Shown here: positions 1 to 64,000 of the stretch, in pieces
How positions within the stretch are numbered: position 1 is the first letter of the stretch
Layout of the letters: each line of letters begins with the position of its first letter
From: Fodinicurvata sp. EGI_FJ10296
GTDB taxonomy: Bacteria > Pseudomonadota > Alphaproteobacteria > DSM-16000 > Inquilinaceae
NCBI RefSeq assembly: GCF_040712075.1
Contig: NZ_JBFCVL010000001.1
Coordinates: 7,501 to 71,500 of the forward strand
DNA length: 64,000 bases
Direction: 5' to 3'
Made by a program: the position numbers and the translations under genes
The notes under the pieces: generated by a model
Seen by the model: only the letters and a program-made list of their open reading frames with translations
Told to the model about the DNA's origin: nothing
The model's database searches: none

Positions 1-369
1 TTTGTCTTACTCTACGCCTTCTGCGCCCTGTTGGCCGGATACGCACATATGATCGCTTACCCGACCAGCCACACGCCGGTCATCGGCGCTTCCGGCGCCA
101 TCGCTGGCGTTCTCGGCGCCCACGCCAGCCTGTTTCCGACAGCCCGCATCATTCTTCTGATACCAATCGTCTTTATCCCGATCTTTCTGCCGATTTCCGC
201 CTTTTTCTATGTCGCGCTCTGGTTTGGCTTCCAGGTGTGGCAAGGGGCAGGCGACCTGACCCGCGCGACGGGCGGCGGCGTCGCCTGGTGGGCGCATGTC
301 GGCGGCTTCATCGCCGGACTCATATTTGTCCGTGCGCTGACACCGCCGGCCGCACCGTCCCGGCATTAA
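1..369 (+). CDS. Rhomboid family intramembrane serine protease (5'-truncated)
   Basis: The reading frame is open from base 1, so the start lies outside the window and only the last 122 residues are present. The sequence shows the rhomboid nucleophile motif GASGAIAG in one membrane segment and the partner histidine in AHVGGFIAG near the C-terminus, which together form the Ser-His dyad. Hydrophobic stretches alternate with short loops, as in the last three or four helices of a rhomboid. Such proteases cut membrane proteins inside the inner membrane; the substrate cannot be told. It converges with the DUF924 gene only 6 bases downstream. Confidence 0.88.
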   Translation, partial: FVLLYAFCALLAGYAHMIAYPTSHTPVIGASGAIAGVLGAHASLFPTARIILLIPIVFIPIFLPISAFFYVALWFGFQVWQGAGDLTRATGGGVAWWAHVGGFIAGLIFVRALTPPAAPSRH

Positions 370-375
370 GGCCGG

Positions 376-942
376 TCAGAAGCTGGAGTTCGGCTCCTGA
401 AGGAACGCCGCCTCTTCTTCGGTTGTCGGGCGGCCGAGCGCGGCATTGCGATGGGGAAATCGGCCGAAGCGCTCAATAATTTCCAGATGCCTCTCCGCGT
501 AGAGTACCGCTTGCGGGTCACCGACTCGCTCGTGGAACAGGCGCACCGACAGGCGCTGATCCTCCAGCGATTCGCTGTGCTCCAGCGGCAGATAAATGAA
601 TGTCCGATTGGTGGGCTGGAAGCCGGGATAAAGGTCGAAACCTTGATCGATCGTCTGTTTCGCCAGCCGCAGGGCCTGTTGATCGGCACGAAATTGGTCG
701 GGCTGGCCACGAAACAGATTTCGCGGGACCTGATCCAGCACGATGGAAAGCGCCAGACATCCCCGCGGGGAGTCCGACCATCTGGCCAGTCTGCCGGCCT
801 CTGCCTCTTCAAGCGCGGGCATCAGCCGGTCACGGACGCGCTGGTCGAACGCGTCGTCCTTCGCAAACCAATTGGCCGGGCCGGATTCTACGAACCAGAA
901 CCGCAATACGTCGTCAATGGCTACCATATTCCGCTCCCCCAT
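376..942 (-). CDS. DUF924 family protein
   Basis: 188 residues, near the usual family length. The N-terminus has the family hallmark of a DVLRFWF segment followed by WFAKDDAFD. The middle carries ALSIVLDQVPRNLFRG, and a later block reads FIYLPLEHSESLEDQ. These are characteristic of DUF924, an all-helical TPR-like cytosolic family of unknown biochemical role that is widespread in Proteobacteria. The first ATG gives MGERNMVAID; the second, MVAIDDVLRFW, is also possible. The gene stands alone between the rhomboid gene and the bc1 terminator. No function should be assigned beyond the family. Confidence 0.85.
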   Translation of the reverse strand: MGERNMVAIDDVLRFWFVESGPANWFAKDDAFDQRVRDRLMPALEEAEAGRLARWSDSPRGCLALSIVLDQVPRNLFRGQPDQFRADQQALRLAKQTIDQGFDLYPGFQPTNRTFIYLPLEHSESLEDQRLSVRLFHERVGDPQAVLYAERHLEIIERFGRFPHRNAALGRPTTEEEAAFLQEPNSSF

Positions 943-1055
943 GAGTCGGCACCATCATTGCCAATATGCCACCGGGCACGCCATCCCTGTCGAATTCATG
1001 ATCAATCGACAACGGCAATATCCAGATCGAATCCGTCGGCCATTCTCGATCAACG

Positions 1056-1086
1056 AAAAAGGGGCGCCCGTCGTGAGCGCCCCTTT
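1056..1086 (-). terminator. Rho-independent terminator of the bc1 operon
   Basis: A perfect 10-bp stem, AAAGGGGCGC (1058-1067) pairing with GCGCCCCTTT (1077-1086), encloses a 9-base loop. On the minus strand it is followed by a run of five T (1056-1060). It lies 28 bases past the cytochrome c1 stop codon, where the transcript of the three bc1 genes should end. Confidence 0.85.
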
Positions 1087-1113
1087 GTCAGTCATCCGGT
1101 GCCAGGGCCGGGA

Positions 1114-1884
1114 TCAGTGGTCGACATCCGACCATACCTTGCGCTTCACGGCATAGAGCATGCCGGTGAAAACGACCAGAAACAGCAGGACCTTCGCGCC
1201 CATCCGCTTGCGGTCTTCCATATGTGGTTCTGACGCCCAGGCCAGGAATACCGAGACATCATGTGCCTGCTGGTCGACTGATGCCGGCCCGGACCGCGCA
1301 TATTCGACACCGCCATCGGAGAGCATATCCGGCATGGCCAGCAGGTGCCCCGGAAAATAGCGATTATAGTACTGACCGGGGGCTGGCTCCACGTCGTCGG
1401 GCGGATCTTCATAGCCGGTAAGGAGAGCATAGATGTAGTCCGCTCCCCCGCCCCGAGCCTTGGTGATCAGCGAAAGGTCTGGCGGATAGGCACCATTGTT
1501 CGCGGCCCGCGCCGCGGCCTCGTTGGCAAATGGGGCAACGAACGAATCGGTGGCCTCTGCCGGCCGCTCGAACATGTTGCCCGAACCGTCAGGCCCGTCA
1601 GTCACTGTGTAGTCCGACGCGACGGCTGTCACTTCTTCTTCCGATAAGCCGATCTGCTCCAGATGGCGATAGTCCAGCAAATCCATCGAGTGGCAGCTGG
1701 AGCACACTTCCTGGTAGACCTGAAACCCCCGCTGCGCGGCGGAGCGGTCATACGTCCCGAAGATACCCTCGAACGACCAATTCTGAGACGGGGGCGTCGG
1801 GGCTTCACCGGCCGCCAGTGCGGATCCACCGATGAGACCGAATGCAACGCCCAACGCCAGGGTGGCTGTTTTCAATGAACGCAT
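1114..1884 (-). CDS. petC: Cytochrome c1 subunit of the cytochrome bc1 complex
   Basis: 256 residues. It starts with a Sec signal peptide (MRSLKTATLALGVAF, cleaved near ALAAG). The haem-binding CSSCH motif is at residues 61-65 with an Arg/Leu-rich helix behind it. Further on is the GYEDPPDDV / YYNRYFPGHLLAMP region that holds the axial-ligand Met loop. A C-terminal membrane anchor is followed by basic residues (KRKVWSDVDH). It takes electrons from the Rieske protein and passes them to soluble cytochrome c at the periplasmic face. The open frame runs far upstream into cytochrome b; ATG 1884 was chosen because of the signal peptide and because it follows the cytochrome b stop by only 2 bases. 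Confidence 0.95.
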   Translation of the reverse strand: MRSLKTATLALGVAFGLIGGSALAAGEAPTPPSQNWSFEGIFGTYDRSAAQRGFQVYQEVCSSCHSMDLLDYRHLEQIGLSEEEVTAVASDYTVTDGPDGSGNMFERPAEATDSFVAPFANEAAARAANNGAYPPDLSLITKARGGGADYIYALLTGYEDPPDDVEPAPGQYYNRYFPGHLLAMPDMLSDGGVEYARSGPASVDQQAHDVSVFLAWASEPHMEDRKRMGAKVLLFLVVFTGMLYAVKRKVWSDVDH

Positions 1885-1886
1885 GA

Positions 1887-3155
1887 TCAGCTCTTCTCCA
1901 TCGGCTTGGCTGTAGCGCCGGCCGGCAGCGGACCGCCGCCCTTGGTCACCGGTTCGCTGATGGAGCGCGGCAGCGGTAGTGGCCGCTCCAGCTTGCCCAC
2001 GACCGGTGTGATGACCAGGAAGTGCAGGAAGTAATAGAAGGTTGCGACCCGGGAAATAACAACCCAGATGCCGTCCGGCGGATTGGCGCCGGCAAAGCCC
2101 AGAACGACGACCGTCAGAACGAAAATCCACATGAACTGACGATAGACCGGACGGAACCGACAAGAACGGACCTTCGACGTGTCAAGCCACGGCAGGAAGA
2201 AGAGAACAGCAATTGCCGCGAACATCAGCAACACGCCGCCCAACGCGTTGGGAACGGCCCGCAGGATGGCGTAGAATGGCAGGAAGTACCATTCCGGCAC
2301 GATATGTGCGGGCGTCACCAGCGGATTCGCCGGGATGTAGTTGTCGGCATGGCCGAGCCAGTTCGGCGCAAAGAACACGAAACCGGCGAAGATCATCAGG
2401 AACACGCCGATCCCGACACTATCCTTGACCGTGTAGTAGGGGTGGAACGGGAGCGTGTCCTGGGACCCCTTGGGATCGATCCCGAGCGGATTGTTCGAAC
2501 CGTGAACGTGCAGCGCGGCGATGTGCAGGACCACGACGCCCACGATCACGAATGGCAGCAGAAAATGCAGCGCGAAGAAACGGTTCAGCGTTGGATTGTC
2601 GACTGAGAAGCCACCCCACAGCCAGATCACGATGTTGTCGCCGATCAAGGGGATCGCCGAGAACAGGTTTGTGATCACTGTCGCACCCCAGAAGCTCATC
2701 TGGCCCCAGGGAAGCACATAGCCCATGAACGCGGTCGCCATCATCAACAGCAGGATGATCACGCCGAGGATCCAGATGAGTTCCCGTGGCTCCTTGTACG
2801 AACCGTAGTACAGGCCCCGGAAAATGTGGATATACACGACGGCGAAGAACATATGGGCGCCGTTCATGTGGATATAGCGCAGCAACCAGCCGTAATTCAC
2901 GTCGCGCATGATGCGTTCGACGCTTCCAAAAGCCAGATCGGCACTGGGTGTATAGTGCATGGCCAGAAAGATACCCGTGAGGATCATCGTGGCCAGAATG
3001 AACATCGCGAGCGCACCGAAATTCCAGAAATAATTGAAATTCCGGGGCGTCGGGAACTGTCCGTATTCCCGATTCAACATTGTAAAGATCGGCAGCCGGT
3101 GGTCGACCCAACGCACTACCGGGTTCGAGAAACTGGCTTTGCCCGTACTCGCCAT
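1887..3155 (-). CDS. petB: Cytochrome b subunit of the cytochrome bc1 complex
   Basis: 422 residues with about eight membrane helices. The quinol-oxidising Qo site shows as [14 protein letters not shown]. Haem-ligand histidines lie in helices containing HMNGAHMFF / [14 protein letters not shown] and [24 protein letters not shown] full-length b (rather than split b6 plus subunit IV) is normal for Alphaproteobacteria. The C-terminal tail ([13 protein letters not shown]) is polar. It is the middle gene of the Rieske-b-c1 operon, with 28 bases after petA and 2 before petC. Role: quinol oxidation and proton translocation in the inner membrane. Confidence 0.96.
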
Positions 3156-3183
3156 AAGAACCGTCTCCTAGCCCAAGCGGCAA

Positions 3184-3735
3184 TCAGCCGATACGGATGC
3201 GCGTATCGTCAAGAAATTCATAAGCCGGCACCTCGAGGTTTTCCGGTGCCGGTCCCCGCCTTATGCGGCCGGATGTATCGTAGTGAGAACCATGACACGG
3301 GCAGAACCATCCGCCGTACTCCCCCCGATTGTCGCCGGATCTCTGGCCCAGCGGTACGCAGCCGAGATGGGTGCAAATGCCCACCATGACCAGCCACTGA
3401 GGCTCGATGACGCGATCCTCATCGGTTTGCGGGTCTCGCAGGTCATCGATATCCACCGCCCGCGCGGTTTCAATTTCCTCGGGCGTGCGATGTCGAATGA
3501 AGACCGGCGATCCGCGCCACGTCACGGTAATTGCCTGACCCTCGGAGACTTGGGACAGATCGACATCGATCTGGGCTTCCGCCAGGGCGTCGGCAGCGGG
3601 ATTCATCGAATGGATAAACGGCCAGATGACCGAACCCGCCCCGACAACGGCCATGGCCCCAGTCGCCAGATAGAGAAAATCGCGGCGTGTCTCGCCCTCG
3701 CCCTCCGGCTTTTCGTCATGGGTAGTGTCGGCCAT
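3184..3735 (-). CDS. petA: Ubiquinol-cytochrome c reductase iron-sulfur subunit (Rieske)
   Basis: 183 residues. A twin-arginine type N-terminus (TRRDFLYLAT) leads into a single membrane helix that acts as signal anchor. The 2Fe-2S ligands are complete: C121-T-H123 with C126, and C145-P-C147-H148 in WFCPCHGSHYD. The conserved GPAPENL segment follows. The size and the insert between the two cluster-binding loops fit the alphaproteobacterial bc1 type. It is first in the operon, so the bc1 promoter should lie in the 338-bp divergent gap upstream. AAGGATC, 9 bases before the ATG, is a plausible ribosome-binding site. Confidence 0.96.
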   Translation of the reverse strand: MADTTHDEKPEGEGETRRDFLYLATGAMAVVGAGSVIWPFIHSMNPAADALAEAQIDVDLSQVSEGQAITVTWRGSPVFIRHRTPEEIETARAVDIDDLRDPQTDEDRVIEPQWLVMVGICTHLGCVPLGQRSGDNRGEYGGWFCPCHGSHYDTSGRIRRGPAPENLEVPAYEFLDDTRIRIG

Positions 3736-4073
3736 CGCTTCAAACGATCCTTAATTGACTGTACATCTCACGGTATCGTCGGAGGCGTACCAGGGATGCC
3801 CCGGAGCGTAGCCCCCGGTCCCGGAGTCGGGAACCTTTGCAGAAAGTGGGTATACATGGCCGCGCCCCCCGTTGCAAACCGGATGTGACCACATGCCCGC
3901 CACATTCGCGGCATGCCGGCCGATCGGAGAACGCATGCGCCGAAACCCGCAGTAACCGAAGAGGAAGGCTCAGCGGCAGAGCGCCGCAGTTACTGACCGG
4001 CCAGGATCCGGCTGGTCCATTGTTGGCCACTGTTGACCACTATGGTCGCGAAACTCTGGAAAGATACTAACCG
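3736..4073. other. Divergent intergenic region between petA and trmL
   Basis: 338 bases with no convincing gene; the short open frames here have no recognisable domain or ribosome-binding site. It must contain the promoters for the bc1 operon (minus) and for trmL-hemF (plus). A TTGACC hexamer sits at 4033-4038, but no -10 box lies at a proper distance, so no promoter is called. No tRNA or strong hairpin was seen. Confidence 0.5.
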
Positions 4074-4595
4074 ATGACCGTTGACTCGCCCGCTGGTGAC
4101 CGACCGCCCAATCGGCAGCATGACCGGCTTCCGCGGCTGGTGCTGTTCGAGCCCGACATACCGCAGAACACCGGCACTCTGATGCGGATGGCAGCATGTC
4201 TCGGAATTGGCCTCGACATCATCGAGCCCTGCGGCTTCGTTCTGGATGACAGGCGCTTGCGTCGGGCGGCGATGGACTATATCGACCGTCTGGACTGGCG
4301 CCGTTTCCGTTCCTGGCGCGCCTATCAGGAGACCGGTCATTCCGGACGGCTTCTGGGACTGACCAGCGGCGGCGACACCTGCTATACGGACTTCTCTTTT
4401 GCTGCCGGCGACCGTCTTTTGGTGGGCCGGGAAAGCGCCGGACTGCCCGCCGACGTGCTGGCGCAGGCGGACGCCCGGCTCCGCATTCCGATTGCCGCCC
4501 CCATGCGGTCGTTGAACGTCGCGATCGCGGCCGCCATGGTCAGCGGTGAAGCGATCCGGCAGATCGCAGCGGCGACCGGCGCCGACGGCTCCTGA
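4074..4595 (+). CDS. trmL: tRNA (cytidine(34)-2'-O)-methyltransferase
   Basis: 173 residues with a SPOUT-fold signature. The N-terminal core reads [17 protein letters not shown]. Motif 2 is VGRESAGLP, and the trefoil-knot motif 3 contains [11 protein letters not shown]. TrmL methylates the wobble ribose of two tRNA-Leu isoacceptors. The protein begins about 20 residues earlier than most TrmL proteins, with a polar extension. No in-frame ATG lies closer to the core and no Shine-Dalgarno is obvious before ATG 4074, so the exact start is less certain than the identity. hemF follows after 29 bases on the same strand, so co-transcription is likely. Confidence 0.9.
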
Positions 4596-4624
4596 TTTCG
4601 ACCCGTTTCAATCGGAGGCTCTCC

Positions 4625-5530
4625 ATGAGCAATGACGACCAATACCCTGTTGCAAGCAGCCCGTCGGCCGATCCTGCCGCCGACATGACCGCGGAGTCCC
4701 GGCTGTCGCGCGCCCAGGAGTGGTTCAGGGAACTGCGCGATGCGCTGTGCCGGCGTCTGGAAGAGGTCGAAGACGAAGCAGCGGGGCCGCTCGCCGACCA
4801 GCCGCCAGGACGATTCGAGCGCAAGGCCTGGACAAGGGCCGATGGCGGCGGCGGCGAAATGTCGACCCTGCGCGGCCGCGTGTTCGAGAAGGCCGGAGTG
4901 AATATTTCCACGGTCCACGGCACGTTTTCCGAGGAATTCCGCAAATCGATTCCAGGCGCCGACACTGACGGCCGCTTCTGGGCCGCGGGTATCAGCGTCG
5001 TCGTTCATCCCCAGAACCCCCATGTTCCGGCGGCCCACATGAACACGCGGCATATCGTAACGACGAAATCATGGTTCGGCGGCGGCGCTGACCTGACCCC
5101 CATATTCTCCGACGACCAGGACACACGAACGTTTCACCAGCGCCTACAACAGGCCTGCGACGCGCACGATCCGGAATACTATCCCCGGTTCAAAGATTGG
5201 TGCGACGAGTATTTTCACTTGAAACATCGTAACGAAGCGCGCGGCGTCGGCGGTATTTTCTATGACTATGTCGACAGCGGAGACTGGGAAGCTGATTTCG
5301 CCTTTACACAGGATGTCGGGTCCGCCTTCTTCGACGTCTATCCGGCCATTGTCCGCCGACATATGAATCGCCCGTTCACCGAGGAGGATCGGGAACAGCA
5401 GTTGATCAAGCGCGGCCGCTATGTCGAATTCAATCTTCTTTACGACCGGGGAACGACTTTCGGGCTGAAGACCGGCGGCAATGTCGAAGCGATCCTGATG
5501 TCGATGCCGCCGACCGTCCGCTGGCCCTAG
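4625..5530 (+). CDS. hemF: Oxygen-dependent coproporphyrinogen III oxidase
   Basis: 301 residues, standard length. Conserved blocks include [58 protein letters not shown], and the terminal [20 protein letters not shown]. It oxidatively decarboxylates coproporphyrinogen III to protoporphyrinogen IX in the cytosol, using O2, in haem synthesis. The ATG at 4625 has GGAGG (4614-4618) upstream. It ends 19 bases before the convergent EAL gene. Haem supply fits the neighbouring bc1 operon, though it is on the other strand. Confidence 0.96.
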
Positions 5531-5549
5531 CCCGCGAGCCAGCCCTGTT

Positions 5550-7250
5550 CTAGGGAACGGCGAGGCCGGTCGTCGCCGATCGACGCACTGCCGCCTCGTC
5601 GGCATCGTCGTCCAGCCATGGCGGCTGCACGGTCGGTCGCGCGAAGTAGTAACCCTGTAACAGATCGATCCCCTCGTCGACGAGAATGGCGGCGTCTTCG
5701 GCGGTCTCGACGCATTCAGCCACGGTCGTCAATCCGAAGCCACCGGCCAGTCCGGCCAACGTGCGCACGAACAGGCGATTATCCCTGTTCCGGCAGATGT
5801 CGTAAACGAACGAACCGTCAATCTTGACGATGTCGACCCGCAGCGATTTCAGGTGCCGAAAGCTGGTATAGCCGGCGCCGAAATCGTCGAGCGCCACGCG
5901 GCAGCCCAGATCGCGGACCGCCGCCACGAATCGGCCCGTTTCGTCGATATCCTCGATCGCCGCAGTTTCGGTTATTTCGATCAGCAGGCGCTCTGCAAGG
6001 TCGGGCCGGCGCTCCACCAGGCGGATCAGTTTGCGCAGCCAGCTGTGATCCGAAGACGTTAGTCCGGATATATTCATCGCAAGGTTGATTCCGGGCGTCT
6101 GCTCCAGGGCCTGAACCACGAGGTCGAGGACATGATGGTCCAACAGGCGCGTCAGCCCCATCTGCTCTACCACCGGTATGAACACGCCGGCGGGAACGAA
6201 CGAGCCGTCGCGCGAGCGCATGCGGATCAGGCATTCGTAGAACGTTGGCTCGAAGTCAGGCGTGCCAACAACGGGCTGGAACGCCAGCACCAGACGATCT
6301 TCCTTTAGCGCCTCTTTCACCTGCTCGCCGATTGCGATCGACCGTCGCTGGAAGGTGCGCTGCTCTTCGGTCATCATATAGACCTGATAGGTGTCGCGCC
6401 CCTGACGCTTGGCGTTCTGCATGGCCGCCTCGCCCCGGGTCATGATCTCGAACGAGGACTGGACCATGGAGGGGAAGCACACCACGCCGACCGAGACGCT
6501 GACATGGATCGAACCGCTCGGCGTCTCGAAGGGGTGATTGCGGAACGCCGAGAGCACGCGCTCGGCCAGCGCGGTTGCCTCGGCCTCGGTCGCTACCGGC
6601 ATCAGAACGCCGAAGACATCGCCGCCGACACGGCCGATAAATGTGTCCTCGGCGGACAATTCCGAAAGCCGCCGCGACGCGGCAACGATCACGGCATCGG
6701 CGGTCAGATAGCCGTAGGCGTCGTTCAACAAGGCGAACTTGTCGATGCCCACGCTCAGATACGCGCCCGAACGATCATAGCGCTGGCTCTGGACCAGGGA
6801 TTGATACAAGGCATCGCGCAAGTGGTTACGGTTGGAGAGGCCGGTCAGTTCATCGAAATTGGCCAGTCGCTGCAATCGCTCCTCATGCTCTTTGCGCTGG
6901 TGGACGACCCTGAGAATACCCCGCATTCGTTCGGCTCGGCCATCGGCATCAAATTCGGCCCGACCGCGGTCATGAATCCAGCAAGACGAGCCGTCGGCCT
7001 TGACGATCCGGTACTCGCAATCGAAATCAGCGCGCCGTTCGAAGTGATCCGTCAATCCTTTACGGCGAAACGGCAGATCCTGAGGGTCGATGACGGATTC
7101 CAGGGCCGTCACGGATGTCAGATCCTGGGCGCCGAATATCTCGTCGACAGCGCCGCCCCACCGGATCGAATCGTCCTCGACGTTCCACTCATAGGCCACG
7201 TCGCCAGACGCCAGCGTGGCTTTGGTGACGAACAGATCCTGATCTGACAT
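5550..7250 (-). CDS. PAS-GGDEF-EAL c-di-GMP signalling protein, degenerate GGDEF
   Basis: 566 residues from ATG 7250 (MSDQDLFVTK); an upstream ATG at 7346 adds 32 residues of low-complexity type and is less likely. Domains: PAS about 10-120, GGDEF about 125-290, EAL about 305-545. The GGDEF signature reads GGDVF at 209-213, with Glu replaced by Val, so cyclase activity is doubtful. The EAL signature reads ECL at 339-341. The other phosphodiesterase residues are present: the Asn of NLAMNIS, EITETA, DDFGAG at 455-460, the Lys of VKIDG, ECVE and QGYYFARP. No membrane segment was seen, so it is a cytosolic sensor. Likely role: PAS-controlled c-di-GMP hydrolysis, which could feed into the PilZ-bearing BcsA encoded 41 kb away. 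Confidence 0.9.
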   Translation of the reverse strand: MSDQDLFVTKATLASGDVAYEWNVEDDSIRWGGAVDEIFGAQDLTSVTALESVIDPQDLPFRRKGLTDHFERRADFDCEYRIVKADGSSCWIHDRGRAEFDADGRAERMRGILRVVHQRKEHEERLQRLANFDELTGLSNRNHLRDALYQSLVQSQRYDRSGAYLSVGIDKFALLNDAYGYLTADAVIVAASRRLSELSAEDTFIGRVGGDVFGVLMPVATEAEATALAERVLSAFRNHPFETPSGSIHVSVSVGVVCFPSMVQSSFEIMTRGEAAMQNAKRQGRDTYQVYMMTEEQRTFQRRSIAIGEQVKEALKEDRLVLAFQPVVGTPDFEPTFYECLIRMRSRDGSFVPAGVFIPVVEQMGLTRLLDHHVLDLVVQALEQTPGINLAMNISGLTSSDHSWLRKLIRLVERRPDLAERLLIEITETAAIEDIDETGRFVAAVRDLGCRVALDDFGAGYTSFRHLKSLRVDIVKIDGSFVYDICRNRDNRLFVRTLAGLAGGFGLTTVAECVETAEDAAILVDEGIDLLQGYYFARPTVQPPWLDDDADEAAVRRSATTGLAVP

Positions 7251-7441
7251 GCGGACTTTCCCAATCTGACCTCGATACCCGCCCCACGAATGAATGCGGA
7301 GAGACCGCGCATCCCGTAATACGGGTGTAACGGAGCGGTATTGCACCTATCAGATTAACCGGGTAATTCTTGAAAGACGGTAAAAATTGCTGATTACGTA
7401 AACGCAAATATCATCGTTAACCGATTGATTCTTCTTAACCA

Positions 7442-7458
7442 AAGATCGGGCTGATCTT
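7442..7458 (-). terminator. Possible weak terminator downstream of cca
   Basis: A 6-bp inverted repeat, AAGATC / GATCTT with a 5-base loop, lies 59 bases past the cca stop in an AT-rich stretch. On the minus strand it is followed by TTTGGTTAAG, a poor T-run. The same 266-base gap (7251-7516) must also hold the promoter of the EAL gene. The structural evidence is modest. Confidence 0.3.
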
Positions 7459-7516
7459 GCATCGCAAAGTAATTTGATGGATTTCTAATCATTGAACATG
7501 CACACTGTCGGAATGA

Positions 7517-8905
7517 TCAATCCGAACCCGTCTCGATCCGGCCGATCAGCTCGGCAAGACAGGCATTCCGGTCCGGGCCGCAGTCGCGATCGAGCCACCA
7601 TTTCCTGATTTCGTCGAGATGGCGACCGACGTCCGGCCCCGGCGGAAGTCCGGCTGCCACGAGGTCCCGCCCCCGAAGCGGGAACGGCGGCGGCGACGAT
7701 GCCACCTGCACCAGATCTGCCAGATCGGCCCGATCAGAAGGAACGGCGCTCGCGGTGCCCACTTTAGATTCCGCGCCCACAGCGGTTGGCGGCCAGGAGA
7801 AAGCCAGAGCGGCCAAAGCTGCGTCGACGCCGCGCTCTACGGCCAAGCGCCGAAGCGGACGACGGTCGCGGCCGATTTCCGCATTCTCCGTCACCGCGGC
7901 GAGACCGGCGGCCACGTCGCCCACGCGGCGCTGCTCCTCGCGGCTCAGCCGAAGGCGACTGGCAACGGCCCCGATACGCCCACCGGCAATCGGCGCCAGC
8001 ACCAGCCCCAGCCGGAAGACCGAATCGGCCCCCTCCAGTCTGGTCAAGCCGTAGCGCAGTGCTGTCTCCAGCGCCGTCGCCCCGCGTTCGCCCGCCTGTT
8101 GGTCGCCCGCCTGTTGGTCGCCCACCTGTTGGTCGCCCGACTGGTCATCGTCTCCGGCTGTGTCGGCCGCGAGCACCGCCAGGACGCCGCAGGCCAACAT
8201 CGACCGCCACGCCGGCAACGGGTCAGCCGCCGCCAGAAGCCGCAGCAGTTCGGCCCTCACACGCTCGCCGGACAACCGTCCGACTGCCCCGCGACGAGCG
8301 CGGCACGCATCCGTCGCGCCAGGATCCGGGCGTCCAGACCCATACCAGGCGAAGAACCGGAAGAAGCGCAGAATCCGCAACGCGTCTTCGTCGATGCGGC
8401 AGATCGGGTCGCCGATGAACACAACGCGGCCGTTGAGCGCGTCGTCAGCACCGCCGAACGCATCGAGCACTGCGCCCGTGCGGTGCGCGAAAAGGGCGTT
8501 CATGGTAAAATCCCGTCGACCGGCATCCCTGACCCAGTCAGTCGTGAAATCGACCACGGCATGCCGGCCGTCGGTTTCGACGTCGCGGCGCAGGGTGGTC
8601 ACCTCGATCGGACGGCGGCCGCCATCATCACCACCGACCGCCACAAGCGCCGTGATCGTGCCATGGTCGATACCCGTCGGCCGGTGGTCAATGCCGGCCC
8701 GATCCAGCGCCGCCATGGTTTGTGTTGGAAGCAGGGTCGTCGCAATATCGACATCGTTGGCCAGGCGGCCCAGCAGCGCGTCCCGGACGCACCCCCCGAC
8801 GAACCACGCTTGACCGCCGTCAGCTTCCAGACCGTCGAACAGTCGCCCGATCGCCGGGTCGGTCATCCAGGCCGGTGGCTCGACGAGGCAGAAGGTCGTC
8901 GTCAT
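7517..8905 (-). CDS. cca: CCA tRNA nucleotidyltransferase / poly(A) polymerase family
   Basis: 462 residues. The class II nucleotidyltransferase head shows WFVGGCVRDALLG followed by NDVDIATTLLP at 35-60, giving the GG and DxD metal-binding motifs. Next is DFTMNALF and the RNA-binding RILRFFRF region. It adds or repairs the 3' CCA of tRNAs. An unusual acidic/glutamine insert (GDQQ repeats, encoded by 8090-8146) interrupts the C-terminal helical domain. The C-terminal region ends with a WWLDRDCGPDR block. The genes run DUF1285, NUDIX, DUF6111, cca on the minus strand, with cca starting 11 bases after the DUF6111 stop. Confidence 0.92.
   Translation of the reverse strand: MTTTFCLVEPPAWMTDPAIGRLFDGLEADGGQAWFVGGCVRDALLGRLANDVDIATTLLPTQTMAALDRAGIDHRPTGIDHGTITALVAVGGDDGGRRPIEVTTLRRDVETDGRHAVVDFTTDWVRDAGRRDFTMNALFAHRTGAVLDAFGGADDALNGRVVFIGDPICRIDEDALRILRFFRFFAWYGSGRPDPGATDACRARRGAVGRLSGERVRAELLRLLAAADPLPAWRSMLACGVLAVLAADTAGDDDQSGDQQVGDQQAGDQQAGERGATALETALRYGLTRLEGADSVFRLGLVLAPIAGGRIGAVASRLRLSREEQRRVGDVAAGLAAVTENAEIGRDRRPLRRLAVERGVDAALAALAFSWPPTAVGAESKVGTASAVPSDRADLADLVQVASSPPPFPLRGRDLVAAGLPPGPDVGRHLDEIRKWWLDRDCGPDRNACLAELIGRIETGSD
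8090..8146. repeat. 15-bp in-frame tandem repeat inside cca
   Basis: Three 15-base units (8090-8104, 8105-8119, 8120-8134) plus a 12-base partial unit. The first two are identical and the third differs by one base. Read as coding sequence they give GDQQ-A/V pentapeptide repeats. The unit length is a multiple of three, so copy-number change would keep the frame. Confidence 0.85.
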
Positions 8906-8916
8906 CGGGGTGTCTC

Positions 8917-9189
8917 TCAGGTGAAACCGCCTGGCATGATTTCACCATCCTGCATCCTGGGCGGCGTATAGGTGGACCCCGGCGGTGCCCCGCCGCTCAA
9001 CCCCCAGATACCCAGGACGACTGCGCAGAGCACGACGCCGGCCAGCAAGAGCCAGAACACCGGTGGCTTGTCCAGCGGATCGTCGACCTCGCGCCCCTCG
9101 CGTTCGGCCCGCGCCCGTATCGACCAGGCATAGACGAAATAAAGGACCGTCGGCAACGCGACCAGGATGACGGGTACAAGCCACCTCAA
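8917..9189 (-). CDS. DUF6111 family small membrane protein
   Basis: 90 residues with two membrane helices (WLVPVILVALPTVLYFVYAW and FWLLLAGVVLCAVVLGIWGL) joined by a charged loop containing RAEREGREVDDP. I recognise this as DUF6111, usually found next to the CCA transferase in Alphaproteobacteria; its function is unknown. I chose the TTG at 9187-9189: AAGGAG lies 7 bases upstream, and the codon overlaps the TGA of the NUDIX gene as TTGA, so translation is coupled. Longer forms starting inside the NUDIX gene only translate that gene's repeat in another frame. Confidence 0.78.
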   Translation of the reverse strand: MRWLVPVILVALPTVLYFVYAWSIRARAEREGREVDDPLDKPPVFWLLLAGVVLCAVVLGIWGLSGGAPPGSTYTPPRMQDGEIMPGGFT

Positions 9190-9923
9190 CGACCATCTCC
9201 TTGACTTGAGTCGCGGCACCGCTGTGGTCTGGCACCGCCTGAATCGTCTGGACCAACGGAGCCGGGACCAACAGAGCCCGGACCAACAGAGCCGGCATGA
9301 AGGGTGCCGGGATCGGAGGCCTGCGCCCCCGCCGTAAGTGCGTCGCGCAAATTCACCAGCATGCCGGCGGTCGCTCCCCAGATGTACCACTCCCGATGCG
9401 GGTAAGCGTAATAGTATCGGTCGCGGCCTTCAAATTGACGGCTGTGACGCTGAGGGTTGTTGTCGTCGAGAATCAGATCGATCGGTATTGTGAATATCTC
9501 CGCAACCTCTTCAGAGGTGATCCGCGGCACGAAAGCGGACGACAGCCATCCCACGATTGGCACAATCTCGAATCCAGTTCGGGTGACATAGGTGTCGAGC
9601 CGGCCCAGAGGCGACACGGCAGACGGCTCCAGACCGATCTCTTCCTCGCTCTCGCGCAGCGCCGTCGCGACGTGATCGCGGTCGGTCACGTCGCACCGCC
9701 CGCCGGGAAAGCTGATCTGGCCGGCATGGGCCGTAAGGTGAGCCGCCCGGCGGGTCATGACGATCACCGGCCCATCGGCAGCCGGCTGCAGACCGATCAG
9801 CACGGCTGCAGGACGAAGGCGCGCCGGGAGGGCTATATCGGGATTGAGGTCGTGGTCGCCTCTGAGGCCGCGCCCTTTTCCGAAGTCATCGAGTTTCGAC
9901 CTGACGACCGTTTCGTTCAGCAT
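9186..9923 (-). CDS. NUDIX hydrolase, CoA pyrophosphatase type
   Basis: 245 residues from ATG 9923 (MLNETVVRSK). The NUDIX box spans about residues 74-96: GG, then REsEEEIGL with the expected Glu residues. The preceding ITAHAGQISFPGG-like stretch (here TAHAGQISFPGG) is typical of the CoA-pyrophosphatase (NudL/YeaB) branch, and EWYIWGATAGML near the end supports it. It probably hydrolyses CoA or related nucleotide pyrophosphates to 4'-phosphopantetheine and 3',5'-ADP. The C-terminal tail (GSVGP repeats, then a polar tail) is beyond the normal fold. A longer upstream frame to 10022 would overlap the DUF1285 gene and is not favoured. Confidence 0.88.
   Translation of the reverse strand: MLNETVVRSKLDDFGKGRGLRGDHDLNPDIALPARLRPAAVLIGLQPAADGPVIVMTRRAAHLTAHAGQISFPGGRCDVTDRDHVATALRESEEEIGLEPSAVSPLGRLDTYVTRTGFEIVPIVGWLSSAFVPRITSEEVAEIFTIPIDLILDDNNPQRHSRQFEGRDRYYYAYPHREWYIWGATAGMLVNLRDALTAGAQASDPGTLHAGSVGPGSVGPGSVGPDDSGGARPQRCRDSSQGDGR
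9250..9294. repeat. 15-bp tandem repeat in the NUDIX gene tail
   Basis: Three 15-base units (9250-9264, 9265-9279, 9280-9294) differ at one position each. They encode GSVGP three times in the disordered C-terminus of the NUDIX hydrolase. Same unit length as the repeat in cca, but a different sequence. Confidence 0.85.
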
Positions 9924-9975
9924 GCCAGCGTTTCTCCCCGCCCCCTGATCATCGCCGACCGGCCGGCGTCCGGTA

Positions 9976-10545
9976 TCACGAATCCTGGTCAAGCGGATGG
10001 AATGTGTTCTTGCTCCATACACCGATTCGGCCCGCGTGCGGCTCTGCGACCTCGACCAGTTGGTAGTATACCGAACGCACGATCAAGGCTTCCAGCCCCT
10101 CCTTCACCCTGACGTATGGTCGCGGTTCGCCGGTAGCTGAATCGTGAGCAACCCGGATCGGGTGATCCCGGCCGACCTCGACCTGATGGTCAAGATTGGT
10201 CCGGAACCTCAGGATCCGGCCCGGACCATCGCCTTCGATCGTCAGCTCCACAGCGACGAAGGGGGCGTCCTCGACCTCGATCCGCCCCTTCTCGGCCGGC
10301 GTCACCAGCCAGTAATCGCCATTGTCATCGCGAGTCAGAACCGTCGCGAATAGCTTCGCGATCGCCAATCGCCGGATCGGCGCCCCTTCGTGATACCAGG
10401 TGCCGTCGGCCGCGATTCGGATATCGAAGGCCGGCCCCGCGTTCTGGCCGCCGCCCGCAGCGCTGTCCGGCGCCTTTTCGACGCCGTGGCCGCGGTTCTC
10501 GGACGAGTTGATCATTGTGCGACGGTCGTCGATCGGGCTACTCAT
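9976..10545 (-). CDS. DUF1285 domain-containing protein
   Basis: 189 residues. After a disordered N-terminus of about 35 residues comes the DUF1285 core: FDIRIAADGTWYHEGAPIRR, LAIAKLFATVLTRDDNGDYWLVTPAEKGRI, VEDAPFVAVEL, and a C-terminal LIVRSVYYQLVE. The family is common in Alphaproteobacteria and its function is unknown. It is first in a minus-strand set with NUDIX, DUF6111 and cca. Its promoter should lie in the 175-bp gap shared with the divergent moxR operon. Confidence 0.87.
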   Translation of the reverse strand: MSSPIDDRRTMINSSENRGHGVEKAPDSAAGGGQNAGPAFDIRIAADGTWYHEGAPIRRLAIAKLFATVLTRDDNGDYWLVTPAEKGRIEVEDAPFVAVELTIEGDGPGRILRFRTNLDHQVEVGRDHPIRVAHDSATGEPRPYVRVKEGLEALIVRSVYYQLVEVAEPHAGRIGVWSKNTFHPLDQDS

Positions 10546-10720
10546 TCGGTGCTTCCCTCTTTTGGACCAGCACGATTGGGCCGGGGTGGATTTGTCGGGG
10601 CGAATCGATCGCCGGGCCGCATTCGCGGTCCGCCGAAGATGATGGTGCCCGGCGGTGACTGTACCATTCAGATTTCCGCCATAGTCTTTAGATAGTAAAT
10701 CCGATCAACGCGGACCAGCG

Positions 10721-11809
10721 GTGAGCTCAATGCAATCTCGGTTTTCAGACGCCTCCTCCGACGAGGATCGCTCTTTGCTTGCAACGGGGCCCGGGTCGGG
10801 AGTCGACTCCGCTTTCGGGGCGGGTGAGACCCCGATCGATCTCGTTGCCCAGGCGGAGCGGGTGGCCGACCAGCTCTCTCGTCTGCGGGGTATGATCGGG
10901 CGCGTGATTTTCGGCCAGGAGGCCGTCGTCGAACAGGCGCTGACGACGTTCCTTGCCGGGGGGCATGCGCTGCTGATCGGCGTGCCGGGTCTGGCAAAGA
11001 CACGGCTGGTCGAAACCCTGTGCACCGCCGCCGGTCTGGAAGGGCGGCGCGTTCAATGCACGCCCGACCTGATGCCGGCCGATATCCTCGGCTCCGAAGT
11101 TCTCGACGAAGACGAGGACGGCCGCCGGCATTTCCGCTTCATACCGGGGCCGGTGTTCTGCCAGCTGCTGATGGCCGACGAGATCAACCGTGCCAGCCCG
11201 AGAACGCAATCCGCTTTGCTTCAGGCGATGCAGGAACGCAGCATTTCCGTGGCCGGGCAGACCCATGACCTTCCACGCCCGTTCCATGTGCTGGCGACGC
11301 AGAATCCGATCGAGCAGGAAGGCACTTATCCGCTGCCCGAGGCGCAGCTCGACAGGTTTCTGATGCAGATCGACGTCGATTACCCCGATGCCGATGCCGA
11401 ACGATCGTTGCTGATCGCCACGACCGGCGCCGAGGAAGATCCCGTGCGCCCGGTCATGGATGCCGAAGCGCTGCTGGCCGCACAGACGCTTGTCAGACGG
11501 ACACCCGTGGGCGAAAGCGTCGTTGATGCCATTCTGACCATCGTGCGCCAGGGACGGCCCGAGACGACCGATATTGACAGCGTCAGCCGCTTCGTCGCCT
11601 GGGGCCCCGGTCCGCGCGCGGGCCAGGCGCTCATGCTCGCCTGCCGGGCCAGGGCTCTGCTGCAAGGGCGGTTCGCCCCGTCGGTCGACGATATCGTCGC
11701 TCTCGCCGCCCCTATTCTGAAGCACAGGATGGCGCTGACCTTCGCGGCGCGGGCCGATGGGCGAACCGTCGACGATGTCGTCGCCGACCTCTGTCAGCGC
11801 ATCGTATGA
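10721..11809 (+). CDS. MoxR family AAA+ ATPase
   Basis: 362 residues if read from GTG 10721; ATG 10730 removes three residues and is equally possible. Walker A is GVPGLAKTRL (87-96), Walker B is LLMADE (149-154), and sensor regions ATQNPIEQEGTYPLPEAQLDRF follow, as in MoxR proteins. These act as chaperone-like ATPases in assembling or inserting metal or cofactor into partners encoded beside them. It is the first gene of a four-gene operon with ATGA overlaps, the usual MoxR-DUF58-BatA-like arrangement. The first 40 residues are low-complexity and not conserved. Confidence 0.93.
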   Translation: MSSMQSRFSDASSDEDRSLLATGPGSGVDSAFGAGETPIDLVAQAERVADQLSRLRGMIGRVIFGQEAVVEQALTTFLAGGHALLIGVPGLAKTRLVETLCTAAGLEGRRVQCTPDLMPADILGSEVLDEDEDGRRHFRFIPGPVFCQLLMADEINRASPRTQSALLQAMQERSISVAGQTHDLPRPFHVLATQNPIEQEGTYPLPEAQLDRFLMQIDVDYPDADAERSLLIATTGAEEDPVRPVMDAEALLAAQTLVRRTPVGESVVDAILTIVRQGRPETTDIDSVSRFVAWGPGPRAGQALMLACRARALLQGRFAPSVDDIVALAAPILKHRMALTFAARADGRTVDDVVADLCQRIV

Positions 11810-12879
11810 TATCGCCGATCACATCGATATTCGACTTTATCCGGCGCAGTGGCAGCCGGAACAACGGGCGGCGATCGCCGGGCAACGCTGCAACGGCTCA
11901 GGGCGCCGTGCCGGGAATATCCGTTTCCCGGCCGGAAGGGTGGTCGCCGGACAAAAGGCAGCGCTACGGCGCCCCTGATACGCCGACTGCCCGCCGCCAG
12001 GCCGATGCCGCCGCCGGAATGCTGCCGTCGCTATTGGTCGAAGCGCAGTACGTCGCGTCGACGGTCGCGCAGGGCGTTCACGGCCGACGACGGGTCGGGC
12101 CGGGCGAGAGCTTCTGGCAGTTCCGTCGCTACACCCATGGCGACACGCTGGCCCGGGTGGATTGGCGGCAATCGGGCAAAAGCCGGCATGTTTTCGTTCG
12201 CGAGTACGAATGGGAGGCATCGCAGACTGTGGCGTTGTGGCGCGATTCGGGCGCCTCGATGACCTATCGGTCGATGGACACGCTGCCCACCAAGCGCCAC
12301 CGCACCGACGTTCTGGTGCTGGGTCTGGCGCTACTCCTCAACCGGGGTGGCGAACGGATCGCATTGCTCGGCGCACCGGCCCCGCCCACCGCCGGACGGA
12401 TCAATCTCGATCGCTTCGCCAGCCAGCTCGAAGGTCTGGGGCCGATCGACGACGCCGCCCTGGCGGCCATTCCCCGTCATGCTTCCGCGGTGCTGATCGG
12501 CGACTTCATCGACGCCCCCGAAAGGGTCGAATCGGCGTTGACGACGCTGGCCGCCCGTTCGGTACATGGACACCTTTTGCAAGTCCTGGACCCGGCTGAG
12601 GCAACATTGCCCTTTACCGGCCGGATACGCTTTCGCGACGTCGAATCGCCGCGGGAAATGCTCGTGCCTCGCGTTCAGGGAATACGATCGGACTATCTGC
12701 GCCGGCTGGCGGAGCGTCAGGACCGGCTGGCAAGGGCCGCCAGACGGGCGGGCTGGACCTTTGCAGTTCACCGCACGGATCACACCGTACAAGCCGGTCT
12801 GATCTATCTTTACGGGGCGCTTTCCGGCGATCCGGCGATAACGGGGGTTGCCGGCCGTTCGTCGGCGACCCGGCGATGA
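11806..12879 (+). CDS. DUF58 domain-containing protein
   Basis: 357 residues. Its ATG overlaps the moxR stop as ATGA. The DUF58 core appears as GVHGRRRVGPGESFWQFR, YTHGDTLARVDWRQSG and HVFVREYEWEASQTVALW, with the conserved aspartates around DWR and the RE(Y/F)E segment. DUF58 proteins resemble von Willebrand A folds and nearly always pair with a MoxR ATPase. No membrane helix was seen. The N-terminal 70 residues are basic and poorly conserved. Function: probable MoxR partner; target unknown. Confidence 0.9.
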   Translation: MISPITSIFDFIRRSGSRNNGRRSPGNAATAQGAVPGISVSRPEGWSPDKRQRYGAPDTPTARRQADAAAGMLPSLLVEAQYVASTVAQGVHGRRRVGPGESFWQFRRYTHGDTLARVDWRQSGKSRHVFVREYEWEASQTVALWRDSGASMTYRSMDTLPTKRHRTDVLVLGLALLLNRGGERIALLGAPAPPTAGRINLDRFASQLEGLGPIDDAALAAIPRHASAVLIGDFIDAPERVESALTTLAARSVHGHLLQVLDPAEATLPFTGRIRFRDVESPREMLVPRVQGIRSDYLRRLAERQDRLARAARRAGWTFAVHRTDHTVQAGLIYLYGALSGDPAITGVAGRSSATRR

Positions 12880-12898
12880 CGACGGCGAGGTGGAGAGT

Positions 12899-15730
12899 AT
12901 GACCACCCTTGGGACCATCCCTGGTATCCCGGTCTGGGGCTCCCTGGTTTTTGTCATGCCATGGATCCTCGCGGCACTGGCCGTGCTGCCGATCATTTAC
13001 TGGCTGCTGAAAGCCACGCCGCCATCGCCGCGACGCGTGACCTTTCCGGCCATCCGACTGCTGCTCGATCTGCGCACACAGGAGGAAACGCCCGATCGAA
13101 CGCCCTTGTGGCTCCTGGCTCTGCGCCTGCTCGTGGCGGCATTGATCATCGTCGCCCTGGCCCGGCCGATCCTCAATCCCGGCGACGATCTGCCAGGAAC
13201 CGGTCCGGTTCTGGTGGTTGTCGATAACGGCTGGGCCGCAGCCGCCGGGTGGGACGACCGTCAGGAGGCTTTGTCGTCGATCATCGACCGCGCCGCCCGA
13301 CAGGACCGCCGGATTGCCATACTGCCGACCGCACCCGCTGCGGATGCGACGCCCGCCTCGGCGCCGCGTGCCGTCCGTGCCGACGACGCCGACGACATTG
13401 CGGCGGGTCTGGCGCCGCTTCCCTGGCCGGTGGACCGGGCAGCGGCGGCCGAGGCATTGGCCGAATTCGAGACGGGCAGCGGCGTGCATTCGATCTGGCT
13501 CAGCGACGGCCTGGATGCGCCGGGAACCGATACGCTGGCCACCGTTCTGGCAGACATGGGCAGCGTTCAGGCGACGGTGCCCGACACGACCCAAACAGCC
13601 CGGCTGTTGGCGCCGCCTGATCTGGACACTCGGCAGTTAACGGTTCCCGTTCATCGGTCATCGGCGGGCGACGAGGAAGAAGTGGCGATTCGTCTGATTG
13701 CCGCCGATGGCCGGCTTCTGGACCAGCGACCGGCACGCTTCGCCGAAGATGCGACGACGGCGAGTGCATCCTTCGATCTTCCGGCTGACCTGCGCAACGA
13801 AGCGGTTCGGGCCGAGATCGACGGCGCCTTTACGGCCGGGGCGGTCGCCCTGCTTGACGAACGGTGGCGCCGGCGGCCTGTCGGGATTGTCGGCGATCCC
13901 TCCGACAGCGGCGCTCAGCCGCTTCTTGACGAGTATCACTATTTGTCCAGCGCTCTTGAGCCGTTCAGCGACATCCGGACCGGCTCGCTGACGGACCTGG
14001 CTGACGGCGGGGCGGCCGTTATCATGGTGCCGGACAGCGTCCCGCTCTCCCTGGCCGACCGGCAGAGGGCCGAAGAATTCGCCCGGACCGGCGGCATCGT
14101 CGTTCGCTTCGCCGGCCCCCGGCTCGCTGTCGCCGAAGATCCGCTGGTGCCGGTGCCGTTGCGATCCGGCGACCGTATTCTGTCGGGTGCCCTCACGTGG
14201 TCCGAGCCGATGGCGCTCGCCCCGTTTGATGACGCCAGCCCGTTCGCCGGCCTGTCGGCACCGGAGGACATACGGGTCGAACGTCAGGTTCTCGCCCAGC
14301 CCACCGGCGACCTCGCGTCCCGGAGCTGGGCGCGGCTTGAGGATGGAACCCCGCTGGTGACGGCCGTGCGGCGTGACGACGGCTGGCTCGTCCTGCTTCA
14401 CACCACCGCAACGCCTGAATGGTCCAACCTGCCACTGACCGGCGTTTTCGTCGAAATGCTTCAGCGTCTGGTCGCCCTGTCCGAAGGCCGGTCGACAGCA
14501 ACCGATGCAAACGAAGCAGCCACGCTGGACCCGCTGCAGACGCTGGCCGCAAACGGTCAGCTCGGCCCGGCCCCGCCGACGGCGCTGCCGATTGCCGTCG
14601 CATCCCTGGGCGAGCCACAAATCGGCCCGCGGCATCCGCCGGGCTTTTATGGAACCGCCGATGCGCGGCGCGCGGTCAGCCTCGGCGCCGGTGTGGCACC
14701 GCCCGCACCGCTCGTGTTCGAACCGGAAGGCATTGCCACGGCAAGTTATGAGACGGCGCCCGAGATCGATCTCATGCCCTGGCTTCTGACAGCCGCGCTG
14801 TGCCTGCTTGTTATCGACGGTATCGTGGCTCTGGTGCTGCGTGGTCTCGTGCCGTTCGGCGAGCGCGTTGCGCAGCCGGGCGGCACCGGAACCGTCGGGA
14901 GTCTGCTGATCGCCATCATGATCGCCGGCATCGGGGCCGGAGCGGGAATCGGAGCCGGGACCATCATGGTACTGTCGGCCGAAAGCGCCCGGGCGGACAC
15001 AGGCGTCACCGACGACCGGACACTGAGGGCGGCAACGAACACCTATCTCGCCTATGTGGAAACCGGCATGCCAGGTGTTGATGACGTCAGCCGATCCGGG
15101 CTTGAGGCTTTGGCGGCGGTCCTGCGGGGCCGGACATCGGTCGACGCGGCCGGCGCGATGGCGGTCAACCCGGCCAGCGATGACCTGACGTTCTTTCCAT
15201 TGATCTACTGGCCGGTGCCCCCTGAACATCCCGACCTGTCGTCCGAAGCGGTCGACCGGGTAAACGACTATCTGGCCCATGGCGGAATGATCGTCTTCGA
15301 TACCCGCGATCGCGGATTATCGACACAGGGGTTCGGTGGAACGCCTGCCGGGCGAAGACTGCAGAGTCTGGCCGGCACCCTGGACATCCCCGCCCTGGAG
15401 CGGGTGCCCGAGGACCACGTTCTGACCCGGGCCTTTTATTTGCTGCAGGATTTTCCAGGTCGTTATGCTGAAGGAGACGTCTGGGTCGAGACGCCCGCCG
15501 AACGGGTCAACGACGGCGTTTCCGGCGTCGTCATCGGCGGCAATGACTGGGCTTCGGCCTGGGCCCGCGACGACACCGGACGAGCGATGTATCCGATCGC
15601 CGGCGGCGGCGAACGCCAGCGCGAAATGTCCTACCGCTTCGGCGTCAATCTCGTGATCTACGCTTTGACAGGCAACTACAAGGCCGATCAGGTCCACGTA
15701 CCGGCGATCCTCGAAAGGCTGACGCAATGA
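12899..15730 (+). CDS. BatA-N / DUF4159 membrane protein
   Basis: 943 residues from ATG 12899, which has AGGTGGAGAG just upstream and begins before the first membrane helix. The open frame also runs from ATG 12848 inside the DUF58 gene, which is less likely. The N-terminus matches the BatA N-terminal type: two helices with a PSPRRVTFPAIRLL segment between them. A long extracytoplasmic region follows with vWA- and GATase-like stretches. A second pair of helices lies around residues 620-700 by position. The C-terminal DUF4159 domain includes NTYLAYVETG, FFPLIYWPV, and NDYLAHGGMIVFDTRD. It is translationally coupled (ATGA) to the next gene. Role unknown; probably an envelope complex served by MoxR. 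Confidence 0.85.
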   Translation: MTTLGTIPGIPVWGSLVFVMPWILAALAVLPIIYWLLKATPPSPRRVTFPAIRLLLDLRTQEETPDRTPLWLLALRLLVAALIIVALARPILNPGDDLPGTGPVLVVVDNGWAAAAGWDDRQEALSSIIDRAARQDRRIAILPTAPAADATPASAPRAVRADDADDIAAGLAPLPWPVDRAAAAEALAEFETGSGVHSIWLSDGLDAPGTDTLATVLADMGSVQATVPDTTQTARLLAPPDLDTRQLTVPVHRSSAGDEEEVAIRLIAADGRLLDQRPARFAEDATTASASFDLPADLRNEAVRAEIDGAFTAGAVALLDERWRRRPVGIVGDPSDSGAQPLLDEYHYLSSALEPFSDIRTGSLTDLADGGAAVIMVPDSVPLSLADRQRAEEFARTGGIVVRFAGPRLAVAEDPLVPVPLRSGDRILSGALTWSEPMALAPFDDASPFAGLSAPEDIRVERQVLAQPTGDLASRSWARLEDGTPLVTAVRRDDGWLVLLHTTATPEWSNLPLTGVFVEMLQRLVALSEGRSTATDANEAATLDPLQTLAANGQLGPAPPTALPIAVASLGEPQIGPRHPPGFYGTADARRAVSLGAGVAPPAPLVFEPEGIATASYETAPEIDLMPWLLTAALCLLVIDGIVALVLRGLVPFGERVAQPGGTGTVGSLLIAIMIAGIGAGAGIGAGTIMVLSAESARADTGVTDDRTLRAATNTYLAYVETGMPGVDDVSRSGLEALAAVLRGRTSVDAAGAMAVNPASDDLTFFPLIYWPVPPEHPDLSSEAVDRVNDYLAHGGMIVFDTRDRGLSTQGFGGTPAGRRLQSLAGTLDIPALERVPEDHVLTRAFYLLQDFPGRYAEGDVWVETPAERVNDGVSGVVIGGNDWASAWARDDTGRAMYPIAGGGERQREMSYRFGVNLVIYALTGNYKADQVHVPAILERLTQ

Positions 15731-17862
15731 TGTCGATGGCCCCGCTGATCGGCGCCCAGTCCGCGGCCACCGTGACGCGGACCACGGCGATCGATTTCGC
15801 GCCGTTCCTGCCGGTGTGGCTCATCGCCGTCTTCGCCATTCTGATTGCGGCGACCTCGGTCTACGGGCTGTACCGGCGGGCGCCGGGCGTCATGGTGCGG
15901 CTGGGCGTCTGCACCGTGCTGATTCTGGTGCTGGCCAATCCGTCTCTGGAACGCGAAGACCGCGCGGCCATCGCGGACACGGCCGTCATCCTCGTGGATG
16001 AAACGCCGAGCCAGCGCTATGGCGCGCGCCGCGAGCGGGCCGAACAGGCTGCCGCCGAATTGCAGGAACGGCTCGAATCAGAAGAAAACCTTGAAACCCG
16101 CGTCGTCCGGGTTGGTCTCGACGGGCCAGCCAGCCTTGAGCAAACGCGCCTGTTCGATGCCCTTGACCAGGCCGTCGCCGATACCCCTCGTCGACGGATC
16201 GGTTCGGTGTTCATGGTGACCGACGGTCAGGTCCACGACGTCCCATCGGGCGTGGGCACCCTTGACGGTATCGGTCCGATCCACACGCTGCTGACGGGCG
16301 AACGCAACGAGATCGACCGCCGGCTGACGATCGTGCAAGCGCCGTCCTATGGCATCGTCGGGCAGGATGCCTCCGTGACCGTGCGAATCGATGATCTTCC
16401 CGAGGTCGGCGCAAGCGGTATGGCCCGCGTCGACGCGACGGTCGACGGTGAGCATGTCGTTACCCGCGATCTGACGGTCGGCCAGAATTACGAGATGACG
16501 TTCCCGCTCTCGCATGGCGGCCAAACAGTAATCGAACTGGAGGTGGCGCCGATCGACGACGAGATTACGACCGCCAACAACCGGGCGGCCGTCGTCGTCA
16601 ACGGCGTGCGGGACCGGCTTCGGGTCCTGTTGGTATCCGGCGAGCCTCATGCCGGACAGCGTGCCTGGCGCAACGTCCTGAAATCGGATCCAGCGGTCGA
16701 TCTGGTGCATTTCACCATTCTTCGGCCACCCGAGAAGCAGGACGGCACACCGATCAATGAACTTTCCCTGATTTCGTTTCCCATTCGAGAGTTGTTCGAA
16801 ATCAGCCTGTTCGAGTTCGACCTCGTGATTTTCGACCAGTACCAGCGCCGCGGCGTGCTGCCGTCGACCTATTTTCACAATATTGCCGACTATGTCCGGC
16901 GCGGTGGTGCCTTCCTTGAGGCCAGCGGACCCGACTTTGCCCAGCCGTTCAGCATTTACCGGACCCCGCTGGGCAGCATTCTGCCGGGCGAACCAACGGG
17001 CGACATCGTCGAGCGGGCCTTTCGGCCCGGACTGACCGAAGACGGCACCCGCCACCCGGTGACGGCCGGATTGTCCGGCGTCGCAAATGGCCTGAACGGA
17101 TCCGGCGAAGCCGCCGACTGGGGGCGCTGGTTCCGCCAGATCGTGGTGCGGCCGACCGCCGGTGCAACGGTCATGTCGGGGGCCGACAATCAACCGCTCA
17201 TGATTCTCGACCGCGTCGGTGAAGGTCGCGTGGCACAGTTGATGTCGGATCAGATGTGGCTATGGGGGCGGGGTTACGATGGCGGCGGTCCGCAATCCGA
17301 GATCATTCGGCGTGTGGCCCACTGGCTGATGAAAGAGCCGGAACTTGAGGAGAATGATCTGGTCGCTACGACCAACGGGGCGACGATCACCGTCGAGCGG
17401 CGCCGGCTCGATGGTGAAGAGGCTACAGTGACGCTGACATCGCCGTCCGGGCAGGAGGCCCGGGTCGACATGACCCGGACGGCTCCGGGACGCTGGCAGG
17501 GACAGACCGCAGCAACCGAGCCGGGGGTATACCGCGTCGCGGACAACGACGAGACGACGCTGGCCGTCGTCGGCGCTCTCAACCCGCCGGCATTGCGCGA
17601 CGTTCGGACCACCGAAGAAAAACTGGCCGGCATCGTCTCATCAACCGGCGGCCGCTTTCATTGGCTGGAGGATGGGGACATGCCGGCCATTCGCCGGGTG
17701 GACGCCGGAGCGCCGACGCAGGGGCCCGGCTGGATGGGCGTGCGGCGCAGCGGCGATTATCTGGTCACCGGCGTCAGTGACATTCCCTTGCTGCCCGCGG
17801 TGCTGGTGCTTCTGCTTCTCGTCGGCGGCTTGCTGGCGGCCTGGCGCCGAGAAGGGCAGTAA
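15727..17862 (+). CDS. Membrane protein with glutamine amidotransferase-like domain
   Basis: 711 residues. Two hydrophobic helices are at about 20-70 (FLPVWLIAVFAILIAATSVY and VRLGVCTVLILVLANPSL), and one is at the C-terminus (LPAVLVLLLLVGGLLAAW). Between them lies a vWA-like stretch (AVILVDETPSQR, VFMVTDGQVHD) and then a class-I-GATase-like fold (LRVLLVSGEPHAG, LVIFDQYQRRGVLP, YVRRGGAFLEASGPDF). It is the last gene of the moxR operon, starting ATGATG over the preceding stop. It belongs with uncharacterised envelope proteins of MoxR clusters. I see no complete GATase catalytic Cys-His-Glu triad and infer a structural rather than catalytic role. Confidence 0.8.
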   Translation: MMSMAPLIGAQSAATVTRTTAIDFAPFLPVWLIAVFAILIAATSVYGLYRRAPGVMVRLGVCTVLILVLANPSLEREDRAAIADTAVILVDETPSQRYGARRERAEQAAAELQERLESEENLETRVVRVGLDGPASLEQTRLFDALDQAVADTPRRRIGSVFMVTDGQVHDVPSGVGTLDGIGPIHTLLTGERNEIDRRLTIVQAPSYGIVGQDASVTVRIDDLPEVGASGMARVDATVDGEHVVTRDLTVGQNYEMTFPLSHGGQTVIELEVAPIDDEITTANNRAAVVVNGVRDRLRVLLVSGEPHAGQRAWRNVLKSDPAVDLVHFTILRPPEKQDGTPINELSLISFPIRELFEISLFEFDLVIFDQYQRRGVLPSTYFHNIADYVRRGGAFLEASGPDFAQPFSIYRTPLGSILPGEPTGDIVERAFRPGLTEDGTRHPVTAGLSGVANGLNGSGEAADWGRWFRQIVVRPTAGATVMSGADNQPLMILDRVGEGRVAQLMSDQMWLWGRGYDGGGPQSEIIRRVAHWLMKEPELEENDLVATTNGATITVERRRLDGEEATVTLTSPSGQEARVDMTRTAPGRWQGQTAATEPGVYRVADNDETTLAVVGALNPPALRDVRTTEEKLAGIVSSTGGRFHWLEDGDMPAIRRVDAGAPTQGPGWMGVRRSGDYLVTGVSDIPLLPAVLVLLLLVGGLLAAWRREGQ

Positions 17863-18038
17863 GGCACGCAGGCGCAAATAGCGATCCTGCCGGATCTGGA
17901 GCTTCATCCTCCTTGTGTGTGCCTGCTCCTGTGTTACCTTGGACGCAATTGGAGGAACGGGCACAAAACAACTCACGATTTTAACTAAATGCAGAAACTT
18001 GAATACGAAAATCAGGGGTTTTTGCCGGCCGTGGTGCG

Positions 18039-20999
18039 ATGATGATCGATCGTATAAATAAGATTACGAAAAAATTGTCATCTGCAGAGAAGGCCGACTT
18101 TCCAGCGTTAATAGAGCACATTTTGCTGGAGATCTCTGCTTCTTCGCACTCGGATTCAGCCTTGTTCAGCCAGATATCCGCTGACGCAACTTTATTCAGC
18201 ATCGCGTCCCCTGATTCTACGGCACTTTCGACCTCACTGGACCGCTACCATGCCGCCGCGATCGAAGACGCACGACGGCGGTTTACGGAATTGAGCATCG
18301 AGGAAACAGCCGCGGTTTGTGGATATCGCAGTCTGTCGCTCAAGGGGACGCTGTTCGACTATCGGCATCTGTTTCTGGAAACACCGTCCCAACCGATTGG
18401 CATCCTGACGCTCGCCGCGACCGGGCCGGCCGCGGACTTTGAGATCGACAGCCCCGAATTCGGGATCCTGCTGAACCTGTTCGTTATCGCGATGATCCGA
18501 ATGGAACGCAGCGCAATTCTCAGCGGATTGACGACAGCGTCGGCCGCGTCAAGCGGCAGAACGGCACTGGAGGACATTGCCCATAATGCGAGCGAGGCCC
18601 TTGGTGCAGATATCGTCCTGATCGGCGAGACGCGCCCGGAATGCGAGGCCGTCGACGTCCGGGCGATCGTTGATCGACGCGGCCCCCGGCACATCACGTC
18701 GTATCCGCTCGCCGGATCGCCGTGCGGGACCATTGTGCCTGATCAATGTCTGATCGTCGCCAATGACGTGGCGCACCATTACCCGCACGACGCCATGCTC
18801 GCCGAAGATGGCATCAAGGGTTACGCGGGGCTTGGACTTCAGGACGCAGACGGCAGAAGCATCGGCCTTCTTGTTGCCCTGTTCCGCGACCGCATCATTC
18901 TTCGCCATCGGATAGAGAAAGTTATCCGGACCTTCGCCCAGCGTGCCGGATCCGAAATCCTGCGGGAACGAACCGAACGCTCGCACGCCGATATGCAGCA
19001 ACGTCTGAAGCAGATCGTGGACGAGATCCCGGACGGACTTGTCGTCCTGGACGGTCACGGCCGCATCGCCTTCTGCAACCCGGCCGGCTCCGAAATCTTC
19101 GAAACATCGTCGGCGGAACTCGTTGGCGCGCGGATTTGCGAACGACTGGGGGTTTCGGCGGACGCGCTTCCGACATCCGGCTCCGCCGCAGACCACAAGT
19201 CGGGTAATGTGCCGGATCCCAGGCCCGTGGGTGCCAAGGCTTCCGATCTTGTAGGGCGAATTCTGTTTGCACCGAACCTCGGCAAGTGGCTCTCGCTGCG
19301 CGGCTATGCCAATCAGGACAACCGGACGCTGTTCTTGCGGGATATCAGCGAATACGCCGAACGGGAAAAACGGTATCAGGAGCTCTCGACCCTCAATCGG
19401 CGGTTCCTGGAATGCTCGCCTGACATCATTACCACCATCGATCGACAGAGGCGGCTCGTCTTTGTCAGCGATCGGTGCCGGGATGTGCTGGGATACGAAC
19501 CCTCGGAGATGATCGGCCGCCATACCTGGGAATTCATACATTCCGAGGATCAGGAACTCACCGCACGTCATGCCGCCGACAACCGCACCCACGAGGGGAC
19601 GGGCACGGTCGAGAACCGCTATCTTCGGAAGGACGGCACTGCAGTGCCCATACTGTGGGCATCGGTCTGGTCAGACGAAGACGACATGGGTTTCGCCGTC
19701 GGCCGTGACATGTCCCCCTGGCGTCAGATGGAATTGCGCGTCCGCGAGGCGCAACGGGTCGAAGCGCTTGGCCGTCTGACCGGCGGCATCTCCCATGACT
19801 TCAACAATCTCCTTGCCGTGGTCATGGGCAACGCCGAGATGCTGGCCGATGCGCTCGAAGGTCAGGAATCAATGGCGCGCATGGCCAACCTGATACTGTC
19901 GGCCGCCGCGCGCGGGCGCGATCTGAACGAGCGCCTGCTGACCTTCGCGCGCCAGAAAGCGCTGACGCCGGCCGTTGTCGATCTGGCTGAATTGCTCGAA
20001 CGATTCGAACCCCTGATCCAGCAGGCCATCGGTCCGCGCATTCGGCTGGCGCTGCGCTTTGCGCCGGATCTGCCGGCAGTGACCGTCGATGTCACACAGC
20101 TTGAGGCCGCCGTCCTGAACCTGGCAATCAATGCGCGGGACGCCATGCCCCGGGGTGGCGTTCTGGGCATTCGCGCTTCCCGGACCGACATTTATCAGGA
20201 AGAGCAGATCGACAGCGGGATCCTCGCTCCCGGACCGTATGTTCGACTCTCGGTCAGCGACAGCGGAACCGGCATGACGGACGACGTTCGCAGACGAGCC
20301 TTTGACCCGTTCTTCAGCACCAAGGATGCCAGCAAGGGGTCCGGCCTGGGTCTCAGCACGATCCACGGTTTCATGAACCAGTCCGGGGGCGGGATCTCGA
20401 TCGATACCGCGCCGGATATCGGCACCGTCGTCCATCTCCATTTTCCAGCGCCGCAAATTCAGGACGCCTCCGGAAGAAGCCGCCCCGGCGCCCCCGACGA
20501 AAAAACCGATCGAAACGCGGTTTCCCAAACCGATGCCCCGCTGCCGTCATCCATGCCGGTTGCCGCCGGCAGCGCTGAACAAACCTGCATTCTGGTCGTC
20601 GAGGATGACCCGATGGTCTGGGAATATGTCACCGGCCTTCTGGAGGGGCGGGGCTATGACGTTGTCGCCGCCGAAACCGCCACACAGGCGCTGACAATTC
20701 TGGAACGCCGCATCGCCGGTGCGCATGATCCGGGCAACGGCCATCCCGTCGACCTCGTCCTCAGCGATATCGTGCTGCCCGACGGCATGGACGGCATAGC
20801 CCTCGCCCGACGGCTGCGCGACCTTTATCCGGGCATTCCGATACTGCTGACGACCGGGTATTACCAGAATGCCGGTGCACAGACATCGGACGGATTGGCC
20901 GAGGCCGGTCTCGGCGACGTCGAAATCATCCGCAAACCATATCGGCCCGGCGATCTTACGTCGAAGATCGCCGAGGTGATGAAGCAGCAGTTGTCCTGA
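18039..20999 (+). CDS. GAF-PAS-PAS hybrid sensor histidine kinase with receiver domain
   Basis: 986 residues, no membrane helix. Order: N-terminal region of about 165 residues that I cannot assign, GAF-like about 175-305, PAS about 320-440, PAS about 448-565 (SPDIITTIDRQ through YLRKDGTAVP), and a dimerisation domain with the phospho-acceptor at H586 in GGISHDFNNLLAVVMGN. The ATPase domain has NLAINARDAMPRGG, a DSGTGM G1 box and GSGLGLSTIHG. The receiver at about 865-980 carries the phospho-Asp in DLVLSDIVLPDGMDG and the Lys of IIRKPY. It is a cytosolic hybrid kinase; no dedicated regulator is adjacent. The first 70 codons are more AT-rich than the rest. Confidence 0.92.
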   Translation: MMIDRINKITKKLSSAEKADFPALIEHILLEISASSHSDSALFSQISADATLFSIASPDSTALSTSLDRYHAAAIEDARRRFTELSIEETAAVCGYRSLSLKGTLFDYRHLFLETPSQPIGILTLAATGPAADFEIDSPEFGILLNLFVIAMIRMERSAILSGLTTASAASSGRTALEDIAHNASEALGADIVLIGETRPECEAVDVRAIVDRRGPRHITSYPLAGSPCGTIVPDQCLIVANDVAHHYPHDAMLAEDGIKGYAGLGLQDADGRSIGLLVALFRDRIILRHRIEKVIRTFAQRAGSEILRERTERSHADMQQRLKQIVDEIPDGLVVLDGHGRIAFCNPAGSEIFETSSAELVGARICERLGVSADALPTSGSAADHKSGNVPDPRPVGAKASDLVGRILFAPNLGKWLSLRGYANQDNRTLFLRDISEYAEREKRYQELSTLNRRFLECSPDIITTIDRQRRLVFVSDRCRDVLGYEPSEMIGRHTWEFIHSEDQELTARHAADNRTHEGTGTVENRYLRKDGTAVPILWASVWSDEDDMGFAVGRDMSPWRQMELRVREAQRVEALGRLTGGISHDFNNLLAVVMGNAEMLADALEGQESMARMANLILSAAARGRDLNERLLTFARQKALTPAVVDLAELLERFEPLIQQAIGPRIRLALRFAPDLPAVTVDVTQLEAAVLNLAINARDAMPRGGVLGIRASRTDIYQEEQIDSGILAPGPYVRLSVSDSGTGMTDDVRRRAFDPFFSTKDASKGSGLGLSTIHGFMNQSGGGISIDTAPDIGTVVHLHFPAPQIQDASGRSRPGAPDEKTDRNAVSQTDAPLPSSMPVAAGSAEQTCILVVEDDPMVWEYVTGLLEGRGYDVVAAETATQALTILERRIAGAHDPGNGHPVDLVLSDIVLPDGMDGIALARRLRDLYPGIPILLTTGYYQNAGAQTSDGLAEAGLGDVEIIRKPYRPGDLTSKIAEVMKQQLS

Positions 21000-21033
21000 C
21001 CGCCCGCCATCCCGGCCCCTTATCCCCGTCCGA

Positions 21034-21390
21034 TTACCACTGGAGCCGGAGGCCTGCCTGACCGCGGTGGTCCCGATAACCTTGGCCGAACTATCCCTCA
21101 TGCGCCGCGAACAGCCTCACGCCGTTGCGAAGGACAGCGTCCAGAGACAGGCCCGCCTCGGCCAGATTGCGCGGAAGCGACTGTCCCTCGACTTCGAACG
21201 TATCGCTTCCCAGCAGCGATACCCGAAGGCTGGATGACGGCGAGGCCAGTTCGTGGCTCCATGCCGCCCGGCCGGTGACGGTCACCCCCTCGATACCGAG
21301 CGTACTGCCGTCCAGACGCCCCTCGACACCCAGACGGGACCGCAGACTTTCCGAGCCGAAACCGGCCACGGTCAGACCAGCGGTGCCGTC
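21034..21390 (-). pseudogene. Autotransporter beta-barrel C-terminus, remnant with in-frame stop
   Basis: Reading on the minus strand from 21390, DGTAGLTVAGFGSESLRSRL opens a stretch typical of the last strands of an autotransporter barrel, followed by VTVTGRAAWSHEL, LGSDTFEVEGQSLPRN and the C-terminal DHRGQAGLRLQW then TAA (21034-21036). A TAG at 21091-21093 interrupts it after RLFAAHEG. Aligned with the second remnant at 63046-63210, this TAG stands where that copy has Ser, so one base change explains the stop. No passenger domain or start is present upstream. The remnant lies between the kinase and the urocanase-like gene. Confidence 0.72.
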
Positions 21391-21462
21391 TCGGTGAATC
21401 CTTCCAATTCACCTAAAGGAGATAATCAGGCCACGCCGAGGCGATGTCGCGCCCCCTCCATC

Positions 21463-21494
21463 AAGCTTGAACAAGGAATAGCCTGTTCAAGCTT
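21463..21494 (-). terminator. Hairpin after the urocanase-like gene
   Basis: Perfect 11-bp inverted repeat AAGCTTGAACA (21463-21473) and TGTTCAAGCTT (21484-21494) with a 10-base loop, 22 bases past the stop of the three-gene minus-strand operon. There is no T-run on either side, so it may end transcription with help from Rho or protect the 3' end. Confidence 0.55.
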
Positions 21495-21516
21495 TCTCGT
21501 GCCACAGCCTGGACGC

Positions 21517-23187
21517 TCACTCCTCGGTGCGGATCAGGCCGATTCCGTGTCGGCCGGCGGCGTCGCGGGCGTCGTCGTAGCCGGCATCGGCATAGCGGAT
21601 CACTCCCAGCGCGGTATCATTGGTCAAGGCATGTTCGATGCGGCGGTCCGCAGCCGGGGTTCCGTCGGCAACCACGGTAACACCAGCGCTGGTCATATAG
21701 CCGGCATAGCCGCCACCGCCGGAATGCACGGCCACCAGATCGGCCATGGAGGAGCACAGGGTCATGGCGTCGAGCAATGGCCAATCGGCGATCGCGTCGG
21801 AGCCGTCGGCCATGTTCTCGGTCATGATGTTCGGGTGCGCCATGGCCGCGGCATCAAGGTGGTCGCGGGAGAAGGCCACCGGCGCCCGGACCTCGCCCGT
21901 TCGCACCAGATCGTTGACCGCCAGCGCCAGGCGCGTCCGCTCGCCATGCCCCAGCCAGGCGATGCGGGCGGGTAGCCCTTCGAACGGCACATGCGCACGG
22001 GCAAGTTGGATCCAGTTGGTCACGATCCGGTTGTCGGGAAACAGGTCCAGTACCAGATCGTCGATCCGGGCAATGTCTTCCGGTGCGCCCGACAGCACCA
22101 TCCACCGGAATGGCCCGATCGCGCGGCAGAACAGGGGCCGCAGATAGGCTTCGGTGAAGATCGGAATGTCGAAGGCGTTCTCCACACCCCCCTGTTTTGC
22201 CTGGGTGCGGATGAGATTGCCGTTGTCGAACACCTCCGCCCCGGCGGCCTGGAACCCCAGCATCGCCTGCACATGGGCGGCGATCGAGGCTCGCCCCTCG
22301 CGGATCAGCCGGTCAGGATCAGTGTCGCGCAACCCGCGCACCTCGGCCACCGACATGCCGCGGGGGATATAACCGAAGACCAGATCATGGGCCGATGTCT
22401 GATCGGTCACCACGTCGGGGATGACGCCGCGCGCCAATATCTCGGGGTAAATCTCGGCCGCATTGCCGATCAGGCCGACGGAAAGGCCAGCCCCCTCGGC
22501 AGCCGCCTGACGGATCATCGACAGCGCGGTTTCCAGGTCCGGCGCGATCCGGTCGAGATAGCCGATTTCCCGGCGTTTCTCCGCACGGTCAGCGTCGACG
22601 TCGACACAGAGAATGGCGGCCTTCGCCATCTTTCCGGCCAACGGTTGCGCGCCGCCCATGCCGCCCAGACCGGCGGTCAGGACGAACCGTCCCGCCAGAT
22701 CGCCGCCGAAACGCGCCTCGGCGATCCGCATCAGGATTTCGTAGGTCCCCTGGATGACGCCCTGACTGCCTATGTATTGCCAACAGCCGGCGGTCAGGCC
22801 GCCCCAGCAGATCAGACCCTTTTTCTGAAGATCGTAGAACACATCGGCCTTCGCCCACTGGCCGACGATATTGCAGTTGGCCATGATGACCAGCGGCGCT
22901 TCGGCATGGGTTTTCAACAACCCGACCGGCTTGCCCGACTGGATAATCAGGGTCTGGTCCTCGTCCATTGCCAGCAGATTGGCTACAATTGCCCTCAGTG
23001 CCGGCCAATCGCGCGCCGCCCGGCCCAGCGCGGCGTAAACGACCAGATTGTGCGGATCCTCGGCCACCGACAGCACATTCTCCAGCAGCCGCAACAGCGC
23101 CTCCTGCCGCCAGCCCCGGGCGCGGAGGGTCGGACCGCCGGGAACCGGGAAGTCGGGATGGCGGGGGGGCGAAACGGCGTAGGCCAT
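21517..23187 (-). CDS. Urocanase family hydratase (urocanate or thiourocanate hydratase)
   Basis: 556 residues, the usual urocanase length. The family is clear: TAGCWQYIGSQGVIQGTYE, the NAD-binding GLGGMGGAQPL, VENAFDIPIFTEAYLRPLFC, and RAIGPFRWMVLSGAPEDI with the active-site-region Cys. The stretch that in HutU reads roughly HHGGGVGMGYS is altered here to VHSGGGGYAGYMTSAG. Its operon partners are not hutI/hutG but a DUF917 protein and a lyase without the MIO triad. From that context I infer thiourocanate (ergothioneine catabolism) rather than urocanate as substrate; the sequence alone does not prove it. It uses tightly bound NAD+ and is cytosolic. Confidence 0.88.
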   Translation of the reverse strand: MAYAVSPPRHPDFPVPGGPTLRARGWRQEALLRLLENVLSVAEDPHNLVVYAALGRAARDWPALRAIVANLLAMDEDQTLIIQSGKPVGLLKTHAEAPLVIMANCNIVGQWAKADVFYDLQKKGLICWGGLTAGCWQYIGSQGVIQGTYEILMRIAEARFGGDLAGRFVLTAGLGGMGGAQPLAGKMAKAAILCVDVDADRAEKRREIGYLDRIAPDLETALSMIRQAAAEGAGLSVGLIGNAAEIYPEILARGVIPDVVTDQTSAHDLVFGYIPRGMSVAEVRGLRDTDPDRLIREGRASIAAHVQAMLGFQAAGAEVFDNGNLIRTQAKQGGVENAFDIPIFTEAYLRPLFCRAIGPFRWMVLSGAPEDIARIDDLVLDLFPDNRIVTNWIQLARAHVPFEGLPARIAWLGHGERTRLALAVNDLVRTGEVRAPVAFSRDHLDAAAMAHPNIMTENMADGSDAIADWPLLDAMTLCSSMADLVAVHSGGGGYAGYMTSAGVTVVADGTPAADRRIEHALTNDTALGVIRYADAGYDDARDAAGRHGIGLIRTEE

Positions 23188-23239
23188 GGTCGCGGGCTTT
23201 CGATTAGTCTGAATCGGGGTTCAATTTCCTGGTCCGGGC

Positions 23240-24334
23240 TCAGGGGGCGAGCGCGTAATCGGCGATCGACAGGCCGAGCGCCTTTTCCACCGGCGGATAG
23301 ACGCTGGCGTCCCGCACACCGGCCGACAACGGGATCACCGATTTCGGCACATGCAGAATGTGAACCTTCATGCCCGGGCGAAGCTGCCCGACGCTGAGCG
23401 GCTCACCCTTCGGCGTCAGGGTGGTGATGATATCGGGAAACGTCGCCAGACGGCGGCCATCGGCGGACACGATGGCCATGTATTCGTTCATCACATGCAG
23501 GGTCAGCGCCTCGTCGCCGCGCCCGACCGTGACCGTGCCGATGTCGAAAGCTTCGGCGGTGTAAACGATATCGACGGCCGTGACCTCGCCCCCGGTGGCA
23601 AGCAGCGTGCCATCCACCGCCTTGACGATGGCGTCGACGACGGCCCGGCCGCCCGATGGCTCGGCTGCCAGAATCGCCTCACCAAGCGACAGCGCCAGTG
23701 AGATACCGCCAAGCGCGGCGTTATCGCGGACATAGGCGGCCGAAACCGGATTGCGGCACGAGGCGATGAACCCGCCGGACATATCCGCCGCCGTACGCAG
23801 TACCGGCGACACCCGCCCGGTGGCGCCGCGGATGACCATTTCGATATAGCGATCCACGTCGCGGTTGCCGCCCACGGCGGTCTGGATCATCGGTTCCGGC
23901 GATCCGGCCAGCCCGATCGCCCCCATATCGCCGGTCGGATGAGCGCGCATGTCGCCGACAGCGTCGACAACCCTTGTCCCCAGCACCGCCGAGGGCAACC
24001 AGCCGTTCAGCGTCGACGACCGGCCGTTCTGGCCGACCATCAGCCCGGCGACCGGTTCGCCCAGCGCATCCTGCAGCAGTTCAACGGCCTTGATATAGTC
24101 GACCCCGCGCATTTCCCACGGGGTGGTCGAGGCCGGCGCACCGATGGCGGCGGCCGTGGCGACCCAGTCGGCGTCGTCCAGTTCATCGACCGAGACCAGC
24201 TCCGGCTTGCCGATACTGACGGCGGCATTGCCCAGCATGCGGCCGTGGTCGGCCCAGCCGCCACCACCGGCGGCATAGACGGAACCGCCCCTGACAGCGG
24301 CCTCGACGTCCTTTTCGGTCAGGATGCGGCCCAT
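23240..24334 (-). CDS. DUF917 / S-methyl-thiohydantoin desulfurase family protein
   Basis: 364 residues covering the whole family length. N-terminal block: ILTEKDVEAAVRGGSVYAAGGGGW, then ELDDADWVATAAAIGAPASTT and NGRSSTLNGWLPSAVLG. The C-terminal domain begins near DIVYTAEAFDIGTVTV and ends with IHILHVPK-like and YPPVEKALGL segments. The family was long called DUF917. A characterised branch removes sulfur from a thiohydantoin intermediate in ergothioneine-type catabolism. It is the middle gene, 53 bases after the urocanase homologue's start on one side and 62 bases from the lyase on the other. That context makes a thiohydantoin desulfurase role the best inference. Confidence 0.82.
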   Translation of the reverse strand: MGRILTEKDVEAAVRGGSVYAAGGGGWADHGRMLGNAAVSIGKPELVSVDELDDADWVATAAAIGAPASTTPWEMRGVDYIKAVELLQDALGEPVAGLMVGQNGRSSTLNGWLPSAVLGTRVVDAVGDMRAHPTGDMGAIGLAGSPEPMIQTAVGGNRDVDRYIEMVIRGATGRVSPVLRTAADMSGGFIASCRNPVSAAYVRDNAALGGISLALSLGEAILAAEPSGGRAVVDAIVKAVDGTLLATGGEVTAVDIVYTAEAFDIGTVTVGRGDEALTLHVMNEYMAIVSADGRRLATFPDIITTLTPKGEPLSVGQLRPGMKVHILHVPKSVIPLSAGVRDASVYPPVEKALGLSIADYALAP

Positions 24335-24395
24335 CGATCATTCTCCTCGGTCCGTTTGACGAAATGCAGTTTCGCGCCGGCGTTTCCGCCGCAGG

Positions 24396-25940
24396 TTACG
24401 GGTTCAGATCGAGCGCGAAAAATGCGTCCATCTCGGGCAGCGGCGCCATCTCGATCAATTCCTGAAGCCGCTCTGCCGATCCCAGATCCCGCTCGATCGC
24501 CTCGACTTCGGATGAGAGCGGGCGATCGACCTCGTAAAAGGCCGCATGCTGGCGCACGACATCATAGATCATCCCCGGCACACCGCGCGGGCGATCATCC
24601 AGAATGTCCATCGCCTGTGCCGACAGCAGGCCTTCCAGCGCCGCGAGCCGGCGCAGGGCGCGGACCTGGCGCTCGAAGCGCTCGACAACCAGCGGCAGGA
24701 AGGCGGCTTCGTCCTCGACCCCGCCGGCGACGACAAGCGACTGCGCCGACACTGGTGCCGCCATCGACAGCACACGGGCGAACAACTCACCCGCCAGTTT
24801 GATGATCGGCCCGAAACCGGTGGCGATCTTTCCGGCCGGGACCAGATTGACCGGCAGACCGCGACGGTTGCCGTTGCCGAGAATGACGCAGCGATTGAAC
24901 GAATTGCGGGCAGCGTGGGAAAGCGCGATCTGGGCCGACTGCAGGAACACGGTGACATCCAGCGGCAGCGAGCCGCCGGAGGTCAGAACCTCGCCGCCGA
25001 CGACCACGGGGTTGTCGTCGGTCCGGCCGGTTGCCGCCAGCACTGTGTTGCCAGCGTTGGTCAGAGTCTGAATCGTGGTGCCGAAAACCTGCGACATCAT
25101 CCGCAGCGAAAGTTGATCCTGGACATGGGTGGCGTCCGGCCACTCCCAGCCGCGCGCGTTTTCGACCAGCCATGCGCCAATGCTGGCTTCGTGCTCGGTC
25201 CCGACATGGGCGACCGCCTTCCACGGATCGCGCGAGGCCCCCAGCGCCCCGGCGGTGGTCAGGCTGGTCGCCATCAGCATCCGCACGGTCCGGGCGGCGC
25301 GGCTAATGGCATCGGCGGCCGCGGCATAACCAACGGCGTTGACTGAAATCGACGCCAGGCTGTCACGCGGCTCCATCGGCATCGGCGACAGCCCCGCCTC
25401 GGCCAGCGCCGCGTCGGCCGGCAGACGACGGCCCTGATAGACCGCTTCGCCGACACCGGTCAGCACGGCGCCGATCTGGCCCATAAGGCCGATATCCGCG
25501 CAGCCGATGGAACCGGTGCGGCGAACGACCGGGATCACGCCGGCTTCGAGCAACTTGATGAACGCATCGACGAAGGCGGTGGACACGCCTACCCGGCCGG
25601 TCAGCGCGGTGTTGACGCGGATCGCAATCGCATTGCGCACGACCGACGGCGGGAACGGGTCGCCGGTGCCGAAATGGTGCGCACGGACCAGACCGATGTT
25701 GAAGGTTTCGTAGTCTTCTGGCGACCACTCGACATCCTTCATGGCGCCGACACCGGTCGTGGCTCCGTAGACCGTCAGCCCTGCCGCGATCCGATCCTCG
25801 ACCACCAGCCGCGCCTGGCGGACCCGATCAAGGGCGGCGGGGTCCGCTTTTGGTACCGCTGCGCCCGATCCGATGCGCGACAACGTGGCGAAGTCGAGCG
25901 CCGACCCCTTCAGCACGATGCTGTCTGGTGAATAACTCAT
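24396..25940 (-). CDS. Aromatic amino acid lyase family protein lacking the MIO triad (ergothionase-like)
   Basis: 514 residues with the histidine/phenylalanine ammonia-lyase fold: VYGATTGVGAMKD near 58-70, LVRAHHFGTGDPFPP, and RVNTALTGRVGVS. Where HutH has GSVG followed by Ala-Ser-Gly (which self-cyclises to the MIO electrophile), this protein has GSIG followed by C147-A148-D149. I confirmed the codons TGC GCG GAT on the minus strand. Without the central Ser no MIO can form, so histidine deamination by the normal route is unlikely. Ergothionases are HAL relatives that eliminate trimethylamine instead. First gene of the operon, with the operator-like palindrome at 26000-26017 upstream. Confidence 0.85.
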   Translation of the reverse strand: MSYSPDSIVLKGSALDFATLSRIGSGAAVPKADPAALDRVRQARLVVEDRIAAGLTVYGATTGVGAMKDVEWSPEDYETFNIGLVRAHHFGTGDPFPPSVVRNAIAIRVNTALTGRVGVSTAFVDAFIKLLEAGVIPVVRRTGSIGCADIGLMGQIGAVLTGVGEAVYQGRRLPADAALAEAGLSPMPMEPRDSLASISVNAVGYAAAADAISRAARTVRMLMATSLTTAGALGASRDPWKAVAHVGTEHEASIGAWLVENARGWEWPDATHVQDQLSLRMMSQVFGTTIQTLTNAGNTVLAATGRTDDNPVVVGGEVLTSGGSLPLDVTVFLQSAQIALSHAARNSFNRCVILGNGNRRGLPVNLVPAGKIATGFGPIIKLAGELFARVLSMAAPVSAQSLVVAGGVEDEAAFLPLVVERFERQVRALRRLAALEGLLSAQAMDILDDRPRGVPGMIYDVVRQHAAFYEVDRPLSSEVEAIERDLGSAERLQELIEMAPLPEMDAFFALDLNP

Positions 25941-25995
25941 GGCCGCCTTGCCTGATGCCGTTTCGGGAGGTTTCCCCGATCTTTGACATTAAGAC

Positions 25996-26023
25996 ATTCT
26001 ATCCCTGCCAAGGGATATCCCAA
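25996..26023 (-). promoter_or_regulatory. Putative promoter with operator palindrome upstream of the lyase gene
   Basis: Minus strand: TTGGGA (26023-26018), a 16-base spacer, then TAGAAT (26001-25996), which resemble -35 and -10 hexamers. The spacer is filled by a 7-bp-arm palindrome, TATCCCT-gcca-AGGGATA (26000-26017). A repressor bound there would block polymerase. It lies 56 bases before the lyase ATG. The regulator is not identified. Confidence 0.45.
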
Positions 26024-26104
26024 ATGCCGAACACATGGCACTAGCGCCCGAGGGATGGCCGCGGCCGCAATTCAAGGCTCAGTCGTGGCAGTGCAGCAGC
26101 GCGA

Positions 26105-26842
26105 TCACGCAGCAGGCTTGTGTCCGATGAAGATACATTCGTCCCGCTTGAGGCCGTAATGCACTTCTTCATCCATCGGGCGTCGATAGGCCAGCGTCGA
26201 GAAGCCGACGCTGTTCAAGCGGTCGGCGAAATCGGCACCATAGAAGCGGCGGTGGTCAGTACCGGCAAAATGTACGAAACGCTTGGCCGAATCGACGATC
26301 GACGGATTCTCATAGGTTTCATCTCGGCTCAGATTGATGGGCACCGATAGCAACGCTATGCCGCCCTGCTTCAGGACACGAAAAAGCTCCGCCATGGCCT
26401 TTCGGTCGTCATCGATGTGCTCCAGCACATGATGGGCAATGACAAAATCAAATGATCCTTCGTCACGGTCGATGCTCGTCATATCGAGACGATTCTTCGC
26501 AAGCGACGCAAACAGATCGGCCGACTGGTAGTTCCGATTGTCCCGCTGAAGTTCGATGAAATATCGTTCCGGCCCGAAATGCAGAATTCGCTTTCCATCA
26601 AGGTCGATGCCGTTTTCCTGCAGGTACAGGTGCAAAAGACGGTGCCGCGGCCGGCTACCGCAACCCGCGCAACGCGTGTCCCAGGTGGATGGTTGGCCGG
26701 TCGATATGAATACGCCTGCATAGTCGCAAATCGGACAATGTCGGCGCACTTTCGTATGCTTGAATTGGTATCGATCTCTCCACCATGCCCCGGCAAGCCG
26801 ACGTAAGATTTGCCCGCGACCCGGCGCCCTCAGCCTGTTCAC
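26105..26842 (-). CDS. SAM-dependent methyltransferase with N-terminal zinc-finger-like motif
   Basis: 245 residues. The N-terminus has a four-cysteine cluster (CPIC ... CAGC) between about residues 36 and 62, as in methyltransferases that carry a small zinc ribbon. The class I fold follows: RILHFGPERYF (SAM-binding loop region, lacking the usual GxGxG), SFDFVIAHHVLEHIDDD (post-I/IV region) and LKQGGIALLSVP. This pattern is common in polysaccharide- or glycan-linked methyltransferases, but the substrate is unknown. It stands alone between the lyase operon and nagA; gaps of over 160 bases on both sides suggest its own promoter. Confidence 0.75.
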   Translation of the reverse strand: MNRLRAPGRGQILRRLAGAWWRDRYQFKHTKVRRHCPICDYAGVFISTGQPSTWDTRCAGCGSRPRHRLLHLYLQENGIDLDGKRILHFGPERYFIELQRDNRNYQSADLFASLAKNRLDMTSIDRDEGSFDFVIAHHVLEHIDDDRKAMAELFRVLKQGGIALLSVPINLSRDETYENPSIVDSAKRFVHFAGTDHRRFYGADFADRLNSVGFSTLAYRRPMDEEVHYGLKRDECIFIGHKPAA

Positions 26843-27007
26843 TATGATATTCCCTGATTTCCTGACAGCATAATTCCGATGTATCGCTGAACATATCTGA
26901 AATCAAGGCGAGAATACTTTTCATACTATAGTAATAATCCTTTCGTGCCATACGTTCACCGGCCCGGATTACTGGGCCGCCGCCCGTCCGGCGCCGTGCC
27001 AATGTTA

Positions 27008-28192
27008 TCAGCCCCAGCGGCCACCGCGCCAGACGCCGCCGACCTCGAATGCCGGCGTCAGATGGACAATATCGGCCGGCCCGCCGGGCACGAGCCGGCC
27101 AAAGCCCTGGTCGGCGAGACCGAGGAACTGCGCCGGGTAGAGCGAGGCCATGCGCAGCGCCACGTCCCGTTCGACACCAACCTGATCGATCATGAACCGC
27201 ACGGCACCGATCATGGTCAGATCCGACCCGGCCAAGGTGCCGTCGTCGAGCGTCAGGCGGCCAGCGTCGCGGCGCACGCGGCGGCCGTTCAGCATGAAGC
27301 TGTCGGCATCGACCCCCACTGTCGACATCGCATCGGTGACCAGTATCCCCCTGCCCGTTCCGCGCTTCGCGCGCAGCGCAATGCCAAGTGCGGCCGGATG
27401 AACATGGAACCCGTCGGCGATGAGGCCGCACCAGACATCGCCGGCGTCCAGCGCCGCGCCAACCAGACCTGGCGCCCGATGGCCCAGCGGGCTCATGGCG
27501 TTGAACAGATGGGTGACCGATCGCGCCCCCGCCGCAAAAGCGGCCATCGCACCGTCGTAATCGGTGTCGCTATGACCAATGGAAACAAGAATCCCGGCAT
27601 CGACCAGCCGACGGATCGTCTCGGGCGGCACCGTCTCGGCGGCGACGGTCAGTACCAGTGGCGCAACCCCCGCCTCTGTCAGCACCTGGACGTCATGCGC
27701 GTCCATGGCTCGGATCAGCGCCGGGTCGTGCGCGCCCTTGCGCGTCGCGGCCAGGAACGGCCCCTCCAGATGCAGGCCGAGACAACCCGCCACGCCCTGG
27801 TCAAGCGCCGAACGGACGGCTGCGATCGCCGCATCGGTCACCGCCGGGCGGTCGGTGATCAGGGTCGGCAGCAGGGCGGTGGTGCCGAAACGGGCATGAG
27901 CATCGGCCATCGTGCGGATGCCCTCCACAGTCGGCGCGTCATTGAACAGAATGCCGCCGCCGCCGTTCACCTGCACATCGATGAAACCCGGCGCCAGAAG
28001 ACCACCGCCAAGCTCGACAATCGCAGCATCCGCCGGCACCGCGTCCCGAGGCATCAAGGCGTCGATCCGGCCATCGCGGATCACCAGCGCCTGGTCGTGC
28101 CAACACTGCTCGCCGTCGAATATCTCAACACCGCACAGGGCTGTTACCGGGGGAGTTACCAGGGGAGTTACCGGGGCTGTAGGCTGGGTCAT
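27008..28192 (-). CDS. nagA: N-acetylglucosamine-6-phosphate deacetylase
   Basis: 394 residues of the amidohydrolase superfamily. Visible are GFIDVQVNGGGG (metal/lid region), HLEGPFLAATRKGAHDP with the metal-binding Glu, SIGHSDTDYDGA and VTHLFNAMSPLGHR with metal-site His residues, and VTDAMSTVG with the catalytic Asp. It removes acetate from GlcNAc-6-P to give GlcN-6-P in the cytosol. It is last in the kinase-regulator-deaminase-deacetylase operon, and its ATG overlaps the deaminase stop (ATGA). The N-terminus carries a VTP/VTA repeat from a 12-bp tandem repeat (28143-28178). Confidence 0.93.
   Translation of the reverse strand: MTQPTAPVTPLVTPPVTALCGVEIFDGEQCWHDQALVIRDGRIDALMPRDAVPADAAIVELGGGLLAPGFIDVQVNGGGGILFNDAPTVEGIRTMADAHARFGTTALLPTLITDRPAVTDAAIAAVRSALDQGVAGCLGLHLEGPFLAATRKGAHDPALIRAMDAHDVQVLTEAGVAPLVLTVAAETVPPETIRRLVDAGILVSIGHSDTDYDGAMAAFAAGARSVTHLFNAMSPLGHRAPGLVGAALDAGDVWCGLIADGFHVHPAALGIALRAKRGTGRGILVTDAMSTVGVDADSFMLNGRRVRRDAGRLTLDDGTLAGSDLTMIGAVRFMIDQVGVERDVALRMASLYPAQFLGLADQGFGRLVPGGPADIVHLTPAFEVGGVWRGGRWG
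28143..28178. repeat. 12-bp tandem repeat at the nagA 5' end
   Basis: Three imperfect 12-base units based on GTTACCGGGGGA encode the VTP-like repeats of the NagA N-terminus. Multiple-of-three unit length keeps the frame. Confidence 0.7.
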
Positions 28193-29214
28193 CGCGTTTC
28201 CGTCACCTTCTTCAAATGGCGCGGGCGATCGGGATCGAGGCCGCGCAACCGGGCCAGCGCTTCCACCGCACCATAAAACGGCACGATCATCGCCAACGCA
28301 TCGGTCAGCGGATGTCCGGTCGCGATAACCGGCAGCCGGTTTCCCCCCTCGTTTCCGCCCCCCGCTACCATCACGCTCGCGCCATGGCCGCCGAGCAGTG
28401 CCAGCGTCTCAATCATCGATGGGCGGGCCGGGTCATCCGCCAGAAATCCGACAACAGGAAATCCTTCGCCGACAATACTCATCGGACCATGGCGCACTTC
28501 CGCCGCGCTGAACGCTTCGGCATGCAGGCAGGCCGTCTCCTTGAATTTCAGGGCGGCTTCCTGGGCGATGGCCAGTGACGGTCCGCGTCCGATGGTATAG
28601 AGCGAACCGCCCGCCACCAGCGGCGCGAACGCCTCGGTCCAATCCAGGGTCAGGGCGCGGGCGAACTGGCCGGGCAACTGGTCCAGCGCCGACGCCAGCC
28701 CGGAATCGCCCCGCCACGCGGCGAGAAGAGCCAGACATGCCAGGACTGACGACACGAAGCTCTTCGTCGCGGCGACACTTTGTTCGGTCCCGGCGCCGAG
28801 CGGGATCACATGATCGCAGATATCCGCCAGCGGTGAGGCCGCGTCGTTCACCACCGCCACCGTCAGCCCCCCGGACCGGCGCGTCGCCTCGGCCAGCGCG
28901 ATGATATCGGGACTGCGGCCCGACTGGGATACGGCGATCAATGCAGCCTCCGACAGACGCGGCGGCGTCGCATAAATCGACGCGATCGAGGGGCCGATCG
29001 AGGCGACCGGCACGCCGGCCGTGATCTCGCAGGCATATTTGAAATAGGCCGCCGCGTTATCCGACGACCCCCGTGCCGCGGTGACGATCACGGGCGGATC
29101 CTTGCCGGCCAATGCCGCACCGGCGGCCAGGATGCCGGTCCTCGCGGAAAGGCACCGTTCGGCGGCCGCCGGGATTTCGTCGATCTCCCGGCGCATCAGG
29201 CTGATTTCGGCCAT
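28189..29214 (-). CDS. SIS-domain glucosamine-6-phosphate deaminase (NagB-II/AgaS-like)
   Basis: 341 residues with two SIS sugar-phosphate isomerase domains. Domain 1 carries VTAARGSSDNAAAYFKYACE and ISQSGRSPDI-type phosphate loops (here AVSQSGRSPDIIAL). Domain 2 includes TIGRGPSLAIAQEAALKFKETACLHAEAFSAAEVRHGP, typical of GlmS-like and NagB-II proteins. No glutaminase domain is present, so it should convert GlcN-6-P to fructose-6-P and ammonia rather than make GlcN-6-P. It lies between nagA and the GntR regulator, with a TAATG overlap with the latter. Confidence 0.9.
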   Translation of the reverse strand: MAEISLMRREIDEIPAAAERCLSARTGILAAGAALAGKDPPVIVTAARGSSDNAAAYFKYACEITAGVPVASIGPSIASIYATPPRLSEAALIAVSQSGRSPDIIALAEATRRSGGLTVAVVNDAASPLADICDHVIPLGAGTEQSVAATKSFVSSVLACLALLAAWRGDSGLASALDQLPGQFARALTLDWTEAFAPLVAGGSLYTIGRGPSLAIAQEAALKFKETACLHAEAFSAAEVRHGPMSIVGEGFPVVGFLADDPARPSMIETLALLGGHGASVMVAGGGNEGGNRLPVIATGHPLTDALAMIVPFYGAVEALARLRGLDPDRPRHLKKVTETR

Positions 29215-29996
29215 TATTGCCCTCCCTCTCTCGCGACGTTCGGAACAAGGTTCAATTCGGCGACAAAATCATACGTGTCGCCACGATAGATCGACCGCGT
29301 GAATTCCACCGTCCGCCCGTCGCCATCATAGCTGATCCGGACGATGGCCAGCGCGGCCGCGCCGTCCGGGGCGCCCAGAAGATCGGCATCGGCGGCGTCC
29401 AGCGCCTCGGCCGACAGCCGCTGCAATGCACGAACCGGACGCGCGCCGTTGCGGTCGAGTGCCTCGTACAGCGAGGCCGAGACTGTCTCGGGATCCGGCA
29501 GCAGACGGGCGGGAATGACGGCCCGCTCGATCGCCATCGGCTCGCCGTTCGCCAGTCGAAGCCGATAGAGCCGGGCGACGCGGTCTTCCGGCGACAGGCC
29601 CAGGGTCATCGCCTCTTCCGGGGCGGCGTGCGTTACCGAGCGCTCCAGCCACCGCGCCGTTGGCACCAGCCCCCGACTGATCATGTCCTCGGTGAACGAG
29701 GTCAGCCGCGACAATGGCTGCTGCACCCGTTCCCGCGTCCGGGCGACAAACGTGCCCGAGCCGTGGCGGCGGCGCAGCGTACCATCGCGCACCAGCGCCT
29801 GAATTGCCTTGCGCACCGTCACCCGCGAAACGCCGATGTCGCGCGCAATGTCGCGTTCGGCCGGCAGGGCGTCGTCGGGCAGAAGCCGGCCGTCCCCGAT
29901 CGCCCGGGCGATCGCCGATTGCAGGCGCAGATAGAGCGGCCCGCCATCGCCGCGCATGCCATCCCGGTCGTCCGGACGGAAGAATCCTCCGCTCAT
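29214..29996 (-). CDS. GntR/HutC-type transcriptional regulator of the amino-sugar locus
   Basis: 260 residues. The N-terminal winged helix shows YLRLQSAIARAIGDGRLLPDDALPAERDIARDIGVSRVTVRKAIQ-type features: LPAERD, VSRVTVRKAI and RRHGSGTFVA. The C-terminal UTRA ligand-binding domain starts near LTSFTEDMISRG and ends with FTRSIYRGDTYDFVAELN. HutC-subfamily members such as NagR and NagQ sense GlcN-6-P or GlcNAc-6-P. Its gene is coupled to the kinase (ATGA) and the deaminase (TAATG). It most likely binds the TTGGTAT sites at 30917-30969. Confidence 0.9.
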   Translation of the reverse strand: MSGGFFRPDDRDGMRGDGGPLYLRLQSAIARAIGDGRLLPDDALPAERDIARDIGVSRVTVRKAIQALVRDGTLRRRHGSGTFVARTRERVQQPLSRLTSFTEDMISRGLVPTARWLERSVTHAAPEEAMTLGLSPEDRVARLYRLRLANGEPMAIERAVIPARLLPDPETVSASLYEALDRNGARPVRALQRLSAEALDAADADLLGAPDGAAALAIVRISYDGDGRTVEFTRSIYRGDTYDFVAELNLVPNVAREGGQ

Positions 29997-30871
29997 GAAA
30001 ATTCCGCCGGCAATCCGGCGGCCTCGCGTGCCAGTGCAATGCCGCCGGCCATCGCATCAGCGGCGGGATCGACGATCGCCGGCGCGATACGGCCCGCCAG
30101 ACGGCCCCGATAACGCGGCGCCAGTCCACCCAGCAGCGCCACCGCCGACACTCCCAGAACCGCCAGTCGATCGACGGCCGCCGCGATATGGCGAACGCCG
30201 TCCTCGACGATCGCGGCAGCCACCGGTTCGCCGGCGTCGGCGTTATCGAACACCAGCGGCGCAAAGGTTCCGAAGTCGCGTGGCAGTCCGCTTTTGGCGA
30301 ACGCCACCATGGCACCGGGATCATGGTCGAACCGCGCCAGAACGGCATCGGTCAGACCATCCGCCGGTCCGATCCGGTCGTGGGCCAGCAGCGCCGCCCG
30401 CAACGCCGCCCGGCCGATATCGGCGCCGCTGCCCTGATCCGAAAGGTCGAAGCCCCAGCCGCCGAGTGATGTGAATGATCCCTGCAGTCGGGCGACATAG
30501 GCCGACCCCGTTCCCAGAATGGCGATCGCGCCGTCGGCGTTGCCATGGGCGCCGCGACAGGCCACGAAGGCGTCGCTTTCCAGCGTGAACCGGGCAACCG
30601 GCAGACCTGCCGCCACAAACGCCCGGTGCAGGCTGACGACATTCGCCCCGGCCAGGCCGAGTCCGACCTCGCAGTCACCCAGTACCGAGGGGGGCATACC
30701 GCCCTTCGCCAATGCGGCGGTCATCGCGGCCACGACATTGACCCGCGCCTGATCAAGCCCGGCAAGCAAATTGGCCGTGCCGGTCTCAGCCTCGCCGATG
30801 ATCCGACCGGCGGCGGTCACCGCCCGTGCCCGGCACAGCGTCCCGCCGCCGTCTACGCCCATGAAGATCAT
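29993..30871 (-). CDS. BadF/BadG/BcrA/BcrD ATPase-family amino-sugar kinase
   Basis: 292 residues from ATG 30871 (MIFMGVDGGGT). The open frame reaches 30934, but that part lies inside the operator region. The phosphate-binding DGGGTLCRARAV, GLAGANVVS, and AILGTGSAYVARL with GGWGFDLSDQGSGADIGRAAL are characteristic of N-acetylglucosamine kinases of the BadF superfamily. The same family contains MurK, which phosphorylates both GlcNAc and MurNAc. The MurQ gene sits divergently 131 bases away, so dual specificity is plausible. First gene of the minus-strand operon. Confidence 0.88.
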   Translation of the reverse strand: MIFMGVDGGGTLCRARAVTAAGRIIGEAETGTANLLAGLDQARVNVVAAMTAALAKGGMPPSVLGDCEVGLGLAGANVVSLHRAFVAAGLPVARFTLESDAFVACRGAHGNADGAIAILGTGSAYVARLQGSFTSLGGWGFDLSDQGSGADIGRAALRAALLAHDRIGPADGLTDAVLARFDHDPGAMVAFAKSGLPRDFGTFAPLVFDNADAGEPVAAAIVEDGVRHIAAAVDRLAVLGVSAVALLGGLAPRYRGRLAGRIAPAIVDPAADAMAGGIALAREAAGLPAEFS

Positions 30872-30913
30872 GGCATTCCCGCCCGATTCCGCCCAGCCCA
30901 GCCGTTCACCACC

Positions 30914-30942
30914 AAAATACCAAAACGATACCAATCAGGGAA
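30914..30942 (-). promoter_or_regulatory. Candidate promoter of the kinase operon with two ATACCAA half-sites
   Basis: On the minus strand TTCCCT (30942-30937), 17 bases, TATTTT (30919-30914) could be -35/-10. Two TTGGTAT half-sites in direct order (30934-30928 and 30923-30917) lie 11 bases apart, one helical turn, inside this promoter. Confidence 0.45.
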
Positions 30943-30943
30943 G

Positions 30944-30972
30944 TGGACACTTTGGTATGATGTTGGTATTAT
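30944..30972 (+). promoter_or_regulatory. Promoter of the murQ-ABC operon with two TTGGTAT half-sites
   Basis: TGGACA (30944-30949), a 17-base spacer, and TATTAT (30967-30972) form a good sigma-70 promoter. TTGGTAT occurs at 30952-30958 and 30963-30969, again 11 bases apart, and the second overlaps the -10 box. Together with the mirror pair on the other side this makes a symmetric operator for the divergent operons. It also excludes translation starts upstream of about 30980. Confidence 0.6.
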
Positions 30973-31001
30973 CCCCGGCAGCATATCAGACGGGGTGGCG
31001 G

Positions 31002-31895
31002 ATGTCTTGGCCGGCAACAGAAGCGGCGGATGAACGGTATCGGGGGCTCGACACCTGGCAACCGGCAGCGATCCTGTCGGCGCTGGCCGACGGTCACGAC
31101 CGCGCGATCGACGCCGCCCGTAGCGCGCTGCCAGCGATCGCCCGCGCCGCCGAAGCAGCGGCCGACGCTCTTCGCGGCGGCGGGCGGCTGGTTTATCTGG
31201 GCGCCGGCAGTTCCGGACTGATCGCCCTGCTCGATGCGCTCGAAATCCCTCAGACCTATGGCATTGCCCCCGACCGGATCGTCATGATCCTGGCTGGCGG
31301 CGCCGAAACCGCAGCCAACCTTACCGGCATTAGCGAGGATGACGCCGACGAAGCCGTAGCGGCCATCCGGCGCCAGGATATCGCTGCGGGCGACGTCGTG
31401 GTCGGGGTCTCGGCCAGCGGCTCGACCCCCTATACGGTCGCCGGGCTTCAGGCGGCGCACGACGCCGGGGCGACAACGGTCGCCATTGCCTCGAACGCCG
31501 AAGCGCCGCTGCTTGCCATCGCCGATATCGCCATCGCCACGCCGACCGGCGCCGAGGTCATCGCCGGATCGACCCGTATGGCGGCCGGCACGGCGCAGAA
31601 AGCCGTGTTCAACATGCTCTCCACCCTGACCGCGATCCGGCTGGGGCATGTCCACGACAACCTGATGGTCAATCTCCGCGCCGACAACGCCAAGCTTCGT
31701 CGGCGCGCCGGCGCGATTATCAGCCGGGTCACCGGGGTCGATGCCGACAGGGCGGCCGACGCCCTCGGCCGCGCCGGCGGCGATCTGAAAACCGCGATCC
31801 TGCTGGCCTCGGGAGTTGCCGATCCGGACGAGGCTCGCCGCAGGCTTGCCGACAGCCAGGGCCGCGTGCGCCCGGCGATGGCAGCAACGGACTGA
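31002..31895 (+). CDS. murQ: N-acetylmuramic acid 6-phosphate etherase
   Basis: 297 residues from ATG 31002, the family's usual size; GGGGTGG lies upstream and the promoter ends at 30972. The SIS loop GRLVYLGAGSSGLIALLDALEIPQTYG-type region keeps the catalytic Glu of the LE(I/C)P motif. A second acidic motif is GISEDDADEA. Then come VGVSASGSTPYTVAGL and STRMAAGTAQKAVFNMLSTL, typical of MurQ. It cleaves the lactyl ether of MurNAc-6-P to GlcNAc-6-P and D-lactate, which NagA and the deaminase can continue. It heads the ABC-transporter operon. Confidence 0.92.
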   Translation: MSWPATEAADERYRGLDTWQPAAILSALADGHDRAIDAARSALPAIARAAEAAADALRGGGRLVYLGAGSSGLIALLDALEIPQTYGIAPDRIVMILAGGAETAANLTGISEDDADEAVAAIRRQDIAAGDVVVGVSASGSTPYTVAGLQAAHDAGATTVAIASNAEAPLLAIADIAIATPTGAEVIAGSTRMAAGTAQKAVFNMLSTLTAIRLGHVHDNLMVNLRADNAKLRRRAGAIISRVTGVDADRAADALGRAGGDLKTAILLASGVADPDEARRRLADSQGRVRPAMAATD

Positions 31896-31950
31896 ACCAG
31901 AACCCACTTTAAAACCCCGGCTGCGGCCGCAATGAACAGGGAGCACCAAG

Positions 31951-33222
31951 ATGACGAACCGCACCTCAAGAACCCTGCTGATTTCCACCGCGATCGCGGC
32001 CATGGTCGCCGGCGCCGGAACGGCCGGCGCCCAGGAAACCACGCTGGTGATCGAAAGCTGGCGCAACGACGATCTGGCCATCTGGCGCAACGAGATCATT
32101 CCCGCCTTCGAAGCCCAGCACCCCGATATCGCGGTGGAGTTCCAGCCGGCCGCGCCGACGGAATACAACGCCGCACTCAACGCCAAGCTCGATGCCGGGT
32201 CCGCCGGCGATCTGATCACCTGCCGGCCGTTCGACCAGTCGCTGCAGCTTTACGACGACGGCTATCTGGCCGACCTCACCGATCTGCCGGGCATGGGAAA
32301 CTTCTCCGACGTCGCCAGGACGGCGTGGTCGACCGATGACGGCTCCGAAACGTTCTGCGTGCCGATGGCGGCCGTGCTGCACGGCTTCATCTATAACGCC
32401 GAAGCCTTCGAGGAAGTGGGCGTCGAACCCCCTGCCACCGAGGAAGAATTCTTTGCTGTCCTGGACGCCTTTCAGGAAGAGGGCACCTATATTCCCCTGG
32501 TCATGGGCACCATCGACCAGTGGGAAGCCGCCACCATGGGCTACCAGAATATCGGCCCGGCCTATTGGGGCGGCGAGGAAGGCCGCACCGCGCTGATCGC
32601 GGGCGAACAGGCACTGACCGACGAGGGCTGGGTCGAGCCGTTGCGCGTTCTTGCCCGCTGGTCGGACTATCTGGGCGACGGCTATCAGGCCCAGAGCTAC
32701 CCCGACAGCCAGAACCTGTTCACGCTCGGACGCGGCGCCATCTATCCGGCCGGATCCTGGGAGATCTCGGTATTCGAGAATCAGGCCATTTTCGAGATGG
32801 GCGCTTTCCCGCCGCCGACGGCGCCGGGCAGCGACACCTGCCATATCTCCGACCATCCGGATATTGCGCTCGGCCTTAACGCAGACAGCCCGAATCAGGA
32901 AGCCGGCCGGACATTCCTGGAGTGGGTGGCCTCGCCGGAATTCGCCGAGATCTACGCCAACCAGCTGCCGGGCTTCTTCCCGCTGATCGACGCCGAGGTC
33001 GAGATCGACAACCCGCTGGCTCAGGAGTTCGCATCCTGGCGGGCGGACTGCGAGTCCACCATCCGCTCGACCTATCAGATCCTGTCGCGCGGTACGCCGA
33101 ACCTGGAGAACGAGACCTGGGCTCACACCGCCAATGTGATGAACGGCGTTGAAACGCCCGAAGAGGCCGCCGAGGCGCTTCAGCAAGGGCTGGCAGAGTG
33201 GTACGGCCCGCAGCAGGACTAG
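31951..33222 (+). CDS. CUT1 sugar ABC transporter substrate-binding protein
   Basis: 423 residues with a Sec signal peptide (MTNRTSRTLLISTAIAAMVA, cleavage near GAQ-ETT). The family 1 solute-binding fold shows LVIESWRNDDLAIWRNEIIPAFE, SAGDLITCRPFDQSL, AVLHGFIYNAEAFEEVG and IYPAGSWEISVFENQ. It captures a sugar in the periplasm for the two permeases that follow. Context (MurQ, NagA, deaminase, kinase) points to an amino sugar or a muropeptide/chitin-derived disaccharide. RBS AGGGAG precedes ATG 31951. An mRNA hairpin follows the gene. Confidence 0.92.
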   Translation: MTNRTSRTLLISTAIAAMVAGAGTAGAQETTLVIESWRNDDLAIWRNEIIPAFEAQHPDIAVEFQPAAPTEYNAALNAKLDAGSAGDLITCRPFDQSLQLYDDGYLADLTDLPGMGNFSDVARTAWSTDDGSETFCVPMAAVLHGFIYNAEAFEEVGVEPPATEEEFFAVLDAFQEEGTYIPLVMGTIDQWEAATMGYQNIGPAYWGGEEGRTALIAGEQALTDEGWVEPLRVLARWSDYLGDGYQAQSYPDSQNLFTLGRGAIYPAGSWEISVFENQAIFEMGAFPPPTAPGSDTCHISDHPDIALGLNADSPNQEAGRTFLEWVASPEFAEIYANQLPGFFPLIDAEVEIDNPLAQEFASWRADCESTIRSTYQILSRGTPNLENETWAHTANVMNGVETPEEAAEALQQGLAEWYGPQQD

Positions 33223-33247
33223 GGTTGAGCAAGGCCTGACGGTTCCA

Positions 33248-33275
33248 TCCCGCACGCCGACACCAGCGTGCGGGA
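33248..33275 (+). other. Intra-operon hairpin between binding-protein and permease genes
   Basis: Perfect 10-bp stem TCCCGCACGC (33248-33257) / GCGTGCGGGA (33266-33275) with an 8-base loop and no T-run, in the 96-bp gap. As in malE-malF-type operons, it likely protects the upstream mRNA or attenuates, so the binding protein is made in excess over the membrane subunits. Confidence 0.7.
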
Positions 33276-33318
33276 CCGGACCCGTGGCCGGGGGATTGGC
33301 TACGATCGCGGGTGATCA

Positions 33319-34257
33319 ATGACGGACGAGACCGACCTGAAACCACCGCCGCGCCCCTGGCGCTGGCACATCGCCGTCTTTCTGGCGCCGGCGGTGCTGG
33401 TCTACACCGCCGTGATGATCATTCCGCTGTTCGAAACGCTGCGCCTGTCATTCTTCAACCGGGCCGACGGTCAGACATTCTTCGTCGGCATCGCGAATTA
33501 TGCCCGCCTGTTCGGCGACCCGCGCTGGGCGGCCTCGTTCTGGAACGCCCTGTGGAACAACGCCTATTTCTTCCTGATCCATATGGTGGTCCAGAACCCG
33601 CTCGGCATCGCGCTGGCGGCGCTGCTGTCCGTTTCGCGGCTTCCGGGCCGCGCATTTTATCGCAGTGCCATCTTCCTGCCGACGATCCTGTCCTTCGTGA
33701 TCGTCGGCTTCATCTGGAAGCTGATCCTGTCGCCGCTCTGGGGCGTCACGCCCAGTCTTCTCGACCTGATCGGGCTCAGATGGCTGTTCGCGCCCTATCT
33801 CGGGCTTGAAACCTATGCCCTGACGACGGTGGCCCTTGTCTCGGTCTGGCAATGGGTCGGCATTCCGATGATGCTGATCTATGCCGCCCTACTCACGATT
33901 CCCGAAGACCTGATCGAAGCCGCGGAGATCGACGGCATCACCGGATTTTCGCAATTCTGGCGCATCAAGCTGCCGCTGATCCTGCCGACCATCGGCATCG
34001 TCTCGATCCTTACTTTCGTCGGCAATTTCAACGCTTTCGACCTTGTTTATTCGATGCAGGGCGCCATGGGCGGGCCGAACGGGGCGACCGACATCCTGGG
34101 GACGTTCCTTTACCGGACATTCTTCGGCTTCCAGCTTCAGGGCGGCGATCCGCATATGGGCGCCACCATCGCGACCGTGATGTTCGGGATCATCCTGGTG
34201 GTGATCTCGATCTATCTGTTCATCATCCAGCGGCGCATGCGCCGGTACGAATTCTAG
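33319..34257 (+). CDS. Sugar ABC transporter permease (first subunit)
   Basis: 312 residues, about six membrane helices. The MalF-like EAA loop appears as EAAEIDGITGFSQFWRIKLPLILPT, which couples to the ATPase. Other typical blocks are AVLVYTAVMIIPLFETLRLSF and GPNGATDILGTFLYRTFF. It forms the inner-membrane channel with the next gene product. ATG 33319 follows GGGTGATCA. Confidence 0.92.
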   Translation: MTDETDLKPPPRPWRWHIAVFLAPAVLVYTAVMIIPLFETLRLSFFNRADGQTFFVGIANYARLFGDPRWAASFWNALWNNAYFFLIHMVVQNPLGIALAALLSVSRLPGRAFYRSAIFLPTILSFVIVGFIWKLILSPLWGVTPSLLDLIGLRWLFAPYLGLETYALTTVALVSVWQWVGIPMMLIYAALLTIPEDLIEAAEIDGITGFSQFWRIKLPLILPTIGIVSILTFVGNFNAFDLVYSMQGAMGGPNGATDILGTFLYRTFFGFQLQGGDPHMGATIATVMFGIILVVISIYLFIIQRRMRRYEF

Positions 34258-34266
34258 GGGGCGGGC

Positions 34267-35112
34267 ATGAGCCTGTCGACAGCCCGCACCAGCACGCCGC
34301 GCGCGATCACGGTCCACGCCGCGCTGATCCTTTACACCGTGATCGCGGTCGCGCCGGTACTGCTGATCGTCTACAACTCGGTCAAGGACCGCCGGGCCAT
34401 TTTCGGCCAGCCGATGACCCTGCCGACATGGGACACGTTCACGCTGATCGGCTACGAGACGGTGTGGACGCAGGGAAACTTTCCGCTCTATTTCCAGAAC
34501 AGTCTGATCGTGACCGTGGCCTCGGTCTTTCTTGTGTTGCTGTTCGGCGCAATGGCAGCGTTCGCGCTGTCGGAATACCGGTTCCGGGGCAATTTGTTGA
34601 TGGGGCTTTACCTGGCGCTGGGCATCATGATCCCGATCCGGCTGGGCACGGTCGCCATTCTTGAAATGATGGTTGCCACCGGACTGGTGAACACGCTGAC
34701 ATCGCTGGTACTCGTATATACCGCGCAGGGGCTGCCGCTGGCCATTTTCATCCTGGCGGAATTCATGCGCCAGGTGTCCGGCGACCTGAAGAACGCCGCC
34801 CGGGTCGATGGCCTCAGCGAATACCGGATCTTTTTCCAGCTCGTCATGCCGCTGGTGCGCCCCGCAATGGCGACTGTCGCCGTGTTCACCATGATCCCGA
34901 TCTGGAACGACCTGTGGTTCCCGCTGATCCTGGCGCCGAGCGAGGCGACCAAGACCGTGACGCTGGGCGCGCAGATGTTCCTTGGCCAGTACGTCACCGA
35001 CTGGAACGCCGTGCTGGCGGCGCTGTCGCTGGCGATCCTGCCGGTTCTGGGTCTCTATCTGCTGTTCTCGCGGCAACTCATTCGCGGCATCACCGCCGGC
35101 GCGGTCAAATGA
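34267..35112 (+). CDS. Sugar ABC transporter permease (second subunit)
   Basis: 281 residues, MalG type with six helices. The EAA-like loop reads NAARVDGLSEYRIFFQLVMP. The C-terminus (LYLLFSRQLIRGITAGAVK) is characteristic of carbohydrate ABC permeases. It starts 9 bases after the first permease gene, with GGGGCGGGC as ribosome-binding site. Confidence 0.92.
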   Translation: MSLSTARTSTPRAITVHAALILYTVIAVAPVLLIVYNSVKDRRAIFGQPMTLPTWDTFTLIGYETVWTQGNFPLYFQNSLIVTVASVFLVLLFGAMAAFALSEYRFRGNLLMGLYLALGIMIPIRLGTVAILEMMVATGLVNTLTSLVLVYTAQGLPLAIFILAEFMRQVSGDLKNAARVDGLSEYRIFFQLVMPLVRPAMATVAVFTMIPIWNDLWFPLILAPSEATKTVTLGAQMFLGQYVTDWNAVLAALSLAILPVLGLYLLFSRQLIRGITAGAVK

Positions 35113-35163
35113 CCGCACCTGCATCGCCGCTTCCTGACGCCCAAGAAGATTGAGAGTGCCACA

Positions 35164-36231
35164 ATGTCAAATGCCGCCCCGCTATCCGTCTTCGTCGCCG
35201 GCCTCGGACAGATGGGCCGGTCCCATGCGCTGGCGTATCACCGCAATCCGGGCTTCAAAATCATCGGCCTTCACAACCGCTCACCGGCCGATCTTTCCGG
35301 CGGCCTCGAAGGCTATCCGCTGATCGCGGACTTCGATGCCGGGCTGGCGCTGAAACCCGATCTGGTGTCGATCAACACCTATTCCGACACTCATGCCGAT
35401 CTGGCCGTGCGCGCGCTGGAGGCCGGGTGCCATGTCTTCGTGGAAAAGCCGCTGGCGACGACCGTCGCCGATGCCAGGCGCGTGGTCGACGCCGCCCGGG
35501 CCACAGGCGGCAAGCTGGTGATCGGCTATATCCTGCGTCACCACCCGTCATGGATGGCGTTCATCGACAAGGCACGGGCCATGGGGCCGCCCTATGTCAT
35601 GCGCCTGAACCTGAACCAGCAATCGGCCGGCGAGGCCTGGGACATCCACAAGCGGCTGATGGCGTCAACCTCGCCGGTCGTCGACTGCGGCGTTCATTAC
35701 GTCGACGTCATGTGCCAGATCACCGACGCCCGGCCGATTCAGGTGCGGGGCATGGGCGTGCGGCTGTCCGACGAGATCGCCGCCGATCAGGTGAATTACG
35801 GCCATCTGCAGGTACTGTTCGACGACGGATCGGTCGGCTGGTACGAGGCGGGCTGGGGCCCGATGATCTCGGAAACGGCGTTCTTCGTGAAGGATGTGAT
35901 CAGCCCACGCGGCGCGGTCTCGATCGTCATGGACGAAGGCGCCAAATCCGCCGATATCGACACCCACACAAAGACCGCGACGATCCGGCTACATCATGCA
36001 GAAACCACACCGGACGGCCGCTTCGCGCGCAGCGACGAAACCATGTCGATGGCCGACGAACCGGGGCACCAGGAACTGTGCGAGCGCGAGCAGGCCTTTG
36101 TCCTGAAAGCGATCATCGGGGACGTCGATCTGTCCAAACACAACGAGGACGCGGTCCGGTCGCTGGAAATCGTTCTGGAGGCCGATCGCAGCATGCGCGA
36201 AAACCGCGCCATCGATCTGGAGGCGCGCTGA
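35164..36231 (+). CDS. Gfo/Idh/MocA family oxidoreductase
   Basis: 355 residues. The Rossmann NAD(P) loop is [20 protein letters not shown] at the N-terminus; the family motif [13 protein letters not shown] contains the catalytic-region Lys. The C-terminal beta-sheet domain follows. It oxidises or reduces a sugar or sugar derivative. Its place between the permeases and the ATPase suggests it handles the imported compound, but the substrate is not deducible. It ends in a TGATG overlap with the ATPase gene. Confidence 0.88.
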
Positions 36232-37304
36232 TGGCCGGGAAAGACGGCGATGCGACCGATCTCGCCCTGACGTTGACCGGCATCACCAAGGCGTTCGGCC
36301 CGGTGAAGGTCATCAACGGCATCGACCTGCAGGTCCGCAAGGGCGAGTTCGTCGTCTTCGTCGGCCCGTCGGGATGCGGGAAATCCACGCTGCTGCGGAT
36401 CATCGCCGGGCTGGAGGACCAGAGCGCCGGGCGGATCACCATCGCCGGCCGGCCAGTTGACGGCGTTCAGCCGGCCAAACGCGGCATCGCCATGGTGTTC
36501 CAGTCCTATGCGCTGTATCCGCACCTGACCGCCGCCGGGAATATGGGGCTGGCGCTGAAGCAGGAAGGCGCACCGAAGGCCGAGATCAAGCAGCGGGTCG
36601 ACCACGCCGCCGCGCTGCTCTCGCTGTCGGACATGCTGGAACGCCGGCCCGCCGAATTGTCCGGCGGCCAGCGCCAGCGCGTCGCGATCGGCCGCGCGAT
36701 CGTGCGCCAGCCCGACCTGTTCCTGTTCGACGAGCCGCTGTCGAACCTGGACGCCTCGCTCAGGATCAACACGCGGATCGAAATCGCCAACCTGCACCGG
36801 ACCCTCGGCGCGACCATGGTCTATGTCACCCACGACCAGATCGAGGCCATGACACTGGCCGACCGCATCGTGGTGCTGAACCAGGGCCGCATCGAGCAGG
36901 TCGGTTCGCCGATCGACCTCTATAACCATCCGGCCAACCTGTTCGTCGCGGGCTTCATCGGCTCGCCGAAGATGAACCTGATCGCCGGCGCCGAGGCCGA
37001 GAAACACGGCGCATCGACGATCGGCATCCGTCCGGAACACATCGCCGTCAGCCGCGACCGTCCCCTCGATGGGAACACCGGGACGGACAACGCCTGGACC
37101 GGCACCATCGGCCACGCCGAACATCTGGGATCGGACACTTTCCTCTATGTCGACGTCCCGGACATCGGCCCCGTCACCGTGCGCCTGGCCGGCCAATACG
37201 CCCACCATGTCGGCGAAACCGTCTACCTTACTCCCGACCCCGAACGGATGCACCGGTTCGGCGCTGATGGCCTCGCGATCCGGCAGCCCGCCGGACTCGA
37301 TTGA
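36231..37304 (+). CDS. Sugar ABC transporter ATP-binding protein (UgpC/MsmX type)
   Basis: 357 residues from ATG 36231, whose A is shared with the preceding stop. The open frame extends much further upstream but only as an antisense-like shadow of the dehydrogenase gene. Walker [11 protein letters not shown]-loop [11 protein letters not shown], signature [14 protein letters not shown], Walker [13 protein letters not shown] and H-loop [11 protein letters not shown] are intact. A C-terminal TOBE/OB regulatory part ([12 protein letters not shown]) follows. It energises uptake and closes the operon. Confidence 0.93.
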
Positions 37305-37799
37305 CGTCAGGGGTCATCATTCGCATGAGGCGGATCGGTCAAAGTCTGGCTGGCCCCGCCCCGTGCCGCCAGAAGCCGCGTCACGATCTGTTGTTCCACG
37401 CTATCCAGATCTCGAAGAGCGAGGGCGCGATGCATAAAAGCTCACCGTATCTGCTTGAAAAGATTGGGCGATTTTTCAGCTCTAACCCTGTGAATTAACT
37501 ATGGATAAATCAGCGCGTCAATTGGCCCGCCATAGACCCTACGGCACTGACACAACGAGATCGACAGCGGAACTGGTGATTTCCACACCCTGATCGTCCC
37601 GGGCGCTGCGCGGCCACGAAGTGACGCGCTGCCGAACCGGGATCTTGGCAGCAGCAACTTCCCCACGTCGGCACGCGAACCGGGCTCATCCGGGTCCGGG
37701 TCCCCGATCGATGTCGGGGGCGATCAGGAGGGGGTTGGCGCTGCGCGGCCGATCTGTGAATCGCGTAGGCCATAGACCGGGGCGGCCAAACCAGACCAC
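37305..37799. other. Intergenic region between the sugar-ABC operon and the two-component kinase gene
   Basis: 495 bases where two operons converge. The right part (37530-37790) is copy 1 of a dispersed repeat. The left part holds short open frames without recognisable domains or ribosome-binding sites. I see no clear T-tailed terminator for either operon here. Confidence 0.6.
37556..37790. repeat. Dispersed REP-like repeat, copy 1
   Basis: 59 bases (37577-37635) are identical to 49681-49739, and similarity continues through a CCCCGA-tcgatg-TCGGGG hairpin (about 37703-37720) and a GCGATCAGG(A)GGGGG tail to AGGCC near 37770. No coding potential. See copies at 49665-49908 and 62950-62990. Confidence 0.8.
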
Positions 37800-39059
37800 T
37801 CAATCAGGCGCAGCGTCAGTGGCGCGGGGCAGGGTAACGGTGAAGCAGGCGCCGCCGTCTGCGCCCGGGGTGTAGTCGGCGGTTCCGCCGTGGCGCTCGG
37901 CGATCTGGCGCACAAGGGCCAGGCCCAGCCCCCACCCGCCCGACGTTTCGCCATGGCCCTGCGGCCGGTAGAAGGCTTCGAACAGGCGCGCGCGGTCGGC
38001 CTCGGGAACACCGGGGCCGTGGTCGGCGACCGTCAGCCGGATCGCGCCGTTCAGCCGGTCGGCGCGGGCGTCGATCGGCGGCGCGCCGTGGCGGACGGCA
38101 TTGGTCAGCAGATTACGCACCAGCCGGCGCAGCAGACGGGGGTCGCCCTCGACCACCGCGTCGGCACCGTCGATCTCGACATCGACCCGTGCGGCTTCCT
38201 CGGCCAGCAGCGCCACCAGATCGACGCGCTCGCGGCGCTCCAGTCCGGCGACATGGTCGAGCCGGCTGGCGAGCAGGATTTCCTCCACCAGTTCGTCCAG
38301 TTCCTCGACACTCCGCAGGATCTCGCGCCTCAGCGGCGGCGTCGGGCCGGATTCATACAGGTCGACCGCCACCCGCAGCCGGGCCAGCGGTGACCGCAAT
38401 TCGTGACTGGCGTTGGCCAGCAGCGACCGGTGGGCGGCGAGCAGCGCCTCGATCTTGGCCGCCGACCGGTTGAAGCTTTCGGCGACGCTGGCGATCTCGT
38501 CCCGGCCCTCGACCGGGACACGGGCGACCAGATTACCGTCGCCCCACGCGTCCACGGCGCCGCGCAGCGTTTCCAGCCGCCGCGTCACATGACGGATAAC
38601 CGGAAAGGCGGCCAGTCCGATCACGACCGCGATCAGGGCCATCGCCGCCAGCGGACTGCGCATCGGCGGCAACCCTGCGTCAAAGCGGGCGACGATGGTA
38701 CGGCCGTCGTCCAGCATATGCTGGTGCAGGTTATGGGCCGCATCCCCATGGTCGTGCATGCGGCCATCGCGGCCGATCTGGCCGATCTCCATCGGGAACG
38801 GCCGGCCGGCCGCCAGCATGCGGCGGCCGTCAGGGTCATAGACGGCGATGTCGGCGCGCATCCCGCGTGCCAGCCGCCGGATTTCAGCACGCGTCGCGTC
38901 ATCCGGCACCAGCGACATGACCAGTTCCGACCGACGGTCTCGCCACTGCGCCGCCTCGTCGTCGAATGTCAGCCGGACCACCAGGCCCATGGCGAGGGTG
39001 ACGAGCAGCAGCGCGGCCAGCAGCGTCAGATAGATCTTCCAGAACAGCGACCGGGTCAT
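37800..39059 (-). CDS. CpxA/EnvZ-like sensor histidine kinase
   Basis: 419 residues. TM1 is at about 9-29 and TM2 at about 135-157, enclosing a small periplasmic sensor domain rich in His (HDHGDAAHNLHQHM). HAMP follows, then the phospho-acceptor block LLANASHELRSPLARLRVAV (His near 218), NLLTNAVRHG, DHGPGVP and GGWGLGLALVRQIA. It phosphorylates the response regulator encoded just upstream; the start overlaps that gene's stop (ATGA). The His-rich loop might sense metal or pH. Last gene of the Spy-regulator-kinase operon. Confidence 0.92.
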   Translation of the reverse strand: MTRSLFWKIYLTLLAALLLVTLAMGLVVRLTFDDEAAQWRDRRSELVMSLVPDDATRAEIRRLARGMRADIAVYDPDGRRMLAAGRPFPMEIGQIGRDGRMHDHGDAAHNLHQHMLDDGRTIVARFDAGLPPMRSPLAAMALIAVVIGLAAFPVIRHVTRRLETLRGAVDAWGDGNLVARVPVEGRDEIASVAESFNRSAAKIEALLAAHRSLLANASHELRSPLARLRVAVDLYESGPTPPLRREILRSVEELDELVEEILLASRLDHVAGLERRERVDLVALLAEEAARVDVEIDGADAVVEGDPRLLRRLVRNLLTNAVRHGAPPIDARADRLNGAIRLTVADHGPGVPEADRARLFEAFYRPQGHGETSGGWGLGLALVRQIAERHGGTADYTPGADGGACFTVTLPRATDAAPD

Positions 39060-39766
39060 GCCTGATCGCCCTCGTCCTGCAACCCGGCGAAGACATACCC
39101 CGCGCCCCTGACAGTGATGATTCGCCGGGGATGTTTCGGGTCGGTTTCGACGGCCTGACGGATCCGCGAGATATGAACGTCGATCGACCGGTCGAAGGCA
39201 TCGAATTCGACACCCCGGACCAGATCCATCAGATGTTCTCTGGTCAGCACGCGCCCGGGTCGCTGGGCCAGCGCGACCAGCAGGTCGAACTGGTGACTGG
39301 TCAGCACCCGTTCCTGACCGTCGACCCGAACCGTGCGGGCGGCGCGGTCGATCTCCAGCCGGCCAAAACGCAACGGCGCCGGCGCCGCGCTGTCCGGTCC
39401 GGCCTGTCGCCGCCGCATGACCGCGCGCAGCCGGGCCAGAAGTTCGCGCGGGCTGAACGGCTTGGGCAGATAGTCGTCGGCCCCGATTTCCAGACCGACG
39501 ATGCGGTCGGTTTCGTCGCCGCGCGCCGTCAGCATGACGATCGGCACGTCCGAACTTGCCCGGATCCGGCGACAGATATCGAATCCGTCGCCGTCGGGCA
39601 GCATGATGTCGAGGATGACGGCATCAGGTGCCGTCCGGTCGGCCGCCGCGAGACCCGCCGTGGCCGTGGCCTCGCGGTGGACGGTATAGCCCGCATCGGA
39701 AAGATAGCCGGCCAGCATGGCGGTCAGACGCGTGTCGTCATCGATGATCAGCACCGTCTGCGCCAT
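39056..39766 (-). CDS. OmpR-family response regulator (CpxR-like)
   Basis: 236 residues. The receiver domain has the acidic pocket IIDDD, phospho-Asp in AVILDIMLPDGDG, and Lys in YLPKPFSPREL. The winged-helix DNA-binding domain covers about 135-230 (LTSHQFDLLVALAQRPGRVL, IDVHISRIRQAVE, VRGAGYVF). It lies between the Spy-like gene and the kinase. The exact GTAAA-N5-GTAAA box upstream of the operon is the known CpxR consensus, so autoregulation is likely. Confidence 0.93.
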   Translation of the reverse strand: MAQTVLIIDDDTRLTAMLAGYLSDAGYTVHREATATAGLAAADRTAPDAVILDIMLPDGDGFDICRRIRASSDVPIVMLTARGDETDRIVGLEIGADDYLPKPFSPRELLARLRAVMRRRQAGPDSAAPAPLRFGRLEIDRAARTVRVDGQERVLTSHQFDLLVALAQRPGRVLTREHLMDLVRGVEFDAFDRSIDVHISRIRQAVETDPKHPRRIITVRGAGYVFAGLQDEGDQA

Positions 39767-39791
39767 GCTCGACTCCCCGGAAGGATGAGGC

Positions 39792-40397
39792 TTACCGCCC
39801 GCGGCGAGGGCCGTGCTCCTCCATCATCTCCATCAATTCCACTCGTTGCTCCGGCGTCAAGACCTCGGCGGCGTCGAGCAGGCTGTTCAGCATTCGCTGC
39901 GAAGCAGCATCCATTGCCGCGATCCGCTCGGCCCGCAGTTCTTCCGCAGCGTCGCGATCGATTTCCGCTGCGCCCAGCACCTCGGCCATCTCCGCGCGGG
40001 TGCCGCGCATTTCCTCGAACATCGCGCCCATTTCTTCATGAGCCGAGTCCATGATGCCTTCCAGTGCCTCGCGCTGTTCGGGAGTCGCGTCGATTTCATC
40101 GAGCATGCGCTCCATTTGACGCTCGCCCCTGTCACCTCGACCGCCACGGCCCATATCACCCCAGCCCATATGGGCGGGACTCATATGCCCGAAACCCCCA
40201 TGTTCGGAATCCATGTGGGCGGGCCCCATGCCGGGGCCACCGGACATCGGGCCGGCGGCCACCGCGATGGTTCCGGCGCCGACGACGGCGGTCAACGCCA
40301 CGGCACTGATGGCGAGATAGCGATAGCGCCGGCGTGCCGGAACCACGTTCTTTTGGGAACCGGTGCCTTCGGCGTTTGCGTTTTCCATGTCGGTCAT
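39792..40397 (-). CDS. Spy/CpxP-like periplasmic protein
   Basis: 201 residues. A long n-region then a hydrophobic segment (YLAISAVALTAVVGAGTIAVA, about 27-47) gives a signal anchor. A Met/His/Gly-rich stretch (PAHMDSEHGGFGHMSPAHMG) that could bind metal is followed by a helical region with two LTxxQ-type motifs (ATPEQREAL and LTPEQRVEL) as in Spy and CpxP. In enterobacteria these are stress chaperones or kinase inhibitors. First in the operon and coupled to the response regulator gene (25 bases). Confidence 0.82.
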   Translation of the reverse strand: MTDMENANAEGTGSQKNVVPARRRYRYLAISAVALTAVVGAGTIAVAAGPMSGGPGMGPAHMDSEHGGFGHMSPAHMGWGDMGRGGRGDRGERQMERMLDEIDATPEQREALEGIMDSAHEEMGAMFEEMRGTRAEMAEVLGAAEIDRDAAEELRAERIAAMDAASQRMLNSLLDAAEVLTPEQRVELMEMMEEHGPRRGR

Positions 40398-40481
40398 TCG
40401 ATCTCTCCTGTGGCGAGCGGCCCGGCCGGGCCGCGATCAGGGAAATCTAGGCACCTTCTGTTTCGGCCATGCGCGGCCAAT

Positions 40482-40496
40482 GTAAAGTTTTGTAAA
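40482..40496 (-). promoter_or_regulatory. CpxR-type box upstream of the Spy-like operon
   Basis: The plus strand reads GTAAA-GTTTT-GTAAA, an exact match to the GTAAA-N5-GTAAA consensus known for CpxR in E. coli. It lies 85-99 bases before the Spy-like ATG and 36 bases past the bcsN stop, in the only gap able to hold this operon's promoter. Confidence 0.6.
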
Positions 40497-40533
40497 GCAG
40501 CGCCCCACCCGGAAACTGAATCAGGAAACCTGA

Positions 40534-41166
40534 TCAGGAAACCGGGTCGAGAACGATGGAGGCCGGGCGCACGGACAAATCGGTGAACGGCGCCAGCGCC
40601 AGACGCGGATCGCTGCCGGGCACACAGTTCTGACCGGACATCATGATCGGCCGCGCGCTGGCGGGCAGCGACCCCGCTCCCGGCGAAAGCCGCTGAAAGG
40701 CGAAGACGCAGATCGTTCCGCCCCTCGGCGTTGCACCGATATAGAAAAGCGGGCCGTAGGCGGTGTTTTCCTGTTGCAGGCGGTCGGATCGGATCGGCCC
40801 GAAGAATGGCGCTGCCCGATCGGCGACCTCTTCGATCTCGACGACGTTGCGCGACATTCCGATCTGGCGGCTGGCCTCCAGATCGATGCGGTTCTCCGCC
40901 GGCACCAGGGTATCGTTCTGCAGGACGATGCGCTGCTGATGACGGTCGGGTGTGGACCGCTGCGAGGCCGCGAGCGCATCGTCGACCCGCAGCCATGCCT
41001 GCTGGATGCCGATGCTGCGCCATGAGGGTATGGATGCCGCGCCATCCCGATTGGCGCCATTGGTCACGCAGCCTGCCAGCAGGCCGGCCAGGGCCGCCAG
41101 CACGATCACCGAGCCGGGCCTTGATCTGGCCCGGCGGGCGCTATCATTGACGACTTGAGCGGACAA
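40534..41166 (-). CDS. bcsN: Cellulose biosynthesis protein BcsN
   Basis: 210 residues if started at TTG 41166. Lipoprotein signal: VIVLAALAGLLAGC with the lipobox Cys. Downstream blocks NRIDLEASRQIGMSR, NTAYGPLFYIGATPRGGTICVFAFQRL and a C-terminal FTDLSVRPASIV match BcsN of alphaproteobacterial bcs operons. It is presumably a periplasmic, membrane-anchored accessory to cellulose export. The open frame extends into the TPR gene; the start is uncertain (GTG 41109 is also possible), but the TPR stop overlaps this region, supporting coupling. Confidence 0.72.
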   Translation of the reverse strand: MSAQVVNDSARRARSRPGSVIVLAALAGLLAGCVTNGANRDGAASIPSWRSIGIQQAWLRVDDALAASQRSTPDRHQQRIVLQNDTLVPAENRIDLEASRQIGMSRNVVEIEEVADRAAPFFGPIRSDRLQQENTAYGPLFYIGATPRGGTICVFAFQRLSPGAGSLPASARPIMMSGQNCVPGSDPRLALAPFTDLSVRPASIVLDPVS

Positions 41167-42688
41167 TGCGCAAACCCTCCCGGCTTTCCGGTGTCGACAG
41201 TTCCAGATCGAGACGCCGGAATACCCCGCCGGCCTCGGCAATGCGGCCGAGATTATAGAGCGCGAATCCCTCGATCATCGACAGGTCACGGCGGTCCGGC
41301 GCCATCGCGCCGCGGGCATCGATCAGGACCAGTGCCCGCTGATCCTGTCCGGCTTCATAGGCAAGAACGGCCTTCTGCGCCAGTATTTCGGCGCTGACGT
41401 CGGTCTCGTATTCCTCCGGCAGACCCGCCTGCACCAGCCGCTGCTCCGCCTCGTCGACCAATTGCCGGCGGAGCATGGCCAGCAACTCGCCGAACCGGCT
41501 ATCGATTCGCTCCTGCGGGTCGGTGGTTCGTTCCTGGACGGCGGCAAAGGCCAACTGGGCCTCGGTCGGGCGGTCCATCTCGTAAAGACACCAACCCCGG
41601 ATCAGCAGCGCCGACGCCGATTCCGCGCCCCGTGTCGCGGCCAGGCAGCGTGCATAGTCCCGGCCTTCGGACGCCGCCGACGCCACCTGAAGATCGACCG
41701 ACGAAGAAGACGAAGGTCCCGGGTTTTCCGGCATCGACTGCGTCAGCGAGCGCGGCAGCGGCGCGGCCACGTCATCGTCAGTCGCGGATGTGGGTGTGGG
41801 TGCAGACGCGGTCTCCTCGTCCGGTGAGGGATCGTCGGCGGCGCCGTTATCCGCGTCGGGGCCTCCTACCCCTGCTTCCCGGCCAGCCGCCAGACGATCG
41901 CGCAGGGCTTCGAAATCGCTTTCCCGGCCGATTGATGCGATCGCCGCATCTGTCAGGTCGTCCATCGCCTGCTGCGCCAGAAAGGCGTCGGCCTTTTCGA
42001 TCGTCGCTTCGGCGATATCGTACCGCCCGCAAAGGTCGATGGCCTGCCGCCAGACGCTGGCTGCATCGCCGGGGCGATCCAGACGCGCATACGCCTCGCC
42101 CAGCGACCAGACATTGTCGACACGCCCGCAGGTGATGATTTCCGGCGCGGCCTCTGCCGCCGATACCGCGCCGGCCCAGTCCCCGGCGCTCATCGCTTCG
42201 CGCAGGCGCTGTTGGCTCGACGCCCGACGGATCTCGCCGGTCAGTTCCTGAGATGGCGTGAAGTCGGGATAGTCCCGCTGTAATTGCTCAAGCGCCCGGC
42301 CTGCCCGGTCGATATTGCCATCTTCCAGCGCGGCCCAGACCGGCGCCTCATCCGGACCGAAGGATCGGGTAAGGATGTCGTCGGGCACTTCCCAGCTGGG
42401 GTCGATGGCCCGCAGCCGCCGGATTTCCGCTTCGACGCGATCGTATTGTTCGTTCTCCAGATAGTAGCGAAGCGCAAACATGTCCTCAGCAGAGATGCGC
42501 GCGCTTTCGCCCGCTTCGCCGGTCAGGCCCGGCGCTTCGGGAGCCTGCGCAAGCACCGGCGCTGCGGTCGCCACCAGGGTGCCGGCCACCATAGCCGCCG
42601 CCGTGGGACGGCAGGATTGCCGGATCATGCGCCAGGCAATGCGCCGCAACCGGGTACGGATATTCAGAGGGGGGCGCATCTCGGCCAC
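41144..42688 (-). CDS. Periplasmic TPR protein of the cellulose operon (BcsC N-terminal-like)
   Basis: 514 residues. Signal peptide MIRQSCRPTAAAMVAGTLVA, cleaved near VLAQAPE. Helical repeats follow, with TPR-like spacing: YYLENEQYDRVEAEIRRLRA, GNIDRAGRALEQLQRDYPD, DNVWSLGEAYARLDRPGDAASVWRQA and similar at the C-terminus. An acidic low-complexity linker (about 275-320, DDPSPDEETASAPTP) separates two repeat blocks. It resembles the TPR half of BcsC, but no outer-membrane barrel follows. It starts inside bcsZ (25-base overlap). Confidence 0.78.
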   Translation of the reverse strand: MAEMRPPLNIRTRLRRIAWRMIRQSCRPTAAAMVAGTLVATAAPVLAQAPEAPGLTGEAGESARISAEDMFALRYYLENEQYDRVEAEIRRLRAIDPSWEVPDDILTRSFGPDEAPVWAALEDGNIDRAGRALEQLQRDYPDFTPSQELTGEIRRASSQQRLREAMSAGDWAGAVSAAEAAPEIITCGRVDNVWSLGEAYARLDRPGDAASVWRQAIDLCGRYDIAEATIEKADAFLAQQAMDDLTDAAIASIGRESDFEALRDRLAAGREAGVGGPDADNGAADDPSPDEETASAPTPTSATDDDVAAPLPRSLTQSMPENPGPSSSSSVDLQVASAASEGRDYARCLAATRGAESASALLIRGWCLYEMDRPTEAQLAFAAVQERTTDPQERIDSRFGELLAMLRRQLVDEAEQRLVQAGLPEEYETDVSAEILAQKAVLAYEAGQDQRALVLIDARGAMAPDRRDLSMIEGFALYNLGRIAEAGGVFRRLDLELSTPESREGLRIVRSSRQ

Positions 42689-43719
42689 TTTTCTCGTTGT
42701 GCGACGCGGGAAAGCAGGGACAGCGTCGCCGGGAAATAGGGCTCTTCGAGCGTCACCCTCGGCAATGCCGCACCGCGCGCATCACCCAATATGCAGGACA
42801 CCACTGCCGGCGTCGCCCGATAGCCCGGATTGGGGCTTTCCTCAAGCACGGCGCCGGTTCCGGCCTCGACCACTGTCGGCATGGCTTCACCCCCGGCACG
42901 AGACCATATCTCGTGCCAGCGGATAACAGCCGGATGGTCGCCCTGTCCATCCCAGATCAGGTACAACGGCACCCGCAACGCGTCATAGCCGGCATTGTTC
43001 GACAGATCCGCCGCCGGGACCGGACCATCGGCGGTCATCTGCACCCAGTCTGGCGGCAGGCCGTCGGCCGCCAGATCGGCCAGAATCGCCGATCCATCGT
43101 CAGCCAGTTGTCCGAGTTCGGCAATGCCGGTGGCGGCTGCCAGTTCGCGCAGCGCGGGCAGGACGATATAAGACGGGTTGAGAACAGGCCCCTCGTCGCG
43201 TTGAAAGCCCTCGACGGCCGGCAGCAGAAAGCGCCGGCCCGTCGCCGGATCGGTGGCCATGCAACGCGCGATCAGGGTTTCGGCCAGCGATGATGCCAGG
43301 TCCATATAGTATTGGTCCTGAAACCGGGCTGCCGCCCGCGCCGCCGCCCACGCGATCAGCAGATCGCCATCCGACGCGTTGTTGGTATCGGCAATCGCCG
43401 GTTCTGCGCCGGGCCGCCACCGCCAGGCAAACAGCCCGTCATCGCGAACGCGCAGTGTCGAAATCGCCCAGTCCAGATACGAGTCGAAGGCGGGACGGTC
43501 ATTGTAAGCGAGGGCTAGCAGCATGCCATACCCCTGCCCTTCGGAATGGCTGACATCGCCCTGCGGCCCGTCTATGACGCGCCCTGCCTCGGTATAGGCA
43601 CCCTTCCAGAAGCTCCATTCGAGTTCGCTGGCCACGGCGGGCCGGCCACCAATGGGTGCGATCGACCCCGCAATCGCCGCCATTGCGGAGAATTTCATCA
43701 TCAAGCGCCGTCCGATCAC
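42664..43719 (-). CDS. bcsZ: Periplasmic endoglucanase, GH8 (BcsZ)
   Basis: 351 residues with a signal peptide (IGRRLMMKFSAMAAIAGSIA). The GH8 proton donor is E60 in DVSHSEGQGYGML and the basic Asp is in NNASDGDL (D117/D119). AWRWRPG, NPSYIVLPALREL and NNAGYDALRVPLYLIW complete the family signature. It trims or proofreads nascent cellulose in the periplasm. Start overlaps the bcsB stop (shared bases 43719). Confidence 0.93.
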   Translation of the reverse strand: MIGRRLMMKFSAMAAIAGSIAPIGGRPAVASELEWSFWKGAYTEAGRVIDGPQGDVSHSEGQGYGMLLALAYNDRPAFDSYLDWAISTLRVRDDGLFAWRWRPGAEPAIADTNNASDGDLLIAWAAARAAARFQDQYYMDLASSLAETLIARCMATDPATGRRFLLPAVEGFQRDEGPVLNPSYIVLPALRELAAATGIAELGQLADDGSAILADLAADGLPPDWVQMTADGPVPAADLSNNAGYDALRVPLYLIWDGQGDHPAVIRWHEIWSRAGGEAMPTVVEAGTGAVLEESPNPGYRATPAVVSCILGDARGAALPRVTLEEPYFPATLSLLSRVAQREKWPRCAPL

Positions 43720-46370
43720 TAATGATCCCCTCTGTCTCCCAGGCGGGCGAAGATCCGGCTCGTTGCGACCGCCGCCAGGGCCAGGGCCGCAAGAACAAGG
43801 ATAATGAACCCCACGGGATAGGCCGACGCAAGCGTTCCGGCAGCGGGAAACACTCCGGCTATCGAAATGGCCCCCGTCTGCTCGACGGTTCGGGCGCCGC
43901 CGCTATAGTTGATCCACCGGCCATCGGCGGACACAAGGGCAAAGGCCCCGCGCGGCCCGCCGCCGGATATCCCTGTCGCCATGGCATTGGCCGTCCGGCG
44001 CAACTGCTCAGGACCGTCCGCCACGACGAGAATCGTTCGGCCGCTATCGCTCGCTCGATCGAGAATCATCGACGACGCCGGTTCGTCCAAAGACGCCATC
44101 AGCATGGCCGGGTCAGAACTGGTGACCCAGCCGAGCGAACCGGCGAAACGCCACAACCGATTCGGCAGGCCCGACACCTGGATCATCAGCCGGTTCAGCA
44201 GGCCGGCATCGCGACCGTCGTCGGTCGTTTCGGAGTCCGCGCGGTCCCAATATTGTCTGGCGGAATCGCCGTTATCACGCGGATCGGTGAATCGCGCGGG
44301 CGTGGCGGTGTCGGCGCGCGGAATCAGCCCCGATCGGCGCAGGGCTTCCATCGGCGGGACGTCCCCCTGCGCCGCGTCGGCCGCATCGAATACTGACGGC
44401 AATCGGCCGCCGCCCGTCGCCAGACGCGGCAGGACATCGGCCAGTGTCAGACCGAAGCCCGCCAGGTCGGCTTCGGTCAAATCGACAGGCCGCACCACCC
44501 GGAGCGCGACGCCCGCCGTCGTCGATTCGCCCCATTCTCCCGTTTCACCGACCCGGATACCCGCGGCTTCACCGAGTGAGGACGACAGCGCCCCGGCAAC
44601 CGTCAGCAGCCGCTCAAGGCGGTCGGGGGCGCCGGGCGTGGCATCGACCGTGATCACCGTTCGATCGGGCGCGCCCGGCGGCGATGTCAGCGGCGCCAGG
44701 TTCGGCGTCGACCTGAAGGGGGATCCGTCGGGAATGGTCAGCGTCGAGGTCCGGAACACCGCCGCCATCGGCGGGCTTTCCGCCGCGAGAATGTCCGGGC
44801 AGGCCGATGTCTCCGAGCGGCCGGGAATGCGTATTTCGACCGTGACGGCATTCGGGCCCGGCGACAGCAGGCGCGCCGGGAACCGGATCGGAAAGCCGTC
44901 GATTGGCTGCCCGCCGCCACGATCCAACGGCAGCAGCCGGATCGTGCTGTCATTGACCGAAAGGACGAGCTGACTGCCCTCGGGCAATCCCCGCACAAAG
45001 GCATAGTCCAACGAGATTTCGGCCTGGCGATCGTTCTCGACCAGCCAATCCTCCGGCAGCCGGAACGCGATATCCTCGCGGCGATAGCGTTCCGAAACCT
45101 GGATATCCGGCCCATCGAACGCGGCAAAGGAGACGGCGCGGCCGGTCATCGGCGTGAGCGCCTCGGGCACCGCAGTCATCGGAAACGCGGACCGAATGGC
45201 CTCGGCGGCATTTCCGTCCGTATAGTCCACGGCCAGCACGACGGCGCCGTCGCCACCGCGTGCGATCCGGACGGCGTTGCGCTCGGCCGGAAACAGCCGA
45301 ATGCGCACATGGTCCGCAGCCTCCCCCGGACTGGCAAAAGGATCGGCGCGAACGACATAATCCGGAACGCGGCCGCCCATCAGCACGCCGATTTCTTCCG
45401 CCGCCGCAATCGCTGCGCGCACCGCGTCGATGCTGGCCCCGTCCTGAAACGATACGGCGATCGGGCGCCCGTCGGCGATCGTCCGCGCCGTCGCGATGGC
45501 CAGCGACGCCGGACCGACAGGCGTGTCGAAATCAGAACCTCCCGCCGGTCCGCTCTCCTGCTGTCCACCCGTCGCCATAAGTCCGCTCTGCCCGGGATCG
45601 ATGCTGGCCCAAAGGTCGAAGCCGGCTTCGGCGCTGCAAGCCACGCGGTGGCGTTGACGGCCACGGATTTCGACGATGTTCCGGCCGACAGTCAGGGTTT
45701 CTCTCGGCACATCCAGTGCGACATTGCGCGGGCGCAGCGAGGCATCGGGCCGAAAGGCGCCGACGAAAACACCGTTGACGAATACCGACAACTCAGAGGC
45801 CGTGGGCAGGATATCCACGGCCGTCTGATAATGAATCTGCAGGCGCGGGGCGCGCGGTACAGATTCAGCGAACAGGTGGAATCGCGCTGCCGGGGCTTCA
45901 CCGACGATGCGGGCGTCAGACCGTGCGGTGTCCATCCCGCCGACCGGCAAAAGCGGGCTTTCGATACCCGGGAACGCGGCGCCCCCGGCAACGGGGCTGG
46001 ACCCGGTGCCGAAAGCAGGGGGCGCCAGCGTTTGCTGGACCGGACCGTCGGTACCGGGCGGGTTTTCGATCCGCAAATCCGGCACACCGATTGGCCCGTC
46101 GGTGGCGGCGGTCGAGCCTTCGGATTGCGACGGCATCGAGGGAATTTCAGGCCGCAGATCGTTGACCGGGCCGCCCGTCGGGCCGGTTTCCGCCGACTGG
46201 CCGGGCAGCGGAATCATGATCGAATCCAGTGCCTCGAAATCGTTGCCCCTCACGACCTGTCCCTGCTGGGCTACGGCTCCCGGCGGCGCGATCGCCAAAA
46301 TGGCCGATACGGCAATCGCGGCACGGGCACCGGCACCGATCGATCTCCGGTTCCGGAAAAGCGACTTCAT
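43719..46370 (-). CDS. bcsB: Cellulose synthase periplasmic subunit BcsB
   Basis: 883 residues, slightly longer than usual. N-terminal signal sequence, then two repeated jelly-roll plus flavodoxin-like units: RLQIHYQTAVDILPTASELSVFVNG / GRNIVEIRGRQRH, and later PEDWLVENDRQAEISLDYAFVRG / LLSPGPNAVTVEIRIP. A single C-terminal helix (YPVGFIILVLAALALAAVAT) anchors it beside BcsA. It guides the glucan across the periplasm. The ATG overlaps the bcsA stop (ATGA), ensuring 1:1 synthesis. Confidence 0.93.
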   Translation of the reverse strand: MKSLFRNRRSIGAGARAAIAVSAILAIAPPGAVAQQGQVVRGNDFEALDSIMIPLPGQSAETGPTGGPVNDLRPEIPSMPSQSEGSTAATDGPIGVPDLRIENPPGTDGPVQQTLAPPAFGTGSSPVAGGAAFPGIESPLLPVGGMDTARSDARIVGEAPAARFHLFAESVPRAPRLQIHYQTAVDILPTASELSVFVNGVFVGAFRPDASLRPRNVALDVPRETLTVGRNIVEIRGRQRHRVACSAEAGFDLWASIDPGQSGLMATGGQQESGPAGGSDFDTPVGPASLAIATARTIADGRPIAVSFQDGASIDAVRAAIAAAEEIGVLMGGRVPDYVVRADPFASPGEAADHVRIRLFPAERNAVRIARGGDGAVVLAVDYTDGNAAEAIRSAFPMTAVPEALTPMTGRAVSFAAFDGPDIQVSERYRREDIAFRLPEDWLVENDRQAEISLDYAFVRGLPEGSQLVLSVNDSTIRLLPLDRGGGQPIDGFPIRFPARLLSPGPNAVTVEIRIPGRSETSACPDILAAESPPMAAVFRTSTLTIPDGSPFRSTPNLAPLTSPPGAPDRTVITVDATPGAPDRLERLLTVAGALSSSLGEAAGIRVGETGEWGESTTAGVALRVVRPVDLTEADLAGFGLTLADVLPRLATGGGRLPSVFDAADAAQGDVPPMEALRRSGLIPRADTATPARFTDPRDNGDSARQYWDRADSETTDDGRDAGLLNRLMIQVSGLPNRLWRFAGSLGWVTSSDPAMLMASLDEPASSMILDRASDSGRTILVVADGPEQLRRTANAMATGISGGGPRGAFALVSADGRWINYSGGARTVEQTGAISIAGVFPAAGTLASAYPVGFIILVLAALALAAVATSRIFARLGDRGDH

Positions 46371-48853
46371 GATGCAGACCTGTCGTGAACGGTGAATTCG
46401 GGCTGCGATCGGCGATGCGGCTGCACCACTGACGGGCGGAGCGGCTGGGTGTCGTCCAGTTCGGACGGCGCCCCCGGGTCGTGATGCCGCGCGGCGGGCG
46501 AAAGCCCCTCGGACTGCGCCGCCCAGCCCCCGTACTGCCCGCCCCCGTACTGACCGCCTCCAGCCTGACCGGCATATGCCGGCTCAGGTTCGAGATCCAG
46601 GCCGGGCAGAGCGGGCGCGTCAAAGACGCTCTTGTCGCCCTTCGTGGTCGCGGTCGATCTGGACCGTTTTGCCTGCTGCACGATAAAGGTCAGCGTTTGT
46701 GTGCTGTTGACGACGATGAAATACAGGAAGAAGGCGAGACCCGCCAGCAGACCCGGTCCCTTGAGTATGGCCGTGCGGCGCTTGTGCCAGCGTTCGCTGT
46801 CCGAGAACATCACCCGCGCAATCATGCGCAGGCTCTCCGCCGACTGCTCTTCAGGAAAGGACAACCCGAGCCGGATGACGCCGCCATCCGATGCCACATT
46901 GGCCACCACGCTATCGATCGCCCGCCGCGCATCGTTGCGGGGGGCGGCGGGGACGATGCGGACCTCCTTGCCCGCCGTCAACCGGGTCGCGGCGTCGGAA
47001 TAGGGGATGCGGACCTGCAGCCCGGTCATCGAGATATCGATCAGACGTCCGCTGATGATCTCGCCGGTCGGCAGTATGAGATCAGCGGCGCCGTCCAGGT
47101 CGACTCGCGGTGCCCGGCGCCGCTGACGGCGCTCGCACATGGCCCCGCTCGCGGTGACGACCAGCAACAGGTTGAAGAAACACCAGCCGCCGACCAACGC
47201 CACGATCGCCCGGTCGCCGGGAAAAGCCGACCACCGCCACAGCGCCACGACCACGCCGACGGCAAGCAATCCGGCAAGGATGAATATCGAACTGGCGATC
47301 GGCGCAAGGTAATCTTCGTCCAGGGTTTCATCCTTGGCCGTGACCTTGAACGTCGGCGCCCTGGGCTTGCGGATCGTCGACAGGATCACACGCCAGAGAT
47401 AGGGCGTCAGCACCGTTTCGTACACCTCGGATATCAGCGGCCATCGGACCTTGCGGAACATGGCGTTCTGCAGCAGAAGGACGGCCGCCAGATAAATGAC
47501 CGTGTACGACATGAACTGTTCGACGGTGGCCACATAGATGTCGAAGCCGGTAAACAGGTAGATCAGCGGCGCCATCAGAAACGTCAGCCGGATCAACGGG
47601 AAGAACCAGAAGGCCGACGACGACGTATAACACAGGCGTTGCGCGATACTCAGGCCGGGCTGCAACAGCGGGTTCTTCAGCAGGAATATCTGGGTCATGC
47701 CCTGCGCCCACCGCGATCGCTGTGCAATGAACGACGTCACCGTCTCGGGCTGCAGGCCCGCCAGCATGGCCCGATCGACATACATGCTCTTCCAGCCGCG
47801 GGCGTGCAGCGCAAGCGCGGTCTCGGCGTCTTCGGTGATGCTTTCGCCGGAAAAGCCGTTGTTCTCCTGAAGCGCGACCCGGCGCATGACCGCGCCCGAC
47901 CCGCAGAAGAACGAAGCATTCCACTTGTCCAGGCCCTTTTGAATGACCGAGTAGAACATCTCGTTTTCCGGCGGGATCTTGTTCATCACGCCGATGTTTT
48001 TTTCAACCGGATCGTAGTTGAGGAAATAATGCGGGGTCTGGACCAGGAACAGTCGCGGGTCCTGAACGAAATACCCCACGGTCCGCTCCAGGAAATCGTT
48101 GGTCGGGACATGATCGGCGTCGAACACCACGATAAGATCGCTGTTGGAGCGGGCGAACGCGGCCGACAGGTTGCCGGCCTTGGCGCTGGTGTTCTGGAGG
48201 CGCGTCAGATAAGTCGCGCCGAGTTTGCGGCAGAGGCCCTGTAGCTGGACCCGCCGCTCTATGGCGGCAGCAGCCTTTTCCGGATCGGGATCGTTGCAGC
48301 GCTGGTCGGTGCCGCCGTCGTCGCAGAGATAGACAGTAAGCTTGTGGGCCGGGTAGCGAAGTGACGCCGCCGCCGCCAGCGTAATCGCCAGCATCGATGC
48401 GGGTTCGTTGTAGCTCGGCACGAAGATGTCGACCGTCGGCACCTCCGCGACGGTTTTGATCGGGTTGGGACGCGGACGGTTGATCGGATCAGCGACGACG
48501 AAGCTGGTCAGGAAAAAGAAGCCGATCGCAAACATTTCCACGGCATACAGCAGCAGCGCCAGCGTCAGTGCGACACCGTGCGTTTCCCAGGGAATCGTCT
48601 CCATCGTTCGCCAGAAGGCGTAGCGCAGCACGACGAAACCGCCGGCCCCCAGGATGACGAAGCGGGCTACCCGATGATGTGCGAACGGTTTGGACATCGC
48701 GATGACGGCCAACGCGACCAGACCGACGCCCAGTTGCGTCGACCATGATGTCGGCAATGCCGCCAAGGCGAACACCGGCGAGACCACCACAAGCAGGGAC
48801 AGAACAAGAAAAAAATCACTACTTTTTGTCATCATAACCACCGCCAAAAACAA
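46367..48853 (-). CDS. bcsA: Cellulose synthase catalytic subunit (UDP-forming), c-di-GMP-regulated
   Basis: 828 residues (ATG at 48835 or 48832 is an alternative start, giving MTKSSD). GT2 motifs: CDDGG near 181, VVFDADHVPTND near 243, SITEDAETALALHARG near 338 (the catalytic TED), and QRSRWAQG near 378. The PilZ domain carries RRQRRR (about 574-579) and DISMTG (about 606), the c-di-GMP ligands. About eight helices flank these. The C-terminal tail has GGGQYGG repeats of unknown role. It polymerises UDP-glucose and extrudes the chain. First gene of the bcs operon. Confidence 0.96.
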   Translation of the reverse strand: MFLAVVMMTKSSDFFLVLSLLVVVSPVFALAALPTSWSTQLGVGLVALAVIAMSKPFAHHRVARFVILGAGGFVVLRYAFWRTMETIPWETHGVALTLALLLYAVEMFAIGFFFLTSFVVADPINRPRPNPIKTVAEVPTVDIFVPSYNEPASMLAITLAAAASLRYPAHKLTVYLCDDGGTDQRCNDPDPEKAAAAIERRVQLQGLCRKLGATYLTRLQNTSAKAGNLSAAFARSNSDLIVVFDADHVPTNDFLERTVGYFVQDPRLFLVQTPHYFLNYDPVEKNIGVMNKIPPENEMFYSVIQKGLDKWNASFFCGSGAVMRRVALQENNGFSGESITEDAETALALHARGWKSMYVDRAMLAGLQPETVTSFIAQRSRWAQGMTQIFLLKNPLLQPGLSIAQRLCYTSSSAFWFFPLIRLTFLMAPLIYLFTGFDIYVATVEQFMSYTVIYLAAVLLLQNAMFRKVRWPLISEVYETVLTPYLWRVILSTIRKPRAPTFKVTAKDETLDEDYLAPIASSIFILAGLLAVGVVVALWRWSAFPGDRAIVALVGGWCFFNLLLVVTASGAMCERRQRRRAPRVDLDGAADLILPTGEIISGRLIDISMTGLQVRIPYSDAATRLTAGKEVRIVPAAPRNDARRAIDSVVANVASDGGVIRLGLSFPEEQSAESLRMIARVMFSDSERWHKRRTAILKGPGLLAGLAFFLYFIVVNSTQTLTFIVQQAKRSRSTATTKGDKSVFDAPALPGLDLEPEPAYAGQAGGGQYGGGQYGGWAAQSEGLSPAARHHDPGAPSELDDTQPLRPSVVQPHRRSQPEFTVHDRSAS

Positions 48854-49217
48854 CTTTTAATCGAAATCCGACCCTCTAACGTCTTAATGGTAGCTTCCCT
48901 GAAATTACTCTCGCCCCGCGTTCAGTCCCATCCAGTTGATCGCTCGCCGGACCTCCATTGAGTTATGAGTGTAGCCCGATGGAAACTTAACAATTACCCA
49001 ACATTCCATATTGACTTCGAATTTTGTCAAAGGTTTGACGACCCAAAATTGTATTGATCTCAGCTTTACCACCAGAGCGGACAATAGTTGGAAACCATAT
49101 TTCCGCGAAGGTGCAAGGACATGGGCAATTTTTGCCTAGGCTCTTTTCCTCAATTTAAGGTAAAATCGCCAGACCACCGAACGCTGTACGGACCGGAACG
49201 AGATTGATGGGCATTTT
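48854..49217. promoter_or_regulatory. AT-rich divergent region upstream of bcsA
   Basis: 364 bases, clearly richer in A and T than the flanks. It should hold the bcs promoter (minus) and that of the small gene at 49218. A near-perfect palindrome GTCAAA-GG-TTTGAC (49026-49039) with another TTGAC at 49011 is a candidate regulator site. No riboswitch-like structure was recognised. Confidence 0.4.
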
Positions 49218-49619
49218 ATGATGGCGGCAGGCATGACCGGCTACAGGGAAAGCCGCAACCGTCGCCGGAAACTGCGCGAGATCGCGGGGTCGCTTTCCCG
49301 AATCGATAGTAATTATTTCGTCCAGGACCTGATCAGGCTTGCCAAGCAGGACCCCGAATACGGCGAACTGGTTGATAGCCTGAAGCTGTCCGAAGACAAG
49401 ATATTGAGCTATTATACGTTGATCACGATCAACTTCCCCGACAATGATCTGCTGTGGATCGACGGCGAATACCTGCCGGCCTGTATCATTTTTTACCGGC
49501 CCACACTGTTTCACGTTCACACTGCCCTGCAGGCGGGCGAAACCATCGACTCGATCGTGCGCTCCTGTCATCGCTACCTCGCGGCCGGCCGCCGCGGCGC
49601 CGTCCGCAATTTCACCTGA
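49218..49619 (+). CDS. Small uncharacterised protein divergent from bcsA
   Basis: 133 residues (MTGYRESRN at 49233 is an alternative start). The N-terminal third is strongly basic (RESRNRRRKLRE). Then an amphipathic stretch IDSNYFVQDLIRLAKQDPEYGELVDSL and a hydrophobic ILSYYTLITINFPDNDLLWIDGEYLPACIIFYRPTLFHVH-type region; no domain is recognised. Codon use and the length of the frame support a real gene, but the ribosome-binding site is poor. Its position, sharing the bcsA promoter region, hints at a link with cellulose or c-di-GMP, which is only an inference. Confidence 0.55.
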   Translation: MMAAGMTGYRESRNRRRKLREIAGSLSRIDSNYFVQDLIRLAKQDPEYGELVDSLKLSEDKILSYYTLITINFPDNDLLWIDGEYLPACIIFYRPTLFHVHTALQAGETIDSIVRSCHRYLAAGRRGAVRNFT

Positions 49620-49664
49620 ATACCGTCACCCTGGTCTACACCCCGCTCGATTCACACATCGAGT

Positions 49665-49908
49665 TCGATAGCGGGAATGATGATTTCCACACCCTGATCG
49701 TCCCGGGCGCTGCGCGGCCACGAAGTGACGCGCTGCCGACCCGGGACCTCGTGCGTCAACTCTCGATCGTGACACGCGAACCGGGTGCCTTCGGCCGGGG
49801 GTCCCCGATCGGTGTCCCGGGACGAAAAGGGCGGGGACGATCAGGATGGGGGTGAGGATGCACGAGAGATCTGTGAATACCGTAGGGTCTACCCCCACGC
49901 CTATCGTA
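49665..49908. repeat. Dispersed REP-like repeat, copy 2
   Basis: Begins with sequence matching copy 1 (59 identical bases at 49681-49739), continues with ACGCGAACCGGG, a GTCCCCGATCGGTGTCCC segment and the tail ACGATCAGGATGGGGG, then a match to the AGATCTGTGAAT boundary. It lies between the small gene at 49218 and the convergent oligopeptide-ABC operon. Confidence 0.8.
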
Positions 49909-50941
49909 GCGCCGCCTGATCCGGCTGTGCGTCGGCCATGACCCTCTCGGCGTGGTGGCACGCGGCTTTGTGCCCGGCCGCCACGTCGCGCAGCGGCGGC
50001 GGCTCGTTCAGGCATCGGCCGGTCGCGAACGCACAGCGCGGTGCAAATGGGCACCCATCGGGCGGCGGCGGCGCCGGGTCGGCGATTTGGCGCCGCTCGC
50101 GTCGGCGGGACGGATCGAGACCGGGCATCGCCGCCAGCAGCATGCGGGTATAGGGATGGGCCGGGGCCGCAAAGATGTCCGCCGTTGCGCCCGTCTCGAC
50201 AAAATGGCCGAGATACATGACCGCCAGCCGGTCGCAGACCTGCTCCACCACCGCCAGATTATGGCTGATCAGGACATAGGCCAATTGGTACTGGTCGCGA
50301 AGGTCGAGCAGCAGATTGAGCACCTGGGCCTGAACCGACACGTCCAGCGCCGAAACGGGTTCGTCGGCGACGATCAGGGCCGGACGGGTAATCAGCGCCC
50401 GCGCGATGGCGATGCGCTGGCGTTGTCCGCCTGAGAATTCATGCGGATACTTGTCGCCGTCGCGCGGCGCCAGCCCCACCGCCGCCAGCGCCTCGTCGAC
50501 GCGCTGGCGCCGGTCGGCCGACGATAGTCTTCCCGTTTCCAGGCGCAGAGGCTCCGCGACGATCCGCGCGACCGTCTGGCGCGGATCAAGCGATCCATAC
50601 GGGTCCTGGAAAACCATTTGAAAACCGCGCCGGATCGCCTTGAGCCGGCGCCCCGACAACGCGAACAGATCCTCGCCCCGAAACCGGACGGTGCCGCGTT
50701 GCGCCGGTTCCAGCGCCATGATCATACGGGCCAGTGTCGATTTCCCGCACCCGCTTTCACCAACGACGCCATAAACTTCGCTCGAATTCACGTCGAAGCT
50801 GACGCCGTCGACGGCCTTGAACACGGATTTTTGCCCCATCAGTCCCGTACCCGGAATCGGATGGTGGCGCGCCAGATCGTCCACCGACAAAAGCGGCGAC
50901 GCCGCATCGTGCGGGCGGTCAAATCGGTCGCTCATGCCCAA
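49901..50941 (-). CDS. dppF: Oligopeptide/dipeptide ABC transporter ATP-binding protein (DppF/OppF-like)
   Basis: 346 residues. Walker [14 protein letters not shown]-loop FQDPYGSLDPR, signature FSGGQRQRIAIARA, Walker B ALIVADEPVSALD and the H-loop ISHNLAV are intact. The C-terminal oligopeptide-domain extension (CPFAPRCAFATGRC, a cysteine-rich metal-type motif seen in Opp ATPases) follows. It is last in the operon; its start overlaps the stop of the partner ATPase by 10 bases. Confidence 0.92.
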   Translation of the reverse strand: MGMSDRFDRPHDAASPLLSVDDLARHHPIPGTGLMGQKSVFKAVDGVSFDVNSSEVYGVVGESGCGKSTLARMIMALEPAQRGTVRFRGEDLFALSGRRLKAIRRGFQMVFQDPYGSLDPRQTVARIVAEPLRLETGRLSSADRRQRVDEALAAVGLAPRDGDKYPHEFSGGQRQRIAIARALITRPALIVADEPVSALDVSVQAQVLNLLLDLRDQYQLAYVLISHNLAVVEQVCDRLAVMYLGHFVETGATADIFAAPAHPYTRMLLAAMPGLDPSRRRERRQIADPAPPPPDGCPFAPRCAFATGRCLNEPPPLRDVAAGHKAACHHAERVMADAQPDQAALR

Positions 50942-51954
50942 TCCCCCAGGCTCATTTCCGGGATATGCGCATCCTCGCGCCGAACGTCGTCAAGTCGGAT
51001 ACACCGGGCGTGCCAACCCTCTTCAACCAGCCCCCCATCAATGGAATACCAGCCGGGGAATTCGGCCGAACAGGCCGGTATCGCGAACGGGCATCGGGGT
51101 GCGAACCGACACCCGGGTGGCCGGTCGGAAGGGTCGGGCACACTGCCCGGTATCGTCGCCATGCGGCCGGCTCGCGGTCCCTGACGGCCCGGCATCGCCT
51201 TGAACAGTCCGCGCGTATAGGGGTGGGCCGGGCTGGCGAAGATCGGCGGCGTGGCGCCGCGCTCGACCGCACTGCCGGCATACATGACCATCGTCTCGTC
51301 CGACGTCTCGGCGATGACGCCGAGATCGTGGCTGACCAGGATCAGGCCCATATTCATTTCGCTAACGAGATCATGCAGCAGATCGAGGATCTGGGCCTGC
51401 ACCGTTACATCAAGCGCGGTCGTCGGCTCGTCGGCGATCAGCAGTTTCGGCCGGCACGCCAGCGCGATCGCAATGCCGACACGCTGGCGCTGGCCGCCCG
51501 ACAGTTCGTGGGGATAATCGTCCAGCCGCCGCGAGGCTTCGGGCAGACCGACCTTGTTCAACAGGTCCAGCGCCACCGCCCGGGCCGCCCGGCGGGTGAT
51601 CCCCTCGTGCCAGACCAACCCTTCCGCGATCTGATCGCCCACGGTCATGACCGGATTCAGGGCCGTCATCGGCTCCTGAAAGATCATGCCGATGCTCTTG
51701 CCGCGGCGATGGCACATCTGGGCTTCCGACAGGGCCGTCAATTCCTCGCCGTCCAGCATGACGCGGCCCGTCGTCTCCACACCGCCCGGCAAAAGCCCGA
51801 TGATCGCCAGCGATAACATCGATTTGCCCGACCCGGACTCGCCGACGATGCCGAGCGTGCGCCCCGCCGCCAACGAAAATGTAATGTCCTCGACCAGTGC
51901 CAGACGCCCGTCCGCCGTGCGAACGTGAACCCCGAGATTTTCTACCGATAGCAT
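50932..51954 (-). CDS. dppD: Oligopeptide/dipeptide ABC transporter ATP-binding protein (DppD/OppD-like)
   Basis: 340 residues from ATG 51954 (MLSVENLGVHV), which shares bases with the permease stop. A much longer upstream frame only shadows the permease gene. Walker A GESGSGKSML, Q-loop FQEPMTALNPVM, signature [15 protein letters not shown], Walker B LLIADEPTTALD, H-loop VSHDLG. The C-terminal cysteine motif (CRFAPRCPFAIPAC) is present as in OppD. It pairs with the next ATPase to drive peptide import. Confidence 0.92.
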   Translation of the reverse strand: MLSVENLGVHVRTADGRLALVEDITFSLAAGRTLGIVGESGSGKSMLSLAIIGLLPGGVETTGRVMLDGEELTALSEAQMCHRRGKSIGMIFQEPMTALNPVMTVGDQIAEGLVWHEGITRRAARAVALDLLNKVGLPEASRRLDDYPHELSGGQRQRVGIAIALACRPKLLIADEPTTALDVTVQAQILDLLHDLVSEMNMGLILVSHDLGVIAETSDETMVMYAGSAVERGATPPIFASPAHPYTRGLFKAMPGRQGPRAGRMATIPGSVPDPSDRPPGCRFAPRCPFAIPACSAEFPGWYSIDGGLVEEGWHARCIRLDDVRREDAHIPEMSLGDWA

Positions 51955-52805
51955 CAGCGCCGCCGTCTCAGTTTCGGATCGATGGCATCGCGCAGCCCAT
52001 CGCCCAGCATGTTCAGGGAAAGGACGGTCACAGCGATCGCCAGCCCGGGGAAGATCGCCAGATGCGGCGCCTGCGCCAGATAGGTCTGCGCCTCGCTCAG
52101 CATCCGTCCCCACGACGGCGCTGGCGGCGGCAGCCCGATGCCGATGAAGCTGAGCCCCGCTTCGGCCAGAATCGCCAGCGCCAGCTGGATCGTCCCCTGC
52201 ACGACCAGCAGTCCGGCAATGTTCGGCAAAACGTGATGCAAAGTAATGAGCACGGGGCCCTTGCCCGCCGCCCGGGCAGCCAGCACATAATCCCGTGACA
52301 GAATCTGGAGGGCTGAGCCCCGCGCCACACGGGCGAACACAGGGATATTAAAGACACCGATGGCGATGACGGCGGTCAGCACGCCGGGGCCGATGAGGGC
52401 GCCGAGAATGATCGCCGACAGCACGGCCGGAAATGCCAGCGTCACATCGGCAATACGCATGACCGCCTCGTCGACCCAGCCGCGCAACGCCGCCGCCGCC
52501 GTGCCCAGTGCCACGCCGGCCGAAAGCCCAAGAGCGACGGCAATCACGGCGATCGACAGCGAGTTCCATGCCCCGGCCATCAGCATCGATGCGACGTCGC
52601 GACCGAAATGATCGGCGCCGAACAAGCCAGCTTCGAGAGGTGCACCGAGCCGGCCGGGAATGTTGATGGCGGTCGGATCGGCTGGCGTCCAGAACCGCGA
52701 CACGATCGCCGCCGCGACCAGAACCAGCGTCGCACCACCGCCGATCGCCAGCGTCGGGTTGCGCCAGAGCGCGCCACCGGCTCCCCTGGATCGAACCGCC
52801 ATCAT
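51954..52805 (-). CDS. dppC: Oligopeptide/dipeptide ABC transporter permease (DppC/OppC-like)
   Basis: 283 residues. N-terminal OppC_N helix (WRNPTLAIGGGATLVLVAA region) and a DHFGRDVASMLMAGAWNSL block typical of DppC. The permease EAA-like loop is ARAAGKGPVLITLHHVLPN. About six helices. Its ATG lies 4 bases inside the dppB stop region (ATGA type overlap). Confidence 0.92.
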   Translation of the reverse strand: MMAVRSRGAGGALWRNPTLAIGGGATLVLVAAAIVSRFWTPADPTAINIPGRLGAPLEAGLFGADHFGRDVASMLMAGAWNSLSIAVIAVALGLSAGVALGTAAAALRGWVDEAVMRIADVTLAFPAVLSAIILGALIGPGVLTAVIAIGVFNIPVFARVARGSALQILSRDYVLAARAAGKGPVLITLHHVLPNIAGLLVVQGTIQLALAILAEAGLSFIGIGLPPPAPSWGRMLSEAQTYLAQAPHLAIFPGLAIAVTVLSLNMLGDGLRDAIDPKLRRRR

Positions 52806-53752
52806 GACCGAGCCCCCCGGAGACGGGGGTCGAGCACGCCGTAAAGCAGATCGACGACGAAGTTGACCACGATGACCAGCGCCGCGAACAACAGCACCAC
52901 GTCCTTGATGACGATCAGGTCGCGCTGGGCCAGAGCCTGAAACAGCAGGCGGCCGAGACCGGGTAGTGTGAACACGTTTTCAACCAGGATCGCCCCCGCG
53001 ACCAGAAACGAGAATTGCATGCCCATGATCGTGACCACGGGAATGAGGGCATTGCGCAGGACGTGACGGCGCAGCGTCGTGCGGCGGGTCAGGCCCTTGG
53101 CGCGGGCGGTGCGCACGAAATCCTCGTCCATCATGTCCAGCACCGACGACCGCGTCACCCGGGCCAGGATCGCTGCCTGGGGCAGCGCCAGAGCGACCGC
53201 CGGCAAAAGCAGCGCCATGAATGCCGGACCGATGCCATTGCCCCAGCCGGGGAACCCGCCGGCAGAGAACCACCCCAGTTGGACCGAGAACACAAGGATC
53301 AGCAGAATACCAACCCAGAAATTCGGGATCGCCACACCGACCTGGCTGAAGATCATGACACCGCGATCCGCCGCCCGATTGTGATGGGCCGCCGCAATCA
53401 CACCCAGCGGAATCGCGATGGCGGTCGACAGGACGATCGCCATCACCGCCAGCGGCAGACTGACCACACCCCGCGCCGCGACGAGCTGCGATACCGGAAC
53501 ATCATATGTCAGCGAAAGCCCGAAATCGCCGGTCAGCGCCCCGCCCAGCCAGGCCAGATAGCGGATCGGCGCCGGCCGGTCGAGACCCATCTCGGCACGC
53601 AAGGCCGCCAGCGTTTCCGCAGTCGCCTGGGTCCCCAGTTGGGCGGCCGCCGGATCGCCGGGGACGATCTCCAGCAGAATGAAGATCGCCAGCGACGCGA
53701 TCAGCAGCGTTACCGCCAGGGTGATCAGCCGCCGCAAGACAAATCGTGCCAA
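52802..53752 (-). CDS. dppB: Oligopeptide/dipeptide ABC transporter permease (DppB/OppB-like)
   Basis: 316 residues with six helices. LRRLITLAVTLLIASLAIFILLEIVPGDPA at the N-terminus and the EAA-like loop TARAKGLTRRTTLRRHVLRNALIPV are diagnostic. The C-terminal VNFVVDLLYGVLDPRLR closes the family signature. It sits 75 bases after dppA, so the binding protein and permease are probably expressed to different levels. Confidence 0.93.
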   Translation of the reverse strand: MARFVLRRLITLAVTLLIASLAIFILLEIVPGDPAAAQLGTQATAETLAALRAEMGLDRPAPIRYLAWLGGALTGDFGLSLTYDVPVSQLVAARGVVSLPLAVMAIVLSTAIAIPLGVIAAAHHNRAADRGVMIFSQVGVAIPNFWVGILLILVFSVQLGWFSAGGFPGWGNGIGPAFMALLLPAVALALPQAAILARVTRSSVLDMMDEDFVRTARAKGLTRRTTLRRHVLRNALIPVVTIMGMQFSFLVAGAILVENVFTLPGLGRLLFQALAQRDLIVIKDVVLLFAALVIVVNFVVDLLYGVLDPRLRGARS

Positions 53753-53827
53753 GAATCATCCTCAACTGTATTAATCGGGGCCTGCCAACCAGGGACGGCG
53801 CGGCCGAACCGCGCCGTCCCTCGCGCA

Positions 53828-55342
53828 TCACTCGGCCCAGCGGACCTCGGTCACGTCGTTCGACGGAATGGGTGTGTCTTCCCACATACCACGCAGATCG
53901 GCATCCCAGACGCCCAGCTTCGGCAACTGGAACAGGAACAGGGCCGGGACATCTTCTGCCAGCGTCCGCTGCGCCTCGGCATACAGATCGAAACGGGCCT
54001 CCTCGTCGGCCGTCACCGAGGCCTCGTCGATCAGGGCGGCGAAGTCCGGATTGTCGTACTGGAAATAGTAGTTCGGGCGGGCAAAGATTTCGATGTCCAG
54101 CGGCTCGGTATGCGCCACGATGGTCATCTCATAGTCCTTGTTGGAAAAGACTTCCTCGATCCATTGCGCCGGGAACTCGCTAGGCTCGATCGTCACCTGG
54201 ACGCCGATCTGCCCCAGCAGCGCCTGCATCAGTTCCGCACTGCGGCTGGCATACGACATCTGCGGCGCCTTGATGGTCAAGGACAGCCCGTCGGCATGCC
54301 CGGCCTCGGCCAGCAGTTCCTGCGCCCGTTCCGGGTCGTAGGGCAGAACATCGGTTGTATCGACATAGGCCGGATGGTTGGGCGAGAAATGCGACCCGAT
54401 CGGCTGGCCGTAACCGCTATAGGCGCCATCGATCAGCATCTGGCGGTCGATGGCGTGCATCAGCGCCTGACGCACCCGGACATCGTCGAAGGGCGGCGCC
54501 TGATTGTTGATACCGGCGACGATCTCGCCCTCGGTGTTGCCGGCAACGGCGTCGAATGCATCGTCCTGCTCGAACTCGGCGAACAGTTCGGGCGCGCCCA
54601 TATTGGGGAATGCGTCAATGTCGCCCGCCCTCAACGCCGAGGCCTGCGCCGGCGCGTTGTCGATGAACCGGAAGGTGACGGCATCGAGATACGGCAGCTC
54701 GGGATTCCAGTAATCGGGATTGCGCGTCAGCGTCACGCTGTCGCCGCGCACCCATTCCTCGAACATGAACGGACCGGTACCCACGGGGTCGGTCTGGTTG
54801 GTGTCGGCGGTCTCCGGCGACACGATCACGGCGTCACCCCAGGTCAGGTAATAGAGGAAGTTGCCGGATGGTTCCGACAGCGTAATGACGACTTCGTGGT
54901 CGCTCGGTGTCTCGATGCTCTCGATCGGTTCGAAGATCTGCTTCTGGGCGTTCGTCGACTCCGGCGCCATCGCCCGCTCGAACGAGAACGCGACATCGGC
55001 GCTGGTAAAGGACGCGCCGTCGTGGAAGCTGACCCCTTCACGCAAGTCGAAACTGTAGGTCAGGTTATCGTCGGAAACGGTCCAGCTTTCCGCCAGCAGG
55101 GGCTGGATTTCGCCATTGCGATCGAGCTTCACCAGACCTTCGTACAGATTGGCCCAGGTCACCTCGCGGATCGCAACCGGCGCTGCGGTGGTCGGGTCGA
55201 GATTCGGCGGCTCGATGGCCATGCCGACGACCAGATCGTTGCGGTCCTGAGCCTGGTCCTGGGCCTGGGCCGTGCCGGCCGCCGTTGCGGACCCGAGCGC
55301 CAGGGCGAGGCTGCCGGCCGTCAGGAGCAGAGTTCGTTTCAT
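53828..55342 (-). CDS. dppA: Oligopeptide/dipeptide ABC transporter substrate-binding protein (DppA-like)
   Basis: 504 residues from ATG 55342 (GGAGG 9 bases upstream). Signal peptide MKRTLLLTAGSLALALGSA, cleaved near AQAQ. SBP family 5 features: LDPTTAAPVAIREVTWANLYEGL, DNLTYSFDLREGVSFHDGASFTSADVAFSFERA, and RVRQALMHAIDRQMLIDGAYSGYG. It delivers peptides to the DppBC channel. The P1 peptidase ends 31 bases upstream, so all genes from the M20 enzyme to dppF can form one transcript. Confidence 0.93.
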   Translation of the reverse strand: MKRTLLLTAGSLALALGSATAAGTAQAQDQAQDRNDLVVGMAIEPPNLDPTTAAPVAIREVTWANLYEGLVKLDRNGEIQPLLAESWTVSDDNLTYSFDLREGVSFHDGASFTSADVAFSFERAMAPESTNAQKQIFEPIESIETPSDHEVVITLSEPSGNFLYYLTWGDAVIVSPETADTNQTDPVGTGPFMFEEWVRGDSVTLTRNPDYWNPELPYLDAVTFRFIDNAPAQASALRAGDIDAFPNMGAPELFAEFEQDDAFDAVAGNTEGEIVAGINNQAPPFDDVRVRQALMHAIDRQMLIDGAYSGYGQPIGSHFSPNHPAYVDTTDVLPYDPERAQELLAEAGHADGLSLTIKAPQMSYASRSAELMQALLGQIGVQVTIEPSEFPAQWIEEVFSNKDYEMTIVAHTEPLDIEIFARPNYYFQYDNPDFAALIDEASVTADEEARFDLYAEAQRTLAEDVPALFLFQLPKLGVWDADLRGMWEDTPIPSNDVTEVRWAE

Positions 55343-55373
55343 TGATTTGCCTCCGAGTTGCTTGCGACTGTAA

Positions 55374-56372
55374 TCAGTATTGTGACAGGCCGTATTGAGC
55401 GCGCCAGGAAGGATAAACCCCGAGGCTTTCACCGTGCCAGACGGCGCGGGCAACGGCGCGGGCAACGCAGTCTGCGGCGGCGCGGCCGATTCGCGTGAGT
55501 CCATTCATATCGGGCGCCGGATGCTGTGCTGTCGCCACTGCGAAAACGCTGTCACCGTCGAGGGGCGAGTGAACCGGCCGCAGGGCAACGGCCAGCCCAT
55601 CCTGCGCCATCACGGCCATACGGTGGCAGTCGGCTTTGGAGAGGCCCGCGCTGGTCGCCACGACGGCCAATGTCGTATTCGAACCGGCGGGCACATCGCT
55701 GGCCCCTTCCGTATCATCCAGATCGGCCAGCGGCGACGTCGGCGGCGTCAGCCCGCCGAATTCGGCGCCACGCTCAAGCATCCATGCGCGAAACCGCCCC
55801 CCGGTACCCGGCAGAACCGCACTGCCCATGGCGTTGACCGCGACCAATGCGCCGACCACGACGCCGTCGGGTAGCGTCCACGAGGCGCTGCCCAATCCGC
55901 CCTTCAGCGCTCCGGCCTTGCCGCCGGTTCCGGCACCGGCATTGCCGAGCTCAAACGACGGTCCCGCCGCAGCGACCGCCTGCCGTCCAAGATCGAAATA
56001 GGGTGGCATGTCGCCCCAGTTCTTGTCGCCGCCATTGACGAGATCGAACAGCGAGGCCGCCGGCACGATCGGCACCCTGGCCGACCCGACGGCGAAGCCA
56101 CGTCCCATCGAAGCCAGGGCGCTCACCACGCCGCCGCGCGCGTCGAGACCAAAGGCCGAACCGCCCGACAAGACAATAGCGTCGACCTGCGGGACCGTCG
56201 CCGACGGCGCGAGAAGATCGGTCTCGGCCGTTGCCGGCCCGCCACCGCGGACGTCGACGGACGCCGCGACGGCGCGATCGGGCAGCACCACGGTCACGCC
56301 GCTCATGAGGCGGGGATCGGTGGCGTTGCCAACGGCGATACCGGGAACGTCGGTCAGCAGATTGCGGGTCAC
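55374..56372 (-). CDS. P1 family peptidase (DmpA-like aminopeptidase)
   Basis: 332 residues from GTG 56372 (VTRNLLTDVPG), matching where family members start and following GGGAGCG; an ATG at 56426 would add 18 residues. NLLTDVPGIAVGNATD, VLSGGSAFGLDARGGV and DKNWGDMPPY are signature segments. The autocleavage site is the Gly-Ser in VPAGSNTTLAVVAT: the new N-terminal Ser (Ser231) is the nucleophile, making alpha and beta subunits of about 25 and 10 kDa. It hydrolyses amino-terminal residues from short peptides or amides. Confidence 0.87.
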   Translation of the reverse strand: MTRNLLTDVPGIAVGNATDPRLMSGVTVVLPDRAVAASVDVRGGGPATAETDLLAPSATVPQVDAIVLSGGSAFGLDARGGVVSALASMGRGFAVGSARVPIVPAASLFDLVNGGDKNWGDMPPYFDLGRQAVAAAGPSFELGNAGAGTGGKAGALKGGLGSASWTLPDGVVVGALVAVNAMGSAVLPGTGGRFRAWMLERGAEFGGLTPPTSPLADLDDTEGASDVPAGSNTTLAVVATSAGLSKADCHRMAVMAQDGLAVALRPVHSPLDGDSVFAVATAQHPAPDMNGLTRIGRAAADCVARAVARAVWHGESLGVYPSWRAQYGLSQY

Positions 56373-56432
56373 AAGCCTGCGCTCCCGGCAAGGCGGCTCA
56401 AGCCGGCGCCCCGGTTCGTCATGCACGGATGT

Positions 56433-57776
56433 TCAGTCAAGGCTGCCGGTAAGGCGCAGTGTCGTTGCCGCCATGATCTTGGCCGACGCGACCAGATCAT
56501 CGATGCCGACCCATTCGTCGGGCTGGTGGGCCAGGTCGAGAATTCCGGGTCCATAGGCGACGCAGTTGTGAAGATGACCGATACGGGTGACATGCTTTTG
56601 ATCATAGGTTCCCGGCGAAGCGACGTGGCTGGCATCCTTACCCAGAATCCGGCGGATTTCCAGATCGAGTGCCTGGACGAGTGGCGATTGCGGGTCGGTC
56701 ATGGTCGGCAATACCGAGAACATCTCACGCATCCGGTACGCGAAGCCGGGAGTCTCCGCCTGCAGCCGATCCAGCACGGCAGCGACTTCGGCCCGCACCT
56801 CGTCCAGATTCTCCTCGATCAGGAAACGCCGGTCCAGGACCAGCCGGCAGCTATCGGCAACGCAGGGACTGGGCAGCCCGTCATGCCCCTCCTCTTCGCC
56901 GCCATGAATCGAGTTGTAGTTCAGCGTCGACTTGCGCGCGCCCTCCGGCACCACGGGCATGACCGTTTCCCGGCTGTCCAGGCGGGGATAGATCTCGCGC
57001 TCCATCTGTTCAAGGAACAGCGCCATGTTGCGGATCGCCGAGACGCCCAGAAACGGCATGCAACCATGCGCGATGCGCCCGGTGGTTTCGATTTCCGCCC
57101 ACCAGACGCCGCGGTGCCCAAGGCAGACGCGATCGGGGTTGAGCGGCTCGGGCATGATGACGTGATCGACGCGCGGCTTGGAAAAGTAACCCTTCTCCGC
57201 CAGCCAGGCGACGCCGCCATAGCCGCCGGACTCCTCGTCGACCGTGCCGGATATTTCGATCGCCCCGTTGAAGCCGACGCCCGATCGAAGGATTGCCTCC
57301 ACCGCCATCATTGACGCCGCCAGACCGCCCTTCATGTCGCAAGCGCCCCGGCCATAGACCCGGCCATTGTCGACCGTCCCGCCAAAGGGGTCATAGGTCC
57401 AGCCGCTGCCGGCCCGCACGACATCGATATGGCTGTTGAAATGAACGCAGTCGCCGGGTCCGGCGCCTTCGATCCGGGTAACGACATTGGTGCGCGGATA
57501 CCGGTCGCTATCGCCGATGGCGCCTTCAGCGCGCAGATATTCCACGGAAAACCCGGCGCCGCGCAGCCTTTCGCCGATGAATTCCGCGCATGGCGTATAG
57601 GCGTCGCCCGGCGGATTGACCGTCGGTATGCGGATCAGATCCTGCGTCAGGGCGACCAATTCATCGCGGCAGGCATCGATCCGGTCGAAGACGGCGGTCA
57701 GGCGGGGGTCGTCAGCTGTCGGCTCCGCAGCCGGCTCTGATGAAGGCGTCGTCCGTGACGTCATGCGATCGGTCAT
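56433..57776 (-). CDS. M20 family peptidase/deacylase (ArgE/DapE-like)
   Basis: 447 residues from ATG 57776 (MTDRMTSRTT); the open frame runs further to 57893 without support. Zinc ligands appear as FNSHIDVV, GACDMKGGLAAS, VDEESGGYG, and IMPEP. The lid domain lies in the middle, and HQPDEWVGIDD carries the last ligand. It cleaves an acyl or amide bond in an amino acid derivative, as ArgE, DapE or carboxypeptidase do. It heads a peptide operon, so use of peptides or acylated amino acids is likely. Confidence 0.88.
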   Translation of the reverse strand: MTDRMTSRTTPSSEPAAEPTADDPRLTAVFDRIDACRDELVALTQDLIRIPTVNPPGDAYTPCAEFIGERLRGAGFSVEYLRAEGAIGDSDRYPRTNVVTRIEGAGPGDCVHFNSHIDVVRAGSGWTYDPFGGTVDNGRVYGRGACDMKGGLAASMMAVEAILRSGVGFNGAIEISGTVDEESGGYGGVAWLAEKGYFSKPRVDHVIMPEPLNPDRVCLGHRGVWWAEIETTGRIAHGCMPFLGVSAIRNMALFLEQMEREIYPRLDSRETVMPVVPEGARKSTLNYNSIHGGEEEGHDGLPSPCVADSCRLVLDRRFLIEENLDEVRAEVAAVLDRLQAETPGFAYRMREMFSVLPTMTDPQSPLVQALDLEIRRILGKDASHVASPGTYDQKHVTRIGHLHNCVAYGPGILDLAHQPDEWVGIDDLVASAKIMAATTLRLTGSLD

Positions 57777-57908
57777 CCGTTTGATCTCGGCTTGGGATGC
57801 CGAATCGGCCAAAGCCGATCCAGAATCATAGATGTACCGACGCACGATAGTCTGCCTTGAACGGATTTCGCAAGGATGGGGAACCCTCAACACGCCAACA
57901 ACCCTGGC

Positions 57909-58526
57909 TCATTCTCCTTCGCGGTTCGAGAGCAGCATCTGCAGGTCGGCCATCAGCGTCGTGATCCGCTCGGCGGCTTCCCCCGTCTGTTCCGCCAGCG
58001 TCTTGATTTCGGTCGCAACCACCGTGAAGCCGGCGCCGAATTCACCGGCGCGGGCGGCTTCGATGCGCGCATTCAGCGCCAGCAGCTTCAGGGTTTTCAG
58101 GACGCTCAGAATAACGGTGGTATCGGCAACGATGTCCTGGCTGGTGCGCGCCACTTCCTGGAACATCAGGGCGTTCTTCTCTTCGTCCCGCTTGCGCAGG
58201 GCGATATCGACGACCAGACCTTCCAGACAGGCCAACCGTCCGTCGTCGTCGAAAACACCGCCGCCGATCTCACGTACCCAACGGCTGCCGCCGTCCGGCA
58301 GTGCAATACGGTACTGGACCTCCCAGCCGCGACGCTCTTTCACGGCGGCGTCGATCGCGGCATCGACGCTTCCGGCATCCTCGTGGTGGATCACGCCGGC
58401 ATACGACTGCCGCGCCCCTTCGGTGAAATCCGTCGCCTGACGGCCGGTAAGGCGCGGGACGTCACCTTCCATGACCAGCATTGTATAGTCGGCATCATTG
58501 CGGCACCGGTAGAGAAAGCCGTTCAT
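57909..58526 (-). CDS. PAS domain plus methyl-accepting signalling domain, soluble and short
   Basis: 205 residues. A PAS domain is seen from about 10 to 115 ([24 protein letters not shown] region). A helix and a truncated signalling tip ([32 protein letters not shown]) follow. The chemoreceptor hairpin is much shorter than in normal MCPs, and there is no membrane segment. The frame upstream is broken by a TAA at 58584-58586 that is followed by in-frame PAS-like residues, so either ATG 58526 is the true start or a longer ancestor was cut. Possible cytosolic chemotaxis or energy-sensing protein. Confidence 0.7.
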
Positions 58527-58941
58527 ACGACCCGCAATGCTGATCAGCGCCGCAAGCCTGTCCGCGTCGCGATCCTCGACGATTTATATCATCGGTTGGC
58601 CTTCCGCATCCTGCACTGCCCGTGAACCCGGCCCCATGCCCCCGACCTGCGCGATCGAGTGCGGCCGCGGAGCGCGGAAACAGGGACGCATTAGCACTCC
58701 AACAATAATAACGTGTATTTATCATTTGATCTACTAGTTTTCGGATTGCTCTCGACACCAGATCGGCCACCGCGACACGTTGCCAATAACGAGCACAAAT
58801 AGACTAAACTCTATTATAAGTTGATTCTTCGTTCGCTTTATAATGTTTTTACTATTCGCGGTCAGGTTGGGATTGCAGTTCGTATTTTCCCAAGCATGCG
58901 GCTTCGAAAATGCCGCCCATCGCCATAGGAGATCAACAGGC
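58527..58941. promoter_or_regulatory. AT-rich gap with a TATAAT box before the chemoreceptor gene
   Basis: 415 bases. TATAAT at 58839-58844 is a consensus -10 box for the plus strand; no -35 is clear at 17 bases, so activation may be needed. Transcription from there would start near 58851, after the upstream in-frame ATG at 58843, and supports ATG 58942. The left part contains residues resembling the lost 5' part of the PAS gene, ended by TAA 58584-58586. Confidence 0.5.
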
Positions 58942-61617
58942 ATGGCGACCGAGACCACCGAATCCAATAGTAAAAGCGGGTCGTCCAACGACCAACCCGA
59001 GTCGCACCACAATGACGACACAGCCGCCGGCCATGGCGGTGAAAGCCGCGGCAAGTTGGGGATCCGGGGCAAGTTGATGATCGCCTTCGGTGTCGTCGCC
59101 ATGATGACCGTGCTGGCGAGCGGTGTTGCGCTGTTGTCGTTCCAGGGCGCGGAGGACGCCTTCACCGACATCACCGAGGAAAACCTGCCGGCGATATCCG
59201 CAGCACAGGATCTGGCGACGGCCACCAATCAATTCGCCGACGACATGACCAGTCTTTCCGAGGCCGAATCGACTGACGCCGTCACCCGTTTCGCCAACAA
59301 CCTCCAGAACGATGCCACCGCCATGCATAGCGAACTGGATCGGCTTGAGAGGACCTTCGGCGCCGACGAATCGATCCGGATCATGCGTGGCGACGTCGAG
59401 TCGATGCTGGAGCAGTCCGACGCCCAGACGGATCTGGTCAACCGGGCGATCGCTCTGGACGCCTCGCTCAACGAGCGCCTCGTCCGACTGCGCGAGCTGC
59501 ATCAATCCGCTCTGAATCTCGGCCGCCCGCGCGTACAGGCCGCGCGCATGAACATCGTACGCTTCGGGCTGGATCTCCGGGATGATGTAAGGTCAGCCGT
59601 GAACAACGTGACGGAGACGACATCCGGACAACTCGTCAACAGCATGGCGCTGCGTGGCGATCTGATTCAGATCGTGAGTCTTCTGCAGCGCTCGGTGAAC
59701 GCCCTGACCGTCGAGGACGTCAACATCCTCCAGGAAGAGTTTGACGTGATAGCAGCCCGGGTCGCGGAAATTCGAGAGGAACTCGACGCCGGCACCGATC
59801 AGTTTTTCTTCAATCGCAATCTTGATCGGCTGCTGTCTTTCGGAACAGCAGGTTCGGAAACCAATCTCTTCGAGTTTCGCCAGCAATATCTGGGTGGCGA
59901 TTATTCCGCGAGCCTGATCCGGCAGACGGTCGAAGTCGAAGAAGAAATGCGCAATACGTCGGGCAGCCTTCTGGAGACGATCGACCGGCTGACGCTGCAA
60001 GCCCGTCAACAGACGGAAGCTGCCGGTACGTTGCTGATGAACAATACCGAGGAAGTCGTCGACGAGCTTACGAACGTACAGACCCGCAACGTCGACGAAC
60101 TGCAGGCGGTCGTGGCGAACACCAACCTGATCGTCGGGGTATTGAACGAAGCGGCGATTTCCGGGACCCTCGATCGCATCGGTGAACTGAATGATCAGTT
60201 CGCATCGGCAGCCAGCACCCTGGCCACGACGCTGTCCAATCTCGGCGGCCGAATGGACGTCGATGACCTCAACGAGACGGTGATGGCGATCATACAACTG
60301 GGCACCGGGGCCAACAGCATTTTTGACGATCGCACTGAACGGCTCGAACTCACCGAAGCTCTGGCGAACGAAAGTCAGCAAAACCAGGCGATGGTGAACG
60401 GCATGGTCGAAGCCGTCGCCGAATTGACGCAGGCCGTCAGAGCCAGAACCGATGCATCGACCGCCGCCGCCGGGGATCTGATCAATCAGAGCCGGATACT
60501 GCTGATCGCGATCGCCGCCACCGGAATCTTGGTTTCGGTCCTGATCGCCTGGCTCTATGTCGGCCGATCGATCGTGCGGCGCATGACGGGTCTGGCGGAT
60601 TCGATGAAGGAACTCGCCGCCGGCAATCTCGAAATCGAGATCGACAAACGCGGCCGTGACGAGATCACCGGCATGGCGCAGTCTCTGGAAGTCTTTCGCC
60701 AGACGGCGATCGAGGTCGAAGAAGCCAACAAACGGGCGGAGGACGAGCGTCAGAAGGCGAGCGACGATCGCCGGCATGCCCGTCTGTCCCTGGCCGACCA
60801 GTTCCAGTCCAATGTCGGCGCCATCGTCGACGGTGTCTCTGCCGCCGCGACGGAAATGCAAGCCACGGCATCCGGCATGCGCGACACCGCCGACCGGACG
60901 GCGTCGGTCTCCGGCGACGCCGCCACCGCTGCGGAAACAGCGGCCAGCAATGTCCAGACGGTCGCCAGCGCGGCAGAGGAACTGTCCAGCGCTATCCACG
61001 AAATCGGACAGCAGGTTGCCCGATCGACCGATATTGCCGGACGCGCGGTCACCGATGCCGAAAGCACCAACGAGACCATCAAGAGTCTCGCCGAAGCCGC
61101 GAACCGCATCGGTCAGGTGGTCGACCTGATCAACGACATCGCCGAGCAGACCAACCTTCTGGCACTCAATGCGACGATCGAAGCCGCCCGCGCCGGCGAG
61201 GCCGGCAAGGGCTTTGCCGTCGTCGCCGCCGAGGTCAAGAACCTTGCCAACCAGACCGCCAAGGCGACTGGCGAGATCGGCCAGCAGATCGCGGCGATCC
61301 AGGCATCGACGGGCGATGCCGTCACCGCCATCGGCGGCATCACCGAAACGATTCGCACCATCAACGATATCGCCACCGGCGTCGCCGCCTCGGTCGAGGA
61401 GCAAAGCGCGGCCACCAGCGAAATCGCCCGAAGCGCTCAGGACGCCTCTACCGCCACCGGCGAGGTCACCGGCAATGTCGGACAGGCGACCGCCGCAGCG
61501 AACGATACCGGCCAGGCCGCCGGTGAAGTCCTCAGCGCCGCCGAGCAGCTCGCCCAGCAGGCGGATTCCCTGCGCACCCAGATGGGGTCGTTCCTCGACG
61601 ACATACGTCAGGGCTGA
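58942..61617 (+). CDS. Methyl-accepting chemotaxis protein, large periplasmic helical sensor
   Basis: 891 residues from ATG 58942 (AGGAG upstream); an ATG at 58843 lies before the probable transcription start. TM1 is at about 45-67 and TM2 at about 519-541 ([22 protein letters not shown]). The intervening region of about 450 residues is mostly long helices, without a dCache or PAS signature. HAMP follows at 542-594, then a full signalling domain with [21 protein letters not shown] near 731 and paired methylation-type helices. No CheR/CheB tether pentapeptide is at the C-terminus. Transmembrane chemoreceptor; ligand unknown. Confidence 0.93.
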
Positions 61618-61656
61618 CCCCGACACCAGCGCCGGCAATGGTGCCAGCACGATCCG

Positions 61657-61686
61657 AAACGCCGCACCACTGAAGGTGCGGCGTTT
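61657..61686. terminator. Bidirectional rho-independent terminator
   Basis: A perfect 12-bp stem AAACGCCGCACC (61657-61668) / GGTGCGGCGTTT (61675-61686), loop of 6, lies 40 bases past the chemoreceptor stop and 55 bases past the convergent ZIP gene's stop. T-rich ends occur on both sides, so it can serve both genes. Confidence 0.85.
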
Positions 61687-61740
61687 CGTTCATTGGGCCT
61701 GCCGGGACCCCGGGCAACCATAGCTCGGGGCAGGCAGATT

Positions 61741-62487
61741 TCAGGACCCGACCATCAGAGATGCAAAGGCCAGGAGACAAAGGGCCGATCCTGACGTCCA
61801 GACCGTCATCTTCCACAGGCCCAGCCGGGCACGTGAATCCGGCAGCATCTCAGTCGCCGCCATCCAGATCATGGCGCCTGCCGCCAACCCCAGACCGGCC
61901 GGGAGCAGCGGTTCGAAAAGGGCGACCGAGGCAAAGGCCGGCACAGCCAGCAAAGGCTGCGGCAGCGATGAGAATATCGACCACCACGCCGCGCCGAGCA
62001 CCGTCACACCGCGCGGCACCAGAACCAGGGCGATGGCCAAACCCTCGGGCATGTTGTGGATGCCGATCGCCAGCGTCATCAGCCATCCGAGATCCGCACC
62101 GCCGCCGAACGAGACGCCCACGCCGATGCCTTCGGCTGCGGAATGGACAGTCATGACGCCAACGATGAGCACGGCTTTGCGGGCATCGGCGCCGACCATC
62201 TCCCCGATCTTCATTTCATCGCCGTGGGGCATCAAACGCCCGGCCACGGCCATGAACACCGCACCCAGGACAGCGCCGATCACGGTAGAGCCGAGACCAT
62301 AGGCCGTGCCCTCGATGATCAATTGAATGCTGGCGCCGATCATCAGGCCCCCGGCAACCGCACCACCGACGGCTTGCAGCCGTTCGCCTCCCTGCCTGGC
62401 CCACAGCAGCGGCAGGGCTCCCACTCCGGTCGCAATGGCGGTCAAAAGCGCCGCCACGAAGACCAGGGCCGTCGAAGGATCATCCAT
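61741..62487 (-). CDS. ZIP family divalent metal transporter
   Basis: 248 residues, about eight helices. Metal-site signatures of ZIP helix IV and V: VHSAAEGIGVGVSF and IGIHNMPEGLAIALVLVP (HNxPEG). The N-terminus is a membrane segment, FVAALLTAIATGVGALPLLW. It takes up Zn or another divalent ion; there is no long His loop. It overlaps the preceding small gene by 8 bases. Confidence 0.9.
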   Translation of the reverse strand: MDDPSTALVFVAALLTAIATGVGALPLLWARQGGERLQAVGGAVAGGLMIGASIQLIIEGTAYGLGSTVIGAVLGAVFMAVAGRLMPHGDEMKIGEMVGADARKAVLIVGVMTVHSAAEGIGVGVSFGGGADLGWLMTLAIGIHNMPEGLAIALVLVPRGVTVLGAAWWSIFSSLPQPLLAVPAFASVALFEPLLPAGLGLAAGAMIWMAATEMLPDSRARLGLWKMTVWTSGSALCLLAFASLMVGS

Positions 62488-62842
62488 CGGGACCGTGGTG
62501 GTCGGTTTGATGCAGGACCCTGTCGCGAACGCCGGTCACATACTCGCGACCCGCAGGCGTCAGAACGGCGCCCATGGGAAAGGCGCTGCGAATAAGACCC
62601 TTTCGCTCCAGCGCCGTGAATACCGCCGGATTGGTTAGCCCCGTGGCGTCGCGCATCATGACCAGTGCCTGGCCGACATGCATGTGATTGCCGTGGGGCT
62701 GCGGAAACTGCCCGACGAAATAGCCGTCGCCGTCCGGTTCTTCGTAGCCGTGTCCTGCCTCGGCAAATCCCTGAAGAATCGCCAATGTCTTGCACTGCAG
62801 CGGATTCAGCCGCAGCGGGTTCGGTCGTCCGTCGATCGCCAT
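62480..62842 (-). CDS. Small conserved protein upstream of the ZIP gene
   Basis: 120 residues from ATG 62842 (MAIDGRPNPLRLNPLQC). It contains LQGFAEAGHGYEEPDGDGYFVGQFPQPHGNHMHVG, then a helix-turn-helix-like stretch (DATGLTNPAVFTALERKGLI) and LTPAGREYV. I do not recognise a named family, but the ending resembles a winged-helix. His-rich middle might bind metal. The open frame continues upstream only through the repeat at 62950, which gives a spurious LIVPDLIRGPD-like peptide, so that part was rejected. It is coupled to the ZIP gene. Confidence 0.7.
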   Translation of the reverse strand: MAIDGRPNPLRLNPLQCKTLAILQGFAEAGHGYEEPDGDGYFVGQFPQPHGNHMHVGQALVMMRDATGLTNPAVFTALERKGLIRSAFPMGAVLTPAGREYVTGVRDRVLHQTDHHGPDG

Positions 62843-62949
62843 GAAGTCTCTTTTCAGTGCAGGCTTCGTTGGCAGCAGAGTATAGGGACCTCGGCCGGCG
62901 GCAACAAGCCACGACAAATCTTCGCGGCACCCAGTAACGACGACATCCG

Positions 62950-62990
62950 GATCGGGGCCCCTGATCAAGTCAGGGACGATCAGGTGGGGT
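62950..62990. repeat. Dispersed REP-like repeat, copy 3 (short)
   Basis: CCCTGA-tcaag-TCAGGG hairpin (62959-62975) followed by GACGATCAGGTGGGG, the tail shared with copies 1 and 2. This is a shortened copy upstream of the small gene. Confidence 0.65.
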
Positions 62991-63013
62991 GGCGCGTTAC
63001 CACCCGCCCCGAT

Positions 63014-63035
63014 ACCCGGCGCGGTAACGCCGGGT
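63014..63035 (-). terminator. Hairpin after autotransporter remnant
   Basis: Perfect 8-bp stem ACCCGGCG / CGCCGGGT, loop CGGTAA, lying 11 bases past the TGA of the remnant on the minus strand. It looks like the terminator of the former autotransporter gene; no T-run. Confidence 0.5.
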
Positions 63036-63045
63036 GCCGCCCCGG

Positions 63046-63210
63046 TCACCAGGTAAAGCGAAGCCCGGCCTGGCCGCGATGGTCGGCGTAGTTGTCGCCG
63101 AGGCTGCCGTCATAGGCGGCAAAAGGGTCAACGCTGTCGGTGACGCCGACATCGAGCGTGACACCCAGTTCGGCGATCTCGCGCGGCAGCCCTGTTTCGG
63201 CTGAAATCAC
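63046..63210 (-). pseudogene. Autotransporter beta-barrel C-terminus, second remnant
   Basis: Reading minus, about 53 residues before the TGA (63046-63048) include [20 protein letters not shown] and [20 protein letters not shown], ending RFTW, the classic C-terminal aromatic residue of an outer-membrane barrel. A TAG stop in frame sits just upstream, near 63218. No start codon or ribosome-binding site makes it a gene. Clearly related to the 21034-21390 remnant. Confidence 0.65.
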
Positions 63211-63374
63211 CGTCAGGCAGCCCTATCGGTTCTGCCGAGTTGAGGCGCCCACGCGCGGCGACTCGCGCCCAGCTCCGCTCCCCACATACCTGCTATCAAA
63301 GCGTCCTGTTGAATTATCGGCCCGGCTATGGTTGCTTTCGCACCGATATCCTTGCAATCGGTGGTGGAGCAGTT

Positions 63375-64000
63375 CGATGAGTGCCTTCAAGACACTGGAT
63401 GACGTCGACGTTGCGGGCAAAACCGTGCTGGTGCGCGCCGATCTCAATGTCCCGATGAGCGACGGCAAGGTCAGCGATACCACGCGGCTCGACCGGCTCG
63501 CACCGACGCTGACAGAACTGGCCGACAAGGGGGCAAAGGTCGTGGTCATGTCTCATTTCGGTCGACCCAAGGGCAAGCGCTCCGAAAAGGACAGCCTGCG
63601 CCCCGTCGCGGCGGCGCTCTCGGTCTCGCTGGACGGACGACCGGTCAGCTTCGCCGAGGACTGTATCGGCGCCCCTGCGGCCTCGGCCATCGAGGCGCTG
63701 ACGCCGGGCGGCGTGTTGGTGCTCGAAAATCTGCGTTTTCACGCTGAGGAAGAGGCCAACGACGTCGAATTCGCCCGATCGCTGTCGGTGCTGGGCGATC
63801 TCTACGTCAATGATGCCTTTTCCGCCGCGCACCGTGCCCACGCCTCGACCGAGGCGATCGCCCGGCTGCTGCCGTCCGTGGCCGGCCGGCTGATGGAGCA
63901 GGAACTCACCGCCCTGACCAACGCCCTGGAAAAGCCGGAACGCCCGGTGCTTGCCGTCGTCGGCGGTGCCAAGATTTCCACCAAGCTCGATCTGCTCGGC
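63375..64000 (+). CDS. pgk: Phosphoglycerate kinase (3'-truncated)
   Basis: The frame is open to the window end, giving 208 residues. The N-terminal domain shows [23 protein letters not shown] with substrate-binding Arg/Asp, [39 protein letters not shown], and [14 protein letters not shown] at the hinge, all highly conserved in Pgk. It makes ATP from 1,3-bisphosphoglycerate in glycolysis, or the reverse in gluconeogenesis. GGTGGAG precedes ATG 63375. Its 160-bp upstream gap holds no gene. Confidence 0.96.

Follow-up and report, generated by a model that had tools for sequence, protein, structure and literature searches.

A three-gene cluster of Fodinicurvata sp. EGI_FJ10296 that probably encodes the early enzymes of ergothioneine catabolism

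A lyase, a desulfurase and a hydratase gene, clustered within a 64,000-nucleotide stretch of the Fodinicurvata sp. EGI_FJ10296 genome (the window), very probably supply the first three enzymes of ergothioneine catabolism, with a hydantoinase encoded on another contig, C3, and then a carbamoylase, perhaps that of its C3 neighbour, finishing the pathway. The initial annotation had read the cluster as the early part of this pathway, and this is supported by matches to equivalog models, by a lyase devoid of the MIO tripeptide and by separate histidine utilisation (hut) genes. Our reading is built on family assignments, the loss of the MIO tripeptide, the association of these genes in other genomes and the presence of an ErtD-type gene, and the chemistry that we propose for the cluster is modelled on the published pathway.

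Ergothioneine is a sulfur-containing antioxidant of fungi and some bacteria. Its five-step degradation, known from Burkholderia sp. HME13 and other organisms, is catalysed in order by ergothionase, thiourocanate hydratase, thiohydantoin desulfurase, ErtD (hydantoin-5-propionate amidohydrolase) and ErtE (N-carbamoylglutamate amidohydrolase), and the NCBIfam names of ErtD and ErtE agree with these last two steps. The pathway was reportedly reconstituted by Muramatsu in 2020 and, likewise by report, by Beliaeva and Seebeck. The pathway itself is therefore already published, and what is new here is another member, with a split gene arrangement. The reference list of PMC13405746 names a 2019 paper on T. 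denticola ergothionase, Muramatsu 2013 on Burkholderia HME13, Yan 2022 on an ergothioneine sulfonate pathway and Feng 2025 on a gut pathway.

Layout of the cluster and its surroundings

Three open reading frames on one strand coincide exactly with the genes delimited by the initial annotation (Table 1), and their Pfam families agree with it, all over cut-off: the N-terminal, middle and C-terminal Urocanase families in the hydratase, the N- and C-terminal S-Me-THD families in the desulfurase (the family named "DUF917" in the annotation of a Rhizobium relative) and Lyase_aromatic in the lyase. The genes are transcribed in the order lyase, desulfurase, hydratase, with spacings of 61 bp and 52 bp, respectively, and a gap of 164 bp precedes the lyase gene.

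Table 1. Genes of the cluster and its flanks, in window coordinates
Feature	Position	Strand	Product length	Assignment or relation to the cluster
Hybrid histidine kinase gene	18039-20999	plus		convergent to the cluster, on the hydratase side
Hydratase ORF	21517-23187	minus	556 aa	urocanase family; predicted thiourocanate hydratase, step 2
Desulfurase ORF	23240-24334	minus	364 aa	S-Me-THD/DUF917 family; predicted thiohydantoin desulfurase, step 3
Lyase ORF	24396-25940	minus	514 aa	MIO-less HAL family; putative ergothionase (ergothioneine trimethylamine-lyase), step 1
Methyltransferase gene	26105-26842			upstream of the lyase gene

According to Pfam and NCBIfam, nagA-like and glucosamine-6-phosphate deaminase-like genes also lie on the lyase side. 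The methyltransferase gene was considered as a further member of the cluster and rejected, having no tblastn match (1e-8) among the matches listed for 88 loci. As the initial annotation had noted, no hutI, hutG or hutF was found among the window neighbours put to Pfam or NCBIfam. A scan of positions 21000-27200 for promoters and terminators returned one promoter-like and one terminator-like site, not above shuffled sequences, and in GC content (0.657-0.672 over 21000-25499) the cluster does not stand out from the DNA around it.

Substrate branch of the hydratase and desulfurase

NCBIfam 20.0 models the two branches, ergothioneine and S-methyl-ergothioneine, separately. The hydratase passes the thiourocanate hydratase equivalog NF058530 (1006.2 bits, cut-off 930) and fails the S-methyl thiourocanate hydratase model (739 bits, cut-off 880); likewise, the desulfurase passes the thiohydantoin desulfurase model NF058529 (574.3 bits, cut-off 440) and fails the S-methyl model NF058532 (276 bits, cut-off 450). 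Among solved structures, 7ned comes closest to the hydratase (779 bits in an alignment covering almost the whole protein; the next scores 607); it is listed as "Urocanate hydratase", and we take it to be a thiourocanate hydratase. For the desulfurase, the search at E up to 1 gave a single weak solved relative, 2o3i.

The initial annotation had left the substrate as ergothioneine or S-methyl-ergothioneine. On the latter, the lyase would free trimethylamine, the hydratase would take S-methyl-thiourocanate and the desulfurase would free methanethiol, a route with identical folds, a similar gene set and a Pfam family that even bears the name S-Me-THD. However, both S-methyl models were failed by wide margins while the ergothioneine models were passed, and the models do tell the two branches apart, because in the related genome G101 an S-methyl-type hydratase reaches 891, above the cut-off of 880, and the desulfurase that accompanies it is nearer the S-methyl model, scoring 409.5 with it, short of the cut-off of 450, as against 262 with the ergothioneine model. 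These branch scores led us to rule out the S-methyl route, which we consider very improbable. Since hydratase and desulfurase pass the ergothioneine models and fail the S-methyl ones, ergothioneine itself is the likely substrate, as judged from sequence.

Automated annotation had been expected to call the cluster histidine degradation. This is right only in part: NCBIfam release 20 gives the hydratase and the desulfurase their ergothioneine-branch names and leaves the lyase without an ergothionase match, and the genes of an annotated Rhizobium relative are labelled aromatic amino acid ammonia-lyase, DUF917 family protein and urocanate hydratase.

The source genome has a second DUF917-family gene (C1:189071-190147), which adjoins a hydantoinase A-type gene and for which no NCBIfam family was reached at 1e-60.

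The lyase and the MIO tripeptide

We assign the lyase to the MIO-less relatives of ergothionase and not to HutH: with 214.8 bits it stays below the hutH cut-off of 539.15, and no ergothionase model in NCBIfam release 20 matched it. Its best solved relative is the T. denticola ergothionase 6s7j (162 bits), and the best chain named histidine ammonia-lyase (HAL) scores 137 bits. Overall identity, by contrast, counts against the ergothionase reading, being 27% to the T. denticola enzyme, 31% to the cluster lyase of Burkholderia arboris, a member of the same genus as the characterised HME13 enzyme, and 25-29% to MIO-type lyases. Where P. putida HAL has the MIO-forming Ala142-Ser143-Gly144, the window lyase has Cys-gap-Ala, one residue shorter, and all 63 aligned rows of rhizobial type share this Cys-Ala; in 6s7j, Glu-Gly replaces the tripeptide, with the same shortening by one residue. 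The 63 rows count L041 and L111, one and the same locus, twice, and the table covers lyases of at least 380 bits and 505 aa, which drops, among others, L060 and L073, whose tblastn matches came in two pieces.

The window lyase, the rhizobial rows and 6s7j share Leu at HAL position 280 and Ser at 195, where HAL has Tyr and Asn (the HAL reference structure, 1gkj, is a mutant with Phe at 280), and Tyr53, His83, Arg283 and Glu414 are retained in the MIO-less lyases. The window and rhizobial type and 6s7j are not alike at every position, however: position 329 is Ser in the former and Phe in 6s7j, and position 416 is Glu and His, respectively. The motif also differs, being Gly-Cys-Ala-Asp in the window and rhizobial lyases and Gly-Glu-Ala/Gly-Asp in B. 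arboris (Gly-Ser-Ile-Gly-Glu-Ala-Asp-Ile) and Treponema. We define the alphaproteobacterial type by Gly-Ser-Ile/Met-Gly-Cys-Ala-Asp.

The phylogenetic comparison envisaged by the initial annotation was run for the lyase, and the trees put it on the MIO-less side. MIO-less and MIO rows split with support of 98/99 in a first tree and 100/100 in a second, from which L154, L155 and L156 were left out. The second tree grouped the T. denticola and B. arboris lyases (90/89) apart from the rhizobial type, in a part that carries a long-branch warning; having no outgroup, it is compatible with one or two losses of MIO. The predicted model of the lyase (pLDDT 89.0, pTM 0.90) gave 6s7j as its top match among the best 50 listed by Foldseek (TM 0.90, rmsd 2.1), and bacterial and other HALs within the same 50 reached TM 0.83-0.86 with rmsd 3.0-3.8. 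The missing tripeptide, the failure of hutH, the nearness of 6s7j in sequence and fold, and the trees thus all agree with the earlier description of a HAL relative without MIO.

These results bear on a second hut operon acting on urocanate, for which the lyase and urocanase folds, common to HutH and HutU, would speak, as would a hydratase score above the broad hutU cut-off (696 bits against 375). That score is nevertheless below the 1006 bits of the same protein with the thiourocanate model, and HutU of this genome, used as a control, shows the reverse pattern (976 with hutU, 719 with the thiourocanate model). The lyase, without MIO, reaches just 215 of the 539 bits required for hutH, and we know of no role for the desulfurase in hut, which we also count against this reading. 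In addition, the genome already has separate hut genes, with HutH, HutU and HutF on contig C6 and HutI on C2, so that the outcome that would have overturned the earlier proposal, all three proteins falling in with HutH/HutU in a genome otherwise devoid of hut genes, did not occur. We ruled out a second hut operon on the missing MIO, the hydratase score pattern and the separate hut genes, and judge it extremely improbable.

The related genome G101 has 28 HAL-family lyases, 26 of them without the MIO tripeptide; the lyase next to the desulfurase and hydratase there retains Ala-Ser-Gly, an exception to the rule that this desulfurase and hydratase go with a MIO-less lyase.

Gene arrangement in other genomes and the late steps

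Searching genome contigs with a profile of the desulfurase yielded 401 confirmed relatives, the best 80 of which were kept; these have rhizobial or Hyphomicrobiales names, and the results therefore describe near relatives only. Among these 80 loci, both chromosomal and plasmid-borne, a hydratase was found in 79, an ErtD type in 74, an ErtE type in 79 and a nearby lyase in 64. Of the 16 genomes lacking a lyase close by, 15 have one elsewhere, 58-68% identical (two with one internal stop codon), and the remaining one, a MAG, has none elsewhere either. The commonest order is lyase, ErtD, ErtE, desulfurase, hydratase, as on plasmids of Rhizobium sp. SL42 and Ochrobactrum quorumnocens; the SL42 genes are named, in this order, aromatic amino acid ammonia-lyase, amidohydrolase family protein, Zn-dependent hydrolase, DUF917 family protein and urocanate hydratase. 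The window proteins are at most 68% (lyase), 79% (desulfurase) and 80% (hydratase) identical to those of these loci, and their cluster differs in having neither ErtD nor ErtE between lyase and desulfurase. In B. arboris, the genes are divided between the strands, one carrying ErtE and ErtD and the other desulfurase, hydratase and a MIO-less lyase, with hydratase, desulfurase, ErtD and ErtE all over cut-off.

The lyase might instead act on ergothioneine sulfonate or another oxidised form, in a variant of the sulfonate pathway of Agrobacterium radiobacter, a rhizobial relative, and the closest lyases do sit in rhizobial genomes. Yet the sulfonate route would presumably need neither thiourocanate hydratase nor thiohydantoin desulfurase, and both are over cut-off here; we consider this reading very improbable. 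The sulfonate pathway of A. radiobacter is cited in PMC13405746.

In a set of 143 genomes including the source, a desulfurase over cut-off occurs only in the source genome, G055 and G101, and in none of the 16 others of the same family. All three are among the five genomes with an ErtD score above 500 bits (hypergeometric 2e-5, with a threshold picked afterwards and kinship between genomes ignored); two of the three remain when the curated ErtD cut-off is applied (9e-4).

The initial annotation had found the late hydrolases missing from the window, and they are indeed not with the cluster, since contig C3 carries the sole gene to exceed the ErtD cut-off. The genome search proposed for them succeeded for the hydantoinase: among 17 matches to the D-hydantoinase family, a good number of which are short, C3:106784-108163 passes ErtD NF058538 (622.4 bits, cut-off 600), is 49% identical to the ergothioneine-linked ErtD of G055 and scores 551 with a profile of 73 such ErtDs, as against 56-167 for four other hydantoinase-type genes. 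It is preceded by a MarR-type regulator gene and overlapped by 4 bp by a carbamoylase gene (C3:108160-109443). For the carbamoylase the search was less decisive: six paralogs exceed the TIGR01879 cut-off, and the three put to ErtE NF058540 all stay below its cut-off of 520 (269, 355 and 334), the ErtD-adjoining one scoring 269. With a profile of 79 ergothioneine-linked ErtEs, the six score 280, 264, 217, 213, 207 and 192, and the ErtD-adjoining paralog comes fourth, with 213; naming it the last-step enzyme is our guess from its position.

With the five-step HME13 pathway, the source genome shares equivalog matches over cut-off for hydratase, desulfurase and ErtD and a MIO-less lyase within the cluster; it differs in that just three genes lie together, with ErtD on another contig, and in that none of the three paralogs scored passes the ErtE model. 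On this analogy, the lyase would take trimethylamine off ergothioneine to give thiourocanate without the MIO cofactor, which may be dispensable because trimethylamine is a good leaving group as it stands. The urocanase relative would then hydrate thiourocanate to thiohydantoin-propionate, and the DUF917 protein would strip the sulfur as sulfide, leaving hydantoin-5-propionate. The C3 hydantoinase would open its ring to N-carbamoylglutamate, from which a carbamoylase, perhaps the C3 neighbour, would free glutamate.

ErtD by itself is no proof of the pathway. G006, of the same family as the source, has an ErtD over cut-off (669) and neither urocanase nor lyase, so the role of the ErtD-type hydrolase may be older and broader; G068, with an ErtD score of 506, also has neither.

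Ergothioneine probably comes from outside, because the biosynthesis gene egtD has no match in the source genome. No transporter was linked to the window cluster. The nearest betaine-type ABC system found (C1:229084-233323), 44% identical to the ergothioneine-linked permease of G055, is a weak candidate for uptake, since its binding protein is OsmF-type, passing that model. EgtU is an ergothioneine uptake system described in PMC9732360.

A lateral acquisition of the window block is consistent with the distribution of the desulfurase over the 143 genomes, and base composition gives no sign of it. We tentatively suggest, as a possibility more doubtful than probable, that the alphaproteobacterial lyase represents a second line of ergothionases, with a loss of MIO independent of that in the Treponema/Burkholderia type, and that the source genome would combine an acquired lyase-desulfurase-hydratase block with an older, separately regulated ErtD and a carbamoylase not orthologous to ErtE. 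NCBIfam models cover the hydratase, desulfurase, ErtD and ErtE; for the lyases of Alphaproteobacteria, the Gly-Cys-Ala-Asp motif together with linkage to the desulfurase provides a simple rule for finding them.

Transport-type and DUF917-family genes outside the cluster

Two permease-type genes of the source genome (G000) lie beside its hut genes, and both are similar to the betaine-type permease found near ergothioneine-catabolism genes in G055, a second genome with a thiohydantoin desulfurase over the cut-off. A second gene of the DUF917/S-Me-THD family in G000 matched no NCBIfam family at 1e-60. It adjoins a gene of the hydantoinase A type, and a gene for an SBP_bac_5 binding protein lies at a distance of about 4 kb.

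Loci in the source genome (G000) and in G055 and G101
Feature	Stretch	Genome:contig
Two permease-type genes adjoining hut genes	L005 1334-3842	G000:C6
Second DUF917/S-Me-THD family gene, outside the window	L043 9071-10147	G000:C1:189071-190147
S-methyl-type locus: hydratase, desulfurase, five tandem MIO-less lyases	L042 8177-18459	G101:C6
MIO-type lyase, desulfurase, hydratase	L040 7813-12605	G101:C3
Sister of the L040 lyase, with ErtE-/ErtD-type genes	L142 6869-11167	G055:C1

Lyase and urocanase genes in G101

G101 is an alphaproteobacterial genome of 2.7 Mb. This small genome contains seven urocanase-family genes and 28 HAL-family lyase ORFs (stretches L188-L193, L196, L198-L201, L042 and L040), of which six are located where contig C7 begins. 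In alignments to HAL, the MIO tripeptide is shortened by one residue in 26 of the 28 lyases, nearly all of which read x-Gly-Glu at that site; only two lyases retain Ala-Ser-Gly. The many lyases perhaps act on different histidine-type betaines. Five MIO-less lyases in tandem adjoin an S-methyl thiourocanate hydratase (891; cut-off 880), and the S-methyl model is also nearest to the accompanying desulfurase, albeit below threshold (409.5; cut-off 450).

A MIO-type lyase and its sister at ergothioneine-type loci

The L040 lyase of G101 is of the MIO type (Gly-Ala-Ser-Gly-Asp), scores 491 against the hutH cut-off of 539, and directly precedes a thiohydantoin desulfurase and a thiourocanate hydratase, both over cut-off. 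Its sister in two trees (support 100/99 and 100/98) is the G055 lyase, which adjoins genes of the ErtE (N-carbamoylglutamate amidohydrolase) and ErtD (hydantoin-5-propionate amidohydrolase) types. Together, these observations suggest a putative ammonia-releasing entry for an unmethylated 2-thiohistidine.
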